Shown here in pieces: positions 1 to 64,000 of a DNA stretch of 64,000 nucleotides. The position numbers and the translations under genes are program-made. The stretch spans positions 682,001 to 746,000 of the forward strand of contig NZ_OY762653.1 in assembly GCF_963666195.1 (NCBI RefSeq). Reading direction: 5' to 3'. The stretch comes from Trichococcus shcherbakoviae (lineage in GTDB: Bacteria; Bacillota; Bacilli; Lactobacillales; Aerococcaceae). The number at the start of each line of letters is the position of its first letter. Position 1 is the stretch's first letter. Under the pieces are notes generated by a model. That model was given only the letters and a program-made list of their open reading frames with translations. It searched no databases and was not told the origin of the DNA.

Positions 1-472
1 ACCAGGAAGTGATCTCTTCCGTGACCATTTTGTCGTTGTAGATGATGCCCAAGGTTCCCCAGAAATAAGGGATAGAGTATTTGTTGCCTTCGTCGAACGG
101 CAAATCCAGGAAGCGCGGATCGATATTCTCCAGACCATCGATCTTCGAATGGTCCAGTTCGATCAGCAAGCCCTCTTCAGCCATTTTGTCGATCATGTAC
201 TCCGAAGGGATACTCAGATCGTAGGCCGTTCCGCCCTGTTTGACTTTGGTGTACATCGCCTCGTTCGAATCGAACGTTTCGTATGAAACTTTATACCCGG
301 ACTCCTCTTCGAATTTTGTGATCAGCTCCGGTTCGATATAATCGCCCCAGTTGTAAATCGTCAGCGTATTCCCATCCGAAAAACCTTGCGCTCTGTTCAA
401 GGAGTTAATTCCGAAAGCGATGACCGCACAAGCAAGCAGCACAGCAACCGCCATTCCCATTAATTTTTTCAT
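1..472 (-). CDS. potD: Spermidine/putrescine ABC transporter substrate-binding protein PotD (C-terminus cut off)
   Basis: Extracellular polyamine-binding protein of the PotABCD importer. The visible N-terminal ~157 residues begin with a short basic and hydrophobic signal segment (MKKLMGMAVAVLLACAV), which may be a lipoprotein signal, although the lipobox is not canonical. The mature part starts with the family hallmark LTIYNWGDYIEPEL and continues with YDLSIPSEYM and FWGTLGIIYN, all typical of PotD/PotF. The start ATG lies inside the potC stop (ATGA overlap), so translation is coupled. It is the last gene of potABCD. The rest of the protein lies beyond the left edge, so downstream genes and the terminator cannot be judged. 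Identification is firm from the motifs and operon position. Confidence 0.93.
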   Translation of the reverse strand, partial: MKKLMGMAVAVLLACAVIAFGINSLNRAQGFSDGNTLTIYNWGDYIEPELITKFEEESGYKVSYETFDSNEAMYTKVKQGGTAYDLSIPSEYMIDKMAEEGLLIELDHSKIDGLENIDPRFLDLPFDEGNKYSIPYFWGTLGIIYNDKMVTEEITSW

Positions 473-1320
473 CCGCGCTTCACCGCCTTATCCGAACCGG
501 CGCGTTTTCCAATCGCCTTTAATTGTTGCGCACGTTTATTGTGCCCGTATTGTTGAATGAAATAGTAGCCCAAGACCAACAGCAGCGTGAACAGGAACAT
601 CAGCGCACTGAGCGCATTGATTTCCAGGCTGACACCACGGCGGGCCCGCGAATAGATTTCCACCGCCAAAGTGGTGAAGCCGTTCCCCGTCACGAAAAAG
701 GTAACCGCAAAATCATCCAAGGAATAGGTGAAGGCCATGAAGAAACCGCTCAGGATCCCTGGAGTGATACTCGGGATCAGGATTCTGCTGAACACTTGGC
801 CAGAGCTGGCGCCCAGATCCTGGGCCGCACTGATCATCGAATCGTTCATCTCATAAAGCTTCGGCAGTACCATCAGCACGACGATCGGAATCGAAAAAGC
901 GATGTGCGACAGCAGCACTGAAGAGAATCCCAGCGAAAAGCCGAGCAACGTGAAAAGGATCAACAGGCTCGCCCCGATGATGACGTCAGGGGAAACCATC
1001 AACACGTTGTTCAGACTCAGAAGCGCATTTTTGGTGCTGCGTTTTTTTGTGTAATAAATGAAGATTGCACCCATCGTACCGATTGCAGTTGCGCTGAGGG
1101 CCGAAAGCAAGGCAACTAAAAATGTGTTCAAAACGATACCGATCAAGCGCGTGTCCTCAAAGACAGCTTGGTAATGCTCCCATGTAAACCCAGTGAAGGA
1201 ATTCATGGTACCGCCGGCATTGAACGAATAAAAAATCAGATAAAAAATCGGCAGGTACAGCAAGGCGAAAACAAGCGCAAGGAACGCATTGTTCCACTTC
1301 GTGTTGGCTGTTGTCTTCAT
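469..1320 (-). CDS. potC: Spermidine/putrescine ABC transporter permease PotC
   Basis: Inner-membrane permease subunit of the polyamine importer, 283 aa, with about six hydrophobic segments beginning with NAFLALVFALLYLPIFYLIFYS. The conserved cytoplasmic EAA-type loop that contacts PotA is visible as AAQDLGASSGQVFSRILIP near residues 165-185, followed by the GILSGFFMAFTYSLDDFAVTFF stretch, in which the SLDDF motif is characteristic of PotC. Its start overlaps the potB stop (ATGA, 1317-1320) and its stop overlaps the potD start, so B-C-D form a translationally coupled block. The length is normal for the family. Confidence 0.95.
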   Translation of the reverse strand: MKTTANTKWNNAFLALVFALLYLPIFYLIFYSFNAGGTMNSFTGFTWEHYQAVFEDTRLIGIVLNTFLVALLSALSATAIGTMGAIFIYYTKKRSTKNALLSLNNVLMVSPDVIIGASLLILFTLLGFSLGFSSVLLSHIAFSIPIVVLMVLPKLYEMNDSMISAAQDLGASSGQVFSRILIPSITPGILSGFFMAFTYSLDDFAVTFFVTGNGFTTLAVEIYSRARRGVSLEINALSALMFLFTLLLVLGYYFIQQYGHNKRAQQLKAIGKRAGSDKAVKRG

Positions 1321-2132
1321 TTAGCTCCCCTGCCTTTCTTCCTTTTGTCACTCGTCAGGGACATGATGGCAATCATGCTGATGATCAGAATGACGCCGAT
1401 CGTCGATCCCATCCCCCAGTTCTGGGTGACGAGAAAATGCTGCTCAACTGCGGTTCCCAGCGTGATTACCCGGTTTCCGCCGATCAGACGCGTCAGCATG
1501 AACAGCGACAACGACGGAATGAAGACGGCCTGAAAGCCACTGCGCACGCCGCTCATCGTCAAAGGAAAGATGACCCGAGTCAACGTCTGCATCCTTGTCG
1601 CACCCAAGTCCTCGCTTGCTACGATCAAGGACGGGTTCAGCTCTTCGATCGAATTGAAGATTGGCAGTATCATAAAAGGCAGCTCGATGTAGGCCGCCAC
1701 GAAAATGAAACTGAAGTCCGTGAACAGGATCTGTTGGGGACTTATGCCCATGAAGCCAAGGAATTGATTGACCGTACCACTCTGACTGAACAAACCGATG
1801 AAGGCATAGGCCTTCAGCAAGAGATTGATCCATGTCGGCAGAATGATTAAGGACAGCCAAAGTTGCTTGTGCTGCGTCCGGCTCAGGAACAGCGCCGTCG
1901 GGTAACTGATCAGGAAAGTCACGAGGGTGATGATGAACGCATAAAGGAACGAATTCATGGTCATCCGCAGATAATTTCCCGAGCTGAAATAGGTCGCGTA
2001 GTTGGCAAACGTTAAGGACCCGGTGATGTCGAAAAAGGACTGATACAGGATCAACAGCATCGGCGCGAGGACAAACAACCCCAACCACAGCACGTAAGGA
2101 ACAGAATAAAACGCTCTAGAATTTTTCGTCAT
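1317..2132 (-). CDS. potB: Spermidine/putrescine ABC transporter permease PotB
   Basis: The other transmembrane subunit of PotABCD, 271 aa. An N-terminal membrane segment (YVLWLGLFVLAPMLLILYQSFF) is followed by further hydrophobic helices and an EAA-type loop (ASEDLGATRMQTLTRVIFPLT, about residues 175-195), the docking site for PotA. A strong GGGGGGAAG ribosome binding site precedes the ATG. The gap to potA is 12 bp and the overlap with potC is 4 bp. With PotC it forms the polyamine translocation path. The order potA-potB-potC-potD is the usual one. Confidence 0.95.
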   Translation of the reverse strand: MTKNSRAFYSVPYVLWLGLFVLAPMLLILYQSFFDITGSLTFANYATYFSSGNYLRMTMNSFLYAFIITLVTFLISYPTALFLSRTQHKQLWLSLIILPTWINLLLKAYAFIGLFSQSGTVNQFLGFMGISPQQILFTDFSFIFVAAYIELPFMILPIFNSIEELNPSLIVASEDLGATRMQTLTRVIFPLTMSGVRSGFQAVFIPSLSLFMLTRLIGGNRVITLGTAVEQHFLVTQNWGMGSTIGVILIISMIAIMSLTSDKRKKGRGAK

Positions 2133-2144
2133 GTCTCTTCCCCC

Positions 2145-3233
2145 CTACTCTTCATAACTTTCGAGACGGGCATCGAATTCTTCTTCGGATTCGCCCAGAC
2201 GCATGACATGGATATCCTGCGGACCGAAATGGAGCCCGACATCCTTGCCGATTTCCGCACGCTTGGTGGAATGGATCATCCACTCGTTTCCGTCCTTGTC
2301 GTAGCCGATGATCTCATAGTGGACACCGCGGAACAGCTGCGTATCGATGTTCACGACCAGTTTGCCGTTTTCGACAGTCGTCAACTCCAGATCTTCCGGA
2401 CGGATGACGATTTCGATTTTTTCGCCCGGCGTGATTCCCGCATCGGAACATTCGAACTCCTTGCCGACGAAGCTGACTTTGTAATCTTCAACCATCTTCC
2501 CTGGAACGATATTGCTTTCGCCGATGAAATCTGCGACGAAACGGTCGATCGGTTCATCATAAATATCCACAGGTGTGCCACTCTGGACAATCTCGCCTTT
2601 GTTCATGACGAAAATCCAATCGCTCATGGCCAATGCCTCTTCCTGATCGTGCGTAACAAAAATGAAGGTGATGCCAAGACGCTGCTGCAGTTCCCTCAGT
2701 TCGTACTGCATATCCGTGCGCAGCTTCAAGTCCAAAGCCGACAACGGTTCATCCAACAGCAGCACATCCGGTTCGTTGACGATGGCCCTGGCGATTGCAA
2801 CGCGCTGTTGCTGGCCGCCCGACATTTCGCTGATTTCGCGATTCTCATAGCCCTCAAGTTGAACCATTTTCAGGGCTTCCTCAACTTTCAGCTTGACCTG
2901 GTCCTTGGGCATTTTTTTGATCGTCAGCCCAAATGCGATGTTATCGAAAACATTCATATGGGGGAACAATGCGTAGTCCTGGAAAACGGTATTGACTTTG
3001 CGACGGTTCGCCGGTATGTCATTCACCGTTTCGCCATTGATTTTGATGATGCCTTCCGTAGCGTCCGCGAAGCCGGCAATCAAACGCAGAATAGTCGTCT
3101 TCCCGCAGCCGGATGGTCCCAAAAGTGTGTAAAATTTACCTTTTTCAAGTTCAAAGCTAATATCGTGCAATACAGTTTCATCATCGTATACTTTTTTTAC
3201 ATTCTCCAAAGTAATGATCGGTTTGTCAGTCAT
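2145..3233 (-). CDS. potA: Spermidine/putrescine ABC transporter ATP-binding protein PotA
   Basis: ATPase that powers polyamine uptake, 362 aa. It has Walker [10 protein letters not shown] (residues 39-47), a Q-loop [10 protein letters not shown], signature [14 protein letters not shown], Walker [13 protein letters not shown] and switch histidine [14 protein letters not shown]. The C-terminal ~120 residues form the TOBE-type regulatory domain (VIRPEDLEL...) found in PotA/MalK-class ATPases. It is the first gene of the operon, behind a sigma-70-type promoter at 3343-3371 and a leader with an 8-bp-stem hairpin (3279-3300). Nothing is anomalous in the sequence. Confidence 0.96.
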
Positions 3234-3278
3234 TTTCTCCCGCCTTTATCGTTTATTTGTGGGCGCTGAACAATCACT

Positions 3279-3300
3279 CCGATTGCGGATAGGCAATCGG
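3279..3300 (-). promoter_or_regulatory. Perfect 8-bp-stem hairpin in the potA leader
   Basis: CCGATTGC and GCAATCGG are perfect inverted arms separated by 6 nt, about 45 nt upstream of the potA start and downstream of the promoter. There is no T-run after it, so it is not a terminator. It could be an operator or an mRNA-stability or translation-control element; no regulator is identified. Confidence 0.4.
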
Positions 3301-3342
3301 ATATTCACTCATCACTATTATGTTAGCACAAAACACTATTAT

Positions 3343-3371
3343 TATATAAGAAGTAGCATCATTTTCAGCAA
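3343..3371 (-). promoter_or_regulatory. Predicted promoter of potABCD
   Basis: Reading the minus strand: -35 TTGCTG (3366-3371), a 17-nt spacer, and -10 TATATA (3343-3348). It lies ~110 nt upstream of the potA start, giving a leader of about 100 nt that contains the hairpin at 3279-3300. A second AT-rich -10-like sequence (TAACAT) occurs closer to the gene, so the start site is uncertain. Confidence 0.5.
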
Positions 3372-3384
3372 AAATACGAACAAA

Positions 3385-3413
3385 AAACGCCAGAAATGAT
3401 CATTCCGGCGTTT
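3385..3413 (-). terminator. Rho-independent terminator after the double-ATPase gene
   Basis: AAACGCCGGAATG/CATTTCTGGCGTTT stem followed by a T-run on the minus strand, 21 nt past the stop at 3434. It separates that gene from the potABCD promoter. Confidence 0.8.
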
Positions 3414-3433
3414 GGAGCTTAAAGGGATTATCA

Positions 3434-5137
3434 TCAGAATAGCCGCGCTGCCCGATCGTAATAGACGAATTTTTCCGTAAAGGAATACGGATCCGTCATT
3501 CCGATCTGATTAGCGAAGGTGAACAAGGTGGTCTCTTTCAATGAGGCGATCTGGATCAGCCTAGGATTGATGAGGACAAAAGCGGAACTCGTATCGGCCA
3601 CGATCTTCCCTTTGGCCATGACGACCGCTCTGCGGGTGTATTCCAGCATCAGGTGCATGTCATGCGTTACGATCACGACGGTCACACCGTTCTGGTGGAT
3701 CCGCTGGAGGAAATGCATGATGTCCTTATAATGGCTGAAATCCTGCCCGGCTGCCGGCTCATCCAAGATGATCAACTCTGGATCAAGTGCCAATACGGCT
3801 GCAATCGACACCCGTTTCAATTGGCCGAAGCTCAGCATTGATAACGGCAAGTCTTTGATGTACTGCAGTCCACAAACTTTCGCAACTTCATCGACTTTCC
3901 TTTGGATCTCATCATCCGGCAAGTTGCGCTGTTTCAGTTTTAAGGCAATCTCTTCATACACGGTTTCCTGTGACAGGCTGTCTTTCGGGTTCTGCGGGAC
4001 GTAGCCGACAAAGTTTTCCGCTTCATCCGCATCGATGTCGCTGACTTCATGGCCTTTCCAGTAGATATGGCCACTCTGCGGTTTTTCCTCTCCGGTCATC
4101 AAACGGGAAAGCGTCGATTTGCCGGCGCCGTTCGCACCGACCAAGCTGATCATTTCTCCTTTGTAGATGCGGAGAAAGGCACCGTCGACGATGTCCTTGT
4201 CGTTCCAAGGGTATTTGAACGATAAGCCATCCAGTTCCAGAAGCACTTCATCATAATCGGGATACCTGAATTGCGGCAGATAATTCAGCCAACTCTCCAT
4301 CTGTTCCTTTAATTGCGGCCCGTTCACTTTCTTGGCGTTCGCCAGTTCCCGGACATTGTCCAGATCGACTCCGGCATAGCGCATGGCCGTGATGTAAAGC
4401 GGTTCCCGGATGCCGATATCGCTCAAAATTTCGGTGCGGAGTATCTCCTCCGGCGTCGCATCGGCGATGATCCGCCCGCCGGAAAACAGCAGGATACGAT
4501 CAATCGGTTGCGCCAATACATCTTCCAACCTATGTTCGATGATGAGGACGGTCGTGTCGCTGACGCGATGCAGATCATCGATGAATTTCATGGCCAAATC
4601 CCCGGAACTCGGGTCCAGATTCGCCAATGGCTCATCGAATAGAATCACTGGCTTGCCATCCAAGGAGATGCCGGCCATCGTGATGTCACCCAACTGCTGT
4701 TCCGACAATTTCATGAAACTGCGCTTCAGATAAGGGCGTTTCTTCAAAAAATCATGCCAATTGTCCATTTTTTTCACATCATCCGCTGTACGGAACGGGA
4801 CGTGTTGCTTCACTCCAAATTTTCCCATCTGATCCGCGTGGGGAATCAGACTGTTCTTGACCAGTTTCATTTCATTCGGAAGAAAATCTTCAAAGGGGGC
4901 AACCGTTTGATTGATCTGATGGTGAAAGAGGATGTTTCCGCTTGCATCGCCGTTCTCTTCACTCGGCAATACGCCAGTGAGGCAGCGGGCAAAGGTCGTT
5001 TTCCCGGAGCCGCTAGGGCCGAGCACAAGTATTTTTTCTCCTTCGTAGATGGTGACATTCAGTTCTTCCAACGTCGGTTCCTTTTGATCTGAATAGGTGA
5101 AACTAAAGTTCTGAAAAGATATCAGTGGTCTTCGCAT
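3434..5137 (-). CDS. ECF-type transporter ATPase with two fused nucleotide-binding domains; first domain degenerate
   Basis: A 567-aa fusion of two ABC ATPase domains, the arrangement of YkoD/CbiO-type energizing subunits of energy-coupling-factor vitamin or metal importers. Domain 1 has Walker A GPSGSGKTT (40-48), Walker B VILFDEPLANLDP (164-176) and the switch IIEHR (199-203), but no recognisable Q-loop, and the signature is LSEQQ (144-148) instead of LSGGQ. Domain 2 has Walker A GANGAGKST (334-342), Q-loop VPQNP (380-384), signature LSFGQ (435-439), Walker B LIILDEP (455-461) and VTHDMH. No EcfT permease or substrate (S) component is adjacent: the neighbours are murB and potABCD. It may share components encoded elsewhere. 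No riboswitch is visible upstream, so the substrate is unknown. There is no sign of a frameshift. Confidence 0.82.
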   Translation of the reverse strand: MRRPLISFQNFSFTYSDQKEPTLEELNVTIYEGEKILVLGPSGSGKTTFARCLTGVLPSEENGDASGNILFHHQINQTVAPFEDFLPNEMKLVKNSLIPHADQMGKFGVKQHVPFRTADDVKKMDNWHDFLKKRPYLKRSFMKLSEQQLGDITMAGISLDGKPVILFDEPLANLDPSSGDLAMKFIDDLHRVSDTTVLIIEHRLEDVLAQPIDRILLFSGGRIIADATPEEILRTEILSDIGIREPLYITAMRYAGVDLDNVRELANAKKVNGPQLKEQMESWLNYLPQFRYPDYDEVLLELDGLSFKYPWNDKDIVDGAFLRIYKGEMISLVGANGAGKSTLSRLMTGEEKPQSGHIYWKGHEVSDIDADEAENFVGYVPQNPKDSLSQETVYEEIALKLKQRNLPDDEIQRKVDEVAKVCGLQYIKDLPLSMLSFGQLKRVSIAAVLALDPELIILDEPAAGQDFSHYKDIMHFLQRIHQNGVTVVIVTHDMHLMLEYTRRAVVMAKGKIVADTSSAFVLINPRLIQIASLKETTLFTFANQIGMTDPYSFTEKFVYYDRAARLF

Positions 5138-5236
5138 GGGCAGTCCTCCTTCATTATATATTCAAAAAAATAATAAAAAAATAATTAAGTGCTATTCAAA
5201 AAAGAGCTGAATGTTCACACCCAGCCTTCTTTTCAC

Positions 5237-6151
5237 CTATACGCTTCCCACTGTATCTTCTCCGATGATCCGGACTTCCGTTTCCAATGGAACACCATAA
5301 TGTTCCATTATGACTTCTTTGATATGTGCAATCAGTTCAATGTAATCGGTCGCTGTGGCACTATTGATGTTCACGATAAAGCCTGCATGCTTCATCGACA
5401 CCTGTGCCCCGCCCCAAATCAAACCTTGCAGACCCGCTTCTTGGATCAATTTGCCTGTGAAATACCCGGTCGGCCGTTTGAAGACGCTGCCGCATGAAGG
5501 ATATTCCAATGGTTGTTTTGATTCACGCAAAGCCGTCAAGTCATCCATTCGGGCTTTGATTGTTTCCTGCTTGCCTTTTTCCAGATGGAAGACGACTTCC
5601 AGAACAATTTCATTCGTTTCCTGCAGCTTGCTGTGGCGATAGGAAAACTCAAGTTCATTCTTCTCGTAATTTTTGATTTTGCCTTCGCGTGTGATCACCA
5701 CTACGGATTCGATGACTTCTTCGACTTCACCGTCATAAGCTCCGGCATTCATGTAGACCGCTCCGCCGACGCTGCCGGGAATACCGCATGCGAATTCCAA
5801 GCCGCTCAACCGCTCAGCCAAGGCCATCCGCGAAGCATCGATCAAGCGTGCGCCGCTCTGGACGATCAACCTATGGCGCTTCACTTCCATGTGGTTCATT
5901 TCCGTCAAGATCATGACGATACCGCGGATGCCGCCATCCTTAATGATGACATTGCTGGAATTTCCCAATACCGTCAAAGGTATTTGCTTTTCATTCACCC
6001 AGGCGACGATTGCCGCAACTTCATCTTTTGTTTTCGGAAAGACCAGCGCATCCGCCGGGCCACCTGTTTTTGTATATGTATAATGTGATAATTTTTCGTT
6101 CTCTTTAACGATCGTTTCAGGAAACTGTTGTTTTATTTCCGTCCCCAACAT
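5237..6151 (-). CDS. murB: UDP-N-acetylenolpyruvoylglucosamine reductase MurB
   Basis: Cytoplasmic FAD enzyme that reduces UDP-GlcNAc-enolpyruvate to UDP-MurNAc with NADPH in peptidoglycan synthesis, 304 aa. FAD-site motifs are TKTGGPADALVFPKT and LGNSSNVIIKDGG; GIPGSVGGAVYMNAGAYDGE is the diagnostic core. The catalytic segment is YPSCGSVFKRP, and the C-terminal acid is in PLETEVRIIGED. I chose the ATG at 6151 because GGTGA sits ~5 nt before it; a GTG 9 nt further upstream (6160) is possible. It is an apparently monocistronic gene between the ECF ATPase and a divergent small membrane protein. Confidence 0.96.
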   Translation of the reverse strand: MLGTEIKQQFPETIVKENEKLSHYTYTKTGGPADALVFPKTKDEVAAIVAWVNEKQIPLTVLGNSSNVIIKDGGIRGIVMILTEMNHMEVKRHRLIVQSGARLIDASRMALAERLSGLEFACGIPGSVGGAVYMNAGAYDGEVEEVIESVVVITREGKIKNYEKNELEFSYRHSKLQETNEIVLEVVFHLEKGKQETIKARMDDLTALRESKQPLEYPSCGSVFKRPTGYFTGKLIQEAGLQGLIWGGAQVSMKHAGFIVNINSATATDYIELIAHIKEVIMEHYGVPLETEVRIIGEDTVGSV

Positions 6152-6487
6152 GCATTTCACCCACTAATTTTATTTATGTAGTCCATTCTAACATCACTTG
6201 ATGCCGATTTGTATCAAATAAGTAAGCGGCAGCAATTAATTATATTTTTTTAATCATTAACTAATCAAAATTTAACCAAAAGCGTTTCCGCACCTGTTCA
6301 TGCTATTTTAACACAAGTTTATGAAAAAATTTACAATTTAATCAATTTGCAAGAGCTTTGTTACATATCTGTCTGCCGGAAAGAATCCTTCTTCATTTTT
6401 TGGACACGCATTCCGGCCCTCTTCCTTGTGATTCGCTCGCTCCAGTATGGTAAAATATTACAGATAACAGAAAAAGGAGGCTGCTCT
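6152..6487. other. AT-rich divergent intergenic region
   Basis: Divergent region between murB (minus) and the small membrane-protein gene (plus). Toward murB there is a TGT-TAGAAT extended -10 near 6190-6200. Toward the plus-strand genes there is TGG-TAAAAT around 6448-6456, just upstream of an AAAGGAGG ribosome binding site. I see no ORF or structured RNA in between. Confidence 0.4.
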
Positions 6488-6736
6488 ATGCAACCGAAAC
6501 AAACCAGAAACGGCATCACATTCACACTCTTATCCATCCTATATCCGCTTTACCTCTTCACTACCAAAGATCCTGGTTCCGTATCCACTACCTCGTTGAT
6601 ATTGGCGCTGTTTTTACCGATTGTTGGAACGATCTTTGCCCTGAACATCCCAGAGCCGAAAATGAAGTGGACATTGGCCGCCATCAATCTGATCCTCTTC
6701 ATACTGTTCCTTTACTATACAATCGCGTTGCGTTAA
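6488..6736 (+). CDS. Small membrane protein, unknown function
   Basis: 82 aa, starting at the ATG 7 nt after an AAAAGGAGG ribosome binding site. I do not recognise the family. It appears to contain three hydrophobic helices ([32 protein letters not shown] and [21 protein letters not shown]), with short charged linkers between them. It sits 14 nt upstream of the exonuclease III gene and is probably co-transcribed with it. A longer reading frame upstream lacks a ribosome binding site and was not used. Confidence 0.7.
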
Positions 6737-6750
6737 GGAAGGTGGGCAAA

Positions 6751-7524
6751 ATGGATTTGAAATTTGTCTCATGGAACGTCAACGGCTTGCGGGCCATCGT
6801 AAACAAGAATTTTGCGGATATTTTTGCGGACTTCGATGCCGATTTTTTCTGTCTGCAGGAGACGAAATTGCAGGAAGGCCAGATCGAGCTTGCTTTCCCT
6901 GGGTATGAATCCTACTGGAATTACGCGGAACGCAAAGGTTATTCCGGCACGGCTATTTTCACGAAGCACACCCCGCTTTCGGTTCGGCTGGGCATCGGCG
7001 CTGCCGAACATGATTTGGAAGGACGCGTCATCACCTTGGAATACGCTGAATTCTTTCTGGTCAACGTCTACACCCCTAATTCACAGGAACAACTGAAACG
7101 GTTGGACTACCGGATGGATTGGGAGACGGACTTTTTGGCTTATCTGAAAGCTCTGGAATCAGAAAAACCGGTTGTCGTCTGCGGCGACCTCAACGTTGCC
7201 CACGAGAACATCGACTTGAAGAATTGGAAAACAAACCGCAAGAACGCGGGCTTTTCGGACGAGGAACGCGCCAAGTTCAGCGAAGTGGTCGCCAACGGGT
7301 TCATCGATACTTTCCGCTACTTCCATCCGGATGCGGAAGGCAGATATTCCTGGTGGAGCTACCGCTTCAACGCCCGCAAAAACAATGCAGGTTGGCGGAT
7401 CGACTATTTCCTTGTATCGGATGCTTTGAAGGATTCCTTGGTTGACGCGGATATCCATGAAAATATCTTCGGCAGCGATCATTGTCCGGTCTCGCTTAAA
7501 CTTTCGTTGCAGAACGCGGGATAG
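6751..7524 (+). CDS. exoA: Exodeoxyribonuclease III / AP endonuclease (ExoA/Xth family)
   Basis: DNA-repair nuclease of the endonuclease/exonuclease/phosphatase fold that cleaves 5' to abasic sites and removes blocked 3' ends, 257 aa. Motifs in order: [12 protein letters not shown] (metal-site Asn), FCLQETKLQ (metal-ligand Glu), [23 protein letters not shown] (catalytic Asp/Asn), [27 protein letters not shown] and [10 protein letters not shown] (catalytic Asp-His). The start was placed at the ATG after AAGGAAGGTGGG rather than at the upstream in-frame start, which would overlap the preceding gene. It is followed 32 nt later by an SDR gene. Confidence 0.96.
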
Positions 7525-7556
7525 TCGAAACATAAATCATTCAGGAGGAATAGAAG

Positions 7557-8333
7557 ATGGATTATCAAAATCGTTTGGTTGTGGTGACTGGCGGAGCGAA
7601 CGGCATCGGCCGGGCCACTGTGGAATCTTTTTTGTCATCGGGTGCCGCTGTCGCATTCGTGGATACGGATAAGGAAGCAGGGGATAAAATCGTTTCACGC
7701 TTTGAAGCGAACGACGTGTATTTTCATCACGGGGACATCGCGGAGGAAACTACCCTGCATGCTTTTGCGGAAGCTGTCAAGCAACGCTTCGGCAAAGTTG
7801 ATTATCTGGTGAACAACGCCTGCATCAGCAAAAAAGGCATCCTGTCGGAGTGTTCGTATCAGGACTTCAATTATGTCCTGGCTTTGGGCGTCACGGCTCC
7901 GTACCAGTTGACAAGTTTATTTTTGCCGGTGTTCACAGCTGACGCTTCAGTCGTGAACATCGCATCAAGCCGCGGTTTCATGTCGCAAAAGGATACCGAA
8001 AGCTACTCAGCAGCTAAAGGCGGCATCCTTTCACTGACGCACGCCCTCAGCATTTCATTGGCCGGGAAAGCCCGCGTCAATTCCATCAGCCCTGGTTGGA
8101 TCGACACGGGTTCTTTCCATAAAGATGAGAATTACCAGCCTGACTACGAACCCGCTGACCTCTTGCAGCATCCTGTCGGACGTGTTGGTGTGCCTGATGA
8201 CATCGTACAGACGATCCGTTTCCTCTGTAGCGACGCAGCCGGCTTCATCACCGGGCAGAATTTCACCGTCGACGGCGGGATGTCCAAACTGATGATTTAC
8301 CACAATGACCACGGCTGGACCTACAATCCTTAA
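7557..8333 (+). CDS. Short-chain dehydrogenase/reductase
   Basis: NAD(P)-dependent oxidoreductase of the classical SDR family, 258 aa. The cofactor motif VTGGANGIGRATV is near the N-terminus, then VDTDKEAG (an Asp after beta-2 suggests NAD preference), NNACIS, VNIASSRG (catalytic Ser region) and the catalytic YSAAK. It ends with the usual FITGQNFTVDGGMS and a short C-terminal tail (KLMIYHNDHGWTYNP). A strong AGGAGG ribosome binding site is present. The substrate cannot be told from sequence. The terminator at 8390-8437 closes this plus-strand cluster. Confidence 0.9.
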   Translation: MDYQNRLVVVTGGANGIGRATVESFLSSGAAVAFVDTDKEAGDKIVSRFEANDVYFHHGDIAEETTLHAFAEAVKQRFGKVDYLVNNACISKKGILSECSYQDFNYVLALGVTAPYQLTSLFLPVFTADASVVNIASSRGFMSQKDTESYSAAKGGILSLTHALSISLAGKARVNSISPGWIDTGSFHKDENYQPDYEPADLLQHPVGRVGVPDDIVQTIRFLCSDAAGFITGQNFTVDGGMSKLMIYHNDHGWTYNP

Positions 8334-8389
8334 TCCAAGTGATCGATACCTTCGGGAGCAAGGCACAACACTCCCGACGTTTCACCTAA

Positions 8390-8437
8390 AAAAATAAGCA
8401 GGATACCTTCACATTGAAAGGCATCCTGCTTATTTTT
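8390..8437. terminator. Bidirectional terminator between convergent genes
   Basis: AAAAATAAGCAGGAT and its complement, 15-bp arms with an 18-nt loop and T-runs on both strands. It serves the SDR gene (plus) and the hydrolase gene (minus). Confidence 0.9.
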
Positions 8438-8468
8438 GTTATCCGGTTTGAAATTAGTCTGGCTGGTC

Positions 8469-9113
8469 TTATTTCCCCGGAAGCTGCTTCACGAACCATT
8501 GCGCAGCCAACTCGGCGACTTGTTCCAGTGTGCCGGCTTCTTCGAACAGATGGGTGGCTCCCGGGATGATGCTCATTTCCTTCTCGCAGTTCAGCAACGC
8601 GTAGGCCTGCTCATTCAGTTCGATCACGCCATCATCATAGCCGCCCACCAACAACAGCGTCGGGGCTGTGACCTTAGCCAAATATGCTTTCGCCAAGTCC
8701 GGACGCCCTCCCCTTGATACGATGGCCTTTATTTCATCGCCTAACGCAGCTGCCGATTGCAAAGCAGCTGCCGCTCCGGTGCTCGATCCGAAATACCCGA
8801 TCGGTAACCGTTTTGTTTCATCCTGTTGCTTCAGCCAGTTTTCCGCAAGTGTCAACCGTTGGGTCAACAAATCGATGTCAAAACGCTTGTCGGTCCACTC
8901 GCTTTCATCTTCCGTCAACAGATCCAGCAACAAAGTGGACAGTCCATGCGCCCTCAGTACACTAGCCACGTATTTGTTGCGCACACTATGTCGGCTGCTG
9001 CCGCTGCCATGGGCAAAAATGACAAGCCCTTTCGGATCTCTGTGCAGGGCCAAATCACCATTCAATGTGACGCCAGCACCGGTTATCTTAACTGCCTTTT
9101 CTGGATCACTCAT
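8469..9113 (-). CDS. Alpha/beta hydrolase, dienelactone-hydrolase-like
   Basis: 214 aa. The hydrolase fold shows the oxyanion region VIFAHGSGSSRHS, the nucleophile elbow GYFGSSTGAAAAL (Ser in G-S-S-T-G), an acid in LLVGGYDDGVIELN and the catalytic His in IPGATHLFEE. The start overlaps the end of the upstream phosphoribosyltransferase gene by 8 bp. In many bacteria homologues of these two proteins are neighbours or a single fusion, so a joint role is likely, though the reaction is not known to me. Confidence 0.85.
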   Translation of the reverse strand: MSDPEKAVKITGAGVTLNGDLALHRDPKGLVIFAHGSGSSRHSVRNKYVASVLRAHGLSTLLLDLLTEDESEWTDKRFDIDLLTQRLTLAENWLKQQDETKRLPIGYFGSSTGAAAALQSAAALGDEIKAIVSRGGRPDLAKAYLAKVTAPTLLLVGGYDDGVIELNEQAYALLNCEKEMSIIPGATHLFEEAGTLEQVAELAAQWFVKQLPGK

Positions 9114-9759
9114 CTGCCTTCTCCTCCCTCACGTTCATGCTTCGGAGCAGTGAGACGACCTCTGCGTCGTCGAGCTGATCAAAACGGACATAATAGGCAC
9201 CTACAGCGCCGAGGTAGTCATCCGTCCGCTCCAAGGCAACGACTGCATCCACCATTTGGTCCATCTTTTTCGCGGTATCCTCCGGCGTGACCGGGATTGC
9301 CACGATGATGCGTTTCGGATTCCGCTTTTTGAGGGCCGCAATCGAGGCGAACATCGTGAAGCCGGTCGCGATGCCGTCGTCCACGATGATGGCCGTTTTG
9401 CCTTCCAAGGACTGGATGTTCGCAGCGCCGACATACGTTTCCCTGCGCCTTTTGATTTCCTGGCGAAGCCGCTTCAGCTCCCATTCCAGCCAATTTTGGT
9501 CCAACACCCCATGCTCTCCCGGATTGAAGATTGGGTCCGCATCCTCTGTGATGGCCCCAATGGCATATTCAGGATTGAACGGGTGTCCGATTTTTTTCGT
9601 GATAAGCAAATCCAGCGGTGCCGCCAATTTTTTGGCGATTTCAACCCCCAAAGGAACCCCGCCTCGCGGCAAAGCAAATACGACGATATCTTCTCCGCGG
9701 TACTTTTCCAAGGCTTCAGCCAGCAGGATGCCGGCCTCTTTCCGATCGTTAAATAACAT
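9106..9759 (-). CDS. Phosphoribosyltransferase-domain protein
   Basis: 217 aa, type I PRTase fold. VVFALPRGGVPLGVEIAKKL is the N-terminal pyrophosphate-binding region, LLITKKIGHPFNPEYAIGAI is specific to this subgroup, and AIIVDDGIATGFTM is the PRPP-binding loop (two acids followed by G-A-T-G-F-T). It probably uses PRPP, but the acceptor is unknown. It overlaps the downstream hydrolase by 8 bp (translational coupling). A GGAGG ribosome binding site and a TGC-TATGAT extended -10 near 9870-9880 lie upstream. Confidence 0.85.
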   Translation of the reverse strand: MLFNDRKEAGILLAEALEKYRGEDIVVFALPRGGVPLGVEIAKKLAAPLDLLITKKIGHPFNPEYAIGAITEDADPIFNPGEHGVLDQNWLEWELKRLRQEIKRRRETYVGAANIQSLEGKTAIIVDDGIATGFTMFASIAALKKRNPKRIIVAIPVTPEDTAKKMDQMVDAVVALERTDDYLGAVGAYYVRFDQLDDAEVVSLLRSMNVREEKADE

Positions 9760-9917
9760 ATCTTTTCCTCCTTGTCCGACAATACCTTCTCATTGACTGA
9801 AACAAGTGCATGTTGTTCGACTGTTTTCCGACTTTCACTGCAAGTTTTTTCTGCATTCTTTTCTCAACCAAATCATAGCACGCAAATGTCACAAGGAGGA
9901 GCAATAACACTTCCGAA

Positions 9918-10886
9918 TCATTTGATGCTTTGCTTCAATGCCTCAAGATTATCAAGCATGACCGAAATATAATCCGAACCACTTTCCTGGTCCTCTTCGG
10001 TGATCCCTTCGAGAGGACTCAACACCGCTAATTCCACTCCAACCTCTTCCGAAAGCGTCTCCGCAGTCTGTGAAGAAGCATTGTTCTCAAAATAAATGTG
10101 CGAAATATTGTTGGCTTTCACGTAATCGGAAAGTGTGGCCAAAGCTGCCGCGCTCGGTTCAACCTCGGCATTCAGACCCGTCACGGAAATCTGATTAAGA
10201 TCATAACGGGCCGCCAAATAAGCGAAAGCAGCATGCTGTGTTACGAAAGTACGGTTTTCCGCTCCCTCAAAAGCAGCACGGTAGGCTTCGTCCAATTCGT
10301 TCAGTTGTCCGATATACGTTTCGGCATTCTTCAGATAATTTTCAGCATGATCTGCATCTGCTTCTGCCAACCCTTCCGCGATCGTCGTAACCTCCGTCTG
10401 CGCCAGCACAGGGTCCAACCAAACGTGCGGATCGACAGTATGGGTATGTCCGGTCTCCGACTCTTCTACGTCGGATTCGTGCTCATGCGCATGCGCCTCA
10501 CCTTCGTACTCCAATAAGGTGATTGCTTCGCTTGCACAGATGACCACCATATCTGATGTGTCGATGGATGCCAGCACATCCGGTACCCACGTCTCCATCT
10601 CAGGACTATTGTAGATGAAAACATCCGCGTCCTGTATTTCAGCGATCATCTGGCTCGATGGCTCAAAGGAATGGACCTCCATTCCGGCTTCCAAAAGCAT
10701 GCTCACGTCGGCATCGTCCTGCGCGACCTGTTTCGTAAAATCGTACATCGGATAAAAGGTCGTGACAACCTGCAGCTTGTCCGACTCCGTATTTTCTGTT
10801 GTGCTCCCTACTGCTCCGCAACCAGCTAACAGTGCTGCTGTCCCCAATAGCGACAATGCCCACTTCGTACACTTTTTTTTATTCAT
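9918..10886 (-). CDS. adcA: Zinc ABC transporter substrate-binding lipoprotein (AdcA/ZnuA family)
   Basis: Extracellular Zn(2+)-capturing lipoprotein, 322 aa. The signal peptide ends in a lipobox (LLAGC, around residues 19-23). The metal-binding design is clear: VTTFYPMYDFTKQV, a His at EVHSFEPSS, an acidic/His-rich flexible loop HAHEHESDVEESETGHTHT, HVWLDP, TQHAAFAYLA and a C-terminal acid in the SDYISVMLDN region. The ATPase and permease partners (AdcC/B) are not adjacent. The promoter (10972-11000) carries a palindromic Zur-type site immediately downstream, so derepression under zinc starvation is expected. Confidence 0.93.
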   Translation of the reverse strand: MNKKKCTKWALSLLGTAALLAGCGAVGSTTENTESDKLQVVTTFYPMYDFTKQVAQDDADVSMLLEAGMEVHSFEPSSQMIAEIQDADVFIYNSPEMETWVPDVLASIDTSDMVVICASEAITLLEYEGEAHAHEHESDVEESETGHTHTVDPHVWLDPVLAQTEVTTIAEGLAEADADHAENYLKNAETYIGQLNELDEAYRAAFEGAENRTFVTQHAAFAYLAARYDLNQISVTGLNAEVEPSAAALATLSDYVKANNISHIYFENNASSQTAETLSEEVGVELAVLSPLEGITEEDQESGSDYISVMLDNLEALKQSIK

Positions 10887-10931
10887 TTGTTTTTCCCTCC
10901 GCCTTCTCTTTATGGACTATCCGAAATCGGA

Positions 10932-10965
10932 TAATGATTTCTCATTACAAATCGTAACGATTACG
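10932..10965 (-). promoter_or_regulatory. Predicted Zur/AdcR-type zinc operator in the adcA leader
   Basis: CGTAA-cga-TTACG (10953-10965) is a perfect inverted repeat resembling the Bacillus Zur box (TCGTAATnATTACGA core). A second inverted repeat, TAATGA-tttc-TCATTA (10932-10947), lies next to it. Both are just downstream of the -10 of adcA, where a repressor would block transcription. Confidence 0.6.
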
Positions 10966-10971
10966 TTTTAA

Positions 10972-11000
10972 AGAATAACGTAAAGATTGAACTGATGCAA
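10972..11000 (-). promoter_or_regulatory. Predicted promoter of adcA
   Basis: Minus-strand -35 TTGCAT (10995-11000), 17-nt spacer, -10 TATTCT (10972-10977), followed directly by the zinc-operator palindromes. Confidence 0.6.
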
Positions 11001-11061
11001 GTCATTTGTGTGCAATAATTTATTTCTTCATATATGCAAATTTTTATTCCCTTTACAACGC

Positions 11062-11096
11062 AAAAAAGGAAGTGCTCCAAAAATCGGAACACTTCC
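11062..11096 (-). terminator. Terminator of the candidate small RNA
   Basis: GGAAGTGTTCC/GGAGCACTTCC stem (arms 11068-11078 and 11086-11096, one mismatch) followed by TTTTTT on the minus strand. Confidence 0.85.
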
Positions 11097-11429
11097 TCCT
11101 AAATCAGTAGGCTCATCCTCGCTTCATTGATTGTTCAATCTTAATGATCTACGAACTTTTCAATACTAGTTATGCTTGTCTTTCAGGCAAGTCATGTAAG
11201 CTTTCGCTTCTAGCTGCTTGAATGAAATCTACTGTTTATTAATCTTAGAATGGTTCAAGTTTTCATGTCTTAGAAATGCATCTAGAACACAAATTCCGAA
11301 CCATCTAAGACTTTGCATTAACAGCTTAACTGAAAAGCTGTTAACCGGAAAATCTTTTTGAAGGATTTTCCTGAAAGAGCAGCATACTCTTCTGTGTTTC
11401 TTTGTTTAACTTAGTATGTTTCTCTTTGT
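11062..11429 (-). ncRNA. Candidate structured small RNA, ~370 nt, CcpA-controlled
   Basis: No credible ORF occupies 11100-11430, yet the minus strand has a complete transcription unit: a strong promoter (11436-11464) and a factor-independent terminator (11062-11096). Between them are several clean hairpins: GGAAAATC/GATTTTCC; TTAACAGCTT/AAGCTGTTAA (perfect 10 bp); GTCTTAGA/TCTAAGAC enclosing a long loop; GATTG/CAATC. The promoter spacer holds a consensus cre site. I could not match it to RNase P, tmRNA, 6S or SRP RNA. A 14-codon ATG frame near the 5' end looks fortuitous. It lies between adcA and the GNAT gene and is transcribed with them but independently terminated. Confidence 0.6.
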
Positions 11430-11435
11430 ATAGTT

Positions 11436-11464
11436 ATAATAACATGTAAGCGCTAACACGTCAA
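11436..11464 (-). promoter_or_regulatory. Promoter with embedded cre (CcpA) site for the candidate small RNA
   Basis: Minus strand: -35 TTGACG (11459-11464), 17-nt spacer, extended -10 TGT-TATTAT (11436-11441). The spacer is TGTTAGCGCTTACA (11445-11458), which fits the cre consensus TGWNANCGNTNWCA at every defined position. CcpA bound there would occlude RNA polymerase, so repression by preferred sugars is predicted. Confidence 0.75.
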
Positions 11465-11535
11465 GTAGGAAATGCCGATTTCAACAAAAAAAATTTAAAC
11501 TTTTTTTGCCTAAAACGTCATTCCGTCCCTGTACG

Positions 11536-12066
11536 CTAATCGATCATCAGACTCATCAATACGCCATCGATAAATTCCCCATCGATCAGCATGGCACGCG
11601 GCATCACCGCTTCTTGCTGATAACCCATTTTCTCATAGAGATGGATGGCCCGTTCGTTTTCTCCATGTACTGTCAACTCCAAGCGGCGGATCACGCCGCT
11701 CTCGATTGCCCATGTTTCGATTTCTTCCATCAGAACCGAGCCGATTCCGAATCCCCAATAATCCTTCTCGACGGTGATACCGACTTCTCCTACATGCCTA
11801 AGCTTCGGTTTATCTGTGGCCCCGACGGACGCCAACCCTATCAATTGTTTGTTGTTTATCGTCGCAATCAGCATCACATTGTTGTCTTTCTCCATCAAAT
11901 CTTCCAGATATAATTCTTCGAAGGCTTCGGACAATTCCAAACCTTCAGCCCCATATGCCAAATAAGGCGTTTCGGCGCCGGTTTTTCTGCTGAAAGCAAT
12001 GATGTCCTTCGCATCGGCCGGGATGGCTTCCCGGATCATGATTTCGACTTTCTCTCTTTTGCGCAT
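11536..12066 (-). CDS. GNAT-family N-acetyltransferase
   Basis: 176 aa. The acetyl-CoA-binding motif A region is VGEVGITVEKDYWGFGIGSVLMEEIETWA (G-F-G-I-G is the pyrophosphate-binding turn), followed by RLELTVHGENERAIHLYEKMGYQQEA, which is typical of the RimI/RimJ-like and small-molecule acetyltransferases. Its start lies 1 bp after the tsaE stop, so it is translated as part of that operon. An AAGGA ribosome binding site is present within the end of tsaE. The acceptor substrate is unknown; the link with tsaE resembles the tsaE-tsaB-rimI neighbourhoods of other Firmicutes, but I would not call it RimI from this alone. Confidence 0.85.
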   Translation of the reverse strand: MRKREKVEIMIREAIPADAKDIIAFSRKTGAETPYLAYGAEGLELSEAFEELYLEDLMEKDNNVMLIATINNKQLIGLASVGATDKPKLRHVGEVGITVEKDYWGFGIGSVLMEEIETWAIESGVIRRLELTVHGENERAIHLYEKMGYQQEAVMPRAMLIDGEFIDGVLMSLMID

Positions 12067-12067
12067 G

Positions 12068-12550
12068 CTATTGTCCTTCTTTCATGAGTATTCCCTGTAG
12101 TGTTTCGACTAAAGTGGCATAACGTTCGCCGGTCGGCAGAAAAGTGATTTCCCGGTTTTCATAAAATTCCCCAGTAGGAACCAAGCGGATTGTCAAATAT
12201 GCATCCGGCAATTCTTCTTCGATGAACTTTGCCCATTCGATTACGGAAACGCCATTCCCGTAGAGATATTCTTCGAAGCCCAGTTCATCCCCGCCGACAT
12301 CCTCCAAACGATAGACGTCCATATGGTACAGCGGCAACCTGCCCTTTGTGTACTCTCTGATCAAAGTATACGTGGGGCTTTTTATGACCGTGTCAATGCC
12401 CAGACCCTTTGCCAATCCTTTTGTAAAGGTGGTTTTACCTGCACCTAAATTTCCTTCAAGGAGGATGACATCTTTCGGTTCCAATAGTTGCGCCAATTGC
12501 GCGGCTATCTCCATCGTTTCTTCTTCATTCTTTGCTAGTAAGGTGAACAT
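12068..12550 (-). CDS. tsaE: tRNA threonylcarbamoyladenosine biosynthesis ATPase TsaE
   Basis: 160 aa ATPase required, with TsaB/TsaD/TsaC, for the t6A37 modification of ANN-decoding tRNAs. P-loop LLEGNLGAGKTTFTKGLAKGLG (about 32-53), then the family-specific VIKSPTYTLIREYTKGRLPLYHMDVYRLED and GVSVIEWAKFIEEELPDAYL. All are hallmarks of the UPF0079/YjeE family. It is the first gene of a two-gene unit with the GNAT gene; the other t6A genes are not here. Confidence 0.96.
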   Translation of the reverse strand: MFTLLAKNEEETMEIAAQLAQLLEPKDVILLEGNLGAGKTTFTKGLAKGLGIDTVIKSPTYTLIREYTKGRLPLYHMDVYRLEDVGGDELGFEEYLYGNGVSVIEWAKFIEEELPDAYLTIRLVPTGEFYENREITFLPTGERYATLVETLQGILMKEGQ

Positions 12551-12655
12551 TCTGAATCTGCTCCCATCTTCACCGATTTATTTGATTCCATTCCTTATTA
12601 TAGGAATATTCACTCCGGAATGCACCTTTTTTCTGCGGATGCATCATTTTCAAGC

Positions 12656-12697
12656 ACAACAAAAAATGGAAAACCGGGTTGATCCAGGCTTTCCATT
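12656..12697 (-). terminator. Terminator of pta
   Basis: AATGGAAAGCC/GGTTTTCCATT stem with an 11-nt loop, followed by a T-run on the minus strand, immediately after the pta stop. Confidence 0.8.
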
Positions 12698-12703
12698 ATT
12701 TCA

Positions 12704-13678
12704 TTAATCAAGTAATGTTTGGTTTGCTGTGATGATGGCTGTTTTGTAGACATCTTCTTCGTTACATCCGCGCGACAAATCGGAAATCGGTTTGTTCAAG
12801 CCTTGCAAGATTGGGCCTACCGCTTCGAACCCGCCGAAACGTTGTGCGATCTTGTAGCCGATGTTTCCTGATTGGATTTCAGGGAAAATGAATACTTTAG
12901 CTTGACCAGCTACAGTTGAGCCAGGAGCTTTTTGTTTAGCGACAATTTCAGAAAAGGCAGCATCGAATTGCAATTCGCCGTCGATGTTGTATTGGGGCGC
13001 CAATTCTTTAGCGATTCTTGTAGCTTCCACGACTTTGTCGACTTCCGGTGATGCTGCTGAGCCTTTTGTTGAGAAGCTCATCAAAGCAACGTTTGGTTGG
13101 ATTTCGAACATTTCAGCCGTTTTAGCACTTTCCACTGCGATTTCAGCAAGTTCTTGTGCATTTGGATTGATGTTGATTGCGCAGTCAGCGAACAGGAATC
13201 TTTCAGTACCACGGAGCATGATGAAAGCACCACTTGTGCGGCTTACGCCTGGTTTTGTTTTGATGATTTGAAGCGCCGGACGGACAGTATCACCTGTAGA
13301 GTGAACAGCACCGCTCACTAGACCATCGGCTAAGCCCATGTGTACCATCATTGTTCCGAAATAATTCTCATCCAACAACAATTTTCTAGCTTGTTCTTCA
13401 GTGACTTTACCGTTACGGCGAGCGACGAAAGATGCAACCATTTCATCGAGTTCAGCATAATCAGCTGGGTCGATGATTTGGATGCCGCTTAGTCTGAAAC
13501 CGCGGCCTTTTGCAGCTTCTTTGACTGCATCCACATTTCCGATAACGATTGGTTCAACTAAATCTTCCGCTTTAAGACGAACGACTGCCCCTAAAATTCT
13601 TGGTTCTAAGCCTTCCGGGAAAACGATTTTTATTTTTTTTCCTACGATTTTTTGGCTTAAGCCTTCAAACATGTCCAA
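12704..13678 (-). CDS. pta: Phosphate acetyltransferase (phosphotransacetylase)
   Basis: Converts acetyl-CoA and phosphate to acetyl-phosphate, feeding acetate kinase for ATP; cytoplasmic. 324 aa, the usual short single-domain form. Diagnostic segments: KIKIVFPEGLEPRILGAVVRL, GTMMVHMGLADGLVSGAVHSTGDTVRPALQIIKTKPG, RFLFADCAININP, LMSFSTKGSA and FIFPEIQSGNIGYKIAQR. The start is most likely the TTG at 13678, since GGAGG lies ~6 nt before it and it gives MDMFEGL, matching the MDLFE-type N-terminus of relatives; the ATG at 13672 would leave a 13-nt gap. ackA is not in the window. Confidence 0.95.
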   Translation of the reverse strand: MDMFEGLSQKIVGKKIKIVFPEGLEPRILGAVVRLKAEDLVEPIVIGNVDAVKEAAKGRGFRLSGIQIIDPADYAELDEMVASFVARRNGKVTEEQARKLLLDENYFGTMMVHMGLADGLVSGAVHSTGDTVRPALQIIKTKPGVSRTSGAFIMLRGTERFLFADCAININPNAQELAEIAVESAKTAEMFEIQPNVALMSFSTKGSAASPEVDKVVEATRIAKELAPQYNIDGELQFDAAFSEIVAKQKAPGSTVAGQAKVFIFPEIQSGNIGYKIAQRFGGFEAVGPILQGLNKPISDLSRGCNEEDVYKTAIITANQTLLD

Positions 13679-13828
13679 AAAAAATCCCTCCAGATTCGAT
13701 TTATAATACTCAACTATCATACAGCAAACGAGAATAAAAAAACAGTCATTTTTGGAAATTACTGTTACAATTCCATCATTTCTCATCAAACTGTCATATC
13801 TGCTTCAATTTTTGCCGGGGCTTTTCTT

Positions 13829-13857
13829 TTGCAATCCTTTACATTGTTGTTTATACT
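13829..13857 (+). promoter_or_regulatory. Predicted promoter of the glutathione peroxidase gene
   Basis: -35 TTGCAA (13829-13834), 17-nt spacer, -10 TATACT (13852-13857), about 45 nt upstream of the start codon. No PerR or Spx-type box is obvious. Confidence 0.65.
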
Positions 13858-13902
13858 ATGTTTTAACACTTGCAAGTAGCATAACCAAAGGAGACCTTCG
13901 AT

Positions 13903-14388
13903 ATGTCCATTTATGAATATTCAGCTACTAAAACAGATCAGTCATCTGTACCATTGGAACAGTACAAAGGAAAAGTCATCTGCATCGTCAATACAGCTTC
14001 GAAGTGCGGTTTGGTGGGCCAATTGGATGAACTGGAGGAACTTTACGAAAAATACAAAGACAAGGATTTCATCGTTCTTGGATTTCCGTCTAACCAGTTC
14101 AATAACCAAGAACCATTGAACGGTGCCGAGGCTGCTGAATTCTGCCGACTCAGTTACGGTGTCACTTTCCCGATTTTCGATAAGATTGAAGTGAATGGAG
14201 ACAATGCGGATCCGCTCTACAAATATTTGGTCGAACAGACAGGCGGCGGCGCCATCAAGTGGAATTTCACAAAATTCCTGATCGGCCGCGACGGCGAAAT
14301 CATCAAACGTTTTGCCCCGATCACCACGCCAAAGAAAATGACAAAACTGATTGAAAGCGCCTTAGAGCAACCAGTCACGAATGATTGA
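13903..14388 (+). CDS. Glutathione peroxidase (cysteine type)
   Basis: 161 aa thioredoxin-fold peroxidase reducing hydroperoxides. Catalytic Cys35 is in NTASKCGLVGQ; the rest of the catalytic set is FPSNQF (61-66, Gln) and KWNFTKFLI (Trp120-Asn121). It uses cysteine rather than selenocysteine, as in most bacteria, where the electron donor is usually thioredoxin rather than glutathione. AAAGGAGA precedes the ATG. It is monocistronic, with its own promoter and a strong terminator at 14391-14440. Confidence 0.95.
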   Translation: MSIYEYSATKTDQSSVPLEQYKGKVICIVNTASKCGLVGQLDELEELYEKYKDKDFIVLGFPSNQFNNQEPLNGAEAAEFCRLSYGVTFPIFDKIEVNGDNADPLYKYLVEQTGGGAIKWNFTKFLIGRDGEIIKRFAPITTPKKMTKLIESALEQPVTND

Positions 14389-14390
14389 AC

Positions 14391-14440
14391 AAAAAAGACA
14401 TAGCCACTGAGTAAAAATTCAGTGGCTATGTCCTTTTTAT
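14391..14440. terminator. Bidirectional terminator, gpx / gluconokinase
   Basis: GACATAGCCACTGA (14397-14410) and its perfect complement (14419-14432) with an 8-nt loop; A-run before and T-run after, so it works for both convergent genes. Confidence 0.92.
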
Positions 14441-14450
14441 TCGTTCAATT

Positions 14451-15950
14451 TCATTTGTCTGTATAGAACGCCTGCAATAGCTGACTCATTTCCTGGTAAC
14501 GCGGGAACATCGCTGCATAGACAGATTTGCTGTCTTCATCCGGTTGATGTTCGATCGAGGCACCCATCATTTTCTCTGCGTCATCCACGGATTCCACCAA
14601 GCCCAAGCTCTTCAGTGTGATCAAAGCGGCACCCGTACAGGAACTTTCAAAAGTTTCCGGGAATTCAATCGGCATGCCGATGATATCGGTCAAAATTTGG
14701 CGCCAGACCTGCGAGCGCGAAAAGCCTCCGCTGGCCATGATTTTTGTTGGCTCCCCGTTCATCGGGATGACTGCCGCGAGCACATCCTTCAGATTCAGAC
14801 AGATTCCTTCCAATACGGAGCGCAAAAAGTGCTCTTTCGTATGCAGCATGTTGATACCGCTGAAATTGCCTCTGGCGTCCGCATTCCATAAAGGCGCCCG
14901 CTCTCCATTCAGATAGGGATGAAAAACCAATCCATCGGCTCCCGGTGCGACGTTTGTGATCATCTCCATCGCTTTATCGTAGAGATCTTCATCAGCAATG
15001 TTCGCCGGCAAAAATTGTTTGATGGCCCAATCAAAGATGTTTCCGCCATTGTTGACGGCGCCACCATTCACATAATGGTTTTCATCCAGGATATAACTGA
15101 ACGTACGTCCTTCCGGGCTTAGATAAGGTTTGTCGCTCGTCATCCGGACCGCACCACTCGTACCGATTGTGATTGTCGCCGTACCAGCGCGAATCGCTCC
15201 CATACCGAGGTTGGCTAAGCAGCCGTCATTCCCACCAACAATAAAAGGTGTGTCCGCAGCCAGACCCAGCAACTCCGCAACTTCTTCCGAGAGTCCGCTC
15301 AGCTGATGGCCAGGACTTACCGGCAACGGCAGCATTTGACTCGTGATGCCACAGAATTCCAGAATTTCCTCATCCCAGCGGAATTCCCTGATGTTGAACA
15401 AGCCGGTAGCTGATGCAACGGAAAAGTCCACAACGAATTCACCGAACAGACGCCAAAGAATATATCCCTTGATGCCGATGAACCAGCGCGCTGCTTGGAA
15501 AAGCTCGGGATTCTCCGCCCTCAACCAGAGAATTTTGTTCAATGGGGACATAGGATGCAAAGGTGTGCCCGTCTTTTCATAAAAACGCTGACCCACCTCG
15601 GAATGTTTCAGCATGCTTGCATATTTTTTAGAACGATTATCGGCCCAGGTAATGCTCCTCGTCAAAGGAATTCCTTCCGCATCCATGAGGATCAGGCTGT
15701 GCATCGCGCTCGAAAAGCCTATACCGGCAATATCCGTCGGACCCAGTTCCGCTTTCTCTATGACTGCTTTTATCGTTTTCAATACGGCAGAAAAGATTTC
15801 GTCCAAGTCTTGTTCCGCCATTTCGGGATTCTCTTTAATCAATGGATAATGCGCATACGCTGATTCGTAAGCAGAGCCATCCGTTTCGTACAGTACGGCT
15901 TTTGTGCTTGTGGTACCGACATCCACTCCCATGACATATCGTGCTGCCAA
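14451..15950 (-). CDS. gntK: Gluconate kinase (FGGY family)
   Basis: Sugar kinase with two ASKHA-fold domains, ~499 aa, giving 6-phosphogluconate from gluconate. The N-terminal phosphate loop is VMGVDVGTTSTKAVLYE, followed by FSSAMHSLILMD, ITWADNRSKKYA, GTPLHPMSPLNKILWL (a segment typical of gluconokinases), VGGNDGCLANLGMGA, TIGTSGAVRM and IMASGGFSRSQVWRQILTDIIG. I favour the TTG at 15950 (GGTGG about 8 nt upstream); a TTG at 15965 is also open and the conserved domain begins near the ATG at 15932. No gluconate permease is adjacent. An extended -10 (TGC-TATAAT, 16002-16007) lies upstream. The substrate assignment is by family resemblance. Confidence 0.87.
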   Translation of the reverse strand: MAARYVMGVDVGTTSTKAVLYETDGSAYESAYAHYPLIKENPEMAEQDLDEIFSAVLKTIKAVIEKAELGPTDIAGIGFSSAMHSLILMDAEGIPLTRSITWADNRSKKYASMLKHSEVGQRFYEKTGTPLHPMSPLNKILWLRAENPELFQAARWFIGIKGYILWRLFGEFVVDFSVASATGLFNIREFRWDEEILEFCGITSQMLPLPVSPGHQLSGLSEEVAELLGLAADTPFIVGGNDGCLANLGMGAIRAGTATITIGTSGAVRMTSDKPYLSPEGRTFSYILDENHYVNGGAVNNGGNIFDWAIKQFLPANIADEDLYDKAMEMITNVAPGADGLVFHPYLNGERAPLWNADARGNFSGINMLHTKEHFLRSVLEGICLNLKDVLAAVIPMNGEPTKIMASGGFSRSQVWRQILTDIIGMPIEFPETFESSCTGAALITLKSLGLVESVDDAEKMMGASIEHQPDEDSKSVYAAMFPRYQEMSQLLQAFYTDK

Positions 15951-16001
15951 ATTAATAACCACCAATCCAAAAAAATTTAACTTATTTTCACGACCCTAAC
16001 C

Positions 16002-16010
16002 ATTATAGCA
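16002..16010 (-). promoter_or_regulatory. Extended -10 promoter element of the gluconate kinase gene
   Basis: Minus strand TGC-TATAAT with a perfect -10 hexamer at 16002-16007 and no good -35 at 16-18 nt, so it relies on the TGn extension. Confidence 0.5.
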
Positions 16011-16153
16011 AAATTCCACAAGCATGGGTGCAAATTTTTTGATAATGTTTGATATTCTGCCTTCGATCGTTTACATTTTTTTAACGCAATCTTTTCTGGA
16101 TATCCATAGCTGTCTGCTATACTGATGACATCTATACACAAGGGGGAACGATT

Positions 16154-16930
16154 TTGGGATACTATGATCAACATATGCACACGCATTTTTCGCCCGATTC
16201 TGCTGAATCATTTGAAAATTATCTCGAGCAAACTGACGGGCTGCTCGTCACTACCGAGCACCTGGATTTTCATGATGCCTACAACGGCGGTGTGGACACC
16301 GTCTTGGATTATGCCGCCTACAGCGAAAAAATAGACGCATTGAACGCGATCCATGATGGACGCATCCGTCGGGGCATCGAAGTCGGCTACACGCCGGAAT
16401 CCCACGCGCGGATTATGTCCTATCTGGAAGGCAAAACGTTCGATGTCATCCTGCTGAGCGTTCACCAAAACGGGCGCTATGATTACCTGCAGCCGATCAT
16501 CGATGAGATGGATCCCAAAGCGGTCATGCAGGAATATTTCCAGCTCTGTACGGAAGCTGTACGGCAAGTCGATGGCGCAAACATCTTCGCGCACTTTGAT
16601 TACGGGATCCGTCGACTGCCAGTCACGGTAGAAGACCTTCGGGAATTCGAGCCTTTGCTGAAGGGGCTGCTCAATGCAATCATGGCGAAAAAAATGGCGC
16701 TTGAATTGAACACGCGCAGCATGTATGAATACAACAATGCAGACTTGTACCGCTATATGATCGGTCTTTATCTGGAAATGGGCGGATCCAGCTTCAGTCT
16801 CGGTTCAGATGCGCACAGCATCCAAAAGTACCGTTACCATTTCGACGATGCCATCGCCTTGTTGCACGAGTTGGGTGTGACCGAATTGACCCTTTTCAAA
16901 AATAAGATGGCATATACCGAAAAAATCTGA
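16154..16930 (+). CDS. PHP-domain histidinol-phosphatase-like phosphoesterase (HisK/HolPase family)
   Basis: 258 aa. The PHP metal-binding motifs are visible: QHMHTHFSPDSAESF (motif I), TTEHLDFHD (II), RRGIEVGYTPESH, LLSVHQNG, IFAHFDYGIRR (III) and LGSDAHSIQKY (IV). The start is TTG, supported by AAGGGGGAA 7 nt upstream and by the absence of an upstream ATG. The family includes histidinol-phosphate phosphatase, but there is no his operon here, so other small phosphate esters are possible. A TGC-TATACT extended -10 lies ~30 nt upstream. It runs in the same direction as the chromate-type transporter 42 bp downstream. Confidence 0.82.
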   Translation: MGYYDQHMHTHFSPDSAESFENYLEQTDGLLVTTEHLDFHDAYNGGVDTVLDYAAYSEKIDALNAIHDGRIRRGIEVGYTPESHARIMSYLEGKTFDVILLSVHQNGRYDYLQPIIDEMDPKAVMQEYFQLCTEAVRQVDGANIFAHFDYGIRRLPVTVEDLREFEPLLKGLLNAIMAKKMALELNTRSMYEYNNADLYRYMIGLYLEMGGSSFSLGSDAHSIQKYRYHFDDAIALLHELGVTELTLFKNKMAYTEKI

Positions 16931-16972
16931 TCCGCTTTCGAGCAGAATTTTTTTATTCAATGGAGGGATTCC

Positions 16973-18064
16973 GTGACTTATTCTAAAGAAATCTACAAGG
17001 AAATCTGCCTTGTTTTTGCCAAGCTGGGGCTGTTTGCCTTCGGAGGCCCGGCCGCGCACATCGCCATGATGGAGGATGAATTGGTGACGAAGCGCAAATG
17101 GCTCACCAAATCGGATTTCATGGATCTGCTCGGATTCACGAATCTGATCCCCGGTCCAAATTCAACGGAGTTGGCTATTGCTTTGGGCTATAAACGTGGT
17201 GGAAAGCTTGGGCTTTTCTTGGCGGGCGTCTGCTTCATCTTCCCTGCCATGGCGATTGTGTTACTGCTGTCCATGTTCTATAAAGCGTACGGCGAAGTGC
17301 CGCTCATCGAAGCGATTTTCACCGGCATCAAACCGGTCATCCTTGCAGTCATCATCCAGGCCCTTTTCCGTTTGGGCCAGACGACCATCAAGGACACCAA
17401 ATCGCTGTTTTTGTTCTTGGCGGCCTATCTGCTGTCGCTGATGGGCGTCGGCGAAATCACGATCCTGATTCTGACCGGATTAACGATGCTGCTGATTCAG
17501 CAGTCAGCCAAATGGCGGTCGCGTCATCTGGCGATCGAACCTATGTCGCTGACGCTGTTATTCCTGACTTTCTTGAAGATCGGCTCGGTCCTTTACGGGA
17601 GCGGTTATGTTCTGTTGGCTTTTCTGCAGGCTGAATTCATCGACCGCTATGCGGCGCTGACCAGCACCCAGTTGCTGGATGCTGTCGCAATCGGCCAGTT
17701 CACGCCTGGCCCGGTCTTCACGACGGCAACTTTCGTGGGCTATCTGATCCAAGGAGTCCCGGGTGCCTTATTGGCGACTGTCGGCATCTTCTTGCCTTCC
17801 TTCCTGCTGATTCTTTTGTTGCACCCGTTGTTCAACAAACTGCGTTCATCCAAAATCTTCGCCGGTATTTTGGACGGAATCACGGTCGCTTCGCTGGCGT
17901 TGATGGCAGCTGTATCCTGGCAATTGGGGACAGCGACCTTCGTTTCGTGGTTCAGCGTCCTCATCTTCACATTCAGTTTCATCGGCCTTATCAGATTCAA
18001 AGTGAACTCCTCCTATCTGATCATCATGGGCGGATTCATCGGGTGGTTAGTTACAATGTTATGA
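16973..18064 (+). CDS. chrA: CHR-family (chromate/sulfate-type) ion transporter, two-domain form
   Basis: 363 aa membrane protein made of two homologous halves. The first half has LGLFAFGGPAAHIAMMEDE and TNLIPGPNSTELAIALGYKRGG; the second repeats the theme with LLAFLQAEFI and GQFTPGPVFTTATFVGYLIQGVPGA. Both halves carry several hydrophobic helices. This is the long bidomain CHR architecture, in which ChrA exports chromate, but many members have untested substrates, so chromate resistance is not proven. A GTG start with TGGAGGG 7 nt upstream is clear. It is followed by a strong terminator. Confidence 0.85.
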   Translation: MTYSKEIYKEICLVFAKLGLFAFGGPAAHIAMMEDELVTKRKWLTKSDFMDLLGFTNLIPGPNSTELAIALGYKRGGKLGLFLAGVCFIFPAMAIVLLLSMFYKAYGEVPLIEAIFTGIKPVILAVIIQALFRLGQTTIKDTKSLFLFLAAYLLSLMGVGEITILILTGLTMLLIQQSAKWRSRHLAIEPMSLTLLFLTFLKIGSVLYGSGYVLLAFLQAEFIDRYAALTSTQLLDAVAIGQFTPGPVFTTATFVGYLIQGVPGALLATVGIFLPSFLLILLLHPLFNKLRSSKIFAGILDGITVASLALMAAVSWQLGTATFVSWFSVLIFTFSFIGLIRFKVNSSYLIIMGGFIGWLVTML

Positions 18065-18080
18065 ATGCAGAACCCACACA

Positions 18081-18124
18081 AAAAGACCCTCTCCACTGCC
18101 TTTCGGCTGTGGGGAGGGTCTTTT
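18081..18124. terminator. Bidirectional terminator, chrA / ABC operon
   Basis: AAGACCCTCTCCA and TGGGGAGGGTCTT arms (one G-T pair) with flanking A- and T-runs; ends the plus-strand transporter and the minus-strand five-gene operon. Confidence 0.9.
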
Positions 18125-19140
18125 CAAAATTCCAGAATATTTCGCTTTTCTACTTTCAGAAAGACCTGATCGCCTTTATCAAGCAGATTGAAGGTACGGT
18201 ACAGATGATCCGCGCGCAAAGCGACACCTTGATCCGTTTCGATCACATAGGACAGGATATTCCCGCTGATCGTTTCATCGACCACTTTCCCTTTGAAATA
18301 CAGGTGTTCTTCCGTCTCTGGCTGAGGCTCTTTGAAGTACTCGATGGCCTCCGGACGGATAGCGATTTGACTTGCCTGCGTTTTTCGCTGGGTCAATTTC
18401 TTAAAATCCGTGTTGTCCAACAGATTGTAATTGCCGATGAACGAAGCCACGAAATGCGTTTTAGGATGCGTATATATTTCGGTTGGTGTACCCGACTGCT
18501 CGATTTTTCCGGAAGCCATGACATGAATCACATCCGACATCAGCATCGCTTCATCCTGATCATGCGTGACAAAGATTGTCGTGATATGCAAAGCCTTCTG
18601 GATACGGCGGATCTGCTTTTGGAGATTCTTCCGCAACAAGGCATCAATAGCAGACAGAGGCTCATCCAACAACAACACTTTTGGCTCGGTCACGATGGCG
18701 CGTGCCAGGGCAACCCGTTGTTTTTGCCCGCCGGACAATTGCGCAGGATAATGGTTCTCTTTCCCCGATAGGTCAACGAGCTCGATGATGCTGGCAACTT
18801 TTTCTTTGATCAGATTCGGATTCATTTTCTGCATCTTCAAGCCGAATGCGATGTTCTCCGCTACATTCATGTTGGGGAACAACGAGTATTGTTGAAAAAC
18901 CATCCCTATGTTCCGTTTTCCCGGCGGCAAATCCGTCACATCCTGGCCGTTTATGTGAATGCTTCCCCCGTCAATGCTTTCAAAACCGGCAAGCGAACGC
19001 AACAAAGTTGATTTTCCGCAACCGGATGGGCCCAACAACGTGACCAAATCGCCTTCATTCACCTGCAGATTAAGATCTTTCAACACTAAATTTTCACCGT
19101 CGTATGATTTTCTGATGTTTCTGAATTCTATGTATGCCAT
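18124..19140 (-). CDS. ABC transporter ATP-binding protein (Fe3+/phosphonate/polyamine-type importer)
   Basis: 338 aa ATPase of the FbpC/PotA/PhnT group. Walker A GPSGCGKST, Q-loop VFQQYSLFPN, signature [14 protein letters not shown], Walker [14 protein letters not shown] and H-loop FVTHDQDEAMLM, then a C-terminal TOBE-like region (QIAIRPEAIEYF...). It is the last gene of an operon read as binding protein, phosphatase-like enzyme, permease, permease, ATPase. It energises import of the ligand bound by the lipoprotein at 21692-22804. Substrate candidates are organophosphates or phosphonates, judged only from the enzyme in the operon. Confidence 0.9.
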   Translation of the reverse strand: MAYIEFRNIRKSYDGENLVLKDLNLQVNEGDLVTLLGPSGCGKSTLLRSLAGFESIDGGSIHINGQDVTDLPPGKRNIGMVFQQYSLFPNMNVAENIAFGLKMQKMNPNLIKEKVASIIELVDLSGKENHYPAQLSGGQKQRVALARAIVTEPKVLLLDEPLSAIDALLRKNLQKQIRRIQKALHITTIFVTHDQDEAMLMSDVIHVMASGKIEQSGTPTEIYTHPKTHFVASFIGNYNLLDNTDFKKLTQRKTQASQIAIRPEAIEYFKEPQPETEEHLYFKGKVVDETISGNILSYVIETDQGVALRADHLYRTFNLLDKGDQVFLKVEKRNILEF

Positions 19141-19194
19141 TGTGTCTCCTCTATACTTTACGAAAAATATGAATCACTTACTCGCTATTTACAT

Positions 19195-19992
19195 TCATTT
19201 TGCTTTTTTGAGCTCTTTCGATCCCAGATAACCCGACAAGTTCGTCAAAATCAGCATGATGCAGAAGATGACCACGGAAATTGCGCTAGCCGCATGCCCC
19301 GACACACTTCTGGTTTTATCAAGGAAAATACTGGTCGTTTCATAATAACTGCCCGCAATGATATTCACCAAGACGAAATCGCTGAACAGAATGCCTATCG
19401 AGAGCAGAATCGTCGCAACCAAACCTTTCAATACGCTGGGTACGATGATCCGGAAAAAGGCATAGAGCTTACTGGCACCCAACGTTTCCGCAGCCTCCAA
19501 AATCGGCATGACCTCCAGTGTGGTCAAAGCGTTTTTGATGCCTTGGTACATGTATGGCAAAATGACGATTCCATAGGCACAACTCAACAAAAAAATGCGG
19601 TTCGACAAAAAAGTGCTGGAAGAGGCGTACAGCGAAATGATTGAGACCGCAAGTATGACGCCTTGAATGCCGTAGGGGATTTTTGACAACAGGTCCAAAT
19701 ATTTATCGCCTTTCGGATAATGGATCTGCACGACATACATCGCCAACAAAAGGAGCAGCAACAGCACAAGCGTCGGTATGATCGCAATCAGTAAAGACCT
19801 GCCTATCGCGCCTGCCATCCCACCTGAACCCGCAAAAATACCGCTATAGAATTCAAAAGTGAACCCTTCCGGGATAATATTGCTCAAATCCCTGAACAAA
19901 GAATTCAGCAGCGTCACAAACAGCGGCAGCAGCAAAATCACGGAAAGGATAACGATGATGAATGAAGAAAAGGCATTGCTTCGTTTCTTCAT
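19195..19992 (-). CDS. ABC transporter permease (importer operon, second permease)
   Basis: 265 aa, six predicted membrane helices starting with FSSFIIVILSVILLLPLFVTLLNS. The EAA loop LEAAETLGASKLYAFFRIIVPSV (about 165-187) contacts the ATPase. It resembles PotC/PhnV/FbpB-type permeases. It lies 3 bp after the stop of the partner permease, so expression is linked. No substrate can be read from the membrane subunit itself. Confidence 0.88.
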   Translation of the reverse strand: MKKRSNAFSSFIIVILSVILLLPLFVTLLNSLFRDLSNIIPEGFTFEFYSGIFAGSGGMAGAIGRSLLIAIIPTLVLLLLLLLAMYVVQIHYPKGDKYLDLLSKIPYGIQGVILAVSIISLYASSSTFLSNRIFLLSCAYGIVILPYMYQGIKNALTTLEVMPILEAAETLGASKLYAFFRIIVPSVLKGLVATILLSIGILFSDFVLVNIIAGSYYETTSIFLDKTRSVSGHAASAISVVIFCIMLILTNLSGYLGSKELKKAK

Positions 19993-19995
19993 TTT

Positions 19996-20841
19996 TTACA
20001 CACCCTTTCTGAATTTCTTTAATAGGCTGTTGCTTAAGACTGTCATCGTGCTCATCAATACAAGCATCACGATCGACAAGGCACTTCCCAATTCCACCTG
20101 TTGGACAATATCACCCGTGAACATGGATGAAATCCGGATCGGCAATAAGGCAAAATTATTCCCGAGCAGGGCATACGGTGTCGCATAGGCTGCAAGCGCA
20201 TTTGAAAAGAGAACGGAAAAGGTTCCGAAAATGCTGGGCAACACCAATGGGAGACCGATTTTTGACCAGAATTGCCAAGTCGTCGCATTCATCAGACTTG
20301 CCGCTTCCTTGTACTCTGTCTTGATGCCGTCAAATGAAGGATAGAGCAATAACGTAGCCAATGGAATCTGGAAGTAGATGAAGGTGATCAGGATCCCCGA
20401 TGTAGTATACAAATCGTAGTCATTCAAACCAGCCAGGCTCCATCTTTCCCCCAATGTTGTCAGGATCCCTGAATTCCCCAGCAACAGAATGAAGGCAAAA
20501 GCCAACACGATGCCTTGGAAGTTTGATGTCATATTCAATGTCGTGATGTAGAACTTTTTTATTCTGTCGCCCGCAGCATGGATGGCATAGGCGCCCAAGA
20601 GTGCAATCGCAATCCCGATGAGTGCGGAAAGCACGGAAACGAATAAGCTGTTCTTGATAGACATCAAGTAGTAATCACTCGTAAAAATGGTCGTAAAATT
20701 ACTAAGCGTAATGCCGCCTGTTCCGGGTTCCAGAAAACTGTTGATGAGGATATTGGCTAAAGGCATCAATTCGAACAAAAGGATCAACAGCGCGAACGGC
20801 AACAGTAATATGAGGTACTTACGTTTTTCATTCTGAAACAT
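19996..20841 (-). CDS. ABC transporter permease (importer operon, first permease)
   Basis: 281 aa, with N-terminal KYLILLLPFALLILLFELMPL and five further helices. The EAA loop is EAASLMNATTWQFWSKIGLPLVLPS, a slightly unusual version in which the canonical Gly is replaced (M-N-A). It overlaps the upstream phosphatase-like gene by 14 bp, indicating coupling. With the downstream permease it would form the heterodimeric channel. Confidence 0.88.
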   Translation of the reverse strand: MFQNEKRKYLILLLPFALLILLFELMPLANILINSFLEPGTGGITLSNFTTIFTSDYYLMSIKNSLFVSVLSALIGIAIALLGAYAIHAAGDRIKKFYITTLNMTSNFQGIVLAFAFILLLGNSGILTTLGERWSLAGLNDYDLYTTSGILITFIYFQIPLATLLLYPSFDGIKTEYKEAASLMNATTWQFWSKIGLPLVLPSIFGTFSVLFSNALAAYATPYALLGNNFALLPIRISSMFTGDIVQQVELGSALSIVMLVLMSTMTVLSNSLLKKFRKGV

Positions 20842-21676
20842 CGCCTGAACCTCGTTTCATAATGATTCCCTGAACCGCCTGCATGCGATCCCCTGCCGGA
20901 ATGCCCAGCAACTTGCACAAAAATGGCGCTATTTCAAGCTGCGGCACAATGGCTCCTTCTTTGCGGAAGTCCTTGATGATCACTTTGTCCGAAAACAAAT
21001 AAAGCGGAACAAGGCGATCTTCATTCGAGATGCCATTATGGGTATGATAGTCATTCATCCCATGATCGGAAGTGACCACGATTTGATAGCCTTCGCTCAT
21101 CCATCTCCAGATGTACTGGGAAAGTTCAGCATCAACTCGGACGGCCGCCTGCACATACTCTTTGCTGTCGGCACCGAATTTATGGCCGGCATCATCGATG
21201 TTCATCGAATGGATCAGCGTATAATCCGTAGCCTTCTTCCTGATCAAGTAATCGCCATCCGCAATCAGGTGACTGTCCGGGTAATGATCTTCATGATAAA
21301 AAATGCCCTGTTCGATGAGGGAATTCGTGTCCAACTGGATTCGATCCTCCATCACTTGAAATGGCGCATTATTGTAGAGCTCGCTCACCCAGTAGTAACT
21401 GGCCGCACCGGTCTTGAACCCATTTTCCTTTGCAATCTCAAAAACACTACGTTCTTTGGAACGACGGACTGTGCGATTCGAGGTGATGCCATTTTCTGCA
21501 GTTGGCACTCCCGTCTGCAAAACCTCATACAAAGGCCTTGATTGGGCAGGCATCTCTGATTTGACTGTATAAGCCGCCATTATTCCTTTTTCCACCAGAT
21601 GCTCCAAGAAGCCCATATGGTTATGGGCTGTCTTGGCATTCAATCCGTCCAACACTATAAAAATTACTTTATCCAC
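20828..21676 (-). CDS. Alkaline-phosphatase-superfamily phosphodiesterase/phosphatase
   Basis: About 282 aa, nucleotide pyrophosphatase/phosphodiesterase type. It has metal-site VIFIVLDGLN at the start, the nucleophile region MPAQSRPLYEVLQTGVP (Ser in place of the common Thr), INIDDAGHKFG (Asp and His ligands) and VVTSDHGMNDYHTHNG (Asp-His and His ligands). There is no signal peptide, so it should act in the cytoplasm on the imported compound. The start is the GTG at 21676 with GAGG ~9 nt upstream; TTG codons at 21685 and 21691 are alternatives. It directly follows the binding-protein stop and overlaps the permease gene by 14 bp. Its presence inside an importer operon suggests a phosphorylated substrate. 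Confidence 0.85.
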   Translation of the reverse strand: MDKVIFIVLDGLNAKTAHNHMGFLEHLVEKGIMAAYTVKSEMPAQSRPLYEVLQTGVPTAENGITSNRTVRRSKERSVFEIAKENGFKTGAASYYWVSELYNNAPFQVMEDRIQLDTNSLIEQGIFYHEDHYPDSHLIADGDYLIRKKATDYTLIHSMNIDDAGHKFGADSKEYVQAAVRVDAELSQYIWRWMSEGYQIVVTSDHGMNDYHTHNGISNEDRLVPLYLFSDKVIIKDFRKEGAIVPQLEIAPFLCKLLGIPAGDRMQAVQGIIMKRGSGDVSE

Positions 21677-21691
21677 TGTATTCAACCTCAA

Positions 21692-22804
21692 TTATTTTAC
21701 TTTCGTCAGTACTTCTTCTTGCCATCTTTGACCCAGACCGGCTGCCGCCTCTTCCCATGCATCAAAATCAGAGACCGGTTGCGCCTTCACGTATTGCTCT
21801 TCCGGAAGCAAGATATCCTGCACCTCTTGCGGCAATTCAACATTATCGCGGATAGGACGCGCATAGCCTTTAGCCAAGTTGATCTGGCCTTCATCAGAAA
21901 GGATATATTCACGGGCTAACGCTGCCGCATGCGGATTAGGCGCCGTCGCGTTGATGACTGTTGCATATCCGCTTTGGATCGTTCCATCCAGCGGAATAGT
22001 CACTTCAAAACTGGCATTCGGGTTCGTTTCTGCAACTTGATTCGCATAATTCAGTGCGTTAAAGTCCCAGAACAAGCCAACTTCGATTTCGCCTGATTCC
22101 AAACGGGCCAACGAAGTGTCGCCCAAGTCCAATCTGCCTTGTTCAGCCAGCTGTGCGAAGAAAGCAATACCCGGATCCAAGTTAGTTTCATCCCCACCAT
22201 TTGCGATGGCTGCAGCCAATACCGCATTTTGTGCTTGGGTAGCGGCATTTACGTCACCAATCGTGACTTTATAATCGCCTTCCAGAATATCGGCAAAGCT
22301 GGTTGGGGCATCCGTTACTTTTTCAGAATTGGTGATGAAAGCCAATGTTCCGTAATATCCGACGATCCAATCGCCATCATCATCCTTGGCCCACTCCGGG
22401 ATATCATCCCAATAGGATGTTTTATAAGACAATGTCAAACCATCCGCTTCAGCAACGGGTCCGAATGATTGGCCGACATCGCCGATATCTTTCGTTGGGT
22501 TGTTCTGTTCTGCTTTGAATAAAGCCAATTCTTCAGCTGAACTCATGTCCGTATCTGCATGCGTCAAGCTATAAGTCGTTTCGAGTTCTTCCCAAGTCTC
22601 TCCCCAGTTCGCCCATGTATCCGGCATCCCTACCGATTCCACATGGCCCTCTTCTTTGGCTTGCGTTTCAATTTCACTCAAAGACAATGCGTTCAGATCG
22701 ACTTCCGCCTCAGCAGTCGTCGCCGCCTCTGTTCCGCACGCACTCAAAACTAGCATACTGCTCAATGCCAAACCTGCAAACAATCTTTTGTTGGACAATC
22801 TCAT
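21692..22804 (-). CDS. ABC transporter substrate-binding lipoprotein
   Basis: 370 aa. A lipoprotein signal ending in VLSACGTEA (Cys near residue 23) anchors it outside the membrane. The mature sequence fits the type 2 periplasmic-binding fold of the Fe3+/spermidine/aminoethylphosphonate class: HVESVGMPDTWANWGETWEELE, SFGPVAEADGL, IVGYYGTLAFITNSEKV (hinge region), VGLFWDFNALNYANQ and AALAREYILSDEGQINLAKGYARPIRD. It is the first gene of the five-gene importer operon. The ligand is unknown; the Trp/Asp-rich stretches differ from typical iron-binding members, which use tyrosines. Confidence 0.87.
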   Translation of the reverse strand: MRLSNKRLFAGLALSSMLVLSACGTEAATTAEAEVDLNALSLSEIETQAKEEGHVESVGMPDTWANWGETWEELETTYSLTHADTDMSSAEELALFKAEQNNPTKDIGDVGQSFGPVAEADGLTLSYKTSYWDDIPEWAKDDDGDWIVGYYGTLAFITNSEKVTDAPTSFADILEGDYKVTIGDVNAATQAQNAVLAAAIANGGDETNLDPGIAFFAQLAEQGRLDLGDTSLARLESGEIEVGLFWDFNALNYANQVAETNPNASFEVTIPLDGTIQSGYATVINATAPNPHAAALAREYILSDEGQINLAKGYARPIRDNVELPQEVQDILLPEEQYVKAQPVSDFDAWEEAAAGLGQRWQEEVLTKVK

Positions 22805-23142
22805 TTTATTCTCTCCTTATTTGTGAACAATGGTTTCATTGTTTTTCATTACGTATTTGACTACAAATAAATACTAACAGATGGTTGTAAATATCCTTTG
22901 AATTCGCTGTTAACCTTTTGTAAACAGCAATGAAACCATGGGGCTGCTGCATTCCTTTCGAAAAAATTGGATAGCACTAGCTTTTATTCATTCAGACGCA
23001 ATCACGAGTCAAAACATGAATAACGCAAATTAATTCATGGTTTCAGATCCAATCACAGGTCAAAACATGAATAACACAAAGTTATCCATGGTTCCGGAAC
23101 CTGCCTCAGTAAACAACACTAAAATTGTCGAGGCACAAATCC
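22805..23142. other. Gene-free region with promoter of the importer operon and a tandem repeat
   Basis: No coding sequence. The left part is AT-rich leader of the importer operon. The right part (22992-23093) is the 51-bp tandem repeat listed separately. The terminator of nrdF closes it at 23143. Confidence 0.5.
22992..23093. repeat. Two tandem 51-bp units, each with a hairpin
   Basis: Unit 1 at 22992-23042 and unit 2 at 23043-23093 share TCAGA, AATCAC, GTCAAAACATGAATAAC and CATGGTT. Each has an internal inverted repeat that differs between units but still pairs: CATGAAT/ATTCATG in unit 1, and CATGAATAAC/GTTATCCATG (one mismatch) in unit 2. It is intergenic, between nrdF and the importer operon. 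Confidence 0.75.
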
Positions 23143-23192
23143 AAAAAAGCAAGGAGAGCAGCGAATCGATCCGCTGCTCTCCTTGCTTTTTG
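23143..23192 (-). terminator. Terminator of nrdIEF
   Basis: AAAAGCAAGGAGAGCAGCG and its complement around an 8-nt loop, followed by a T-run on the minus strand, only a few bases after the nrdF stop. T-runs on both sides make it potentially bidirectional. Confidence 0.9.
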
Positions 23193-23194
23193 TA

Positions 23195-24160
23195 TTAGTT
23201 AATCCATTTGACGTAATCTTCGTCTTCCATCGCCTCGACGGCTCCCAAAAGGTAGCCGTTGCCGACTTGCGAGAAGAAGTCGTGGTTGCTGGTTCCGGTC
23301 GAGATACCGTTCATGACGATTGGATTCACATCGTCTGCAGTATCCGGGAACAAGGGATCGAAGCCCAGATTCTGTAGCGCTTTGTTTGCGTTGTAGCGGA
23401 TGAACACTTTGACGCGCTCCGTCCAGCCCAGCTCATCGTAGATGTATTGTGTGTATTTCACTTCATTGTTGTACAGTTCATACGTCAGCATATAGACCCA
23501 ATTCTTCATTTCTTCCTGTTCCGCTTCGGACAGTTGGTTAAATGCGATCTGAAATTTGTAGCCGATGTAGGTTCCGTGGACCGATTCGTCGCGCAGGATC
23601 AGTTTGATGATCTCCGCCACGTTCGGCAATTTGTTGTTGCCGAGATACCAAAGCGGTGCATAGAACCCCGAATAGAAAAGAAAGGACTCCAGCAGCACGC
23701 TGGCGGCTTTCTTTTCCAGCTGATTGCCGGTCTTGTAGATGTCGTTGATCAGACTGGCTTTGCGCTGGATGAATTCGTTGCTGTTGGTCCAGTTGAAGAT
23801 GTCCTCGATTTCAGCCTTCGTGTTCAAGGTACTGAAGATCGATGAGTAGCTTTTCGCGTGCACCGATTCCATGAACTGGATATTGTTCAATACCGCTTCC
23901 TCGTGTTGTGTGCGCATATCTTCCTTCATGGCGGCGATGCCGTCCTGCGATTGCAAGGTGTCCAGAAGCGTCAATCCGCCGAACACTTTCCCCAACATAT
24001 CCTGCTCGGGTTTGCTGAGGGTGCGCCAGTCGTCCAAGTCATTGGACAACGGGATCCGCGTATCCAACCAAAATTGTTCCGTCAGTTTTTCCCATGTCAA
24101 CTTGTCCAGCATGTCTTCGATACTGTTCCAGTTGATTGCTATATAAGGCTTGTTTGCCAT
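23195..24160 (-). CDS. nrdF: Class Ib ribonucleotide reductase beta subunit NrdF
   Basis: Radical-generating small subunit (Mn or Fe dinuclear site plus tyrosyl radical) of the aerobic class Ib reductase, 321 aa. Ferritin-like fold: DTRIPLSNDLDDWRTL, ...HEEAVLNNIQFMESVHAKSYSSIF with Glu/His metal ligands, LLESFLFYSGFYAPLWYLGNNKLPNVAEIIKLILRDESVHGTYIG (second Glu...His pair), and the C-terminal tail ending EDEDYVKWIN that docks to NrdE. It is last of nrdIEF, 67 bp after nrdE, with a terminator right behind. Confidence 0.97.
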   Translation of the reverse strand: MANKPYIAINWNSIEDMLDKLTWEKLTEQFWLDTRIPLSNDLDDWRTLSKPEQDMLGKVFGGLTLLDTLQSQDGIAAMKEDMRTQHEEAVLNNIQFMESVHAKSYSSIFSTLNTKAEIEDIFNWTNSNEFIQRKASLINDIYKTGNQLEKKAASVLLESFLFYSGFYAPLWYLGNNKLPNVAEIIKLILRDESVHGTYIGYKFQIAFNQLSEAEQEEMKNWVYMLTYELYNNEVKYTQYIYDELGWTERVKVFIRYNANKALQNLGFDPLFPDTADDVNPIVMNGISTGTSNHDFFSQVGNGYLLGAVEAMEDEDYVKWIN

Positions 24161-24227
24161 CCTTCATTCCTCCGTTAGACTTTCCGATTATTGCATAAGA
24201 GTAATCAAATACAGTTGCGCTGCATCA

Positions 24228-26405
24228 TCAGATTGTGCATGATTCGCAAGCGTTCGCTCCGATTTCGTCGTTGTTTTCCGTAAATGTACGCACATAATAA
24301 ATCGATTTTGCGCCTTTTCTCCATGCGTAGTTGCGCAGGATGTTCAGATCGCGTGTCGTCATTTTGTTTGTGCGCCCTTCTTTCCATTCGTACATGCCTT
24401 CCGGCAATTCAGAGCGCATGAACAATGTCAGGCTCATGCCCTGGTCGATATGTTTTTGGGCAGCGACATAGATGTCGATGACACGGCGCATATCGATATC
24501 ATAGGCTGAACGATAATAAGGCATCGTTTCGTTGGAAAGCTGCGGAGCCGGATAATAAGTCTTGCCGGTTTTCTTCTCTTGCCGCTCTTCGATCAGACGC
24601 GTGATCGGGTGCAGGCTCGCACTTGTTTCATTTACGTAACTGATCGAACCGGTCGGCGCAATCGCCAAACGGTTTTGGTGGTACAAGCCGGATTCACGGA
24701 CTGCCTGCTTCAACTGCAACCAGTCTTCCTTCGTAGGGACTTTGATGCCCTCAAAAATATGTTTCACTTTTTCGGATTGGAAGACGACATCGGAATCGGT
24801 ATAGGCATCAAAATATTCGCCCGTATAATAGCTGGATTTATTGAAATTGACGAATGCTTCTCCGCGTTCCTTGGCGATTTTGTTGCTGGCTGCCAACGTG
24901 TAATAATTCAAAAGCATAAAGTAGATGTCCGTGAATTCGATGGATTCCGGCGAACCGTAATGCATCTGATTGGTCGCGAACATCGTGTGCAGACCCATGC
25001 CGCCCAAACCGATTGTATGCGCTTGATCGTTCCCGTTTTTGATTGTAGGGACCGCATCGATGCTGGAATGGTCGGTTACGTAAGTCAAGGCACGGACCAT
25101 CGTTTCGACCGATTTCCCGAAATCAGGCGATTTCATCAGGTTCGGGATGTTCGTGGAACCCAAGTTGCAGCTGATGTCCGTCCCGAGCACTTCATATTCC
25201 TGCTTATCATTCAGCAAGGAAGGTTGTTGCACCTGCAGAATTTCCGAGCACAGATTGCTCATGACGATCGTTCCGTCCACCGGATTGGTGCGGTTGGCCG
25301 TATCGATGTTGATGATGTACGGATAGCCGGATTCCTGCTGCAGTTTGCTGATTTCGTTCTCAAGGTCACGGGCACGGATCTTGGATTTGGAGATTTCCGG
25401 ATTATTAACCAAATTTTCGTATTCCGCGGTGATATCGACATAGGAGAACGGTTTGCCGTAGATGCGTTCCACATCATAAGGGCTGAACAGATACATCTGA
25501 TCGTCCTTCGCCGCCAACTCATAAAATTTGTCCGGAATGACCAGACCCAGAGACAAGGTTTTCACGCGGATCTTTTCATCGGCATTCTCTTTTTTCGTGG
25601 ATAGGAAAGCGACGATGTCCGGATGGAATACGTTCAAATACACCGCACCGGCTCCATTGCGTTGGCCCAGCTGATTGGAATAACTGAAGCTATCTTCGAG
25701 AAGCTTCATGATCGGCACGACGCCGCTCGACGCGTTCTCGATTTTCTTGATCGGATCCCCGGCTGCCCGGACGTTCGACAGGTTCACGCCGACGCCTCCG
25801 CCGATGCGGGACAACTGCAGAGCACTGTTGATCGTGCGGCCGATGCTGTTCATGTCATCCGTCGTTTGGATCAGGAAGCACGACACCAATTCCCCGCGGC
25901 GTTTTCTGCCTGCATTCAAAAAGGTAGGCGTCGCCGGTTGGTAGCGCTGATGGATCATCTCTTCCGCCAAGTCTACAGCCAATTGCTGGTCCCCGTCAGC
26001 CAAAAAGAGTGCATTGAAGACGATCCGGTCTTCGTAACGCTCCAAATAACGCTTGCCGTCGTTCGTCTTCAGTGCGTACTGGGTATAGAACTTGTAGGCC
26101 GCCATGAACGATTTGAAACGGAATTTCTTGTTGTACGTATCCTGCATCAATTTCTTGATGAACTCAAGTGGATATTTCTCCAGGAATTCTTTTTCGATGT
26201 AATCCTGTTCGATCAAATAATTCAATTTTTCATCCAACGTATAGAAGAAAACCGTGTTCGGATTCACATGCTCCAGGAAATAAGCCCGTACGGCTTCCTT
26301 ATCCTTATGCAAAGGGATGGCATTATCAATCGGACGATTGATTTCGTTGTTCAATTTATAATAGGTTACATCATCTGTTTTGGTTACTAATTTTGGACTA
26401 TCCAA
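24228..26405 (-). CDS. nrdE: Class Ib ribonucleotide reductase alpha subunit NrdE
   Basis: Catalytic subunit that reduces NDPs to dNDPs, 725 aa, the usual length. Visible: ATPTFLNAGRKRRGELVSCFLIQ (first redox-active Cys), LSNLCSEILQVQ and DISCNLGSTNIPNL (the Cys/Asn/Glu catalytic area), IGLGGMGLHTMF, LAIAPTGSISYVNETSAS and the C-terminal redox pair in NACESCTI. It lacks the long N-terminal ATP-cone of class Ia, as expected for Ib. It overlaps nrdI by 8 bp. NrdH-type glutaredoxin is not encoded next to it. Confidence 0.97.
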   Translation of the reverse strand: MDSPKLVTKTDDVTYYKLNNEINRPIDNAIPLHKDKEAVRAYFLEHVNPNTVFFYTLDEKLNYLIEQDYIEKEFLEKYPLEFIKKLMQDTYNKKFRFKSFMAAYKFYTQYALKTNDGKRYLERYEDRIVFNALFLADGDQQLAVDLAEEMIHQRYQPATPTFLNAGRKRRGELVSCFLIQTTDDMNSIGRTINSALQLSRIGGGVGVNLSNVRAAGDPIKKIENASSGVVPIMKLLEDSFSYSNQLGQRNGAGAVYLNVFHPDIVAFLSTKKENADEKIRVKTLSLGLVIPDKFYELAAKDDQMYLFSPYDVERIYGKPFSYVDITAEYENLVNNPEISKSKIRARDLENEISKLQQESGYPYIINIDTANRTNPVDGTIVMSNLCSEILQVQQPSLLNDKQEYEVLGTDISCNLGSTNIPNLMKSPDFGKSVETMVRALTYVTDHSSIDAVPTIKNGNDQAHTIGLGGMGLHTMFATNQMHYGSPESIEFTDIYFMLLNYYTLAASNKIAKERGEAFVNFNKSSYYTGEYFDAYTDSDVVFQSEKVKHIFEGIKVPTKEDWLQLKQAVRESGLYHQNRLAIAPTGSISYVNETSASLHPITRLIEERQEKKTGKTYYPAPQLSNETMPYYRSAYDIDMRRVIDIYVAAQKHIDQGMSLTLFMRSELPEGMYEWKEGRTNKMTTRDLNILRNYAWRKGAKSIYYVRTFTENNDEIGANACESCTI

Positions 26406-26763
26406 GTTCCGTCACCTTCTCTTTCAAAATCTGAATGTCTTTCTCGTTTCCTTGAAACTCAAACAAGTGCAGCAGCGGGACACCATAATCGCGGGACAAG
26501 TCTTTTGCGGTAAAACCGAAAAGCTTGCCAAAATTCAGGTTCCCGCCACCTGCTACGCCTTTGAAGTAAGATCGGTTCCGATCGGTCTCGATGAAATCGA
26601 CCAGAATATCCGTCACCTCTTTATCGTAGGTCGGGGCCACGATGATGAACGGTTCCTCAATCTTCCGGAATGCGTTATCGGCCGTCAATTCCATCGTTTC
26701 CAGGCCCAGTTTGTTTACGAATTTCCTCGTTTGGCCTGTCAACGACATAAACACTACCTTCAT
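26398..26763 (-). CDS. nrdI: Flavodoxin-like NrdI
   Basis: 121 aa flavodoxin that activates the NrdF metal cofactor. It has VVFMSLTGQTRKFVNKLG (FMN phosphate-binding start), FIIVAPTYDKEVTDILVDFIE, and FKGVAGGGNLNFGKLFGFTAKDLSRDYGVPLLHLFEFQGNEKDI, all typical of NrdI. It is first in nrdIEF, translated from an AAAAGGTGA ribosome binding site, and controlled by the promoter and paired NrdR boxes at 26797-26879. Confidence 0.95.
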   Translation of the reverse strand: MKVVFMSLTGQTRKFVNKLGLETMELTADNAFRKIEEPFIIVAPTYDKEVTDILVDFIETDRNRSYFKGVAGGGNLNFGKLFGFTAKDLSRDYGVPLLHLFEFQGNEKDIQILKEKVTELG

Positions 26764-26796
26764 TTTGCATCACCTTTTCCCAGCTGTTATTCACCC

Positions 26797-26825
26797 ATTA
26801 TACGGTTGATAAGATGGAATTACAA
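26797..26825 (-). promoter_or_regulatory. Promoter of nrdIEF
   Basis: Minus strand -35 TTGTAA (26820-26825), 17-nt spacer, consensus -10 TATAAT (26797-26802), 34 nt upstream of the nrdI start. The NrdR boxes lie immediately upstream. Confidence 0.7.
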
Positions 26826-26832
26826 CAAAAAG

Positions 26833-26879
26833 ACACAACATGTAGTGTGCGCGCCTAGAATCCACACAACATATCGTGC
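26833..26879 (-). promoter_or_regulatory. Two NrdR boxes upstream of nrdIEF
   Basis: Box 1 (26833-26848), minus strand ACACTACATGTTGTGT; box 2 (26864-26879), GCACGATATGTTGTGT. Both fit the NrdR consensus acaCwAtATaTwGtgt. Their starts are 31 bp apart, three helical turns, the spacing expected for cooperative NrdR binding. Repression of nrd genes at high dATP is therefore predicted. Confidence 0.85.
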
Positions 26880-27004
26880 CTTTGTTTATATTTTCACTTT
26901 ATCCGTTCAGAAGTCGCGCGGCAGCGAATGACTGCCACCGGCGACATTTCAGAATTTCATTCTAACATAATTTCCCAGGAGCACCTCCTGATACGCTCCG
27001 GAAA

Positions 27005-27715
27005 TCACAAGCTTTTATAGAATTTTTTTGCAAGACGTTCCAGCACTTTTGGATCATCCACGAAAAAGCCATGGCTTCCCCCGGGCACGATATATTTTTG
27101 CGATCCGGAAATCAATCGATGCATCGCCTCGGTTTGGTCGTCGCGGATCAGATCAAACTCCCCCGCCAGCAGCATGGTTGGCGCTTGGATGCTGCGCAAA
27201 GCTTCAGCAGAAAGATCCAATTCCTCCAGCATAAGATTGTGGATGCAGAGGCGCTGGATCTTGTCCGGATCGGTATCCGGCAAAGCCAGCAGCTCTTCGT
27301 ATCGTTCCAGTGTTTCTTCATTGCAGGCATCTGTCAGGCCGTCCGCTTCGTAATTCGCCCCCATCGCAATCAAAGAAGCAATTCGCTCCGGATAGTGCGC
27401 AGCTAAATACAAACCAAGATTGCCTCCATCGCTGAATCCGAGCACGTGGACCCTTTGAATCCGCTCCTTTTCGAGCAATGCGAGGATGTCCTCTGCGATC
27501 TGCTTGAAGGTCAACCGCTCCACTCCCAGATCTGATCTGCCATGTCCTCGCGTATCAAGCGCATAGACCGTGAAGTGTTTCTTAAAAAAGGGAAACTGCT
27601 TCGCGAAAATGTCCGAACTTTCACCGTTTCCGTGCAACATGAGCAATGCATCGCCGGTACCGCCTACCTGGTAGTAGAGTTTTCCTTTTCTGGTCTTCAA
27701 TGACTTCCCTTTCAT
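27005..27715 (-). CDS. Alpha/beta-fold hydrolase
   Basis: 236 aa, compact alpha/beta hydrolase. LLMLHGNGESSDIF carries the oxyanion-hole HGNG, YALDTRGHGRSDLG is the conserved strand, VLGFSDGGNLGLYLA holds the nucleophile Ser (G-F-S-D-G), LLAGEFDLIRDDQ the acid, and VPGGSHGFFVDDP the catalytic His. The triad is complete. Substrate unknown (ester hydrolase or similar). It lies 23 bp downstream of ung on the same strand and is probably co-transcribed. Confidence 0.87.
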   Translation of the reverse strand: MKGKSLKTRKGKLYYQVGGTGDALLMLHGNGESSDIFAKQFPFFKKHFTVYALDTRGHGRSDLGVERLTFKQIAEDILALLEKERIQRVHVLGFSDGGNLGLYLAAHYPERIASLIAMGANYEADGLTDACNEETLERYEELLALPDTDPDKIQRLCIHNLMLEELDLSAEALRSIQAPTMLLAGEFDLIRDDQTEAMHRLISGSQKYIVPGGSHGFFVDDPKVLERLAKKFYKSL

Positions 27716-27738
27716 ACGGCAATGCCCCTTCCTTCTAT

Positions 27739-28416
27739 TTATTCTGGCAAACGCCAGTCGATCGGTTCCATACCGAACGATTTGAGTGCTTCATTTGTTT
27801 TGGAAAAAGGCTTCGATCCGAAGAAGCCTCTATAGGAAGATAATGGACTAGGATGGGGTGAGGTGATCACGACATGTTTTGTTGTGTCGATGAACACTTT
27901 TTTGGCTATCGATGCATTTCCCCAGAGGATGAACACGACCGGTTCTTCCCGCTCATTCAGCGCTCTGATGACGGCATCGGTCAATAATTCCCAGCCTTTT
28001 CCGCGATGCGAATTCGCTTCTCCGCTTCGGACAGTCAGTACCGTGTTCAGCAAGAAAACGCCTTGCTTCGCCCAAGATGTCAAGTCCCCGTGTTTCGCAA
28101 TCGGAATACCGAGATCATCCTGCAGTTCCTTGTAGATGTTGACCAAGGAAGGCGGCAACTTGACCCCTTTCTGGACTGAAAAACTCAACCCGTGCGCTTG
28201 ATTCGGGCCATGATAAGGGTCCTGCCCCAGGATGACCACTTTCACCTTGTTGTACGGTGTCAATTCGAAAGCTTCCCAGATATGATTCATTCCGGGATAA
28301 ACCGTCTCATTCAGATATTCTTCCTTCAGAAACGCCCGCAATTGCTGGTAATACGGCGCTTCAAACTCCTGTTCCAACTTTTCTTGCCATTCATTATGGA
28401 TAATCGCTTTAGCCAT
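27739..28416 (-). CDS. ung: Uracil-DNA glycosylase
   Basis: Removes uracil from DNA in base-excision repair, 225 aa from the start used. Water-activating motif [22 protein letters not shown], the [26 protein letters not shown] stretch, and the minor-groove loop [24 protein letters not shown] are diagnostic of family 1 UDG. The ATG at 28416 gives [10 protein letters not shown], matching the usual N-terminus; an in-frame ATG at 28449 would add 11 residues and lacks a well-spaced ribosome binding site. Confidence 0.96.
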
Positions 28417-28537
28417 CTTTTTCACATCACTATCTATCAAATTTTTCATTTCCAGTTGCGACTATCTTAACATAATGTGCGTAGCTTTTTCAGTCCATGC
28501 GCCTTCCTGTCGCTTATTTTATACAGCCCTGAACAAA

Positions 28538-28556
28538 TTTTCAGTGAAACTGAAAA
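28538..28556. promoter_or_regulatory. Perfect 8-3-8 palindrome near the promoter of the HAD phosphatase gene
   Basis: TTTTCAGT-gaa-ACTGAAAA lies ~60 nt upstream of the HAD gene start and just upstream of a TGG-TAGAAT extended -10 (around 28562-28570). It is placed where a repressor or activator would sit. No T-run makes it a terminator for ung, which points away. Confidence 0.4.
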
Positions 28557-28613
28557 AGCATGGTAGAATATAAGTGTGAATATACTGCAATTACCGAACA
28601 GGAGGATGAATGT

Positions 28614-29483
28614 ATGATAGAACTGATCGTCTCTGATATGGACGGCACATTATTGAACGATAAGATGGAAGTCTCCGCATCGAACGTGAGCGCCATCAAT
28701 GAAGCAAATAGATTAGGCATCAAATTTATGGTCGCTACCGGCAGAGGCTATACCGAAGCTGTGCCTGCCTTGCAGGAAGTCGGCATCGACTGTCCCATGA
28801 TCACGCTGAACGGCGGGCAAGTATTTGACGAAGACGGAAAACTAGTCGAAAACCTAGGAATCGATAAAACAACCACCCGCCATATTTTGGAGGATGTGAA
28901 AAAATACGGACTCTACTGCGAACTCATGACATCCAAAGGCATATTTTCGGATGACAAAGTGCGCCGGATCGAGTCAATGACTTCCTTGCTGCATGAGACA
29001 AACCCTGATACAACCTTCAAAATGGCGCTCGTTCTGGCGGTCGCCCGTTTGGAAGTGATGCATGTAAACTACGTTGAAAATTTCAAAGAAGTTCTGGAAG
29101 ACAACGCCCAGCAAGTCCTGAAGATTCTGGTCTTCAGCGATGTCGGTCAAAGCGAGCTGGAGCCGATCCGAGTAAAATTGGCTGAGGACAGCCGTGTGGT
29201 CGTGACTTCCTCCTTCAAAAATAATATCGAGATCAACCATGTGGACGCACAAAAAGGGATCGCTTTGGCTAAGTTCGCCAAAAAAAGAGGGATTCCTTTG
29301 GAGAATGTCATGGCCATCGGGGATAACTTCAATGATGTCTCCATGCTGAAAGTCGCTGGTGCCAGTTTTGCAGTCGCCAATGCGGAAGATGGGGTCAAGG
29401 AATTCGCGAAGTACCTCACTTCCAAAAATTCAGAAAACGGCGTAGCCGAAGCCATCATGCGCTGCATCAACGAAAATTTGTAA
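28614..29483 (+). CDS. Cof-type HAD-IIB phosphatase
   Basis: 289 aa. HAD motif I VSDMDGTLLNDKMEVS (nucleophile and acid Asp), motif II VATGRGYTEAVPAL, a C2 cap domain, motif III Lys in HVDAQKGIALAKFAKKRGI and motif IV AIGDNFNDVSMLKVAG. This is the Cof/YidA group that dephosphorylates sugar phosphates and pyridoxal-phosphate-like compounds; substrate not predictable. The start ATG 8 nt after AGGAGG was chosen over an upstream in-frame ATG that lacks a ribosome binding site. Confidence 0.92.
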   Translation: MIELIVSDMDGTLLNDKMEVSASNVSAINEANRLGIKFMVATGRGYTEAVPALQEVGIDCPMITLNGGQVFDEDGKLVENLGIDKTTTRHILEDVKKYGLYCELMTSKGIFSDDKVRRIESMTSLLHETNPDTTFKMALVLAVARLEVMHVNYVENFKEVLEDNAQQVLKILVFSDVGQSELEPIRVKLAEDSRVVVTSSFKNNIEINHVDAQKGIALAKFAKKRGIPLENVMAIGDNFNDVSMLKVAGASFAVANAEDGVKEFAKYLTSKNSENGVAEAIMRCINENL

Positions 29484-29561
29484 TCCCGAAAACAGTACGC
29501 TGACAGTTACACTTTCCTCCCTTCCTTCGTCTTTATAGATGTAGGAAAGGAGGGAATATGA

Positions 29562-29714
29562 ATGGATGCGAACGTGGATGTGCTGGCGTATATGGAATTG
29601 ATCAGCAATACCGGATTTCCGATCGTGATTGCGATGTACCTGCTGCACCGGATGGAAAAAAAACTCGATGCACTGGTAGGCGCGATTGAAGAACTGAGTC
29701 GGGCCTTTAAATGA
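29562..29714 (+). CDS. YvrJ family small membrane protein
   Basis: 50 aa, below common ORF cut-offs. It reads MDANVDVLAYMELISNTG, then a single hydrophobic segment (FPIVIAMYLLHRM), then an amphipathic tail (EKKLDALVGAIEELSRAFK). The YxxLxxxxGFPIVIAxYLLxRxExKL pattern is that of the YvrJ family (about 45-55 aa). Function unknown; relatives often sit near phage or competence genes, but none are present here. AAAGGAGGGAA gives a good ribosome binding site. It is followed by a terminator at 29744-29788. Confidence 0.82.
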   Translation: MDANVDVLAYMELISNTGFPIVIAMYLLHRMEKKLDALVGAIEELSRAFK

Positions 29715-29743
29715 TCACACCCTTGCCTCACAAAACCTAGAAA

Positions 29744-29788
29744 AAGCCCTGACATGACAGCTTTTGTGCCATCGTGTCAGGGTTTTTT
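29744..29788 (+). terminator. Terminator after the YvrJ gene
   Basis: CCCTGACA / TGTCAGGG stem with interior pairing and a TTTTTT tail on the plus strand. Confidence 0.85.
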
Positions 29789-29839
29789 GCTGCATTTTTC
29801 CGAACGTTCCTAAATAACCCGGATTGGTTGCCGTTTATT

Positions 29840-29934
29840 TGTTAGCGTTTTTATGAAATCCGAGGTTTATGTCACATTTTCTAACATATTTGTGTCGTTA
29901 TATGATTGTGCTTTCTCAGAATTTAAAATATAAT
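29840..29934 (+). promoter_or_regulatory. Promoter of the GlnPQ-like operon with a cre-like sequence upstream
   Basis: -35 TTGTGC (29906-29911), 17-nt spacer, consensus -10 TATAAT (29929-29934), ~90 nt before the start codon. TGTTAGCGTTTTTA at 29840-29853 matches all but one defined position of cre, but lies ~65 nt upstream of -35, so a CcpA role is uncertain. Confidence 0.55.
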
Positions 29935-30026
29935 CTCGATGTGGTATTATATGAATATTCAAGCAGAGGCTTCATCGTAATCTCATGGTTATTCAGAAGG
30001 AATGCTGTTTATAAGGAGGAAAAAAT

Positions 30027-32180
30027 ATGTTAAGCAAGAAACTGCGACTAAAGTTGCCGATGCTCTTCATGGCTTTGGGCTTTTTTATTTTTGGATCAGC
30101 CCAGCACGAAGTAGTTGAGGCAACAGAAACACAAAAGTTTATCATCGCGACAGACACCACATTTGCACCATTTGAATTCCAGGATGCGAACGGCGAATTC
30201 GTCGGCATCGATATGGAACTCATCCAAGCGATTGCGGATGATCAAGGATTTGAGGTGGAGATTCGTCCTTTGGGATTCAATGCCGCGCTGCAGGCCTTGG
30301 AGACTAAGCAAGTTGACGGCGTCATCGCCGGCATGAGCATCACCGACGAACGCAAACAGACCTTCGATTTTTCAGAACCGTATTTTGAAAGTGGCGTGGT
30401 CATGGCAGTAGCCGATGACAGCGACATCTCAAGCTACGAAGATTTGGAAGGCCAGAATGTTGCAGTCAAAACAGGTACGGAAGGCGCAACATTTGCCGAA
30501 TCCATCAAGGATGAATATGGCTTCACTACCACCGTTTTTGAAGATTCCGCCAATATGTATCAGGATGTCCTGTCCGGCAATTCTGTAGCGGCATTCGAAG
30601 ATTACCCAGTAATGGCCTACGCCATCGAAGACCAAGGTTTGGCTCTGAAATTGGCTACAGACAAAGAATCCGGCAGTTCATACGGTTTTGCAGTCGCTAA
30701 AGACACAAATCCTGAATTGTTGGCAATGTTCAATGCAGGTTTGGCCAACCTGAAAGCGGACGGCACTTACCAAGCCATCCAAGAGAAATACCTCGGTGCT
30801 TCCGTTGATACAAGTCTGGATGTCCCAGCACAGAACGGAAAAACGTATATCATCGCAACCGACACAACTTTCGCTCCATTCGAATTCCAGGACGCTAACG
30901 GCAACTATGTGGGTATCGACATGGATTTGATCCGCGAAATCGCTAAAGACCAAGGTTTCGGAATCGAAATCCGTCCGCTAGGATTCAATGCGGCCCTTCA
31001 AGCGTTGGAAGCTAAACAAGTGGATGCTGTCATCGCCGGCATGAGCATCACCGACGAACGCAAACAGACTTTTGATTTTTCTGAACCGTATTTCGAAAGC
31101 GGTGTGGTTATGGCTGTTGCCGCCGATAGCGACATCGACAGCTATGAGGACCTGGAAGGTCTGACCGTTGCAGTCAAAACCGGTACGGAAGGCGCAACTT
31201 TTGCAGAATCCATCAAGGACGAATATGGCTTCACTTTATCGACTTTCGATGATTCAGCCAACATGTATCAAGACGTCATCGCCGGCAATTCCGTTGCGGC
31301 ATTTGAAGATTACCCGGTTATGGCTTATGCCATCGAAGGTCAAGGCATCGCATTGAAACTGGCTACTGAGAAAGAAGCCGGTGGATCTTACGGAATCGCA
31401 GTCGCAAAAGACACGAACCCGGAATTGTTGAACATGATCAACACAGGATTGGCAAACTTGCAGTCCAATGGTACTTATGAAGAAATCGTCAACGACTATC
31501 TAGGTTCCGACACAGAAGAAAGCAACACTTCCTTCTTCGGACTGATCCAGGAAAACTGGAAAACTTTGTTGCAAGGTTTGGGAAGAACCATCCTGATCAC
31601 TTTTGCATCCATTGTGATCGCTTTGGCATTGGGTATCTTCATCGGATTGTTCAGCGTTTCCCCTAACAAAGCATTGAACTGGATCGCAACCATCTATGTC
31701 GACATCATGCGTGGTGTGCCGTTGATCGTCTTGGCATTCTTCGTATACTTCTCGATTCCGCAATTGATGGGCATCCGGATGAGCTCGACAGTTGCAGGAA
31801 TCATCACTTTGAGTTTGAATGCAGCAGCTTATCTGGCTGAAATCTTCCGCGGCGGTATCAAAGCTGTTGATGTCGGACAGATGGAAGCAGGACGCAGCTT
31901 AGGTCTGACTTATCAAACAACGATGAACAAAATCATTTTGCCGCAAGCAATCCGCATCATGATTCCTTCATTCATCAACCAATTCGTCATTACTTTGAAA
32001 GACACTTCCATTCTGTCAATCATCGGCCTTGTCGAATTGACACAAACCGGTAAAATCATCATCGCCAGAACCTATGCTTCCGGCAACATGTGGTTAATCA
32101 TCGGATTGATGTACATCATCGTCATCACTATCCTTACGAAGATTTCAAAAAAACTTGAAGGGAGATTAAAGAATGGCTAA
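30027..32180 (+). CDS. glnP: Amino-acid ABC transporter: two tandem substrate-binding domains fused to permease (GlnP type)
   Basis: 717 aa. A signal/anchor segment ([21 protein letters not shown]) is followed by binding domain 1 (about 36-256), binding domain 2 (about 273-494) and a permease domain (about 515-715) with HisM/GlnP-type EAA loop [22 protein letters not shown]. Both binding domains share [57 protein letters not shown] and [17 protein letters not shown] and are about 80% identical by eye, much closer than the two domains of well-studied GlnP. It overlaps the ATPase gene by 8 bp. Glutamine/glutamate or a related polar amino acid is the likely substrate. Confidence 0.92.
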
Positions 32181-32907
32181 CGCAAAAATAAATGTCATGA
32201 ACCTGAAGAAAAGCTTCGGAAGCAATGAGGTTTTGAAAGGGATCGACCTCGAAGTAGCTGAAGGCGAAGTGGTCTGCATCATCGGCCCTTCCGGTTCAGG
32301 AAAAAGTACCCTGCTGCGCTGTCTGAACAAGTTGGAAGAAGTTACCGACGGCCATGTGCTGATCGACGGTAAAGACATCACCGAAAAAACCACGGACATC
32401 AATAAAGTCCGCGAAGAAATCGGCATGGTTTTCCAACACTTCAATCTTTTCCCGCACCTTTCGGTAATGGACAATATCACATTGGCTCCTGTTGAACTGA
32501 AACGGGAAAACAAAGAAGCCGCAAAAGTTAAAGCAGTTGAATTGTTGGAAACAGTCGGCCTGTCCGAAAAAGCCGATGCTTTTCCAAGTTCTCTTTCCGG
32601 TGGCCAAAAGCAACGTGTCGCTATCGCGCGCGCGTTGGCAATGAACCCTGAGATCATGCTTTTCGATGAACCGACATCCGCGCTTGACCCTGAAATGGTC
32701 GGCGACGTTCTTGAAGTCATGAAGAAATTGGCTAAACAAGGGATGACCATGGTTGTGGTTACGCATGAAATGGGCTTCGCCAGAGAAGTCGGCCATCGCG
32801 TCATCTTCATGGATGGCGGATACATCGTCGAGGAAGGCACGCCTGCTGAAGTATTCGGCAATCCCCAAAACCCACGTACACAAGATTTCCTGAACAAAGT
32901 TTTGTAA
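32173..32907 (+). CDS. glnQ: Amino-acid ABC transporter ATP-binding protein GlnQ
   Basis: 244 aa ATPase partner of the GlnP-like protein. Walker [17 protein letters not shown]-loop [11 protein letters not shown], signature [15 protein letters not shown], Walker [19 protein letters not shown]-loop [22 protein letters not shown]; the last segment is characteristic of polar amino-acid transport ATPases. It starts within the end of glnP (8-bp overlap). A terminator follows. Confidence 0.95.
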
Positions 32908-32919
32908 TAGCATCACGCA

Positions 32920-32962
32920 ACAAAGGTTGCCCCTATTTTTTGGGGGCAACCTTTGTTTTTTT
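32920..32962 (+). terminator. Terminator of glnPQ
   Basis: ACAAAGGTTGCCCC and its perfect complement around a T-rich loop, followed by TTTTTTT. Confidence 0.92.
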
Positions 32963-33027
32963 ATGGAATGTGGAGAGTAAAAATTACTTAACCAGAGGAG
33001 TGTGCGTGAAACTTGTAAACAGACCGC

Positions 33028-33160
33028 AGCTCCGGGGAGACTTGGCTTGGACGGAGCTGAAAAGACGACCATGATGCTACCTCCGATGAAGGGGGGCTCC
33101 CCGGAGGAGCAACTGATTCCAAACTCCTCACCTCCGGCCAATCTTCCCTTCATCGGAGGT
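33028..33160. repeat. Triple GC-rich hairpin array, copy A (51-bp period)
   Basis: Three hairpins at 33028-33058, 33080-33107 and 33130-33160, start-to-start ~51 bp. Arms are NCTCCG...CGGAGN: AGCTCCG/CGGAGCT, CCTCCG/CGGAGG, ACCTCCG/CGGAGGT. Same design as the arrays at 55501 and 63530. It lies between the convergent glnPQ and 3D-protein terminators and has no credible ORF. Confidence 0.75.
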
Positions 33161-33196
33161 GGGGAGTTGGGAGTAGGAAACTCGCTAACCGATCAA

Positions 33197-33243
33197 AAAG
33201 AATCGGGCTTTCTCAAAAAAAATTGAGTTAGCCCGATTCTTTA
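33197..33243 (-). terminator. Terminator of the 3D-domain protein gene
   Basis: AAAGAATCGGGCT / AGCCCGATTCTTT stem, T-run on the minus strand, a few bases after the stop. Confidence 0.85.
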
Positions 33244-33247
33244 TTTT

Positions 33248-34432
33248 TTATTGTAATATCGTGATCGTCAAAGTCTGTCTGCCGAAAGCAAGTGCGGCAT
33301 TCAGGTTTTCCATGTGCAAATCTATTTTGTTCCCTACGATTGCTCCACCGGTATCTCCTGCAATCGCGATGCCGTAGCCCGGTACGTTGACCAGACTTCC
33401 CAACGGAATCACGGAAGGATCTACCGCAATGACCATCGGATTGACCGACAAGTCGATGCCAGTAGCGGTAAAGTTGGATAACCCCGCTTCGTGGCGCGAA
33501 TAGGCTGTTGCCGATACGACCAATGTTTTGCCCTGCGCAGCTGGTGTTTCTGTCACAGTCGGAGCCGTAACAGTCACGACAGGCGCCGTTACAACAGCGG
33601 CAACGGAACTGTCTGTGATTTGGCTGACCGGTGCTTGAACGGACGATGAAGCTGCAGACGATGCAGATTCGGCAACCGCAACTGCGCTGCTCGATTCCGC
33701 AAGTTGCTGCTCTTCCGCCGCTTTGGCTGCAACTGCAACCGCCTCTGCATCAGCTTTTGCTTGCGCTTCTTCGGCAGCCAAACGGGCAGCTTCATCCGCA
33801 TACTCCGTTTTCACTTGGGACAAAACAGTTTGGTTGTCGGATAGGATGCCTTTCAAAGAAGTCAATTCTTCCGCCAACGCAGTCGATTCGGATTTTAGGC
33901 GGCTCTCTGCAGCCTTGACTGTTTGGATTTCATCAGCTAACTGTTCTTCCAATGCCACCAGTTTCTCTTCTTCGGAAATGGCAGTTTTGATCTGTTCATT
34001 ATCAGCAGACTGCAATTCGCTGATTACATACGCTTTGTTGATGAAATCGGCAAAATTTTCGGAATCCAGTAACATCAATACTTGGTTCTTCGTTGCATCA
34101 GAAATCTGCAAAGCAACGAGCCGTGTTTTAAGCTGTTCTTTCCGTGAAGCAATCAATGCTTTTTGCGCTTCGATGGCTGCTTGTGTTTCGATTTGGCTTT
34201 CTTCAGTCGCATCAATCTGTGCTTTTAGATCATCGATCCCCATCTGCTTCAGGTTGATTGACTCTAGTGTTTCACCGATCGTCACTTCCACAGAAGCGAT
34301 TTGAGCTTCCGTCTTTTGTTCTTCTTGGGTTAAGGTATCTAAGGTGGAACCTTGAACTTGTGTAATGGAAAGGGTCAGACTTGCTGCCAAGCCGGCCAAC
34401 ATCAGTTTCCCTATACGCTTTTTATGATTCAA
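33248..34432 (-). CDS. Secreted cell-wall protein: coiled coil plus C-terminal 3D domain
   Basis: 394 aa. The signal peptide is about residues 1-29 (KLMLAGLAASLTLSITQVQGS). A long coiled-coil region (about 30-230, rich in E, Q, K, A) resembles the N-terminus of PcsB/CwlO-type division hydrolases. A low-complexity Ala/Ser/Val/Thr linker follows (about 235-300). The 3D domain is about 305-394: LVVSATAYSRHEAGL, IAVDPSVIPLGSLVNVPGYG, AGDTGGAIVGNKIDLHM, where the Asp residues (D-T-G-G...K-I-D-L) are the family's catalytic acids. It is likely a peptidoglycan lytic enzyme or resuscitation factor-like protein at the cell surface. Confidence 0.87.
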   Translation of the reverse strand: MNHKKRIGKLMLAGLAASLTLSITQVQGSTLDTLTQEEQKTEAQIASVEVTIGETLESINLKQMGIDDLKAQIDATEESQIETQAAIEAQKALIASRKEQLKTRLVALQISDATKNQVLMLLDSENFADFINKAYVISELQSADNEQIKTAISEEEKLVALEEQLADEIQTVKAAESRLKSESTALAEELTSLKGILSDNQTVLSQVKTEYADEAARLAAEEAQAKADAEAVAVAAKAAEEQQLAESSSAVAVAESASSAASSSVQAPVSQITDSSVAAVVTAPVVTVTAPTVTETPAAQGKTLVVSATAYSRHEAGLSNFTATGIDLSVNPMVIAVDPSVIPLGSLVNVPGYGIAIAGDTGGAIVGNKIDLHMENLNAALAFGRQTLTITILQ

Positions 34433-34732
34433 AATCTCACGCCTCTCTTTTCTCGTTGGAAAATGCTCCTTTATTATATCGAATTTCTCTTTACGGAGGG
34501 TTGCATTCCTTTTACCGTTTCATATCAAATGATTCACTCAATGCTTGTTTTGCCTTTTAATGAGCAGTTTTGTAACCTGACCGTAACATAAGATTCCCCG
34601 CTGTAACAAAAAGTCCACTGTACTTGCCTAAATCGGCATATGAAAAAGATAATTTTATGACAAACCTGCCGAATTCCAGTAGAATGGAAAGTGAGGAATC
34701 TTGGAAGATCCGGGATTCAGAAGGAGACGTTC
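34433..34732. other. Divergent intergenic region, 3D protein / ppx
   Basis: It carries a 5/6-match promoter toward ppx (34657-34685) and GTAAC direct repeats upstream (34572, 34583, 34603). No gene is seen. Confidence 0.45.
34657..34685 (+). promoter_or_regulatory. Predicted promoter of ppx-ppk
   Basis: -35 ATGACA (34657-34662), 17-nt spacer, -10 TAGAAT (34680-34685), about 48 nt before the start. GTAAC repeats at 34572 and 34583 are 11 bp apart, the spacing of PhoP-type half-sites, with a third at 34603 out of register. Confidence 0.55.
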
Positions 34733-36271
34733 ATGTTATTAGAGAGAATAGGTTTAATCGATATCGGATCCAATACCATCCGGTTGGTCATCTTTGAAAT
34801 CGATGAACACTTTACGATGTTCCAAGTCCAAAATATCAAGACCCCCGCACGCCTGTTTCAGTATTTGGACAAAAAGAAAAAGATGTCCCAAGCAGGGATC
34901 GATGTCCTCATCAAAGTCCTGAAAAGTTTCAAATCGGTCGCTGATCAGTATCAAGTCAGCACCCTGATGCCGGTAGCAACAGCCGCTATCCGCCAATCCA
35001 CCAACCGCGACGACATCATCGCGCAAGTACGCAAGAAGACCGGAATCGAAATGCTGTTGTTGCCGGAAGAAAAAGAAGCCTATTATGGGAATTATGCCGT
35101 TCTGCATACGACCCAATTCCCTAGCGGTATCACGATCGACATCGGCGGCGGCAGCACAGAAGTCACTTACTATGAGAATAAGGAGCTGCAGCAGTATCAT
35201 AGTTTCCCTTTTGGGGTCGTAACCCTGAAGCAGATGTTCTTCGACGGCAAGGCTCACAATGACCCGAAAGCGATTAAGAAGATGCAGGAATTTGTGAAGG
35301 AACAGTTCAAATCAATCAAATGGCTCAGCAAGAAACAAGTGCCGATCGTAGCTATGGGCGGCTCTGCCCGCAGCATCGCGAATGTCCACCAACGCCAAGT
35401 CAATTATCGATTAGCAGGCGTGCACGGTTACCGCATGTACCGAAATGACCTCCAAAAGACAGTGGATTTGTTCCAGTCATTGAGCATTGCGCAGCTGCAG
35501 AATCTGGATGGGCTGAGCCGGGACCGCACCGATCTGATCATACCCGCGAACGTGGTATTCAATACCCTCTTCGATGAAGTGAAGGCCCCAGTATTCCTGT
35601 TCAGCAATAAAGGCTTACGCGAAGGCATCGTGATGGAATTCCTCAACAACAAGTACGAAAATAAAGCCTTCAGCGTTTTCAACATAGCGGCTCAAACGGT
35701 GAGCAGACTGGCCGCCAGCTACCACACCTTAGCGCATGTCGCACAACAAAGAGTGAAATTGGTCGATATGCTGTATGAGGAATTGTGCCGACTGGGTATT
35801 TTTGACAAGAATCCGGAGATGGAAAAACTATTGCATTTCGGAAGCTATCTTTATTACCTCGGGCAATTCGTCGAGACGGGCGCCAGTTCGCAGCACACTT
35901 TCTACATCATTTCCAACAGCGACTTGGATGGTATCAGCCACAAGGAACGGGTAAGTATCGCTTTATTGGCCAGCTTCAAAAACCGGTCGCTCGTCAACCA
36001 ATACCTGCTGGGCTTTACGGATTGGTTCACAGTGACCCAGATCGATCAGCTGCAATCATTCGGCGGCATCATCAAGTTCGCTGATGCCATCAACGATTCC
36101 CATATGGCAGTCATCCGGGACATCAAGATCAACAAAACAAAAAACGGACACGATCTGGTGCTTTATTATAAGGGCGACATTCTTGCGGAGGAATATCGCG
36201 CCGAGCGCCAACGCAAACATATCGAACGTCTCTTAAGCGGCAAACTTAACATTATATTTACAGAAAATTAA
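34733..36271 (+). CDS. ppx: Exopolyphosphatase (Ppx/GppA family)
   Basis: 512 aa. ASKHA-fold hydrolase that releases phosphate from polyphosphate (or pppGpp). The N-terminal phosphate loop LIDIGSNTIRLVIFEI, PVATAAIRQSTNRDDI and EEKEAYYGNYAV followed by GITIDIGGGSTEVTYYENKEL, then VAMGGSARSIANV and the GLREGIVMEFLNN region are all present; the C-terminal part is an HD-like helical domain as in longer Ppx proteins. The start is the ATG with AAGGAGA 6 nt upstream. ppk follows 42 bp later on the same strand, so synthesis and breakdown of polyphosphate are encoded together. Confidence 0.93.
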   Translation: MLLERIGLIDIGSNTIRLVIFEIDEHFTMFQVQNIKTPARLFQYLDKKKKMSQAGIDVLIKVLKSFKSVADQYQVSTLMPVATAAIRQSTNRDDIIAQVRKKTGIEMLLLPEEKEAYYGNYAVLHTTQFPSGITIDIGGGSTEVTYYENKELQQYHSFPFGVVTLKQMFFDGKAHNDPKAIKKMQEFVKEQFKSIKWLSKKQVPIVAMGGSARSIANVHQRQVNYRLAGVHGYRMYRNDLQKTVDLFQSLSIAQLQNLDGLSRDRTDLIIPANVVFNTLFDEVKAPVFLFSNKGLREGIVMEFLNNKYENKAFSVFNIAAQTVSRLAASYHTLAHVAQQRVKLVDMLYEELCRLGIFDKNPEMEKLLHFGSYLYYLGQFVETGASSQHTFYIISNSDLDGISHKERVSIALLASFKNRSLVNQYLLGFTDWFTVTQIDQLQSFGGIIKFADAINDSHMAVIRDIKINKTKNGHDLVLYYKGDILAEEYRAERQRKHIERLLSGKLNIIFTEN

Positions 36272-36313
36272 CAAGAATATGCTATAAATAAAACTTAGAA
36301 AATATATGAACGG

Positions 36314-38464
36314 ATGTGCCCAATGATGGAATCAGATAGCAAACCCAATCTTGCTAATGCGGATTATTATTTCAATCGGGAGCTGAGTTGGCTGGAATTC
36401 AACAAACGTGTCATTGAGGAAGCAAAAGATCCTCAGAACCCTTTGCTTGAACAGCTGAACTTTTTATCCATAGCAAGTTCCAATCTTGATGAATTCTACA
36501 TGGTTCGAGTTGCCGGATTACAGGATCAGTTCAAACTTGGCTATCATTTGACCGACACCAAAACCGATATGAGACCTCTTGAACAGTTGTCTGCTATCTC
36601 CGATAAGAATAACGATAACATCGCCTTACAATACGAGTACTATTATGAACTTTTGAATAAATTGGCTGAGAAGAATGTCCGCATCAAAAAAATCAGCGAT
36701 CTTTCCAAAAGTGAATTTGCTATCGTAGAAGAAACTTTCCACGAGCAAATTTTTCCCGCTTTGACGCCGCTAGGGATCGATGCATACCGCCCCTTCCCTA
36801 ACTTGAACAACAAACTGATCCATATTTTCATCAACTTGGAGAAGGAGGACACGACCCGGGTTGCGATTGTGCCTGTTCCCGCACTGCTGCAACGGTTCAT
36901 CTTGTTGGATGAGGACAAAAACGATATCGGCATCGTCCTGTTGGAAGATGTTGTGCGCCATTTCATCCATACCTTATTCAAAGGTTTCACTGTCACGAAC
37001 AGTTTCAGCTGCCGGATCACACGTAATGCCGATTTGGAATTGCATGAGGATGGTGCGGATGATCTGCTTTTGGTCATCCAGGATTACCTGAAGAAGCGCA
37101 AAAACGGAATGGCAGTCCGCCTTGAAGTCGACACACGCGATACAATCGATTCACTACAGGGAGATGTGCGCTTTCTGCAGACAGAACTGGATCTTGACGA
37201 TCGCGATGTCTACCTGATTGATGGCCCATTGGATCTTACTTTCCTCAGCAAATTGACGCGTCATCTGGCGATTGCTTCGCCGGATGACGTTTACCCTGAC
37301 TTCTCACCGGTCACACCGAGTGATTTATCAGGAAAAGACATCTTTGATGTGGTCGAAAAGCAGGACGTCTTCTTGCACCATCCCTATGATTCGTTTGATC
37401 CGGTCGTCGATTTCATCAAGAGCGCCGCTGAAGATGAGGATACGATCGCCATCAAGCAGACCCTTTACCGTGTCAGCAAAGATTCACCGATCATCGAAGG
37501 GTTGAAGACGGCAGCCGAATCCGGCAAACAGGTCACCGTGCTTGTCGAACTGAAAGCCCGTTTCGACGAAGAGAACAATGTGCAATGGGCCAAGGAATTG
37601 GAAGAAGCCGGTGCACATGTCCTTTACGGGATGACCCACTTGAAGACTCACAGCAAGATCACGATGGTCGTAAAGAAACATCATGACCGGATCGTCCGCT
37701 ATGTCCATCTGGCTACCGGCAATTATAACGATAAGACAGCCAGACTTTATACCGATATGGCCATCTTCACCGCCAATAAGGAAATCGGCGAGGATGCCAC
37801 TAACTTCTTCAACTACTTGAGCGGCTATTCCGATCAACCGGAGTACAATCACCTGCACGTGTCCCCATTCGAAATCCGTGATTCCTTTATCGAGTACATC
37901 GATGACGAAATCTCCTCGCATGAACAATTCGGGAATGGGCATATCATTGCGAAAATGAATTCCTTGACCGATAAACGCGTCATCATGAAACTGTACGAAG
38001 CCAGCCAAGCCGGCGTCCGGGTCGATTTGATCATCCGCGGCATCTGCTGCCTGAAACCCCAAGTGCCGGGCGTCAGCGAGAACATCCATGTCCGCAGCAT
38101 CGTCGGCCGCTTCCTGGAGCATAGCCGGATCTACTATTTCCATCATAATGGGGATGAAAATCTTTTTCTTTCTTCCGCTGACATGATGACCCGCAATATG
38201 ATCAAACGCGTCGAAATAGAGTTTCCGATCCTGGACAAAGCCATCAAGAAGGAAATCCTGTCTTTGATGGATGTCTACCTCGCCGACAACACGAAAGCGC
38301 GCGAACTGCACCCTGACGGGACCTATCGACACGTCCGTAACGATAAACCAGCGGTGGATGCGCAAAAATATTTCATGGAACTGGCGAATAAAGAAAAAGA
38401 AATCCCAATACTCTCTGAAAAAGATTCCTGGTTAAAAAAAATCCAACGAAGATTCAAAAAATAA
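36314..38464 (+). CDS. ppk: Polyphosphate kinase 1
   Basis: 716 aa, full-length PPK1 that polymerises phosphate from ATP. N domain: YYFNRELSWLEFNKRVIEEA and SNLDEFYMVRVAGL; H domain with LTPLGIDAYRPFPNLNN; catalytic C1/C2 domains (phospholipase-D-like) with AIKQTLYRVSKDSPII, LVELKARFDEENN, GMTHLKTHSKITMVVKK (the autophosphorylated His lies in THSK), VHLATGNYNDKTARLYTD and LIIRGICCL. The start may be this ATG or one of the two ATGs a few codons on; no strong ribosome binding site is visible. An unusual 3' element begins right after the stop (38465-38598). Confidence 0.96.
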   Translation: MCPMMESDSKPNLANADYYFNRELSWLEFNKRVIEEAKDPQNPLLEQLNFLSIASSNLDEFYMVRVAGLQDQFKLGYHLTDTKTDMRPLEQLSAISDKNNDNIALQYEYYYELLNKLAEKNVRIKKISDLSKSEFAIVEETFHEQIFPALTPLGIDAYRPFPNLNNKLIHIFINLEKEDTTRVAIVPVPALLQRFILLDEDKNDIGIVLLEDVVRHFIHTLFKGFTVTNSFSCRITRNADLELHEDGADDLLLVIQDYLKKRKNGMAVRLEVDTRDTIDSLQGDVRFLQTELDLDDRDVYLIDGPLDLTFLSKLTRHLAIASPDDVYPDFSPVTPSDLSGKDIFDVVEKQDVFLHHPYDSFDPVVDFIKSAAEDEDTIAIKQTLYRVSKDSPIIEGLKTAAESGKQVTVLVELKARFDEENNVQWAKELEEAGAHVLYGMTHLKTHSKITMVVKKHHDRIVRYVHLATGNYNDKTARLYTDMAIFTANKEIGEDATNFFNYLSGYSDQPEYNHLHVSPFEIRDSFIEYIDDEISSHEQFGNGHIIAKMNSLTDKRVIMKLYEASQAGVRVDLIIRGICCLKPQVPGVSENIHVRSIVGRFLEHSRIYYFHHNGDENLFLSSADMMTRNMIKRVEIEFPILDKAIKKEILSLMDVYLADNTKARELHPDGTYRHVRNDKPAVDAQKYFMELANKEKEIPILSEKDSWLKKIQRRFKK

Positions 38465-38598
38465 GAAAAGCGGAACGGGTTCGTTCAGCCCTGAATGAAA
38501 TTTAGGAAATTGGACCAACTGAGCATCGTAGAGCGCAATAGGCCCAATTTATCTAATTTCCGAAGGGCTAACCCGTGAAGCTAGCCAACGATTTGGAA
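38465..38598 (+). repeat. Post-stop hairpin element, copy 1 (after ppk)
   Basis: A ~135-bp element starting at the ppk stop codon. The core (38476-38575, 100 nt) folds as one long hairpin: CGGGTT/AACCCG, AGCCCT/AGGGCT, GAAATT/AATTTC, AAATTGG/CCAATTT, closed by a 24-nt loop containing CTGAGCATCGTAGAGCGC. A second copy (58352-58489, opposite orientation) follows leuD. The two share the loop unchanged and carry paired compensatory changes in the stem. There is no T-run, so it is not itself a terminator; the terminator is further on. Confidence 0.85.
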
Positions 38599-38638
38599 CG
38601 CATGAAACATTTCATAAATTCCTATATAACGGCAGAAA

Positions 38639-38679
38639 GAAGAAGGTCAAGAGCTGCGCGCTCCTGACCTTCTTTTTTT
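38639..38679. terminator. Terminator between ppk and brnQ
   Basis: AGAAGGTCA(agagc)...TGACCTTCT stem; strong T-run on the plus strand (TTTTTTT), weaker on the minus, so mainly for ppk, possibly for brnQ too. Confidence 0.85.
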
Positions 38680-38686
38680 GCCGCTA

Positions 38687-40033
38687 TTAGGCTAATTTAT
38701 TGTTTTTCGAAACTGCCAAACCGATCGCAAAACCGATCACGGATGGGATCAGCCACCCCATTCCGATATCTGATAAAGGAATCGCTGAATCGGTCCAGGC
38801 GATGACACCATTCATGCCGACAGCGTCCTTGATTCCCTGCGGCAAAGCCTTCAGGAAATCAATGGTTGCGAAAGGCAAGGTGAACAGGGTCGTCATCTGG
38901 TAGACGATCGTCCGGTCATTGAACAGGCTGCTCGTGATCGACAGCAAAATTAAAGTGATTGCGAGTGGATAAAGGAACATCAACACCGGAATCGAGAAGG
39001 CGATGATCTGGCTCAAGCCCAGATTCGCCAAACCGAAGGAAATGGCTGTAAAAAGATAGACGTATTTTTTGTAGTCCAATGAGTTTGGAAACATAAGCAC
39101 GAACGTTTCACTGATGGCTGTGACCAGCCCGATTGCCGTTTTTAGACAGGCAACGGTGATGATGACAGCAAACAGAACAGCGCCGAAGATGCCGAAGTAC
39201 TCGTTTGAGATCTGCGCCAAAGCGATACCGCCGTTGTCGCTGATTTCAAAAACACCACGGCTGGTTGCGCCCAAGTAAACCAGCGAACCGTAAATGACAG
39301 CCATCAACAACATGCTGATCGTTCCGGATTTTATCGTGTCCTTCGCAATCGTTGCTGGCTTTGTGACGCCCAGGCCTTGGATCGTCGTTACGACGATGAT
39401 GCCGAAAGCCAAGGAAGCCAACGCATCCATCGTGTTGTACCCTTCCAAAAAGCCTTTGAAGAATGCGCCTGTCTGATAGCTCGCATCCACCGGTATTTCA
39501 TTCGCTGTACCCATCGGCGCAAAAAAGCCGAAGAGGATCAGAATCGAAAGAAAAACCAGAAAAATCGGGTTCAGTACCTTGCCGACCCATTTCAATATTT
39601 CGGATGGCTTCAGGGAAAACCACAGCACAGCTGCAAAGAAAAGCAACGAGAACAGGAACAGCGCCATTTTTGTCATTGAAGGATCCAAATAAGGAGCAAA
39701 AGCTGCCTCGAACGAGACCGTCGCGGTACGCGGTGTCGCAAAGAAGGGTCCGATTGTCAGATAGAGTGCCGCGGTGAAGAACACGCCGTACTTCGGATGG
39801 ATTTTGCTCGCCATTTCCAGCAGGCTTTCTTTACCGGACAGCCCCATCGCCACGATACCCAAAAACGGCAGCCCCACTGCCGTCACGATAAATCCCAATA
39901 TCGCCGGAATCAAGTTTTGGCCAGCCAATTGTCCCATATGGACCGGGAAAATCAGGTTGCCGGCACCGAAAAATAAGCCGAAGAGCATGGAGCCTATGTA
40001 TATATATTCTTTATTCGATAATTTCTTATCCAT
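38687..40033 (-). CDS. brnQ: Branched-chain amino-acid transporter BrnQ (LIVCS family)
   Basis: 448 aa cation-coupled Leu/Ile/Val uptake carrier with about 12 membrane helices. The N-terminus YIYIGSMLFGLFFGAGNLIFPVHMGQLAGQN is the family signature, followed by GPFFATPRTATVSFE, LEGYNTMDALASLAFGIIVV and SNEYFGIFGAVLFAVIITVACLKTAIGLVTAISE. The ATG at 40033 has no good ribosome binding site. Just upstream a 12-codon GTG mini-ORF (40040-40078) has an excellent AGGAGG, so translation of brnQ may be coupled to it. Confidence 0.95.
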   Translation of the reverse strand: MDKKLSNKEYIYIGSMLFGLFFGAGNLIFPVHMGQLAGQNLIPAILGFIVTAVGLPFLGIVAMGLSGKESLLEMASKIHPKYGVFFTAALYLTIGPFFATPRTATVSFEAAFAPYLDPSMTKMALFLFSLLFFAAVLWFSLKPSEILKWVGKVLNPIFLVFLSILILFGFFAPMGTANEIPVDASYQTGAFFKGFLEGYNTMDALASLAFGIIVVTTIQGLGVTKPATIAKDTIKSGTISMLLMAVIYGSLVYLGATSRGVFEISDNGGIALAQISNEYFGIFGAVLFAVIITVACLKTAIGLVTAISETFVLMFPNSLDYKKYVYLFTAISFGLANLGLSQIIAFSIPVLMFLYPLAITLILLSITSSLFNDRTIVYQMTTLFTLPFATIDFLKALPQGIKDAVGMNGVIAWTDSAIPLSDIGMGWLIPSVIGFAIGLAVSKNNKLA

Positions 40034-40039
40034 TAAGTC

Positions 40040-40078
40040 TCAGCCAACTTTCTGTTTCGATTTTGTCCATTCTATCAC
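40040..40078 (-). CDS. Candidate leader mini-ORF upstream of brnQ
   Basis: GTG start with AGGAGG ~6 nt upstream, 12 codons (MIEWTKSKQKVG) and TGA, ending 6 nt before the brnQ ATG, and in the same frame. brnQ itself lacks a ribosome binding site, so ribosomes terminating here could reinitiate at brnQ. The peptide is not rich in Leu/Ile/Val codons, so classical attenuation is unlikely. It could be fortuitous. Confidence 0.45.
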   Translation of the reverse strand: MIEWTKSKQKVG

Positions 40079-40101
40079 GGCATTCCTCCTGTTACTATAA
40101 T

Positions 40102-40115
40102 TGGGAGCGCTAACC
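40102..40115 (-). promoter_or_regulatory. cre-like site upstream of brnQ
   Basis: TGGGAGCGCTAACC (plus strand) differs from cre TGWNANCGNTNWCA at two defined positions and is embedded in a TTGGG...CCCAA inverted repeat, directly upstream of a TATAGT -10-like sequence for brnQ. The divergent ABC-F gene is ~220 bp away. Confidence 0.4.
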
Positions 40116-40333
40116 CAAAAAAACTTACCATTTTCTCATTTAAAAAAAATGTCCATGAGTATTGGTTGCCATCCGTAAAATAACAGCAATATTGCAACAA
40201 ACCAGTACGAACGATTGCCACAAAAGAAACAATCTCACTCGTTTTTTGTAAACACTCTGTTAAAATCCTTTTATTTTTTCAGGAATATGCTAGAATTAAT
40301 TGACTATAAACAAGAATTGAGGAATGTAAAAAA

Positions 40334-41968
40334 ATGATTACCGTATCAAATGTCAGCCTACAATTTTCCGATCGCAAGTTGTTTGACAATGTCAACCTAA
40401 AGTTCACCCCTGGTAACTGCTATGGCGTCATCGGTGCCAACGGAGCTGGAAAATCTACTTTCTTGAAGATTTTATCAGGCGTCATCCAGCCCACAACCGG
40501 CGACATCATTTTAGATCCAAATGAACGTTTAGCTGTACTGAACCAGAATCACTATGGTTTCGAAGACCATCAAGTATTGGACACTGTCATCATGGGTCAC
40601 AAACGTCTTTATGCCATCATGGATGAAAAAAATGCCATTTATGCAAAAACTGATTTCACAGAAGAAGACGGCATCAGAGCCGGCGAACTTGAAGGCGAAT
40701 TTGCTGAATTGGATGGATGGGAAGCCGAATCCGATGCTGCAAGTCTCTTGCAAGGTTTAGGAATCGGTGAAGACTTGCACTACAAGCAGATGAGTGACTT
40801 GCTGGAGCCGCAAAAAGTAAAAGTTTTGCTGGCGCAAGCATTATTCGGCAAACCTGACGTATTGCTATTGGACGAGCCTACAAACGGTTTGGACAAAGAA
40901 TCCATCGAATGGTTATCCGAGTTCCTGATCAACTTCCCGAACACCGTTATCGTTGTTTCCCATGACCGTCACTTCCTGAACACGGTTTGTACGCACATGT
41001 GTGACGTCGACTTCGGAAAGATCAAACTTTATGTCGGAAACTATGACTTCTGGATGCAATCCAGTCAATTGGCCGCTAAATTGGCTGCTGATTCCAATTC
41101 GAAAAAAGAAGAGCAGATCAAGGAATTGCAGGACTTCATCGCGCGATTCAGTGCAAATGCATCGAAATCCAAACAAGCGACTTCACGTAAAAAGACCTTG
41201 GACAAAATCACATTGGATGATATTCAACCATCCTCCCGTAAATATCCTTTCGTCGGCTTCACTCCGGAACGCGAAATCGGTAATGACTTATTGATTGTTT
41301 CGAACCTTTCCAAAACAATCGATGGCGTCAAAATTTTGGACAACATCAGCTTTGCGTTGAACAAAAACGATAAAGTCGCTTTCGCCAGCCGCAAAGATAT
41401 CGCTACTTCCACCCTCTTCAAAATTTTGATGGGTGAAATGGAAGCTGACGGTGGTACCTTCAAATGGGGCGTTACAACTTCACAAAGCTACTTGCCGAAG
41501 GACCACACGAATGAATTCCCGGTTGCCGACATCACCATTTTGGAATGGTTGCGCCAATTCGCAGGCAAAGAAGAGGACGACAATACCTTCTTGCGCAGCT
41601 TTTTGGGCCGCATGCTGTTCTCAGGTGAAGACGTCATGAAGAAAGTTTCTGTCCTATCCGGGGGAGAGAAAGTACGTATCATCCTTTCGAAAATGATGCT
41701 TTCCAAAGCAAACGTCTTGGTATTGGATGATCCGACGAACCACTTGGATCTTGAATCCATCACTGCATTAAATGACGGCATGATCGCCTTCAAAGGCGCG
41801 TTATTATTCACTTCACACGATTACGAGTTCATCAACACTACTGCGAACCGTATCATCGAAGTGACTCCAAACGGCGTTGTGGACAGAATGGAAACAACTT
41901 ACGAAGACTTCTTGGCAGATAAAGACGTTCAAGCAAGAATCAACGCACTTTATAAAGAACAAGCATAA
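40334..41968 (+). CDS. ABC-F family ATPase (YkpA/YbiT type, ribosome-associated)
   Basis: 544 aa with two ABC domains and no membrane segments. Domain 1: Walker A GANGAGKSTFLKIL, a degenerate signature around MSDLLEPQKVKV, Walker B VLLLDEPTNGLD, VVSHDRHFL. A charged linker (about 245-300) joins the domains, as in ABC-F proteins. Domain 2: the P-loop is degenerate (ASRKDIATSTLF), signature LSGGEKVRI, Walker B VLVLDDPTNHLD, FTSHDYEF. The weak second P-loop is a known feature of the YkpA/YbiT subgroup. Likely a translation factor rather than a transporter; antibiotic-resistance ARE-ABCF function is not indicated. Confidence 0.9.
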   Translation: MITVSNVSLQFSDRKLFDNVNLKFTPGNCYGVIGANGAGKSTFLKILSGVIQPTTGDIILDPNERLAVLNQNHYGFEDHQVLDTVIMGHKRLYAIMDEKNAIYAKTDFTEEDGIRAGELEGEFAELDGWEAESDAASLLQGLGIGEDLHYKQMSDLLEPQKVKVLLAQALFGKPDVLLLDEPTNGLDKESIEWLSEFLINFPNTVIVVSHDRHFLNTVCTHMCDVDFGKIKLYVGNYDFWMQSSQLAAKLAADSNSKKEEQIKELQDFIARFSANASKSKQATSRKKTLDKITLDDIQPSSRKYPFVGFTPEREIGNDLLIVSNLSKTIDGVKILDNISFALNKNDKVAFASRKDIATSTLFKILMGEMEADGGTFKWGVTTSQSYLPKDHTNEFPVADITILEWLRQFAGKEEDDNTFLRSFLGRMLFSGEDVMKKVSVLSGGEKVRIILSKMMLSKANVLVLDDPTNHLDLESITALNDGMIAFKGALLFTSHDYEFINTTANRIIEVTPNGVVDRMETTYEDFLADKDVQARINALYKEQA

Positions 41969-41994
41969 AAAAACACTTGTAAAGCCTGCAAAAA

Positions 41995-42037
41995 AAGAAG
42001 GACAAGCCGAGCATTCGGTTTGTCCTTCTTTCTTTTT
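41995..42037. terminator. Bidirectional terminator, ABC-F / thioesterase
   Basis: AAAGAAGGACAA...TTGTCCTTCTTT arms with further internal CCG/CGG pairs and T-runs on both strands. Confidence 0.9.
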
Positions 42038-42785
42038 ATACTTTTTTCCAGATCATATGGGCTTCGCAGGCCAAGTCTTCGCCGTTCATGATGCGATGCG
42101 CGGTGATGATTTCGCCGTTCTCCACTTCTTTCGTCGACATGACGCTGGTGATGCTGTTGCCGTATTCGACTTCTTTCTCGTACTTGATGGTAACGGCAGT
42201 CATCTGGTGATCCATGATGAATTTCGGGTCGATCGTGTTGATGATCCAGTCGAAATATTTGGCGTTGTTGACATGGCGATTGTAGTCGATATCCAAGTAT
42301 CTGACGCGAAAATCCTGTTCCTTGCGGTTTTCCGGCTCCAGTTGAATCGGCTTCTGCATGCGCACCATCGTCCGGATTTCATCAGCCTGATAGACGGTCA
42401 GCAGGTCTTTTTGGATCTGGACCATTTTACGGGTCTCGATGTCCATCATGACGAAGTTCGTCATCACTTCCGCACACAGTCGTTCACTTTCATCATAAGC
42501 CCGGAAGCGGCGATAGGTGAAGAAACGGTTATAGCTCATCGCTTCCGTTTCCAGGATGATTTCTTCGCCTCGGTGCGGCATGCGTTCAATTTGCATATCG
42601 TACTGCACGATGATCCAACTGAGTCCTCTTTCGGACATCTGATCATTCGTGTTCCCGAGTGAATCGCTTTGTTGGCCCGACAAGTCCATCATCAGGTTGA
42701 CGAGCGATGGCAAAGTGATCTCACCGGTTATGTCACATTCATAGCCTTTGATGCGATGGGTGCTGCGATAGATTAATCCGCTCAA
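42036..42785 (-). CDS. Acyl-ACP thioesterase (FatA/FatB family)
   Basis: 249 aa with two tandem hot-dog folds, hydrolysing fatty acyl-ACP to free fatty acid. The N-terminal half has YRSTHRIKGYECDITGEITLPSLVNLMMDLSGQQSDSLG and SWIIVQYDMQIERMPHRGEEIILET; the C-terminal half has YLDIDYNRHVNNAKYFDWIINT, where Asn and His of N-R-H-V-N-N are the catalytic region of bacterial FatA-like enzymes, and EYGNSITSVMS. It stands alone between the ABC-F gene and fetB; no fatty-acid genes are adjacent. Confidence 0.92.
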   Translation of the reverse strand: MSGLIYRSTHRIKGYECDITGEITLPSLVNLMMDLSGQQSDSLGNTNDQMSERGLSWIIVQYDMQIERMPHRGEEIILETEAMSYNRFFTYRRFRAYDESERLCAEVMTNFVMMDIETRKMVQIQKDLLTVYQADEIRTMVRMQKPIQLEPENRKEQDFRVRYLDIDYNRHVNNAKYFDWIINTIDPKFIMDHQMTAVTIKYEKEVEYGNSITSVMSTKEVENGEIITAHRIMNGEDLACEAHMIWKKV

Positions 42786-42865
42786 CGTTTTCCCTCCAAA
42801 ATCAATATTATAATAGAAAGGATACCATACTTTTCAGGGTGAACCAACCAAAAGGATGCACAATT

Positions 42866-43624
42866 TCAGACGCGCAATTGCTGTCTGTCATTGTAGAATT
42901 CACGGTATGCCAAGAAAGATGCGATATAGGAGGAGATGCTTGTCGCCGCCACCAGCATGAAAGTCACCATGATCTGATACATGATGGCCGTCATCGGTAC
43001 CGTACCGGCAAACATCAGACCCGACATCATGCCCGGCAAGGAGACGATACCCACCGTTTTGGCGGAATCCAAGGATGGCTGCATGCCTGATTTGATTGTT
43101 TCCCTCAAGATGGTGCGCGAAGCTTGATTCGGAGTCGCTCCCAGTGAAAGTTTTTCCAGAATCTGCTGGCGCTGATCGCGGAACAAGGAATTCAGGTTGC
43201 GGTAGCACAAGCCGATGGTCGTCATCGCATTCCCGGCTATCATGCCTGTGATCGGAACGATCTGTGAAGGAATAAATTTGACGGACCCCGACAGGACCAA
43301 GATTGATAACGTCAAAATCGCTGAAGAAGAGATGGCGATGAGCGAAATCTTCAAGGAATTCGGGATACTGCTGCTTCGTTTGTGGGCATTCCATGACGCA
43401 TTGAAGACGATGACTGCAACCATCACCAAAGTGACGATCGTGTTGTTCACATTGAACAGATACGTCAACACGTACCCGACCGCAATCAGCTGAACAACGG
43501 CTCTGGCAATGCTGTACAAAATGTCTTTGGCAGTGCCTAATTTTTCTTTGTAGGAGATGTAGACTCCCACCATCACCAACGAAAAGCTCAACATGAGCGT
43601 GATTGGACTGACTTGTAGATCCAT
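42866..43624 (-). CDS. fetB: Iron export ABC permease FetB
   Basis: 252 aa UPF0014-family membrane protein with about seven hydrophobic segments (ITLMLSFSLVMVGVYISY at the start). Family-specific: PITGMIAGNAMTTIGLCYRNL, LSLGATPNQASRTILRETIKSGMQPSLDSAKTVGIVSLPGMMSGLMFAGTVP and QIMVTFMLVAATSISSYIAS. Partner of FetA encoded 1 bp upstream. In E. coli FetAB exports iron and lowers peroxide sensitivity; the same role is inferred here. Confidence 0.92.
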   Translation of the reverse strand: MDLQVSPITLMLSFSLVMVGVYISYKEKLGTAKDILYSIARAVVQLIAVGYVLTYLFNVNNTIVTLVMVAVIVFNASWNAHKRSSSIPNSLKISLIAISSSAILTLSILVLSGSVKFIPSQIVPITGMIAGNAMTTIGLCYRNLNSLFRDQRQQILEKLSLGATPNQASRTILRETIKSGMQPSLDSAKTVGIVSLPGMMSGLMFAGTVPMTAIMYQIMVTFMLVAATSISSYIASFLAYREFYNDRQQLRV

Positions 43625-43625
43625 C

Positions 43626-44279
43626 TTAGTTCCCCTCCCCTTTTACGATTTTCCCTGCAACGATATGGATGTTCTTATCAGCCAAGCTGGATTCTTCCTC
43701 ATTATGGCTGACCATGATGATCGTCATATCGGCATGCTCCCGCATTTCCTGGAGCCATTTCCAGATGATTTGGCGATTCGCTTCATCCAAGGCGCTCGTC
43801 ACTTCATCGAGCAGGAGGATTTTCGGTTGAAACAGGACGTTGCGGATCAAAGCGACACGCTGTTTTTCCCCGCCTGACAAGGTATTGATTTCTTTATCCA
43901 AGTATTCCTTCGGCAGCCCCAGCGACTCCAGATACGAAATAGCTTTTTTTTCATCAAATTCCTTTTTGCGGATTTCGTAAGGAAAAGCCAAATTATCGCG
44001 GACGGTTTTTCCGAACAAAACAGGTGTCTGGAACGTATAGGAAACCTCCTTGCGGTATTCGGTAGGTTCATACGCATCCAACGATTTGCCTTGGTAGCGT
44101 ATTTCCCCTTCGGTACGAGAAAGGATGGTCGCGATGATCTTCAACAGGGTGCTCTTGCCGCTTCCGGACGGGCCGGTTATCGAGAGAAACTCACCCTCCT
44201 CAAGTGAATAGGTGATGTCGTCCAGAATGACTTTGCCATCCGACACAAAACTCAGATGTTCCATTTCCAATAATGCCAT
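43626..44279 (-). CDS. fetA: Iron export ABC ATPase FetA
   Basis: 217 aa ATPase: Walker [16 protein letters not shown]-loop YTFQTPVLFG, signature TLSGGEKQRVALIRN, Walker B ILLLDEVTSALDEANR (Glu-Val rather than Glu-Pro, common in this subfamily) and MVSHNEEESSLAD. It is followed after 1 bp by fetB. A Fur/PerR-type 7-1-7 box lies at 44402-44416 beside the promoter, so iron or peroxide control is predicted. Confidence 0.9.
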   Translation of the reverse strand: MALLEMEHLSFVSDGKVILDDITYSLEEGEFLSITGPSGSGKSTLLKIIATILSRTEGEIRYQGKSLDAYEPTEYRKEVSYTFQTPVLFGKTVRDNLAFPYEIRKKEFDEKKAISYLESLGLPKEYLDKEINTLSGGEKQRVALIRNVLFQPKILLLDEVTSALDEANRQIIWKWLQEMREHADMTIIMVSHNEEESSLADKNIHIVAGKIVKGEGN

Positions 44280-44395
44280 TTTTCAAATTACTCCTTTGTC
44301 ATTCAAATTGCAGCCGAAACTGTTGCGAACCCAAAAATCGCCGTACAGGTCGGCTATGCTTCATTTCTCTATTCTATCACTACTCCCTTCATTTT

Positions 44396-44416
44396 TGTTA
44401 ATGATAATTATTATAA
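44396..44416 (-). promoter_or_regulatory. Fur/PerR-like box abutting the fetAB promoter -35
   Basis: TGATAATTATTATAA (44402-44416, plus strand) is one mismatch from the Fur 7-1-7 consensus TGATAATnATTATCA and one from the PerR box TTATAATnATTATAA. It directly adjoins a minus-strand TTAACA (44396-44401) that can act as -35 with a GATAGA/TAGAAT -10. Confidence 0.55.
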
Positions 44417-44431
44417 ATTAGTAATAAATAC

Positions 44432-44463
44432 AAAAAAGGCATTCCTGAACAGGACTGCCTTTA
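44432..44463 (-). terminator. Terminator of the SDR-chbG pair
   Basis: AAAGGCAGTCCTG/CAGGAATGCCTTT stem with a T-run on the minus strand, just after the chbG stop. Confidence 0.85.
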
Positions 44464-44476
44464 ATCACAAACATCA

Positions 44477-45244
44477 TTATTCCTTCAATTCAGCATACGA
44501 AATCAACTGGATTGCCTCATCTTCGCGAATCCGATCCGCAAAATCGGAGTGCATCAAAAATTCCGCCATGTAGGCCCGATCCTTCTGAAGACTGCTCACG
44601 CGTTCCAAACTTGCATCGACATAACCGGGATGGACGATCAATTCAACCGAAGTATCCGCTTTTTCCAGGACAGCCATGATGTCATCCAATTTTTCCATCA
44701 CACTCATTCCCAATTCGGCCTGCGGTTTTTCAGCAGCGAAGCCGAGGTCAAATTGGCGGTCCGTGTGCAACACCCCATGGCTGCCTTCAAAGTGATCCCG
44801 AATCGGCAGATCGTGCTGGATCGCCAACGACAGGATGACCTTGTTGAGCGGCTCCAGCATATGCACATGGTGGTGCGAATCCAAATGCGTTGGTTTGATG
44901 CCAGCCTTGCGCACCTTTTCGATCTGCGCATGCCACTCCGCATAGACTTCATCCAAATCCAGCGAAGCCGCATGCTGCTGCACGTATTCCCTGGTGTGGA
45001 AACGCCCATTGGCACTGATGCTGACTGAATCAGGCAGTAAAGGCTTGCCTAGCGTCAAATTCAGATGGACCCCGATTTCCAGATCCGGATGATCGGATGC
45101 CAACTCCACTGCATGGTCGAAAGCCGATCCGTTTGCAATAAGAGTCGTCGAGGTGGTGATGCCGTACAAAAAACTATCGATGATGCCGTAGTTCACGCCA
45201 TTTGTGAGACCAAAATCGTCTGCGTTGATGATTACTTGTCCCAT
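44477..45244 (-). CDS. chbG: Carbohydrate deacetylase ChbG/YdjC family
   Basis: 255 aa. The hallmark IINADDFGLTNGVNYGI holds the metal-binding Asp-Asp; GVHLNLTLGKPLL (His), KPTHLDSHHHVHM (His residues) and ELIVHPGYVDASL complete the active site. The enzyme removes an acetyl group from N-acetylated sugars such as diacetylchitobiose phosphate. No sugar-uptake system adjoins it. It lies 38 bp downstream of an SDR gene on the same strand. Confidence 0.92.
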   Translation of the reverse strand: MGQVIINADDFGLTNGVNYGIIDSFLYGITTSTTLIANGSAFDHAVELASDHPDLEIGVHLNLTLGKPLLPDSVSISANGRFHTREYVQQHAASLDLDEVYAEWHAQIEKVRKAGIKPTHLDSHHHVHMLEPLNKVILSLAIQHDLPIRDHFEGSHGVLHTDRQFDLGFAAEKPQAELGMSVMEKLDDIMAVLEKADTSVELIVHPGYVDASLERVSSLQKDRAYMAEFLMHSDFADRIREDEAIQLISYAELKE

Positions 45245-45282
45245 ATTTCATTCTCCTGTCTGTTTCGGATGGCGGTTCGCCT

Positions 45283-46068
45283 TCAAATCGCTTTGACTGC
45301 CCCACCATCCACATAAAGTGTGCTACCGGTAATGTAGGTGTTTGCATCGGAAAGAAGGAAAACGACGGCTTTCGCGAATTCTTCCGGTGTACCGTAGCGT
45401 CCCAAAGGAATGCCTGCAATTGCAGCTTTGTCGACTTCCGCCAATGACAATTTTCTCGCTTTGGCGTTCGCTTCATTCAGATATTTCAGACGATCGGTTT
45501 CGATTTTTCCCGGCGCAACGACATTCACAAGAATGTTGTCGGACGCCAATTCATCGGCAAGCGTCTTGCTCAAACCGACGATACCATTCCGGAATGTATT
45601 GGAAAGGACCAGATTCGGCAACGGCGTCTTCACCGAAATCGAAGCGATATTGACGATGCGTCCGCCTTCTTTGCGAAGATCAGGCAGCACTTCGCGGATG
45701 ATCCGGATATAGCTCAACAGGTTCAATTCGAACGCCTGTTGCCACGCCTCATCGGAAAAGGAATCGAATTTTCCGCTTGGAGGGCCGCCTGCATTGTTCA
45801 GCAAGATATCGATTTTCCCGAACACTTCATGCGTCCTTACCACAAGTTTCTGAATATCCTCATTTTTGGTGATGTCGCAAGGGAAATAAGCGACCTTTCC
45901 GCCATGCAAGGCTTCCAGTTCTTCTTTCACCTCAGCCAATTTGTCTTCGCTTCTGCTCGTGAGCATGACGTGCGCGCCTTCTTTGACGAGTTCCTTCGCC
46001 ACCGCCTTGCCCAATCCTTGGCTCGAAGCGATGACCAACGCCACTTTGTTCTTAAGCCCCAGATCCAT
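45283..46068 (-). CDS. SDR-family protein, FabG-like subgroup lacking the usual catalytic Tyr
   Basis: 261 aa. Rossmann start KNKVALVIASSQGLGKAVAKEL, TSRSEDKLAEVKEEL (Arg after beta-2, so NADP is possible), VAYFPCDITK, LLNNAGGPPSGKF, VNIASISVKTPLPNLVLSNTFRNGIVGLSKTLADEL, and the end YITGSTLYVDGGAVKAI. Where classical SDRs have Y-x-x-x-K, this reads S-N-T-F-R, so the Tyr is missing. This is the pattern of a known divergent subgroup often labelled 3-oxoacyl-ACP reductase. Activity is therefore uncertain. Confidence 0.82.
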   Translation of the reverse strand: MDLGLKNKVALVIASSQGLGKAVAKELVKEGAHVMLTSRSEDKLAEVKEELEALHGGKVAYFPCDITKNEDIQKLVVRTHEVFGKIDILLNNAGGPPSGKFDSFSDEAWQQAFELNLLSYIRIIREVLPDLRKEGGRIVNIASISVKTPLPNLVLSNTFRNGIVGLSKTLADELASDNILVNVVAPGKIETDRLKYLNEANAKARKLSLAEVDKAAIAGIPLGRYGTPEEFAKAVVFLLSDANTYITGSTLYVDGGAVKAI

Positions 46069-46289
46069 TTCCGTTCCTCCTTCAACTGCTCTTTATTATC
46101 CTGACCTCATACCCATACTATAGCCCAAAAACGCCAACATCACTAGCATTTCACTCACGCCACTGCATTTGTCCCTGCTTGCCGACTGGATAATCTGTTA
46201 TAATGGAAGACGAACTTATTTGGCTTACCGATAAGATACGCGCAACTTTTTTATTACAAAATACTAACCGATGGACAGGAGACTTTCCC

Positions 46290-47420
46290 ATGAGAATACT
46301 GCATACAGCTGATTGGCATCTCGGCAAAATCGTCAATGATTTTTCCATGCTGGATGACCAGCGCCACTACTTGATGGACCTGATAGAGACACTCAAAGAA
46401 AAAAATATCGATGCAATCATCATGGCCGGGGACCTTTACGACCGCGCGTTGCCTCCGAAAGAAGCGGTTGCCTTGGCCAACCGGACGCTGACCCGGATGG
46501 TGAAGGAATTGGGCGTCCCTGTGTTCGTCATCGCCGGCAACCACGACAGTAACGAACGGATCGAATATGCCGCCGATCTGCTGGCCGAGAGTCGCCTTTA
46601 CATAGAAGGAACGATGAAAGAGGTCATCCGCAAAGTTCCCTTTCAGGGAACCAATTTCTATCTGTTGCCATTTGCGGATCATGTCTTTGTCCGGGAAACG
46701 CTTAAGGATGACAGCATCAAAAATATGGAGGATGCCGTGCGTGCGCAGTTGGCGACCGTCAAAGCAACGATGAACCCGGATGAAGTGAACATCCTGATTG
46801 CGCATGGCTATGTGATCCAGTCCGGAAACGACACGAGCGAGCCTTCCGATTCCGAACGTCCGCTCAGCATCGGCACTTCCGAATACGTGGATGTGTCGCT
46901 GTTCGAAGATTTCGATTATGTCGCATTGGGCCATCTGCACAAGGCCCAGAAAGTCAAAAACGACAAGGTCCGCTACAGCGGCTCGATCCTGAAGTATTCC
47001 AAGTCGGAAACCCCGCATCAAAAGCAGACGAGCATCGTAACGATAGAAAAAGGCAAATTGGAAATCGAACCGCTCCGCATCAATCCTTTGCGTGATATGC
47101 GAACAATCAGAAGCACGTTTTCCGAGTTGATGAACGGCCAATCCGACGATTACCTGTTTTTTGAACTGGAGGATACGGAATATGTACTGGATGCGATGAA
47201 TCAATTGCGCCGTCGCTATCCACACGCGATGGGCCTCGAATACGTCAGCCGGAGAGAAACCGAATCGGTGGCCCTGCAGCATAACCGCGAAGATCTCCAA
47301 CAGTTGTCATACCCGGATCTCTTCAAGGATTTTTATGAGCAATACCGCGCCATCGAATTGGATGAATCCGGTCAAAAAATCGTTGCGGATGTCTTTGCCG
47401 CTTTGGAAAGGAAAGATTAG
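46290..47420 (+). CDS. sbcD: Nuclease SbcD (Mre11 family)
   Basis: 376 aa metallophosphoesterase of the SbcCD hairpin-cleaving complex. Phosphoesterase motifs: ILHTADWHLGK, IIMAGDLYDRALPP, FVIAGNHDSNERI, ILIAHGYV and DYVALGHLHKAQKV...RYSGSILKYSKSE. The start ATG after ACAGGAGA was used; an upstream in-frame extension is unlikely. The stop abuts the sbcC ATG directly. Confidence 0.96.
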   Translation: MRILHTADWHLGKIVNDFSMLDDQRHYLMDLIETLKEKNIDAIIMAGDLYDRALPPKEAVALANRTLTRMVKELGVPVFVIAGNHDSNERIEYAADLLAESRLYIEGTMKEVIRKVPFQGTNFYLLPFADHVFVRETLKDDSIKNMEDAVRAQLATVKATMNPDEVNILIAHGYVIQSGNDTSEPSDSERPLSIGTSEYVDVSLFEDFDYVALGHLHKAQKVKNDKVRYSGSILKYSKSETPHQKQTSIVTIEKGKLEIEPLRINPLRDMRTIRSTFSELMNGQSDDYLFFELEDTEYVLDAMNQLRRRYPHAMGLEYVSRRETESVALQHNREDLQQLSYPDLFKDFYEQYRAIELDESGQKIVADVFAALERKD

Positions 47421-50400
47421 ATGAGACCCTTAAGATTAGAAGTGAGTGCCTTCGGGCCATACAAAGAAAAAATCGTATTGGACTTCACACAATTCCAGAA
47501 CCAAACGCTGTTCCTGGTGAGCGGGCCAACAGGTGCCGGCAAGACCACGATTTTCGACGCCATTGCCTATGCACTTTATGATGTCGCCAGCGGAAGCAGC
47601 CGGGAAAAAGACACGTTCAAGTCCCAGTTTGCAGCGGAAGAAACCATCTGCTACGTCGATCTGACGTTCGAATACAACGGGAAGACCTATCGCGTCAGAC
47701 GCTCCCCTGCCCAGACGGGTCCTGGAAAGAGCGGTAAAATCATCAACCTTCTGGCTGATGTGGCCTTTTACCATGACGACACCGTGACGACGAAAGCGCG
47801 CGATGCCAATGCGGAAATAGAACAGCTGCTTTCCTTGAACTACGAGCAATTCAAACAGATCGTAATGTTGCCCCAGGGAGAGTTCAAGAAACTGCTCGAA
47901 TCGAACAGCAACGAAAAAGAGATGATCTTCCGGAACATTTTTGGGACCGAAATCCTGAAAAGTTTCCAGGAGGAGCTGAAGGAGAAAGCCAAATCCCTGC
48001 AAAGCCAAGCGACTTCCGCACAGGACTCGCTTCAGACAGCCTACTCGTTTGCCTCCGGAATATATGACGACGCCTTGCAGGAAGTGCTCATCTTACAGGA
48101 CACCGAACGCATTTTCGTTCGGATCGCGGAACTGTTGGCGGCCCTCGAAGAAGAACGCAACGCCAAAGAACTGCAGCTCGCGGCTTTGCGTCTACAAAGC
48201 CAATCCACTAGCGATACCATCAAATTGCTGGAAGACATCGCACAGCTGGAGGCACGGCTCAAAGTTCTTGAGGAAGAGGAATCATCTGTCCTCGGATGGA
48301 AACGGCAGTTGGAACGCCATGAACAAGCCGTCAAAGCCGAGGAAAAAAGATTGCTGTGCGTCGCTGCAGTCACTAACAAGGATGCAAAACAGGAACAAGC
48401 CAAACAAAATGACGATCTTTTCGACCAATTGAATCAGGATTCTCGCGATAAAAAGCCGGCGTTCGAAGCTGCTGAAGTTGCGATTTCCCTGATTCCGGAC
48501 TTGCGTGAACAGGTCGATGCCGCAAAGGAACAGGAAAAACAGCTTGTCGCATTGGCTAAGAAAGAGAAAGAACTGGCTAGTTGCCAAAAAGCGTGCGAAG
48601 ATGCCACGAAAGAACTGCAGAAACATGCGGAACTCCTGCAAGCGCAAAAAATAAAACAGGAACAATGCCAGCAGAAGCTAGTAACGGTGAAACGAGCCCA
48701 AAAGGATGCTGCCATCATGCAAGAGCAATTGAGTGCCTGCAGAATGAACGTGCAGCAATCCGATCAGCTCCACAAAAGGATCGTCCAGGCCGAAAAATTG
48801 TTGGCTGAACAACTTGAAAAAGGCGAGCGATTCCTGATTCTCGAAAAAGCATACGTGACTGTCGATCAACAGTTCAAGGATGAAACCCTCCTCTACAACC
48901 GCAACATCGCCGGCATCTTAGCCGAACAGTTGGTTGGCGGAGAGGCTTGCCTTGTCTGCGGTTCAACACACCATCCCGCCCCCGCGAAAAAAACGGCGGA
49001 CACCCTTTCGGATCAGGAACGGGAGTTGCTGGAGAAAAAACGGAATCAGGCCTATGCGGAGTACCAACAAGCAACTGCCGAACTTTCCGGCATCCGAAAA
49101 CAGCTGGCTGATCTCTTCGATGATTTCGCCGTCCAAGCTGAAACTTTCGAAAGCTACAAACAGGAGCAGCAAGAAAAACGCGATGCGGAGATTGCGTCGG
49201 AAAAAGCATTCCTCTTGGAAATGAAAAATATACAGAAGGTGCTTGATGAAGAAGATGCCCTCTTCAGAGAGCAAAGCGACATCGAAGCGAAACTGCAGGC
49301 GATCGACCAAAACCGTATTGCCCTTCAGCAAACGCTGCTCTTGAACGAAACCCTTTCCCGGGACCTGTTGGCCGAAATCGACCAGGATAAAAAAGTTTTG
49401 GGCGACAAGAACATCGCAACCGTGCAAAAAGAGATACTGCAGCTCAGCGAAAAGATTGATACTTGCACAGGCAGCTACAACAAACTGAAAAGCGAGCTGA
49501 CGGAACTCGAGAAACAGCTAGCTGTCTGCCTTGCCAACCGGACCACCTACTCAGCTCAGGTAGAGGAAGCCACAACTGCTTTGCTGGATGCTGAGACGAT
49601 ATACACAACGGCACTGGATGCTGCCGGTCTGGAAGAACCTTTCAACCATCTGATTTTGGATAAGGCTCTGTGTCTGGACATCCAGAAACGGATCCGCAGT
49701 CATGAAGACGACCTGAATGTCACAGTGACCCGTTTGCGCGATCAAAGGAAAGCCGCAGCCGCATTGGATCCTGATCAGACAATCGCCTCCTGCGCCGAGC
49801 AAAAAGTGCTTCTCGACAATGCCATCCGCGAGTCGGAAGAGCAAAAAGACCAGCTCGCAGGCGACATCCAAATGCTCAGAAAAGCGGCCCAAGAAATCGC
49901 CGCAATCTACAAAAAGCAGCAGCAGATCATTGCCGATTACCAGAAATACAGGACCTTGTCTGACATCGCCAACGGCACCAAAGAAACCGACTATATTTCC
50001 TTCGAGCGCTATGTGCTGGCGATCTACTACGAGGAAATCATCGAAGCCGCCAACCTTCGCTTCCAACAGATGACCAACAACCGTTACCTGTTATTGCGGA
50101 AGGAAGACAAGGGAAAAGGTGCCGGAGCCAAAGGTCTGGACCTGGATGTATTCGACCATTACACCGGCCAAACCCGCAGCGTCAAAACGTTATCGGGAGG
50201 CGAAAGCTTCAAGGCATCCCTTGCGCTCGCCCTTGGACTCAGCGATGTGATGCAGAGCCGCAGTGGGGGCATCCAGATCGATACGCTGTTCATCGATGAA
50301 GGCTTCGGTTCGCTGGACCCCGAATCATTGGATTCCGCAATCGAAGCGTTGTTCTCCCTGAACAGCAGCGGACGTCTGGTCGGCATCATCTCACACGTCG

Positions 50401-50480
50401 AGGAACTAAAGACGCGGATACCAGTCCACATCGAAATCGACCGCACCGCGGAAGGCAGCACCGCTAAAATTATTGTGTAG
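47421..50480 (+). CDS. sbcC: Nuclease SbcC ATPase (Rad50 family)
   Basis: 1019 aa SMC-like ATPase. N-terminal lobe: RLEVSAFGPYKEKIVLDF, Walker A VSGPTGAGKTTIFDAIAYALY, Q-loop around MLPQGEFKKLLES. Two long coiled-coil arms flank the zinc hook GGEACLVCGSTHHPAP (Cys-x-x-Cys near residue 511), and the C-terminal lobe has signature VKTLSGGESFKASLALALGLSDV and Walker B TLFIDEGFGSLDPESLDSAI. It works with SbcD to open hairpins and process double-strand ends. It is followed by a terminator. Confidence 0.96.
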   Translation: MRPLRLEVSAFGPYKEKIVLDFTQFQNQTLFLVSGPTGAGKTTIFDAIAYALYDVASGSSREKDTFKSQFAAEETICYVDLTFEYNGKTYRVRRSPAQTGPGKSGKIINLLADVAFYHDDTVTTKARDANAEIEQLLSLNYEQFKQIVMLPQGEFKKLLESNSNEKEMIFRNIFGTEILKSFQEELKEKAKSLQSQATSAQDSLQTAYSFASGIYDDALQEVLILQDTERIFVRIAELLAALEEERNAKELQLAALRLQSQSTSDTIKLLEDIAQLEARLKVLEEEESSVLGWKRQLERHEQAVKAEEKRLLCVAAVTNKDAKQEQAKQNDDLFDQLNQDSRDKKPAFEAAEVAISLIPDLREQVDAAKEQEKQLVALAKKEKELASCQKACEDATKELQKHAELLQAQKIKQEQCQQKLVTVKRAQKDAAIMQEQLSACRMNVQQSDQLHKRIVQAEKLLAEQLEKGERFLILEKAYVTVDQQFKDETLLYNRNIAGILAEQLVGGEACLVCGSTHHPAPAKKTADTLSDQERELLEKKRNQAYAEYQQATAELSGIRKQLADLFDDFAVQAETFESYKQEQQEKRDAEIASEKAFLLEMKNIQKVLDEEDALFREQSDIEAKLQAIDQNRIALQQTLLLNETLSRDLLAEIDQDKKVLGDKNIATVQKEILQLSEKIDTCTGSYNKLKSELTELEKQLAVCLANRTTYSAQVEEATTALLDAETIYTTALDAAGLEEPFNHLILDKALCLDIQKRIRSHEDDLNVTVTRLRDQRKAAAALDPDQTIASCAEQKVLLDNAIRESEEQKDQLAGDIQMLRKAAQEIAAIYKKQQQIIADYQKYRTLSDIANGTKETDYISFERYVLAIYYEEIIEAANLRFQQMTNNRYLLLRKEDKGKGAGAKGLDLDVFDHYTGQTRSVKTLSGGESFKASLALALGLSDVMQSRSGGIQIDTLFIDEGFGSLDPESLDSAIEALFSLNSSGRLVGIISHVEELKTRIPVHIEIDRTAEGSTAKIIV

Positions 50481-50488
50481 AAAAAAGG

Positions 50489-50525
50489 AAAGTCCAGCTA
50501 CATTTACGTAACTGGACTTTTTTTT
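50489..50525. terminator. Bidirectional terminator, sbcC / uspA
   Basis: AAAGTCCAG...CTGGACTTT arms with an internal TAC/GTA pair; A-run on the left, nine T's on the right. Confidence 0.92.
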
Positions 50526-50559
50526 GCGTCTCCTGATCCTTTGGTTCAAAAGCGTCTGA

Positions 50560-50973
50560 TCAATCTTCCCTTACAATTAATACATCGCACGGTGCATGCT
50601 TGATGACATGATTCGTCACTGAACCGACCACCAATTTTGCGATGGTGCCTTTACCGGTCGCACCCATTACAATCAAATCACAATTCCATTCTTCCACAAG
50701 CGTCTTCGCAATCATTTCCTTAGGGCTGCCAGTGCGCATTTCCTTGTGCACCGCGACCCCGTTTGCCCGCGCGTATCTGTCAAATTCATCGAATAAAGAG
50801 TCCTTATCTTTCTGCAGCTGTGCAGCTTCATCGGCATTATCTTTTTTATCAAGTATCGCAACAAGATAAAGCGCGGCATCGTTCCTTTCAGCGATATGGA
50901 CCGCCTGTTTGAACGCCTTGATCGAAGCCTCCGATCCGTCCACTGGGATCAATATGTTTTTATACTGAACCAT
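50560..50973 (-). CDS. Universal stress protein (UspA family)
   Basis: 137 aa. ILIPVDGSEASIKAFKQAVHIAE at the N-terminus and the ATP-binding signature IVMGATGKGTIAKLVVGSVTNHVIKHAPCDVLIV (G-x-x-G then nine residues then G-S) indicate the ATP-binding UspFG type. It is cytoplasmic and monocistronic between terminators at 50489 and 51085. Role in stress is inferred from the family only. Confidence 0.92.
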   Translation of the reverse strand: MVQYKNILIPVDGSEASIKAFKQAVHIAERNDAALYLVAILDKKDNADEAAQLQKDKDSLFDEFDRYARANGVAVHKEMRTGSPKEMIAKTLVEEWNCDLIVMGATGKGTIAKLVVGSVTNHVIKHAPCDVLIVRED

Positions 50974-51084
50974 TCAAACTCACTCCTTTGGAATAATCAA
51001 CCAGAAAACGCTTTCCTTACTCTTATTTTACTATACTTACGGAAGAAACAAAAGATTAGCGGTGCTTCGGTTGATAAATTTACA

Positions 51085-51122
51085 AACCAAAAAAGAGCCC
51101 GGGTGGCAGGCTCTTTTTGGTT
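51085..51122. terminator. Terminator, 3' of the HTH-PfkB gene
   Basis: AACCAAAAAAGAGCC...GGCTCTTTTTGGTT arms with T-runs in both directions, ~70 nt past the HTH-PfkB stop and between it and uspA. Confidence 0.85.
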
Positions 51123-51193
51123 ATTTTGTTACTCCGATGAATATTCCATCGGGGTATAGCTTCATTTCACTTGAGCTGAAAGCTCTTGTCCAT

Positions 51194-52318
51194 CTAAATT
51201 TCTCTGCTTTCCAATTGACCGATTTCTTTGACATCCTTGCGCAATACTGCTTGAGATAGGTTCGGACGGACTTTGTAGGCTGATTTCGATGACATGACGG
51301 CATTCACTAAGCCAGTCTGGATCATTTCCGAAATATCATCAGTCCTCAAGTAGGAATACACGATTCCGGCACAGAGCGCTTCGTTCGTTCCCCATATGTA
51401 GGTGTCGCTGTTGCTGTTCTTCAGGTCATAGACGTGCATGCCGTATTTTTCGCTGGCATAGCCGACGCTCTGACTGTTTTTGGTGATGATGACATGCTGC
51501 ACCCCTTTATCCAACCAAAGCTGCAAAGCTTCCCGCAAAGAGGCATCATCCTTGATTTCAATCCCGAAGTGTTTCTCGGTTTCGTCATGCTTCGTAATCA
51601 GCAGTTTCAAACCCTTCAGATTTTCCGGGATATTATACAGTTTCAGCAAGGATGCGCTGACTAGGGTGACCGGAATATTGTACTTCGCGCCGATTTCAAG
51701 CAAGTGCTCCACGCTTTCTTTCGGACAGTTCGAGTCGATTATGATCATCTTCGCCCTCTTTAGTGTCGCCAGGTGTTTCAACAACCATTTCGGCTGCATG
51801 TATTCATAGATATCCATTTCGGCTAAACCAATAATCATTTTTCCGCTTTCATCGATGACTTCCATAAAGGTGCCTGTCGAAAAGCCTGGGACCATTTCCA
51901 CTTCGGAGGTCTTCATCAATGGTCGCATGGATTCTTCGATCGTATGCCATTCCGCATCGTCCCCGACTAGTGACAGCATAACGACGTCTTCCTGCAGCCT
52001 GCCCAGATTCTCAGCGATACTGAGGGCAACCCCGCCGATTGATGTCTGTGAGGTGACATTGTTCGATTGTCCATGAACAAGACCGCCTTCCACGAAATAG
52101 CGGCGATCGATACAGGCAGCGCCGATGCAGACAATCGGTCGCGTGTCATTGATGACATAGGCTTTCCCCAAAAGGTATCCCCGTCTCACTAAGCCGGAAA
52201 TGATATTCGCCACTGCGGGACGTGACAGACCAATCTTTGTAGCTAAATCTTGCTGCGAAATGAAAGGATTTTCCTTTATGTAGCTCAGTATTTTTGATTC
52301 TTTTTCGTTTAAAGCCAT
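51194..52318 (-). CDS. Winged-helix/PfkB-type carbohydrate kinase fusion with altered catalytic motif
   Basis: 374 aa. Residues 1-55 form a MarR/LexA-like winged helix (ESKILSYIKENPFISQQDLATKIGLSRPAVANIISGLVRRGYL) and 60-374 a PfkB/ribokinase fold (VCIGAACIDRRYFVEG, SIGGVALSIAENLGRL). This is the architecture of pseudouridine/nucleoside kinases with an N-terminal HTH. In normal members the C-terminal anion hole and base read G-A-G-D; here the segment is WGTNEALCAG, with the Asp replaced by Glu and the glycines altered. It may be a weak kinase or a ligand-sensing regulator. Confidence 0.8.
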   Translation of the reverse strand: MALNEKESKILSYIKENPFISQQDLATKIGLSRPAVANIISGLVRRGYLLGKAYVINDTRPIVCIGAACIDRRYFVEGGLVHGQSNNVTSQTSIGGVALSIAENLGRLQEDVVMLSLVGDDAEWHTIEESMRPLMKTSEVEMVPGFSTGTFMEVIDESGKMIIGLAEMDIYEYMQPKWLLKHLATLKRAKMIIIDSNCPKESVEHLLEIGAKYNIPVTLVSASLLKLYNIPENLKGLKLLITKHDETEKHFGIEIKDDASLREALQLWLDKGVQHVIITKNSQSVGYASEKYGMHVYDLKNSNSDTYIWGTNEALCAGIVYSYLRTDDISEMIQTGLVNAVMSSKSAYKVRPNLSQAVLRKDVKEIGQLESREI

Positions 52319-52505
52319 GTTTCAATTCCCCTTACTTTATGAAAACTCGGCAATGCCGAACTTATTCTTTTAGCAACATTTTATGCTCCTAAAGGTATAG
52401 TATATAACCAATGACCGCCGTTGCCAAACGAACACGGCACATTGTAACCTTTTTTTAATGCCTTTGCATCATTCAGGGCGGTTTTATTACTAATCATTAC
52501 TGTGC

Positions 52506-52511
52506 TATAAT
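52506..52511 (+). promoter_or_regulatory. -10 element of the HAD phosphatase gene
   Basis: TGC-TATAAT extended consensus -10, ~30 nt upstream of the start and AAGGGAG ribosome binding site; the -35 (TTTATT) is weak. Confidence 0.5.
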
Positions 52512-52541
52512 AACAAGAAATATTTCAAGGGAGTTGCACAT

Positions 52542-53165
52542 ATGATTCATACATTTATTTTTGACGTCGATGGCACAATCGTTGATACCGAGGATTCCAT
52601 CTTCAGAGGTCTGGATGACATCCTTCGGGAACATGCCGGCAGACCTGCCACACAAGAAGACATGCGTACGATTTTCGGCATACCGGGTATGGAAGGCTTG
52701 CAGTCTTTGGGCTTCACACCTGCAGAGGCTGCCGAGCTGCATCCGAAGTGGAGTGCACAATCGAAAACTTATGCGGACAGCGTGAGTATCTTTGCCGGAA
52801 TGGAAGATACACTGCGTTATTTGAAGGAAAACAATCATCTGCTGGGTATTGTCACCTCCAAGACAAAAGAGAGTTACGAGCTGAACATCACACCATACGG
52901 TTTGGATGACTATTTTGACGTCATCATCACATCCAGCGATACAGAAGAACACAAGCCTTCCGGACAACCTTTGACGGAATGTTTGCGCAGATTAGGCGTT
53001 TCCGAAAATGAAGCCATCTACATCGGGGATTCCATTTACGACAACCAATGCGCACGCAATGCCGAAATCGCTTTCGGCTTGGCTGAATGGGGATCGCATA
53101 CGTCAGAAGGATTCGATGCCGATCACATCTTCAAGACACCTTCGGATATCTTATCGATTTTATAA
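52542..53165 (+). CDS. HAD-superfamily phosphatase (phosphoglycolate-phosphatase-like)
   Basis: 207 aa, HAD subfamily IA. Motif I FIFDVDGTIVDTEDS, helical cap (residues ~15-80), motif II GIVTSKTKE, Lys in EEHKPSGQPLTECLRRLGV, motif IV AIYIGDSIYDNQCARNAEIAFGLAEWGSHT. Substrate unknown; PGP and beta-phosphoglucomutase relatives share these motifs. Monocistronic with promoter and terminator. Confidence 0.9.
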   Translation: MIHTFIFDVDGTIVDTEDSIFRGLDDILREHAGRPATQEDMRTIFGIPGMEGLQSLGFTPAEAAELHPKWSAQSKTYADSVSIFAGMEDTLRYLKENNHLLGIVTSKTKESYELNITPYGLDDYFDVIITSSDTEEHKPSGQPLTECLRRLGVSENEAIYIGDSIYDNQCARNAEIAFGLAEWGSHTSEGFDADHIFKTPSDILSIL

Positions 53166-53174
53166 AAAATGCAG

Positions 53175-53200
53175 GCAACCTGGGAACAGGTTGCTTTTTT
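53175..53200 (+). terminator. Terminator of the HAD phosphatase gene
   Basis: GCAACCTG/CAGGTTGC perfect 8-bp stem with a 4-nt loop and TTTTTT. Confidence 0.92.
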
Positions 53201-53246
53201 CGTTTAAGAATGGATCGATACGGTCCAAATTATCATATTATGGTTC

Positions 53247-53906
53247 TCACCGTACGTCCTCAACGCGCTTCAGCCTTGTCAGCAGTTCATCTGCCGCTTC
53301 TTCATTTCTATTTCTCATGTATAAGGCATGGCTTTCCAGATAGGAATCCCGGGCGCTTTGCAATTCATTGAGGGTGAAGTGATAATCGCCGAGGCCGCGC
53401 ATGATGCCGGCTTGGCATTCTTCATCTCCCGACTTATCGGCATATTGTTTTGCCTTGTCCAGATTAATTTTGCCCTTCATTGGATTCCGTTGCAGCAATG
53501 ACAGCGTGGCCGCTTCATGATAGCTTCGCGCTAATCCGCAATAATCATCAGGGAAATGTGTCAGCCGGAAAGTGATTTCTTCCTCACACATCAGAGATGC
53601 CAAATCGTATTCTTCCATGTTGCGGGTATTCACCGCCAAGGCATGCAGACACTCAGCTTGCTTCTCCCAGTCTTTATTTTTTTTTGCGTAAAACAACAGT
53701 TCCTCGAGACATTCTTTGGCTCCAGCAAAATTTTTCTGCGCGGCATAGCACTTCGCCAGCAAGTTTACGACTTTTTGGTATTCTTCCGATTTCGGGTCAT
53801 CCAGCAAATATAAAGCATCGATGTATTTTTTCTCAGCATGAGTATAGTCGTTCGCCTGCATCGCAATTTCAGCGATTTCGATCAGTTGATGAACTTCCTT
53901 ATCCAT
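53247..53906 (-). CDS. Tetratricopeptide-like helical protein, unknown function
   Basis: 219 aa, soluble, all helical. TPR-like repeats are visible: MQANDYTHAEKKYIDALYLL, VVNLLAKCYAAQKNFAGAKECLEELL, QAECLHALAVNTRNMEEYDLASLM and GIMRGLGDYHFTLNELQSARDSYLESHALY. TPRs mediate protein-protein contacts; no partner is indicated. The start is the ATG after AGGGGGATG (7 codons inside a longer frame). No family name can be given. Confidence 0.75.
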   Translation of the reverse strand: MDKEVHQLIEIAEIAMQANDYTHAEKKYIDALYLLDDPKSEEYQKVVNLLAKCYAAQKNFAGAKECLEELLFYAKKNKDWEKQAECLHALAVNTRNMEEYDLASLMCEEEITFRLTHFPDDYCGLARSYHEAATLSLLQRNPMKGKINLDKAKQYADKSGDEECQAGIMRGLGDYHFTLNELQSARDSYLESHALYMRNRNEEAADELLTRLKRVEDVR

Positions 53907-54184
53907 AACGCATCCCCCTTGCATCACAAAGAAATTGTTATCGCTTTCAAATTCATCTTAACACCATTTGGGTGGTTTCACAAAGGATAACGTCAGCGGC
54001 AAAACCGGCGCCTTAAGCTAAATCGCCTTCTAGTAAAAATGAATTTCCTAACCCCACAATGAATGTACTACGAGAGTTACTGTAACATCCGCATGATTCC
54101 CGGCAAAAACCTTCTTGACGAAAATTTTGTTTAAAAAACATAGATATCATACATCAATAAGTACCTTTTACTATAATCCTTTGC

Positions 54185-55363
54185 TCAATCCAACATCTCT
54201 ATCGGGATGACGTTCTTCACCATGGAAAGATAGTTATCCGGCGTTACTTGAAATCCTTCATAACCGTTCAACCCATGCTCTGAGGCCAACTCTTCAGAGT
54301 AATCTTCCAACTTGTAGATTTTGAAATCACGCCTTGTGTTCTCGACATTCCCCGGATCCGCCACATAATGCGAAACGGTAGGCTCGAATTGGACATTTTC
54401 GACGGTCACCGTATCATCATCGGCAACGACAAAATCGAAAGTCACCATGCCGCCGAGCGTATTGTAATCAGTCATTGAATGCGCGATGAAATTCCCCAAC
54501 GAATAGACCACGAGTGTTTTGTTTTGATTTACTCCGGTGACCCACCCGATCGGCTGTAGAATATGCGGATGGGTCCCGATGACGACATCGACCTCCAAGT
54601 CGGCGAACAGTTGGGCATACGTGCGTTGCATTTCATTGACTTCCTGCGTGTTTTCGTCACCCCAATGCGCCGAAACAATGACAACATCGCTGACGTTTTT
54701 GGCATTGGCCACATCCTGACGAATCAGCGCTTCATCAAAGTACGAAACGCGATAGGAGGTGTCGGGCTGAATACCGTTCGTCCCGTAAGTATAGGTCAAG
54801 AAAGAGAACGTGACGCCATCCCTTTCAATCGTCCGGATTGCATCGCGATCCGACTGGCTCTCATAGATGCCCGTGTAGATAACATTCTCTTGTTCATTCC
54901 AGACTGCGAGGGAATTGAGGGCGCCGGGATAATCAAAATCCAGTGCATGGTTCGTTGCGCCGTTGACCAAATCAAATCCCAGATCGTTCATGTCCTGGGC
55001 GATTTCGGGTGGTGTATTGAATGCCGGATAGCCGGAATAGGCATAATCGTCCCCAGCGCTGATTGTTTCTTGGTTCAGAAAAGCGATGTCGGCTTCTTCG
55101 ATATCCTTCGCCACATTCTCGTAGATAAATTTGAAATCATAAGTGCCGTCCGCCAGTTCCGCATCCCGGAAAATAGAATCGTGGATCAGGTTGTCCCCGA
55201 CTCCGATGAAGGAAATGACTTTCTCCTCCTCAGCTACTGCTGCAACATCCTTTTGTTCGGAAGAGTCATTTGCGGATGCAACTTCAGAAACTGTATCCGG
55301 TTCATCCGCGCACCCAAATAAAGAAAGTACCGCCATCGATGTCACTACCATTTTTCTCCTCAT
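54185..55363 (-). CDS. CapA-family lipoprotein (poly-gamma-glutamate synthesis-type metallophosphatase fold)
   Basis: 392 aa. The lipoprotein signal MRRKMVVTSMAVLSLFGCADE has the lipobox L-F-G-C. The CapA/PGA_cap fold is clear: ISFIGVGDNLIHDSIFRDA, DIAFLNQETISAGDD, NGATNHALDFDYPGALN, VVIVSAHWGDENTQE, DVVIGTHPHILQPIGWV and LVVYSLGNFIAHSM, carrying the His/Asp/Asn metal ligands. capBC are absent, so polymer synthesis is not implied. The start after GAGAAGGGG was used. The promoter at 55411-55439 contains an exact palindrome between -35 and -10. Confidence 0.88.
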   Translation of the reverse strand: MRRKMVVTSMAVLSLFGCADEPDTVSEVASANDSSEQKDVAAVAEEEKVISFIGVGDNLIHDSIFRDAELADGTYDFKFIYENVAKDIEEADIAFLNQETISAGDDYAYSGYPAFNTPPEIAQDMNDLGFDLVNGATNHALDFDYPGALNSLAVWNEQENVIYTGIYESQSDRDAIRTIERDGVTFSFLTYTYGTNGIQPDTSYRVSYFDEALIRQDVANAKNVSDVVIVSAHWGDENTQEVNEMQRTYAQLFADLEVDVVIGTHPHILQPIGWVTGVNQNKTLVVYSLGNFIAHSMTDYNTLGGMVTFDFVVADDDTVTVENVQFEPTVSHYVADPGNVENTRRDFKIYKLEDYSEELASEHGLNGYEGFQVTPDNYLSMVKNVIPIEMLD

Positions 55364-55410
55364 GTCATTCCCCTTCTCCAAAGGACTTTTACGCAATATT
55401 CGACAATTTG

Positions 55411-55439
55411 ATTATACCGGACACGTCCGGTTTTGTCAC
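55411..55439 (-). promoter_or_regulatory. Promoter of the CapA gene with an embedded 7-2-7 palindromic operator
   Basis: Minus strand -35 GTGACA (55434-55439), 17-nt spacer, consensus -10 TATAAT (55411-55416). The spacer contains ACCGGAC-gt-GTCCGGT (55416-55431), a perfect inverted repeat. A dimeric repressor (TetR or MarR type) is the natural candidate, unidentified here. Confidence 0.65.
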
Positions 55440-55500
55440 TTGAACCAAATCGTTTGCAGCCATATTGTATTTTCAATGGCTGTGTATTTTTTGCCTCGCA

Positions 55501-55629
55501 ACTCCGGCGAGGCTTCTTTCGCCGGAGTAGACCGGTAATATTATGTCTCTTCTCCGAGGGGGCTTCTGCCCACAGGAGGAGACCATCAGAATGTGGTCCT
55601 CAACTCCGGACAATCACCCCTCGCCGGAG
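55501..55629. repeat. Triple GC-rich hairpin array, copy B (51-bp period)
   Basis: Hairpins at 55501-55528 (ACTCCGGCGA/TCGCCGGAGT, ten perfect base pairs), 55551-55580 (TCTCC/GGAGGA) and 55604-55629 (CTCCGG/CCGGAG), starting at intervals of 50 and 52 bp. Same family as arrays A and C. Lies between the nspC terminator and the CapA promoter. Confidence 0.75.
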
Positions 55630-55635
55630 AACAGC

Positions 55636-55661
55636 AAAAAAGCTGCCTCCTCAGAGACAGC
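55636..55661 (-). terminator. Terminator of the carboxynorspermidine operon
   Basis: GCTGTCTC/GAGGCAGC stem (one T-G pair), tetraloop, TTTTTT on the minus strand, 14 nt after the nspC stop. Confidence 0.8.
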
Positions 55662-55674
55662 CCTAATTTAAAAA

Positions 55675-56814
55675 CTATAGTCTTGATTTGAAATCTTCGT
55701 ATCCGAAGGTCTTGATGACTTTCGTGCCGTCTTTGACCGTATGGGCAGCGATGGCCGGCAGTTGGATGCCGTTGAAGGTCGTATTCTTCACCATGGAATA
55801 GATAGCCATGTCCGTGAAAATCAGGCGGTCGCCCGCCTTCAAAGGTTCATCGAAAGAATAATCCCCGATAACGTCACCTGCCAAGCAAGTCTGTCCGCCC
55901 AAACGGTATGTATGTGCCTTCTCATCCGCTTCACCGGAACCGATGATGAACGGACGGTAAGGCATTTCCAATACGTCAGGCATGTGGCAAGTCGCTGATG
56001 TATCCAGAATCGCCAGATTCATCTGGTTGTAGGTCGTTTCCAGCACACTCGCAACAAGGAAGCCCGCATTCAAAGCAATCGCTTCGCCAGGCTCAAGATA
56101 GACTTGCACAGCATATTTCTCTTTGATGTAGTTGACGATCTTCACCAATTTAGCGATGTCGTAGCCTTCTTTGGTGATATGATGTCCGCCTCCGAAGTTC
56201 ACCCATTTCATGCCATGCAAGTATTTCCCGAATTTCTCCTCGAATGCGACCAGTGTCGCTTCCAAAGCATCGGAACCCTGTTCGCAAAGGGTGTGGAAAT
56301 GCAGACCGTCCAACAGTTCGACTTGGCTTTCATCAAAGTTGACAGCAGTCGTACCCAAACGCGAAAATGGACTGGCTGGGTCATAGAGTGCATGGTCCTG
56401 AGTGGACAGCTCCGGATTGACGCGCAGACCGATTTCGATCGGGCGATCGCTATTTTTCACCATTTCGGCATACAACTTCACTTGGTTAGGGGAATTGAAG
56501 ACGATGTGATCCACTATCGGGAGCAACGCCTCCATTTCTTCCTTCTTGAAAGCCGGCGCAAAGACGTGCGTCTCTTTACCGAATTCCTCATGACCCAATT
56601 GTGCTTCGTGGACAGAGCTGGCGGTCGTGCCGTCCAAGTACTCGGCGACCAAAGGGTAGAAGTGATACATCGAAAAAGCTTTCTGGGCCAATAAAATCTT
56701 GCAGCCCGTCTGATCCTTGACCGATTTCAGGATTTCCAGATTGCGGCGCAATAAGGTTTCATCCACCACATAGCTGGGTGTCGGCAAGGCTTGAAAATCG
56801 ATTGTAGTGTCCAT
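55675..56814 (-). CDS. nspC: Carboxynorspermidine/carboxyspermidine decarboxylase
   Basis: 379 aa PLP enzyme of the alanine-racemase fold (fold III), which decarboxylates carboxyspermidine or carboxynorspermidine to the polyamine. N-terminal PTPSYVVDETLLRRNLEIL, PLP Lys in ILLAQKAFSMYHFYPLVAEYLDGTTASSVHEAQLG, GLRVNPEL, LHFHTLCEQGSDALE, VNFGGGHHIT, LEPGEAIALNAGFLVASVLE (phosphate site) and TCLAGDVIGDYSF (the catalytic Cys/Asp region). It starts 9 bp after the dehydrogenase gene with AGGAGG. Together they replace the SpeDE route to spermidine. Confidence 0.93.
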   Translation of the reverse strand: MDTTIDFQALPTPSYVVDETLLRRNLEILKSVKDQTGCKILLAQKAFSMYHFYPLVAEYLDGTTASSVHEAQLGHEEFGKETHVFAPAFKKEEMEALLPIVDHIVFNSPNQVKLYAEMVKNSDRPIEIGLRVNPELSTQDHALYDPASPFSRLGTTAVNFDESQVELLDGLHFHTLCEQGSDALEATLVAFEEKFGKYLHGMKWVNFGGGHHITKEGYDIAKLVKIVNYIKEKYAVQVYLEPGEAIALNAGFLVASVLETTYNQMNLAILDTSATCHMPDVLEMPYRPFIIGSGEADEKAHTYRLGGQTCLAGDVIGDYSFDEPLKAGDRLIFTDMAIYSMVKNTTFNGIQLPAIAAHTVKDGTKVIKTFGYEDFKSRL

Positions 56815-56823
56815 CCGTACCTC

Positions 56824-58035
56824 CTAATCGACCAAGGTAGGATTGAAGTCCTCTTGCCAAGGCAAGCCATAGACGTTCAATGCTTCCATGAATGGATCCG
56901 GATTGAATTCTTCGATGTTGTACACACCTGGTTTTTTCCATTGTCCGGTCAAGACCATAGCTGCCCCGATCATCGCTGGAACACCAGTTGTGTAGGAAAC
57001 AGCTTGCGAACCGACTTCTTTGTAACATGCTTCATGATCGCAGACGTTGTAGATGTAGTATGTCTTCTCTTTACCGTCTTTGATGCCGGTGAAGATGTTT
57101 CCGATGTTCGTTTTGCCTTTAGTGCGCGGTCCCAATGAAGCTGGGTCAGGCAATACGGCTTTCAGGAATTGCAGCGGCACGATCTGTTTGCCATCGAATT
57201 CGATTGGCTCGATGGAAGTCATACCGACATTCTCCAACACCTTCAAATGCGTCAGATAGCTTTCGCCGAAAGTCATGAAGAAACGGATGCGTTTGATGCC
57301 TTTGATGTTCAAAGCCAAAGATTCGATTTCTTCGTGGTGCAGCAAGTACATGTCTTTTTTGCCGACCTGATCGAAGTTATACTCGCGTTTGATTTCCATC
57401 GGTTCCGTTTCGATCCATTTACCGTTTTCCCAATAGCTGCCGTTTGCGGTAACTTCGCGGATGTTGATTTCCGGATTGAAGTTGGTTGCGAAAGGATAAC
57501 CATGGTCGCCGCCATTGCAGTCCAAGATATCGATTGTGTGGATTTCGTCGAAATGGTGTTTTTGGGCATAGGCGGAGAATACGCTCGTTACGCCCGGGTC
57601 AAAGCCTGATCCCAACAAAGCGGTGATGCCGGCTTTTTCGAAGCGTTCGCGGTAATCCCATTGCCATTTGTATTCAAATTTAGCTGTATCTTCCGGTTCA
57701 TAGTTCGCTGTGTCGACATAATCTGTTTTTGTTTCAAGACAGGCATCCATGATGGTCAAGTCTTGGTATGGCAAAGCCACATTAATCACGATATCCGGTT
57801 TGTATTCATTGATTAGCGCCACTAATTCAGGAACATTGTTCGCATCCACTTGGGCAGTCGTGATTTTGGAACGCCCAGCATAAATACCGCTTTCGATCCG
57901 ATCTTTGATTTCATCGCATTTTGACTTTGTACGACTAGCAATCATAAATTCTTCGAACACTTCTGAATTTTGGGCACATTTATGGCATACGACGTTGGAA
58001 ACGCCACCGGCACCAATAATTAAAGCTCTACTCAT
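56824..58035 (-). CDS. Carboxynorspermidine/carboxyspermidine dehydrogenase (saccharopine dehydrogenase family)
   Basis: 403 aa NADPH-dependent enzyme that condenses a diamine with L-aspartate beta-semialdehyde. Rossmann start ALIIGAGGVSNVVCHKC, SRTKSKCDEIKDRI, VDANNVPELVALINEYKPDIVINVALPYQDLTIMDACLETKTDYVDTANYE, ALLGSGFDPGVTSVFSAYAQKHHFDEIHTIDILDCNGGDHGYPFATNFNPEINIREV. This long version with the CNGGDHG motif is the CANSDH/Lys1-like group rather than a lysine-pathway enzyme. The second ATG (58035) fits AGGAGG spacing (10 nt) better than the ATG at 58044. Confidence 0.92.
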   Translation of the reverse strand: MSRALIIGAGGVSNVVCHKCAQNSEVFEEFMIASRTKSKCDEIKDRIESGIYAGRSKITTAQVDANNVPELVALINEYKPDIVINVALPYQDLTIMDACLETKTDYVDTANYEPEDTAKFEYKWQWDYRERFEKAGITALLGSGFDPGVTSVFSAYAQKHHFDEIHTIDILDCNGGDHGYPFATNFNPEINIREVTANGSYWENGKWIETEPMEIKREYNFDQVGKKDMYLLHHEEIESLALNIKGIKRIRFFMTFGESYLTHLKVLENVGMTSIEPIEFDGKQIVPLQFLKAVLPDPASLGPRTKGKTNIGNIFTGIKDGKEKTYYIYNVCDHEACYKEVGSQAVSYTTGVPAMIGAAMVLTGQWKKPGVYNIEEFNPDPFMEALNVYGLPWQEDFNPTLVD

Positions 58036-58145
58036 CTTATTCATTCCTCCTGTAGGGAAAATTCATTCATCCATCCTGCGGGCCTTTTTCTGCAGATATC
58101 CTCAAATCGGGGCTTAACGACAGACAAGATATTATAACATAAAGC

Positions 58146-58174
58146 AGTATAGGATAATGTTTTTTTAGCGACAA
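58146..58174 (-). promoter_or_regulatory. Predicted promoter of the carboxynorspermidine operon
   Basis: Minus strand -35 TTGTCG (58169-58174), 17-nt spacer, -10 TATACT (58146-58151); an alternative TGT-TATAAT lies ~20 nt closer to the gene. Confidence 0.5.
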
Positions 58175-58231
58175 CGACAACATATCGTCATATTTCATAG
58201 ACCTTGACACAGCTCCATCTTACCTTAATTC

Positions 58232-58277
58232 AAAAAAACAAGCGAGAATTTCCCTCCAATTGAAGGAAATTTCTCGC
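58232..58277 (-). terminator. Terminator of leuABCD
   Basis: GCGAGAAATTTCC and its near complement around a short loop with a TTTTTTT tail on the minus strand. It lies ~215 nt after the leuD stop, leaving a long 3' UTR that includes the hairpin element. Confidence 0.85.
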
Positions 58278-58351
58278 CTATCCTATTAAAATTTTTAAAA
58301 ATTTAAAATGCATCACCCTCGGTGTTTGAAGTACTCCCAAAGTGTTCCCCG

Positions 58352-58489
58352 CACCAATAATGATGGCTAGTTCCACGGATTAGCCCTTCGAAAATTAGAT
58401 AAATCGGGCCTATTGCGCTCTACGATGCTCAGTCGGTCCGATTTCCTAAATTTCTTTCAGGGCTGAACGAATCCGTTCCACTTTTCTAT
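58352..58489 (-). repeat. Post-stop hairpin element, copy 2 (after leuD)
   Basis: Minus-strand copy of the element behind ppk, beginning 1 nt after the leuD TAG. Core hairpin 58376-58475, exactly 100 nt as in copy 1: CGGATT/AATCCG, AGCCCT/AGGGCT, AAATCGG/CCGATTT. Relative to copy 1, a G-C pair has become A-T and a T-A pair has become C-G, both compensatory. The loop CTGAGCATCGTAGAGCGC is unchanged. It lies within the leu transcript, upstream of its terminator. Confidence 0.85.
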
Positions 58490-59077
58490 CTATGCGTAAA
58501 TATTGTCCCATTTTGCTTCATACGCATCAATCTCATCTTTATAGGCCATCGTTTCGGTGATGTCGTCGATGCCGTTTTCCAATTTGTGCTTCCAAGTCGG
58601 ATCGATGGCGAAAGGATACTCTGCAGTGCTGGTTCTTACTACTTGATTCGGCAAATCGATTTGGATGGTTTCATCCGCAGACAACTGCGCCAAAGCGTCA
58701 CGCTGCTCTTGCGGCAACTCAATCAACAACAAGCCATTCTTCAAGGAATTCATGTAGAAGATATCGCTGTAACTGCCGGCGATGATGACGCGGAAACGGT
58801 AATCCTTCAATGCCCAAGCGGCATGTTCACGGGAAGAGCCGCAGCCGAAGTTATCCCCTGTTACGAGGATCGTTGCTTCTTGGCGGTCGGCATCGTTCAA
58901 AGGGAACTCCGGATTCGGGTCGCCGTTTTTCAGGAAACGCCATTCATCAAAAACGAAAGCGCCGAAGCCCGTTTTTTCGATCCGTTTCAGAAATACTTTC
59001 GGGATGATTTGGTCGGTGTCGATGTTGTTGTTCATCAAGGCAACGGTTTTACCGTTATGTACTTTAATTGGCTCCAT
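58490..59077 (-). CDS. leuD: 3-isopropylmalate dehydratase small subunit LeuD
   Basis: 195 aa swivel-domain subunit of isopropylmalate isomerase. [75 protein letters not shown] (reads [18 protein letters not shown]) and DLPNQVV are diagnostic. It overlaps leuC by 14 bp and is last in leuABCD. Confidence 0.97.
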
Positions 59078-60452
59078 AAGTCACTGCTTCCTTTCTGATG
59101 TCCACAAATTTACCGTTCACTGCTGCAGCGCCTACCATGGCCGGGCTGACCAAGTGCGTCCGCGAACCCTTACCTTGACGGCCTTCGAAGTTACGATTGG
59201 AAGTCGAGGCACAGTGTACGCCGGCAGGCACTTTATCCGGGTTCATCCCCAAACAAGCCGAGCAGCCTGGTTCGCGCCATTCAAATCCTGCATCGATGAA
59301 GATTTTGTCCAATCCCAACTCCGCTGCAGCATCACGGACTGTCCGGCTGCCCGGAACGACCATAGCCTGGATGTGAGCAGGAACTTTCCCGCCCTTGACG
59401 TACTTCGCTGCTTCGATCAGATCGGACAGACGCGCATTTGTACAGGAGCCGATGAAGACAAAGCCCAATGGAATCTCTTCCGCGGTTTGACCGGGTTGCA
59501 GATCCATGTAGTTATAAGCGCGCTCGTCATTCTTGTCCTGAATTTCAGGGAATTTCTCGCCGAATTGCACGCCCATACCGGGGTTCGTTCCCCATGTTAC
59601 ATAAGGCGCCAAGTCGGAAACATCGATAGCGATGTCAGTATCATAGACAGCATCAAGGTCGCTCTTCAACGTCTCCCAATCGGCAATGGCTTTTTCCATG
59701 TTTTCTGGTGCATAGCGACGGCCGCGCAGATAATCGTAGGTAGTCTGATCCGGTGCCATCATGCCGATTTTAGCCCCGAATTCGATGGACATATTGCAGA
59801 TCGTCATCCGTTCCTCCATCGTCAAAGCTTCCACAGTATCCCCGTAGAATTCAATCGCGTAGCCACTCCCGAAGGCTGTCCCGTAGGTCGCAATCAGGTG
59901 CAGGATGATATCTTTCGCATAGACGCCTGCAGGTAATTTGCCGGTGATTTTGACGCCCATCGACTTCGGTTTCTTCTGCCAGATGGACTGCGTTGCAAAA
60001 ACATGCTCCACCTCCGAGCTGCCGATACCGAATGCCATCGCTCCGAAAGCGCCATGTGTAGCCGTATGCGAATCTCCGCAGACAACAATCTTGCCGGGTT
60101 GGGTTGCACCCAATTCCGGTCCGACCATGTGCACGATCCCTTGGTTGGCAGTTCCGATGTCCATCAAGGGGATGTTGAATTCTTCGCAATTCTTCTGCAG
60201 CGCTTCAATCTGTTTCTTCGAAATCAAATCCTTGATGTTGAAGATATCTTCCGTCGGCACATTGTGGTCGACAGTTGCGATCGTTTTGTCAGGACGTCGG
60301 ACTGGGCGGTTGGTTTCGCGCAAGCCATCGAAGCCTTGTGGTGAAGTGACTTCATGGATCAGGTGCAGATCCACATACAACAATTGTGGTTCACCTTCTG
60401 GTCCTGTAATAACGTGTCTGTCCCATAGTTTATCAAAAAGCGTTCTGCTCAT
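59064..60452 (-). CDS. leuC: 3-isopropylmalate dehydratase large subunit LeuC
   Basis: 462 aa [4Fe-4S] subunit with aconitase fold. [77 protein letters not shown]; cluster Cys in [18 protein letters not shown] and in [11 protein letters not shown]. It interconverts 2- and 3-isopropylmalate with LeuD. It lies 15 bp downstream of leuB and overlaps leuD by 14 bp. Confidence 0.97.
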
Positions 60453-60467
60453 ACTGTCTACTCCCCT

Positions 60468-61514
60468 TTACTTTTCCAAAATGGCTTTCACTTGTTCAGT
60501 AAATGCTGTCGTTGTCGTTGTGCCGCCCAGGTCAGCCGTCAGGAAACCAGCATCCATCACTTCAGCTGCCGCTTTTTCAAGCGCATCCGCCTCTACATGC
60601 AGCTGGAAGCTTTGGCGCAGCATCATGGCAACGGACAGGATCATCGACATCGGGTTGGCAATGTTTTTTCCGGCAATGTCCGGTGCGGATCCATGGATCG
60701 GTTCATATAACGAAGGACCGGATACCGCGTGGCTTCCGGAAGGCAACATGCCCAATGAACCCGTGATGACGGAAGCTTCGTCGCTCAAGATGTCGCCGAA
60801 CATGTTTTCCGTAACAATGACATCGAATGCAGTCGGATCTTGGATGATTTTCATAGAAGCTGCATCGACATACAAATGATCGACGGTAACTTCCGGGTAT
60901 TCCATTGCAATTTCATTCACGGTTTTGCGCCACAGTTTGCTGCTGGCCAATACGTTCGCTTTATCGACGGAAGTCAATTTTTTGCTGCGCGTCATCGCGA
61001 TGTCAAAAGCTTGGCGGACGATCCGATCGATTTCGCTCTTCTTATAGAAGAGCGTATCTGTCGCTTCCTCATCATTCCAATGCTTCGGCTGGCCGAAGTA
61101 CAGACCGCCCGTCAATTCGCGGACAACGATGAAATCAGTGCCTTTAACGCGTTCCGTCTTCAACGGGGACAAGTGGGCGATGCTGTCGCTCACTGAAATC
61201 GGGCGGATGTTCGAGAAAAGTCCCAAAGTCTTACGCAATTGCAACAGGCCATCTTCCGGCGTTGTTTCGGCCTTTTCCCATTTCGGTCCGCCGATTGCGG
61301 CCAAAAGGATCGCATCAGCTTCGGAACAGCCTTTGATTGTTTGTGGCGGGATCGGATCGCCGGTTTCATCGATGCCGGCTCCTCCGAATGGGTATACCGT
61401 CACGTTGAATTCATGTTGAAATTTTTTGCCGATTGTTTCCAGCAAAGTCAATCCACTTTCCATTATCTCTGGTCCAATGCCATCTCCGGGCAATGCTGCA
61501 ATCGTATAATTCAT
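60468..61514 (-). CDS. leuB: 3-isopropylmalate dehydrogenase LeuB
   Basis: 348 aa NAD-dependent oxidative decarboxylase giving 2-ketoisocaproate. IAALPGDGIGPEIMESGL, LLAAIGGPKWE, RPISVSDSIAHLSPLK, VRELTGGLYFGQPK, DKANVLASSKLWRKTV, TENMFGDILSDEASVITGSLGMLPSG and EPIHGSAPDIAGKNIANPMSMILS cover substrate, metal and NAD sites. It lies 18 bp downstream of leuA. Confidence 0.97.
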   Translation of the reverse strand: MNYTIAALPGDGIGPEIMESGLTLLETIGKKFQHEFNVTVYPFGGAGIDETGDPIPPQTIKGCSEADAILLAAIGGPKWEKAETTPEDGLLQLRKTLGLFSNIRPISVSDSIAHLSPLKTERVKGTDFIVVRELTGGLYFGQPKHWNDEEATDTLFYKKSEIDRIVRQAFDIAMTRSKKLTSVDKANVLASSKLWRKTVNEIAMEYPEVTVDHLYVDAASMKIIQDPTAFDVIVTENMFGDILSDEASVITGSLGMLPSGSHAVSGPSLYEPIHGSAPDIAGKNIANPMSMILSVAMMLRQSFQLHVEADALEKAAAEVMDAGFLTADLGGTTTTTAFTEQVKAILEK

Positions 61515-61532
61515 CTTACTTTTTCCCCCTCA

Positions 61533-63089
61533 TCAGAAATGTGCTGATACTTTTTCAATTGTCTGTTTATTTTTTGCTTTACCGCTGGCTTGGATATAAG
61601 CTTTCGCTGATGCCGTCAGGACGTCGAAGTCGATGCCCGTTCCGTTATAGCTCTTGCCGTCCTCATCCTCCACGACCACGTGCACTTCTGCTTGTGCATC
61701 TTTTCCGCCCGTGATGGCTTCGATGTTGTATTCCTTCAAAATGATTTCTTGATCCAGGATGCGGTTGATGGTGTTGTAGATGGCTTCGATGCTTCCTGAT
61801 CCAGTTGCGGAATCCTGCATCTTCGCGTCTTTATTGCGCTTGTCCTGGATGCCGACGATAGCTCCTTGGATGCCATCCTTGACAAACTGCACTTGCAGGC
61901 GTTTCAACTCATAAACCGACTCGTCCTCGATCGATTTTCCGACCATCAATGCATGGATGTCCTCTTCGGTCACGTTCTTCTTCTTGTCAGCCAGTTCTTT
62001 GAAACGGGCGAACAATATTTTGATTTCTGCCGGGTCGCTGATTTCATAGCCCATTTGCGCAATCCGATCCACAAAGGCGTGGCGGCCGGAAAGTTTACCC
62101 AACGGCAACGAATTGTGCTCCACACCGACCAATTGCGGCGTGATGATTTCGTAGGTTTCCGGATTCTTCAGCACGCCATCCTGATGGATACCGGATTCGT
62201 GAGCGTAGGCGTTGCCACCGATGACAGCTTTGTTGCGCGGAATCGGCATGCCGGAAAGGCGGCTGACCAAATCGCTTGTGCGCTTCGTTTCCTTCAGGAC
62301 CATACCGGTTTCTTTTTCATAATAGCTTTTGCGGATGTGAAGAGCGACCGCAACTTCTTCCAACGCCGTATTCCCTGCACGTTCGCCGATGCCGTTGATG
62401 GTTCCTTCCACCCGCAGTGCGCCATTTTCGACTGCGGCCAAAGCGTTAGCCGTTGCCATGCCCAGATCGTCATGGCAATGGGAGGAGAAGATGACGTCAT
62501 CAAAGCGGGTTACGTTTTGCTTCAGGTATTTGAACAGGTTACCGAACTCGGTCGGATTGGTGTAGCCAACCGTGTCAGGGATATTGATGACTGTTGCGCC
62601 CTTTTCGATGGCCAGGTTGATGACTTCAACCAGGAAGTCCCAATCGCTTCGGGTAGCATCCTCCGGAGAGAACTGGACTTTCTCGAATTTTGATTTGGCA
62701 TAAGCGATATGATGGGCCACTGACGCCAATACTTCTTCTTTGCTCATTTTCAGTTTGAATTCCATGTGGATGGGGCTGGTCGCGATGAAAATATGGATCT
62801 GCGGATCGACTGCATCCCTCAAAGCATCGTAGGCAGCATCGATGTCCTTTTCGTTACAGCGGGCAAGTCCTGCTACTGTCATGTTTTTGACAGCGCCGGC
62901 GATCGCTTTTACGGCCTCGAAGTCGCCTTCTGAAGAGATCGGGAAACCTGCTTCAATAACATCGATCCCCCATTTTTCCATCTGCAAGGCAATCTGCACC
63001 TTTTCCTTCGTATTGAAGTTCACACCAGGTGTCTGTTCCCCATCGCGCAGGGTCGTATCAAAGAATTGAATGTACTGTTTTTCGGTCAT
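61533..63089 (-). CDS. leuA: 2-isopropylmalate synthase LeuA
   Basis: 518 aa, first enzyme of leucine synthesis (2-ketoisovalerate + acetyl-CoA). Catalytic TIM barrel with [17 protein letters not shown] (metal Asp), [74 protein letters not shown] (His-x-His) and [13 protein letters not shown]. The C-terminal ~130 residues are the LeuA dimer/regulatory domain that senses leucine. It is preceded by an attenuator, so it is controlled both at enzyme and transcript level. Confidence 0.97.
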
Positions 63090-63154
63090 GGTCTTTTCCT
63101 CCGGTTCATTTTTCGTTTATTGGTTTCATTAAAGAATCATAAGAGTAAATTTCG

Positions 63155-63188
63155 AAAAAAAATGCATCCACAAATAATGGATGCATTT
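63155..63188 (-). terminator. Leucine-operon attenuator terminator
   Basis: AAATGCATCCA/TGGATGCATTT stem (arms 63178-63188 and 63160-63170) followed by eight T's on the minus strand, ~65 nt before leuA and inside its leader. The descending region contains CCATTATTTGT, perfectly complementary to an upstream ACAAATAATGG (63217-63227), which would form the competing antiterminator. Confidence 0.9.
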
Positions 63189-63235
63189 CGAAGGTCAATA
63201 AATAATCGCTTCAGCCCCATTATTTGTCAATGCCA

Positions 63236-63278
63236 AGCAGGGCTCAAACGACTGATATTCCAGTGTCCAAGCCCTGCT
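63236..63278 (-). promoter_or_regulatory. Leader hairpin overlapping the leader-peptide stop
   Basis: AGCAGGGCT/AGCCCTGCT, perfect 9-bp stem with internal ACTG/CAGT pairing. Its 5' arm starts at the last base pairs of the leader stop codon, so a ribosome stalled at the three Leu codons would block it. Confidence 0.85.
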
Positions 63279-63348
63279 ATAATAATAAGCCGTTATAAGA
63301 AGGGGTTGTCCCCATGATTACGTTAGCTGATACGTTTGCATCTTCCAT
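63277..63348 (-). CDS. leuL: leu operon leader peptide (23 aa, ends Leu-Leu-Leu)
   Basis: ATG after GAGGAGGGG, reading MEDANVSANVIMGTTPSYNG followed by three consecutive TTA leucine codons and TAG. Position, length, ribosome binding site and the terminal Leu triplet are those of a ribosome-mediated attenuation peptide. Such a leader is known for the Lactococcus lactis leu-ilv operon. When leucyl-tRNA is scarce, stalling at the TTA codons should prevent formation of the terminator at 63155-63188. Confidence 0.88.
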   Translation of the reverse strand: MEDANVSANVIMGTTPSYNGLLL

Positions 63349-63412
63349 GACGATCCCCTCCTCTTTTTTTGTAGCCTTCTAATTTTTCGTTAAGTTTTAT
63401 TATCGTATTCTC

Positions 63413-63441
63413 ATTTTATGCAAAGTGGCTTCTTTTGTCAA
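63413..63441 (-). promoter_or_regulatory. Promoter of the leu operon
   Basis: Minus strand -35 TTGACA (63436-63441, perfect), 17-nt spacer, -10 TAAAAT (63413-63418); predicted start near 63406, giving a leader of about 315 nt. Confidence 0.85.
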
Positions 63442-63529
63442 CCCCTTTTGCTGTTTCCTTACAAAATCATGTGACGGTGTGTGGAACCGGAGGAGCGCGG
63501 TGGACTGTGGTCGATGATTATGGTCCCCA

Positions 63530-63657
63530 ACTCCGATTAGGCCCCTTTCATCGGAGTTCACCGGTAACTTTCGGCTTCTCCTCCGGCGAAGCCTCGCTCA
63601 TCGGAGGAGGCAACTCTAAATGTTAGTCCAACTCCGGCGAGGCCTCCGTCCCCGGAG
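63530..63657. repeat. Triple GC-rich hairpin array, copy C (51-bp period)
   Basis: Hairpins at 63530-63558 (ACTCCGAT/ATCGGAGT), 63580-63608 (CTCCG/CGGAG) and 63631-63657 (CTCCGG/CCGGAG), starts 50-51 bp apart; a lone CCGGAGGAG right arm precedes them at 63487. The linker GTCC(C/T)CAACTCCG recurs in copy B. Lies between the leu promoter and the terminator of the next gene. Confidence 0.75.
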
Positions 63658-63686
63658 CAGAGCGATATAATCTCAGGCAGTACACT

Positions 63687-63730
63687 AAAAACGAGGTTGC
63701 CGCACTTTTAGTGGGGGCAGCCTCGTTTTT
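63687..63730 (-). terminator. Terminator after the right-edge ABC binding protein
   Basis: AAAAACGAGG(C/T)TGCC arms with an 18-nt loop and T-runs on both strands, directly after the stop at 63741. Confidence 0.88.
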
Positions 63731-63740
63731 GATGGATAAC

Positions 63741-64000
63741 TTATTCCGGTAATTTGATGCTGTCTGGATCGATTCCCAGTGCTTCAGCCATCTCTTCATT
63801 TATGACCAATTGCAGTGTCTCAGGGAATTGGACAGGCAATTCGGAAGGAAGCTTGCCTTCTTCCAGAATCTGCAAAGCCATTTCGCCTGTCTGGCGGCCT
63901 AATTCCTTGAAGTCGATGCCGTAAGTCGCGAGACCGCCAGCTTCAACCATTTCTGTTGCGCCAGGAATGACCGGGATTTTTGCTTCCATAGCGATTTGGC
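63741..64000 (-). CDS. ABC transporter substrate-binding protein (TrpX/YtrF-like, PF04392 type), C-terminal part only
   Basis: Only the last ~85 residues are in the window. ATEMVEAGGLATYGIDFKELGRQTGEMALQILEEGKLPSELPV is the typical C-terminus of the ABC_sub_bind family (tryptophan or related amino-acid uptake, periplasmic-binding fold type 1), where the Y-G-I-D-F/Y-x-x-L-G-R-x-T-G segment is well conserved. The start, signal peptide and partner genes lie to the right. No substrate can be assigned. Confidence 0.8.
   Translation of the reverse strand, partial: QIAMEAKIPVIPGATEMVEAGGLATYGIDFKELGRQTGEMALQILEEGKLPSELPVQFPETLQLVINEEMAEALGIDPDSIKLPE

What the first reader, a model, noticed from the sequence alone, without database searches (positions are those of the whole stretch)
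38465..38598. Post-stop hairpin element (copy after ppk) with compensatory changes relative to the leuD copy
Seen: the segment right after the ppk stop and the one after leuD (58352-58489, inverted orientation) are nearly identical over ~135 bp. Each forms a 100-nt hairpin. Two stem positions changed in both partners (G-C to A-T, T-A to C-G), while the 24-nt apical loop is almost unchanged. Inferred: the folded form is selected, either as RNA in the 3' UTR (stability, processing, protein binding) or as a mobile palindrome that inserts after stop codons. I know no named element of this sequence.
Basis: seen in the sequence. Interest (0 to 1): 0.78.

Follow-up and report, generated by a model that had tools for sequence, protein, structure and literature searches.

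The report
Mobile folded repeat beside bacterial terminators
The hairpin after the ppk gene is one copy of a short, non-coding, folded piece of DNA that has spread many times in this bacterium and its relatives, often into the gap between a gene's stop codon and its transcription terminator; its fold is conserved, but what moves it is not known.

Summary
Confirmed and widened. The ppk and leuD copies are 2 of 40 in this Trichococcus genome. None of 39 lies inside a called ORF; in 21 of 39 the 5' end lies 0-10 nt after a co-oriented stop codon, by a crude gene caller. In 34 representative cores 99.4% of paired cells hold and 12 of 32 pairs change on both sides. G-T mispairs exceed A-C (71 to 7 cells, 13 to 5 pairs; 47 to 0 in a relative), which favours a one-strand fold, most simply RNA. 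It is mobile: of 20 own copies compared with a conspecific genome, 12 are absent there. Terminator-like hairpins follow the right end more often than controls. Orthologous copies differ by whole hairpin modules. A covariance model matches 84 of 395 sampled Lactobacillales-order genomes; one holds 136 right ends, with no protein-coding member among 80 stretches read. Closest named element: EFAR/Efa-1 of Enterococcus faecalis, whose letters I could not compare. I read it as a non-autonomous EFAR-like mobile element whose fold is selected. No enzyme was found: three families do not track it.

The parts
36314..38464 (+). ppk (polyphosphate kinase) ORF; its TAA stop ends on the base before the element
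38465..38589 (+). element core, ppk copy (long hairpin)
38590..38626 (+). shortened 3' tail of the ppk copy, ending CCTATA
   Evidence: end from empty sites
38462..38464 (+). TAA at left junction (stop codon of ppk); TAA recurs at 38627-38629
   Evidence: empty sites AAATAA|CGGC
38640..38679 (+). intrinsic-terminator-like hairpin with T-run after the ppk copy
   Evidence: read; also present in empty sites
58490..59077 (-). leuD ORF, stop TAG at 58490-58492
58362..58486 (-). element core, leuD copy
58281..58361 (-). 3' tail of the leuD copy with a second hairpin; TA at 58279-58280 and at 58487-58488
58229..58278 (-). terminator-like hairpin after the leuD copy
   Evidence: read; present in empty sites L179-L182

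Best explanation
A non-autonomous, non-coding mobile element of an EFAR-like superfamily found in many genera of the order Lactobacillales. Anatomy: a 5' end GAAAAGC, one long hairpin whose stems covary while its loops stay fixed, an end near AGCTAGMCAWC, and in many copies a 3' tail with a second hairpin ending near TTTCCTA. Exchangeable hairpin modules sit inside the core. Shown: it is repeated, dispersed and polymorphic within a species; clean junctions carry TA on both sides; many copies lie between a stop codon and a terminator, in the sense orientation; pairing is conserved and G-T mispairs exceed A-C. Inferred: it is transcribed from the upstream gene as part of the 3' UTR, and the folded sense strand (RNA more likely than single-stranded DNA) is recognised by an unidentified trans-acting factor for movement. 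An effect on the host mRNA is a possible by-product.
For: 40 copies in the genome. Covariation: 12 of 32 pairs with double changes, score 0.168 against 0.079 in shuffles and at most 0.054 with partners slid. Mispairs: G-T 71 cells against A-C 7, or 13 pairs against 5; G064 one pair G-T 47, A-T 30, G-C 7, A-C 0 of 84 read; one pair is G-T in 102 of 104 cores. Empty sites: ppk absent in 11 of 13 genus genomes, leuD absent in 10 of 12; 12 of 20 further copies absent in the conspecific G009. G064: 136 right ends, 40 copies of median identity 98.4%. Terminator-like hairpin after the right end: 19 of 40 and 21 of 39, against 4 of 40 and 6-7 of 39 upstream. Module swaps at one site.
Against: No enzyme or coding partner found. 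No transcript data. One of the five covariation measures (further pair types, 18) does not exceed shuffles (mean 19.6), the structure was derived from the same sequences, and copies are related, so cell counts are not independent; per pair the G-T excess is only 13 to 5, and 3 to 3 in the type I inner stem. Only 3 of the 12 within-species empty sites have clean TA junctions (L008, L023, L028); 4 are less clean and 5 have altered flanks. Right ends of own copies were approximated. In one group (g38) the left end abuts a Shine-Dalgarno of a divergent gene in 10 of the 12 loci listed (by eye), which does not fit a 3' UTR role.
Confidence: 0.65

Rival explanations
1. An ordinary DNA MITE: ends recognised as double-stranded DNA by a TA-targeting transposase (IS630/mariner type) acting in trans; the hairpin is incidental or only helps tolerance.
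For: TA at both ends of the clean sites and at G064 right ends, T 39 and A 40 of 40; no coding capacity. RUP of pneumococcus is thought to be moved by IS630-Spn1 (PMC3049150, section 6).
Against: No terminal inverted repeats apart from an inner, subterminal one; loops are better conserved than a spacer needs to be; G-T over A-C; orientation bias to the abutting gene. IS630 genes were not searched.
Confidence: 0.2
2. A host-serving 3' UTR RNA: the hairpin protects mRNA 3' ends or tunes read-through, and copies are kept for that function.
For: Sense orientation next to stop codons, conserved loops and covarying stems.
Against: Presence differs between conspecific genomes at 12 of 20 sites examined; G064 copies are a recent burst with few stop-codon neighbours; in g38 loci it abuts a Shine-Dalgarno.
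Confidence: 0.1
3. A single-stranded DNA element of the IS200/IS605 or REP/RAYT type, recognised as a DNA hairpin.
For: Fixed 5' flank (T-A/T-A in G064); long hairpin; one-strand preference.
Against: Y1 transposase is missing in G004, which has 21 copies and 98% completeness; association is otherwise 15 of 16 against 21 of 60, so a link is not excluded; hairpin far longer than the ends of that family (recalled).
Confidence: 0.05

Closest known systems
EFAR / Efa-1 repeats of Enterococcus faecalis
   Same: Efa-1 is 163 nt, 65 copies, intergenic, a double hairpin (PMC2267715, passages); EFAR is listed as an enterococcal MITE (PMC3733652, passage). Copies L248 and L252 found here fold as two hairpins of 186 and 177 nt. 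Recalled EFAR abstract: modular, 42-650 bp, mostly 170 bp, inserts at stem-loops.
   Different: Sequence never compared (letters not held). Here the family is followed through 20 of 80 sampled genera, with covariation and mispair tests and within-species empty sites; some groups lack the tail hairpin.
BOX elements of Streptococcus pneumoniae
   Same: Modular structured repeats with variable internal units, varying in length between strains at one site, thought parasitic (PMC3049150, abstract and sections 5 and 6)
   Different: BOX is described with terminal inverted repeats; the BOX sequence was not compared; BOX lies at all distances from genes, ours mostly next to a stop codon in Trichococcus
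bcr repeats of the Bacillus cereus group; REP/BIME
   Same: Interspersed repeats that can be part of UTRs, some MITE-like (PMC3446304, passages)
   Different: Other hosts; no sequence link tested; REPs are 20-40 bp (PMC3733652, abstract in listing)
Bridge RNA of IS110-type elements (recalled)
   Same: Structured RNA of about this size, two-base core, targets that can be hairpins; works-like analogy only
   Different: No recombinase gene in the element; Transposase_20 present in 8 of 16 positive genomes only

Membership tests
EFAR / Efa-1 | intergenic repeat of about 163-170 bp folding as two adjacent hairpins | tested here: met
   leuD copy, L014, L248, L252 fold so; many Trichococcus copies lack the full tail
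EFAR / Efa-1 | variable assembly of sequence types (recalled) | tested here: met
   modules X, Y, Z and two outer-stem types; swaps at one site
EFAR / Efa-1 | insertion at a stem-loop target that is partly deleted (recalled) | tested here: inconclusive
   terminator-like hairpin next to about half of copies; some flanks altered, others clean
EFAR / Efa-1 | sequence identity to EFAR of E. faecalis V583 | not testable with these tools
   paper not held; genomes of the genome search are unnamed
MITE (DDE type) | terminal inverted repeats | tested here: not met
   left GAAAAGC, right ends ..CCTATA or ..CTAGTC; inner arms only are complementary
MITE (DDE type) | target site duplication | tested here: inconclusive
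   TA or TAA on both sides of clean sites (L008, L023, L028, L066, ppk); could also be part of the element
MITE (DDE type) | parent transposon with the same ends | tested here: not met
   none among 40 own copies or 80 G064 stretches; other genomes not examined
IS200/IS605 or REP/RAYT | Y1 transposase in the same genome | tested here: not met
   present in 15 of 16 positive genomes, none in G004 with 21 copies
Rfam families | match of the element above or near cut-off | tested here: not met
   none at gathering score in the window; no credible match to the element in 11 loci at E<=1
BOX | boxA/boxB/boxC sequence | not tested
   letters not at hand

The most novel reading that the evidence does not exclude
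A bacterial mobile element that moves through, or is guided by, its own folded RNA: a SINE-like or bridge-RNA-like non-coding parasite of Lactobacillales that inserts beside terminators in the sense of the host transcript, carries exchangeable RNA domains, and is served in trans by an enzyme not yet known.
Probability: 0.17. Interest if true: 0.9.

Novelty: new variant of a known kind. Interest (0 to 1): 0.6.

Why it matters
Small hairpin repeats are usually described genus by genus. Here one structural family can be followed through 20 of 80 sampled genera of one order, with recent movement, exchange of modules and a measurable preference for one strand's fold. That makes an old question directly testable: do such repeats move because their DNA is palindromic, or because their RNA folds? 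It also bears on how 3' UTRs and terminators of lactic acid bacteria are annotated.

Tried and rejected
Rfam: no family. The sub-threshold Ref70 match in L253 lies away from the element.

Autonomous partner: the own-genome BLAST pieces resolve into non-coding copies. In G064, 40 right ends without a listed core were a 208-bp variant; none of the 80 stretches read had a coding insert. Of 136 right ends, only 99 places were listed, so most of the rest were not read.

Helper by association in 76 family genomes, 16 of them with the element: Y1_Tnp 15 of 16 against 21 of 60, Transposase_20 8 of 16 against 17 of 60, RVT_1 8 of 16 against 23 of 60. None is present in all; IS630 and IS3 families untested.

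'Inserts after stop codons' as the rule: dropped after G064 (6 of 40). That test needed 45 open codons within at most 150 bp, and two copies had only 50 and 84 bp upstream, so it is a lower bound.

A three-base TAA duplication was considered; TA explains more sites.

G-T against A-C: a first count of 40 to 1 was inflated, because 29 of the 40 came from a pair misaligned in the type II cores. The type-aware recount is 71 to 7 cells and 13 to 5 pairs. The same misalignment touches helix 5, which contributes no double change.

Plasmids and phages: no match for three queries in plasmids and two in phages. A G064-type query matched 13 Enterococcus plasmid records. One of these (L365) shares 1,631 nt at 99.7% with G327 (L240), starting at the element's left end, and 436 nt with G064 (L282); the left flanks differ.

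Papers: EFAR letters not found. No paper on this repeat in Trichococcus or Carnobacterium appeared in the listings; the library is partial.

Rows dropped: L040 (74% identity) lacked the start motif and was left out. Of 113 distinct cores, 104 of 124-128 nt went into, and 34 of these into A1. Searches covered 20 own copies: L014 had no match, L025 and L044 were not fetched, L040 was not asked for, and L019 and L039 could not be aligned.

Full report
WHAT IS THERE. The window lies at 682001-746000 of a 2.93-Mb single-contig genome. So the window is from Trichococcus.

COPIES AND ANATOMY. The query 38465-38598 gives 55 BLAST pieces in its own genome. They resolve into 40 separate elements (L001-L030, L035-L044). 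Most share a core of about 125-127 nt: GAAAAGCKGAACGGG..., a long imperfect hairpin with the near-invariant loop TGAGCATCGWAGAGCGCAAT, then ...GCTAGCCATC. Many continue into a tail of about 80-90 nt with a second hairpin, ending near TTTATAAATTCCTA. A second class of outer stem (GGTACAAGCCCGCTCTGCCTCG / CGAGAGGCAGGCTTGG) replaces the common one and still pairs. Of 165 element hits (own and other species, some loci overlapping), 132 have a 5' arm of standard length; most others carry extra hairpin modules that I call X and Z. Module Y, which replaces part of the 3' arm, is in 11. The largest own copy measured by its empty site is about 340 bp (L041).

IS THE FOLD SELECTED? On 34 representative cores, 99.4% of 1,088 cells are paired and 12 of 32 pairs change on both sides; the covariation score is 0.168, against 0.079 in shuffles and at most 0.054 with partners slid. 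One of the five measures (further pair types) does not exceed its shuffles, and the structure came from the same sequences. The 104 distinct cores behave alike. Strand asymmetry is a further control: each G-T mispair is an A-C mispair on the opposite strand, so mutation alone should give about equal numbers. Counted with the two apical types kept apart, and without one pair that is G-T in 102 of 104 cores, there are 71 G-T and 7 A-C cells (9 to 1 in 28 outer pairs, 36 to 5 in the type I inner stem, 26 to 1 in type II). Per pair this is 13 to 5, and 3 to 3 in the type I inner stem. An earlier count was inflated by misalignment. In G064 one stem pair is G-T 47, A-T 30, G-C 7 and A-C 0 in 84 elements read. 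So the strand that reads with the upstream gene seems to be the one whose fold matters. RNA is the simplest molecule; single-stranded DNA is not excluded. Copies are related and exchange segments, so these are not independent events.

IS IT MOBILE? Yes. The ppk site is occupied in the window's genome and in G009 and has no element in the other 11 of 13 genus genomes. The cleanest empty sites read AAATAA|CGGC where the window has AAATAA|element..TATAA|CGGC. The leuD site is occupied here and in G003, and empty in the other 10 of 12 genomes with the gene, including the conspecific G009. I then compared 20 further own copies with G009: 12 are absent there, 5 present, 1 reduced to an 11-nt stub, 2 not resolvable. 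Fifteen more own copies were matched to occupied G009 loci. Among the 12, L008, L023 and L028 have clean junctions with TA (or TAG/TAA) on both sides; L018, L029, L041 and L043 are less clean; L004, L012, L015, L020 and L030 have altered flanks. L066 is a further clean site in another species. In G064 there are 136 right ends, and 40 sampled copies have a median pairwise identity of 98.4%, which I read as a recent burst.

WHERE DOES IT LAND? By a crude gene caller, 0 of 39 own and 0 of 111 other copies lie inside an ORF of at least 90 aa. Where the upstream ORF is co-oriented, the 5' end lies 0-10 nt after its stop in 21 of 26 own cases, and no more than 10 nt after it in 52 of 65 other cases, in 7 of which the called ORF overlaps the start by 1-10 nt. 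The caller placed leuD wrongly, so these are rough; other-species copies include orthologues. In G064 the left flank is T (38 of 40), A or T, A (40 of 40) and the right flank is TA-Y-AARAAA, but only 6 of 40 abut a stop codon of a long open frame (a lower bound). A terminator-like hairpin follows the right end in 19 of 40 G064 copies and 21 of 39 own copies, starting a median 9 and 5 nt away. Upstream windows give 4 of 40 on either strand, and 6 and 7 of 39; shuffles give 4 of 200 and 14 of 195 (right ends of own copies were approximated). I conclude that the target is AT-rich DNA, often with a TA, beside a terminator's A-tract. Selection on where copies survive is not excluded. In g38 genomes the left end abuts the Shine-Dalgarno of a divergent gene instead (by eye in 10 of the 12 g38 loci listed).

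MODULES. At one site L027 carries module Y where its G009 counterpart L091 keeps the arm GGTATGATTT that pairs with ATCATACC. The G009 copy of L003 is 66 nt longer. By length, L022 and L145, L017 and L162 (both G009) and L021 and L086 (another species) also differ. G064's 208-bp variant carries a 50-nt module that resembles Y by eye (TCAGCGGGTTAGTCGAATGATAT). Exchange between dispersed copies, by recombination in the fixed blocks or during movement, is my inference.

HOW WIDE? Model R1 matches 16 of 76 genomes of the family, including all 13 Trichococcus. In an even sample of the order it matches 84 of 395 genomes and 20 of 80 genera at E <= 0.001 (only 8 candidates were scored per genome, so copy numbers there are lower bounds). 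Distant members read mostly keep GAAAAGC or TAAAAGC at the start, AATAGGAAAT...ATTTATCTTTTTTCCGA or close to it in the middle and AGCTAGA near the end, while the apical hairpin differs by group; some lie in tandem. A G064-type copy sits on 13 Enterococcus plasmid records. In the one fetched, the DNA shared with G327 begins at the element's left end and runs 1,631 nt, which suggests transfer with recombination at the element.

WHAT IT IS LIKE. The closest published family is Efa-1 of E. faecalis: 163 nt, 65 copies, intergenic, double hairpin (PMC2267715, passages). EFAR is listed as an enterococcal MITE in PMC3733652 (passage). From memory of the EFAR abstract, not read here: 42-650 bp, assembled from several sequence types, mostly 170 bp, L-shaped, inserting at stem-loops. 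Copies L248 and L252, from another family of the order that I take for Enterococcaceae, fit that description. I think it about 75% likely that EFAR belongs to this family, but I could not compare letters. BOX elements are the nearest in behaviour (PMC3049150; abstract and sections 5 and 6).

HOW IT MOVES is open. No coding relative with the same ends was seen in what I read, and three candidate enzyme families are not present in all positive genomes. My ranking: movement in trans with the folded sense strand recognised, RNA more likely than DNA; then an ordinary TA-targeting MITE; then a host-serving UTR element.

Noticed in passing
window 55499-55639 and 63528-63667; L167, L173, L174 at the ppk site: A second family of short hairpin repeats of the form CTCCGG..CCGGAG (5 copies in family D2; similar runs fill the ppk intergenic region of three relatives).
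   Followed up: no
   Followed up: partly
L042 against L323; L095 and L130: Stub-like remnants: G009 keeps only GAAAAGCGGAA at one site, and two loci keep little more than the outer stem. They could be internal deletions or excision footprints.
   Followed up: no
leuD site: L178, L179, L186: The leuD copy is shared with another species (G003) but absent from the conspecific G009: introgression, precise loss or a parallel insertion.
   Followed up: no
core UAGGAAA and tail UUUCCUA of Trichococcus copies: The most conserved core motif is complementary to the motif near the tail end; seen by eye, not tested against chance.
   Followed up: no
window 22991-23092; 30133-30432 and 30841-31140: A 51-nt tandem repeat (84%) and a 300-nt direct repeat (77%).
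   Followed up: no
L255 1586-1686; L220 1875-2116: A preQ1-II riboswitch match lies at or beside one distant copy, and a T-box leader match just under its cut-off lies downstream of another.
   Followed up: no
   Followed up: partly
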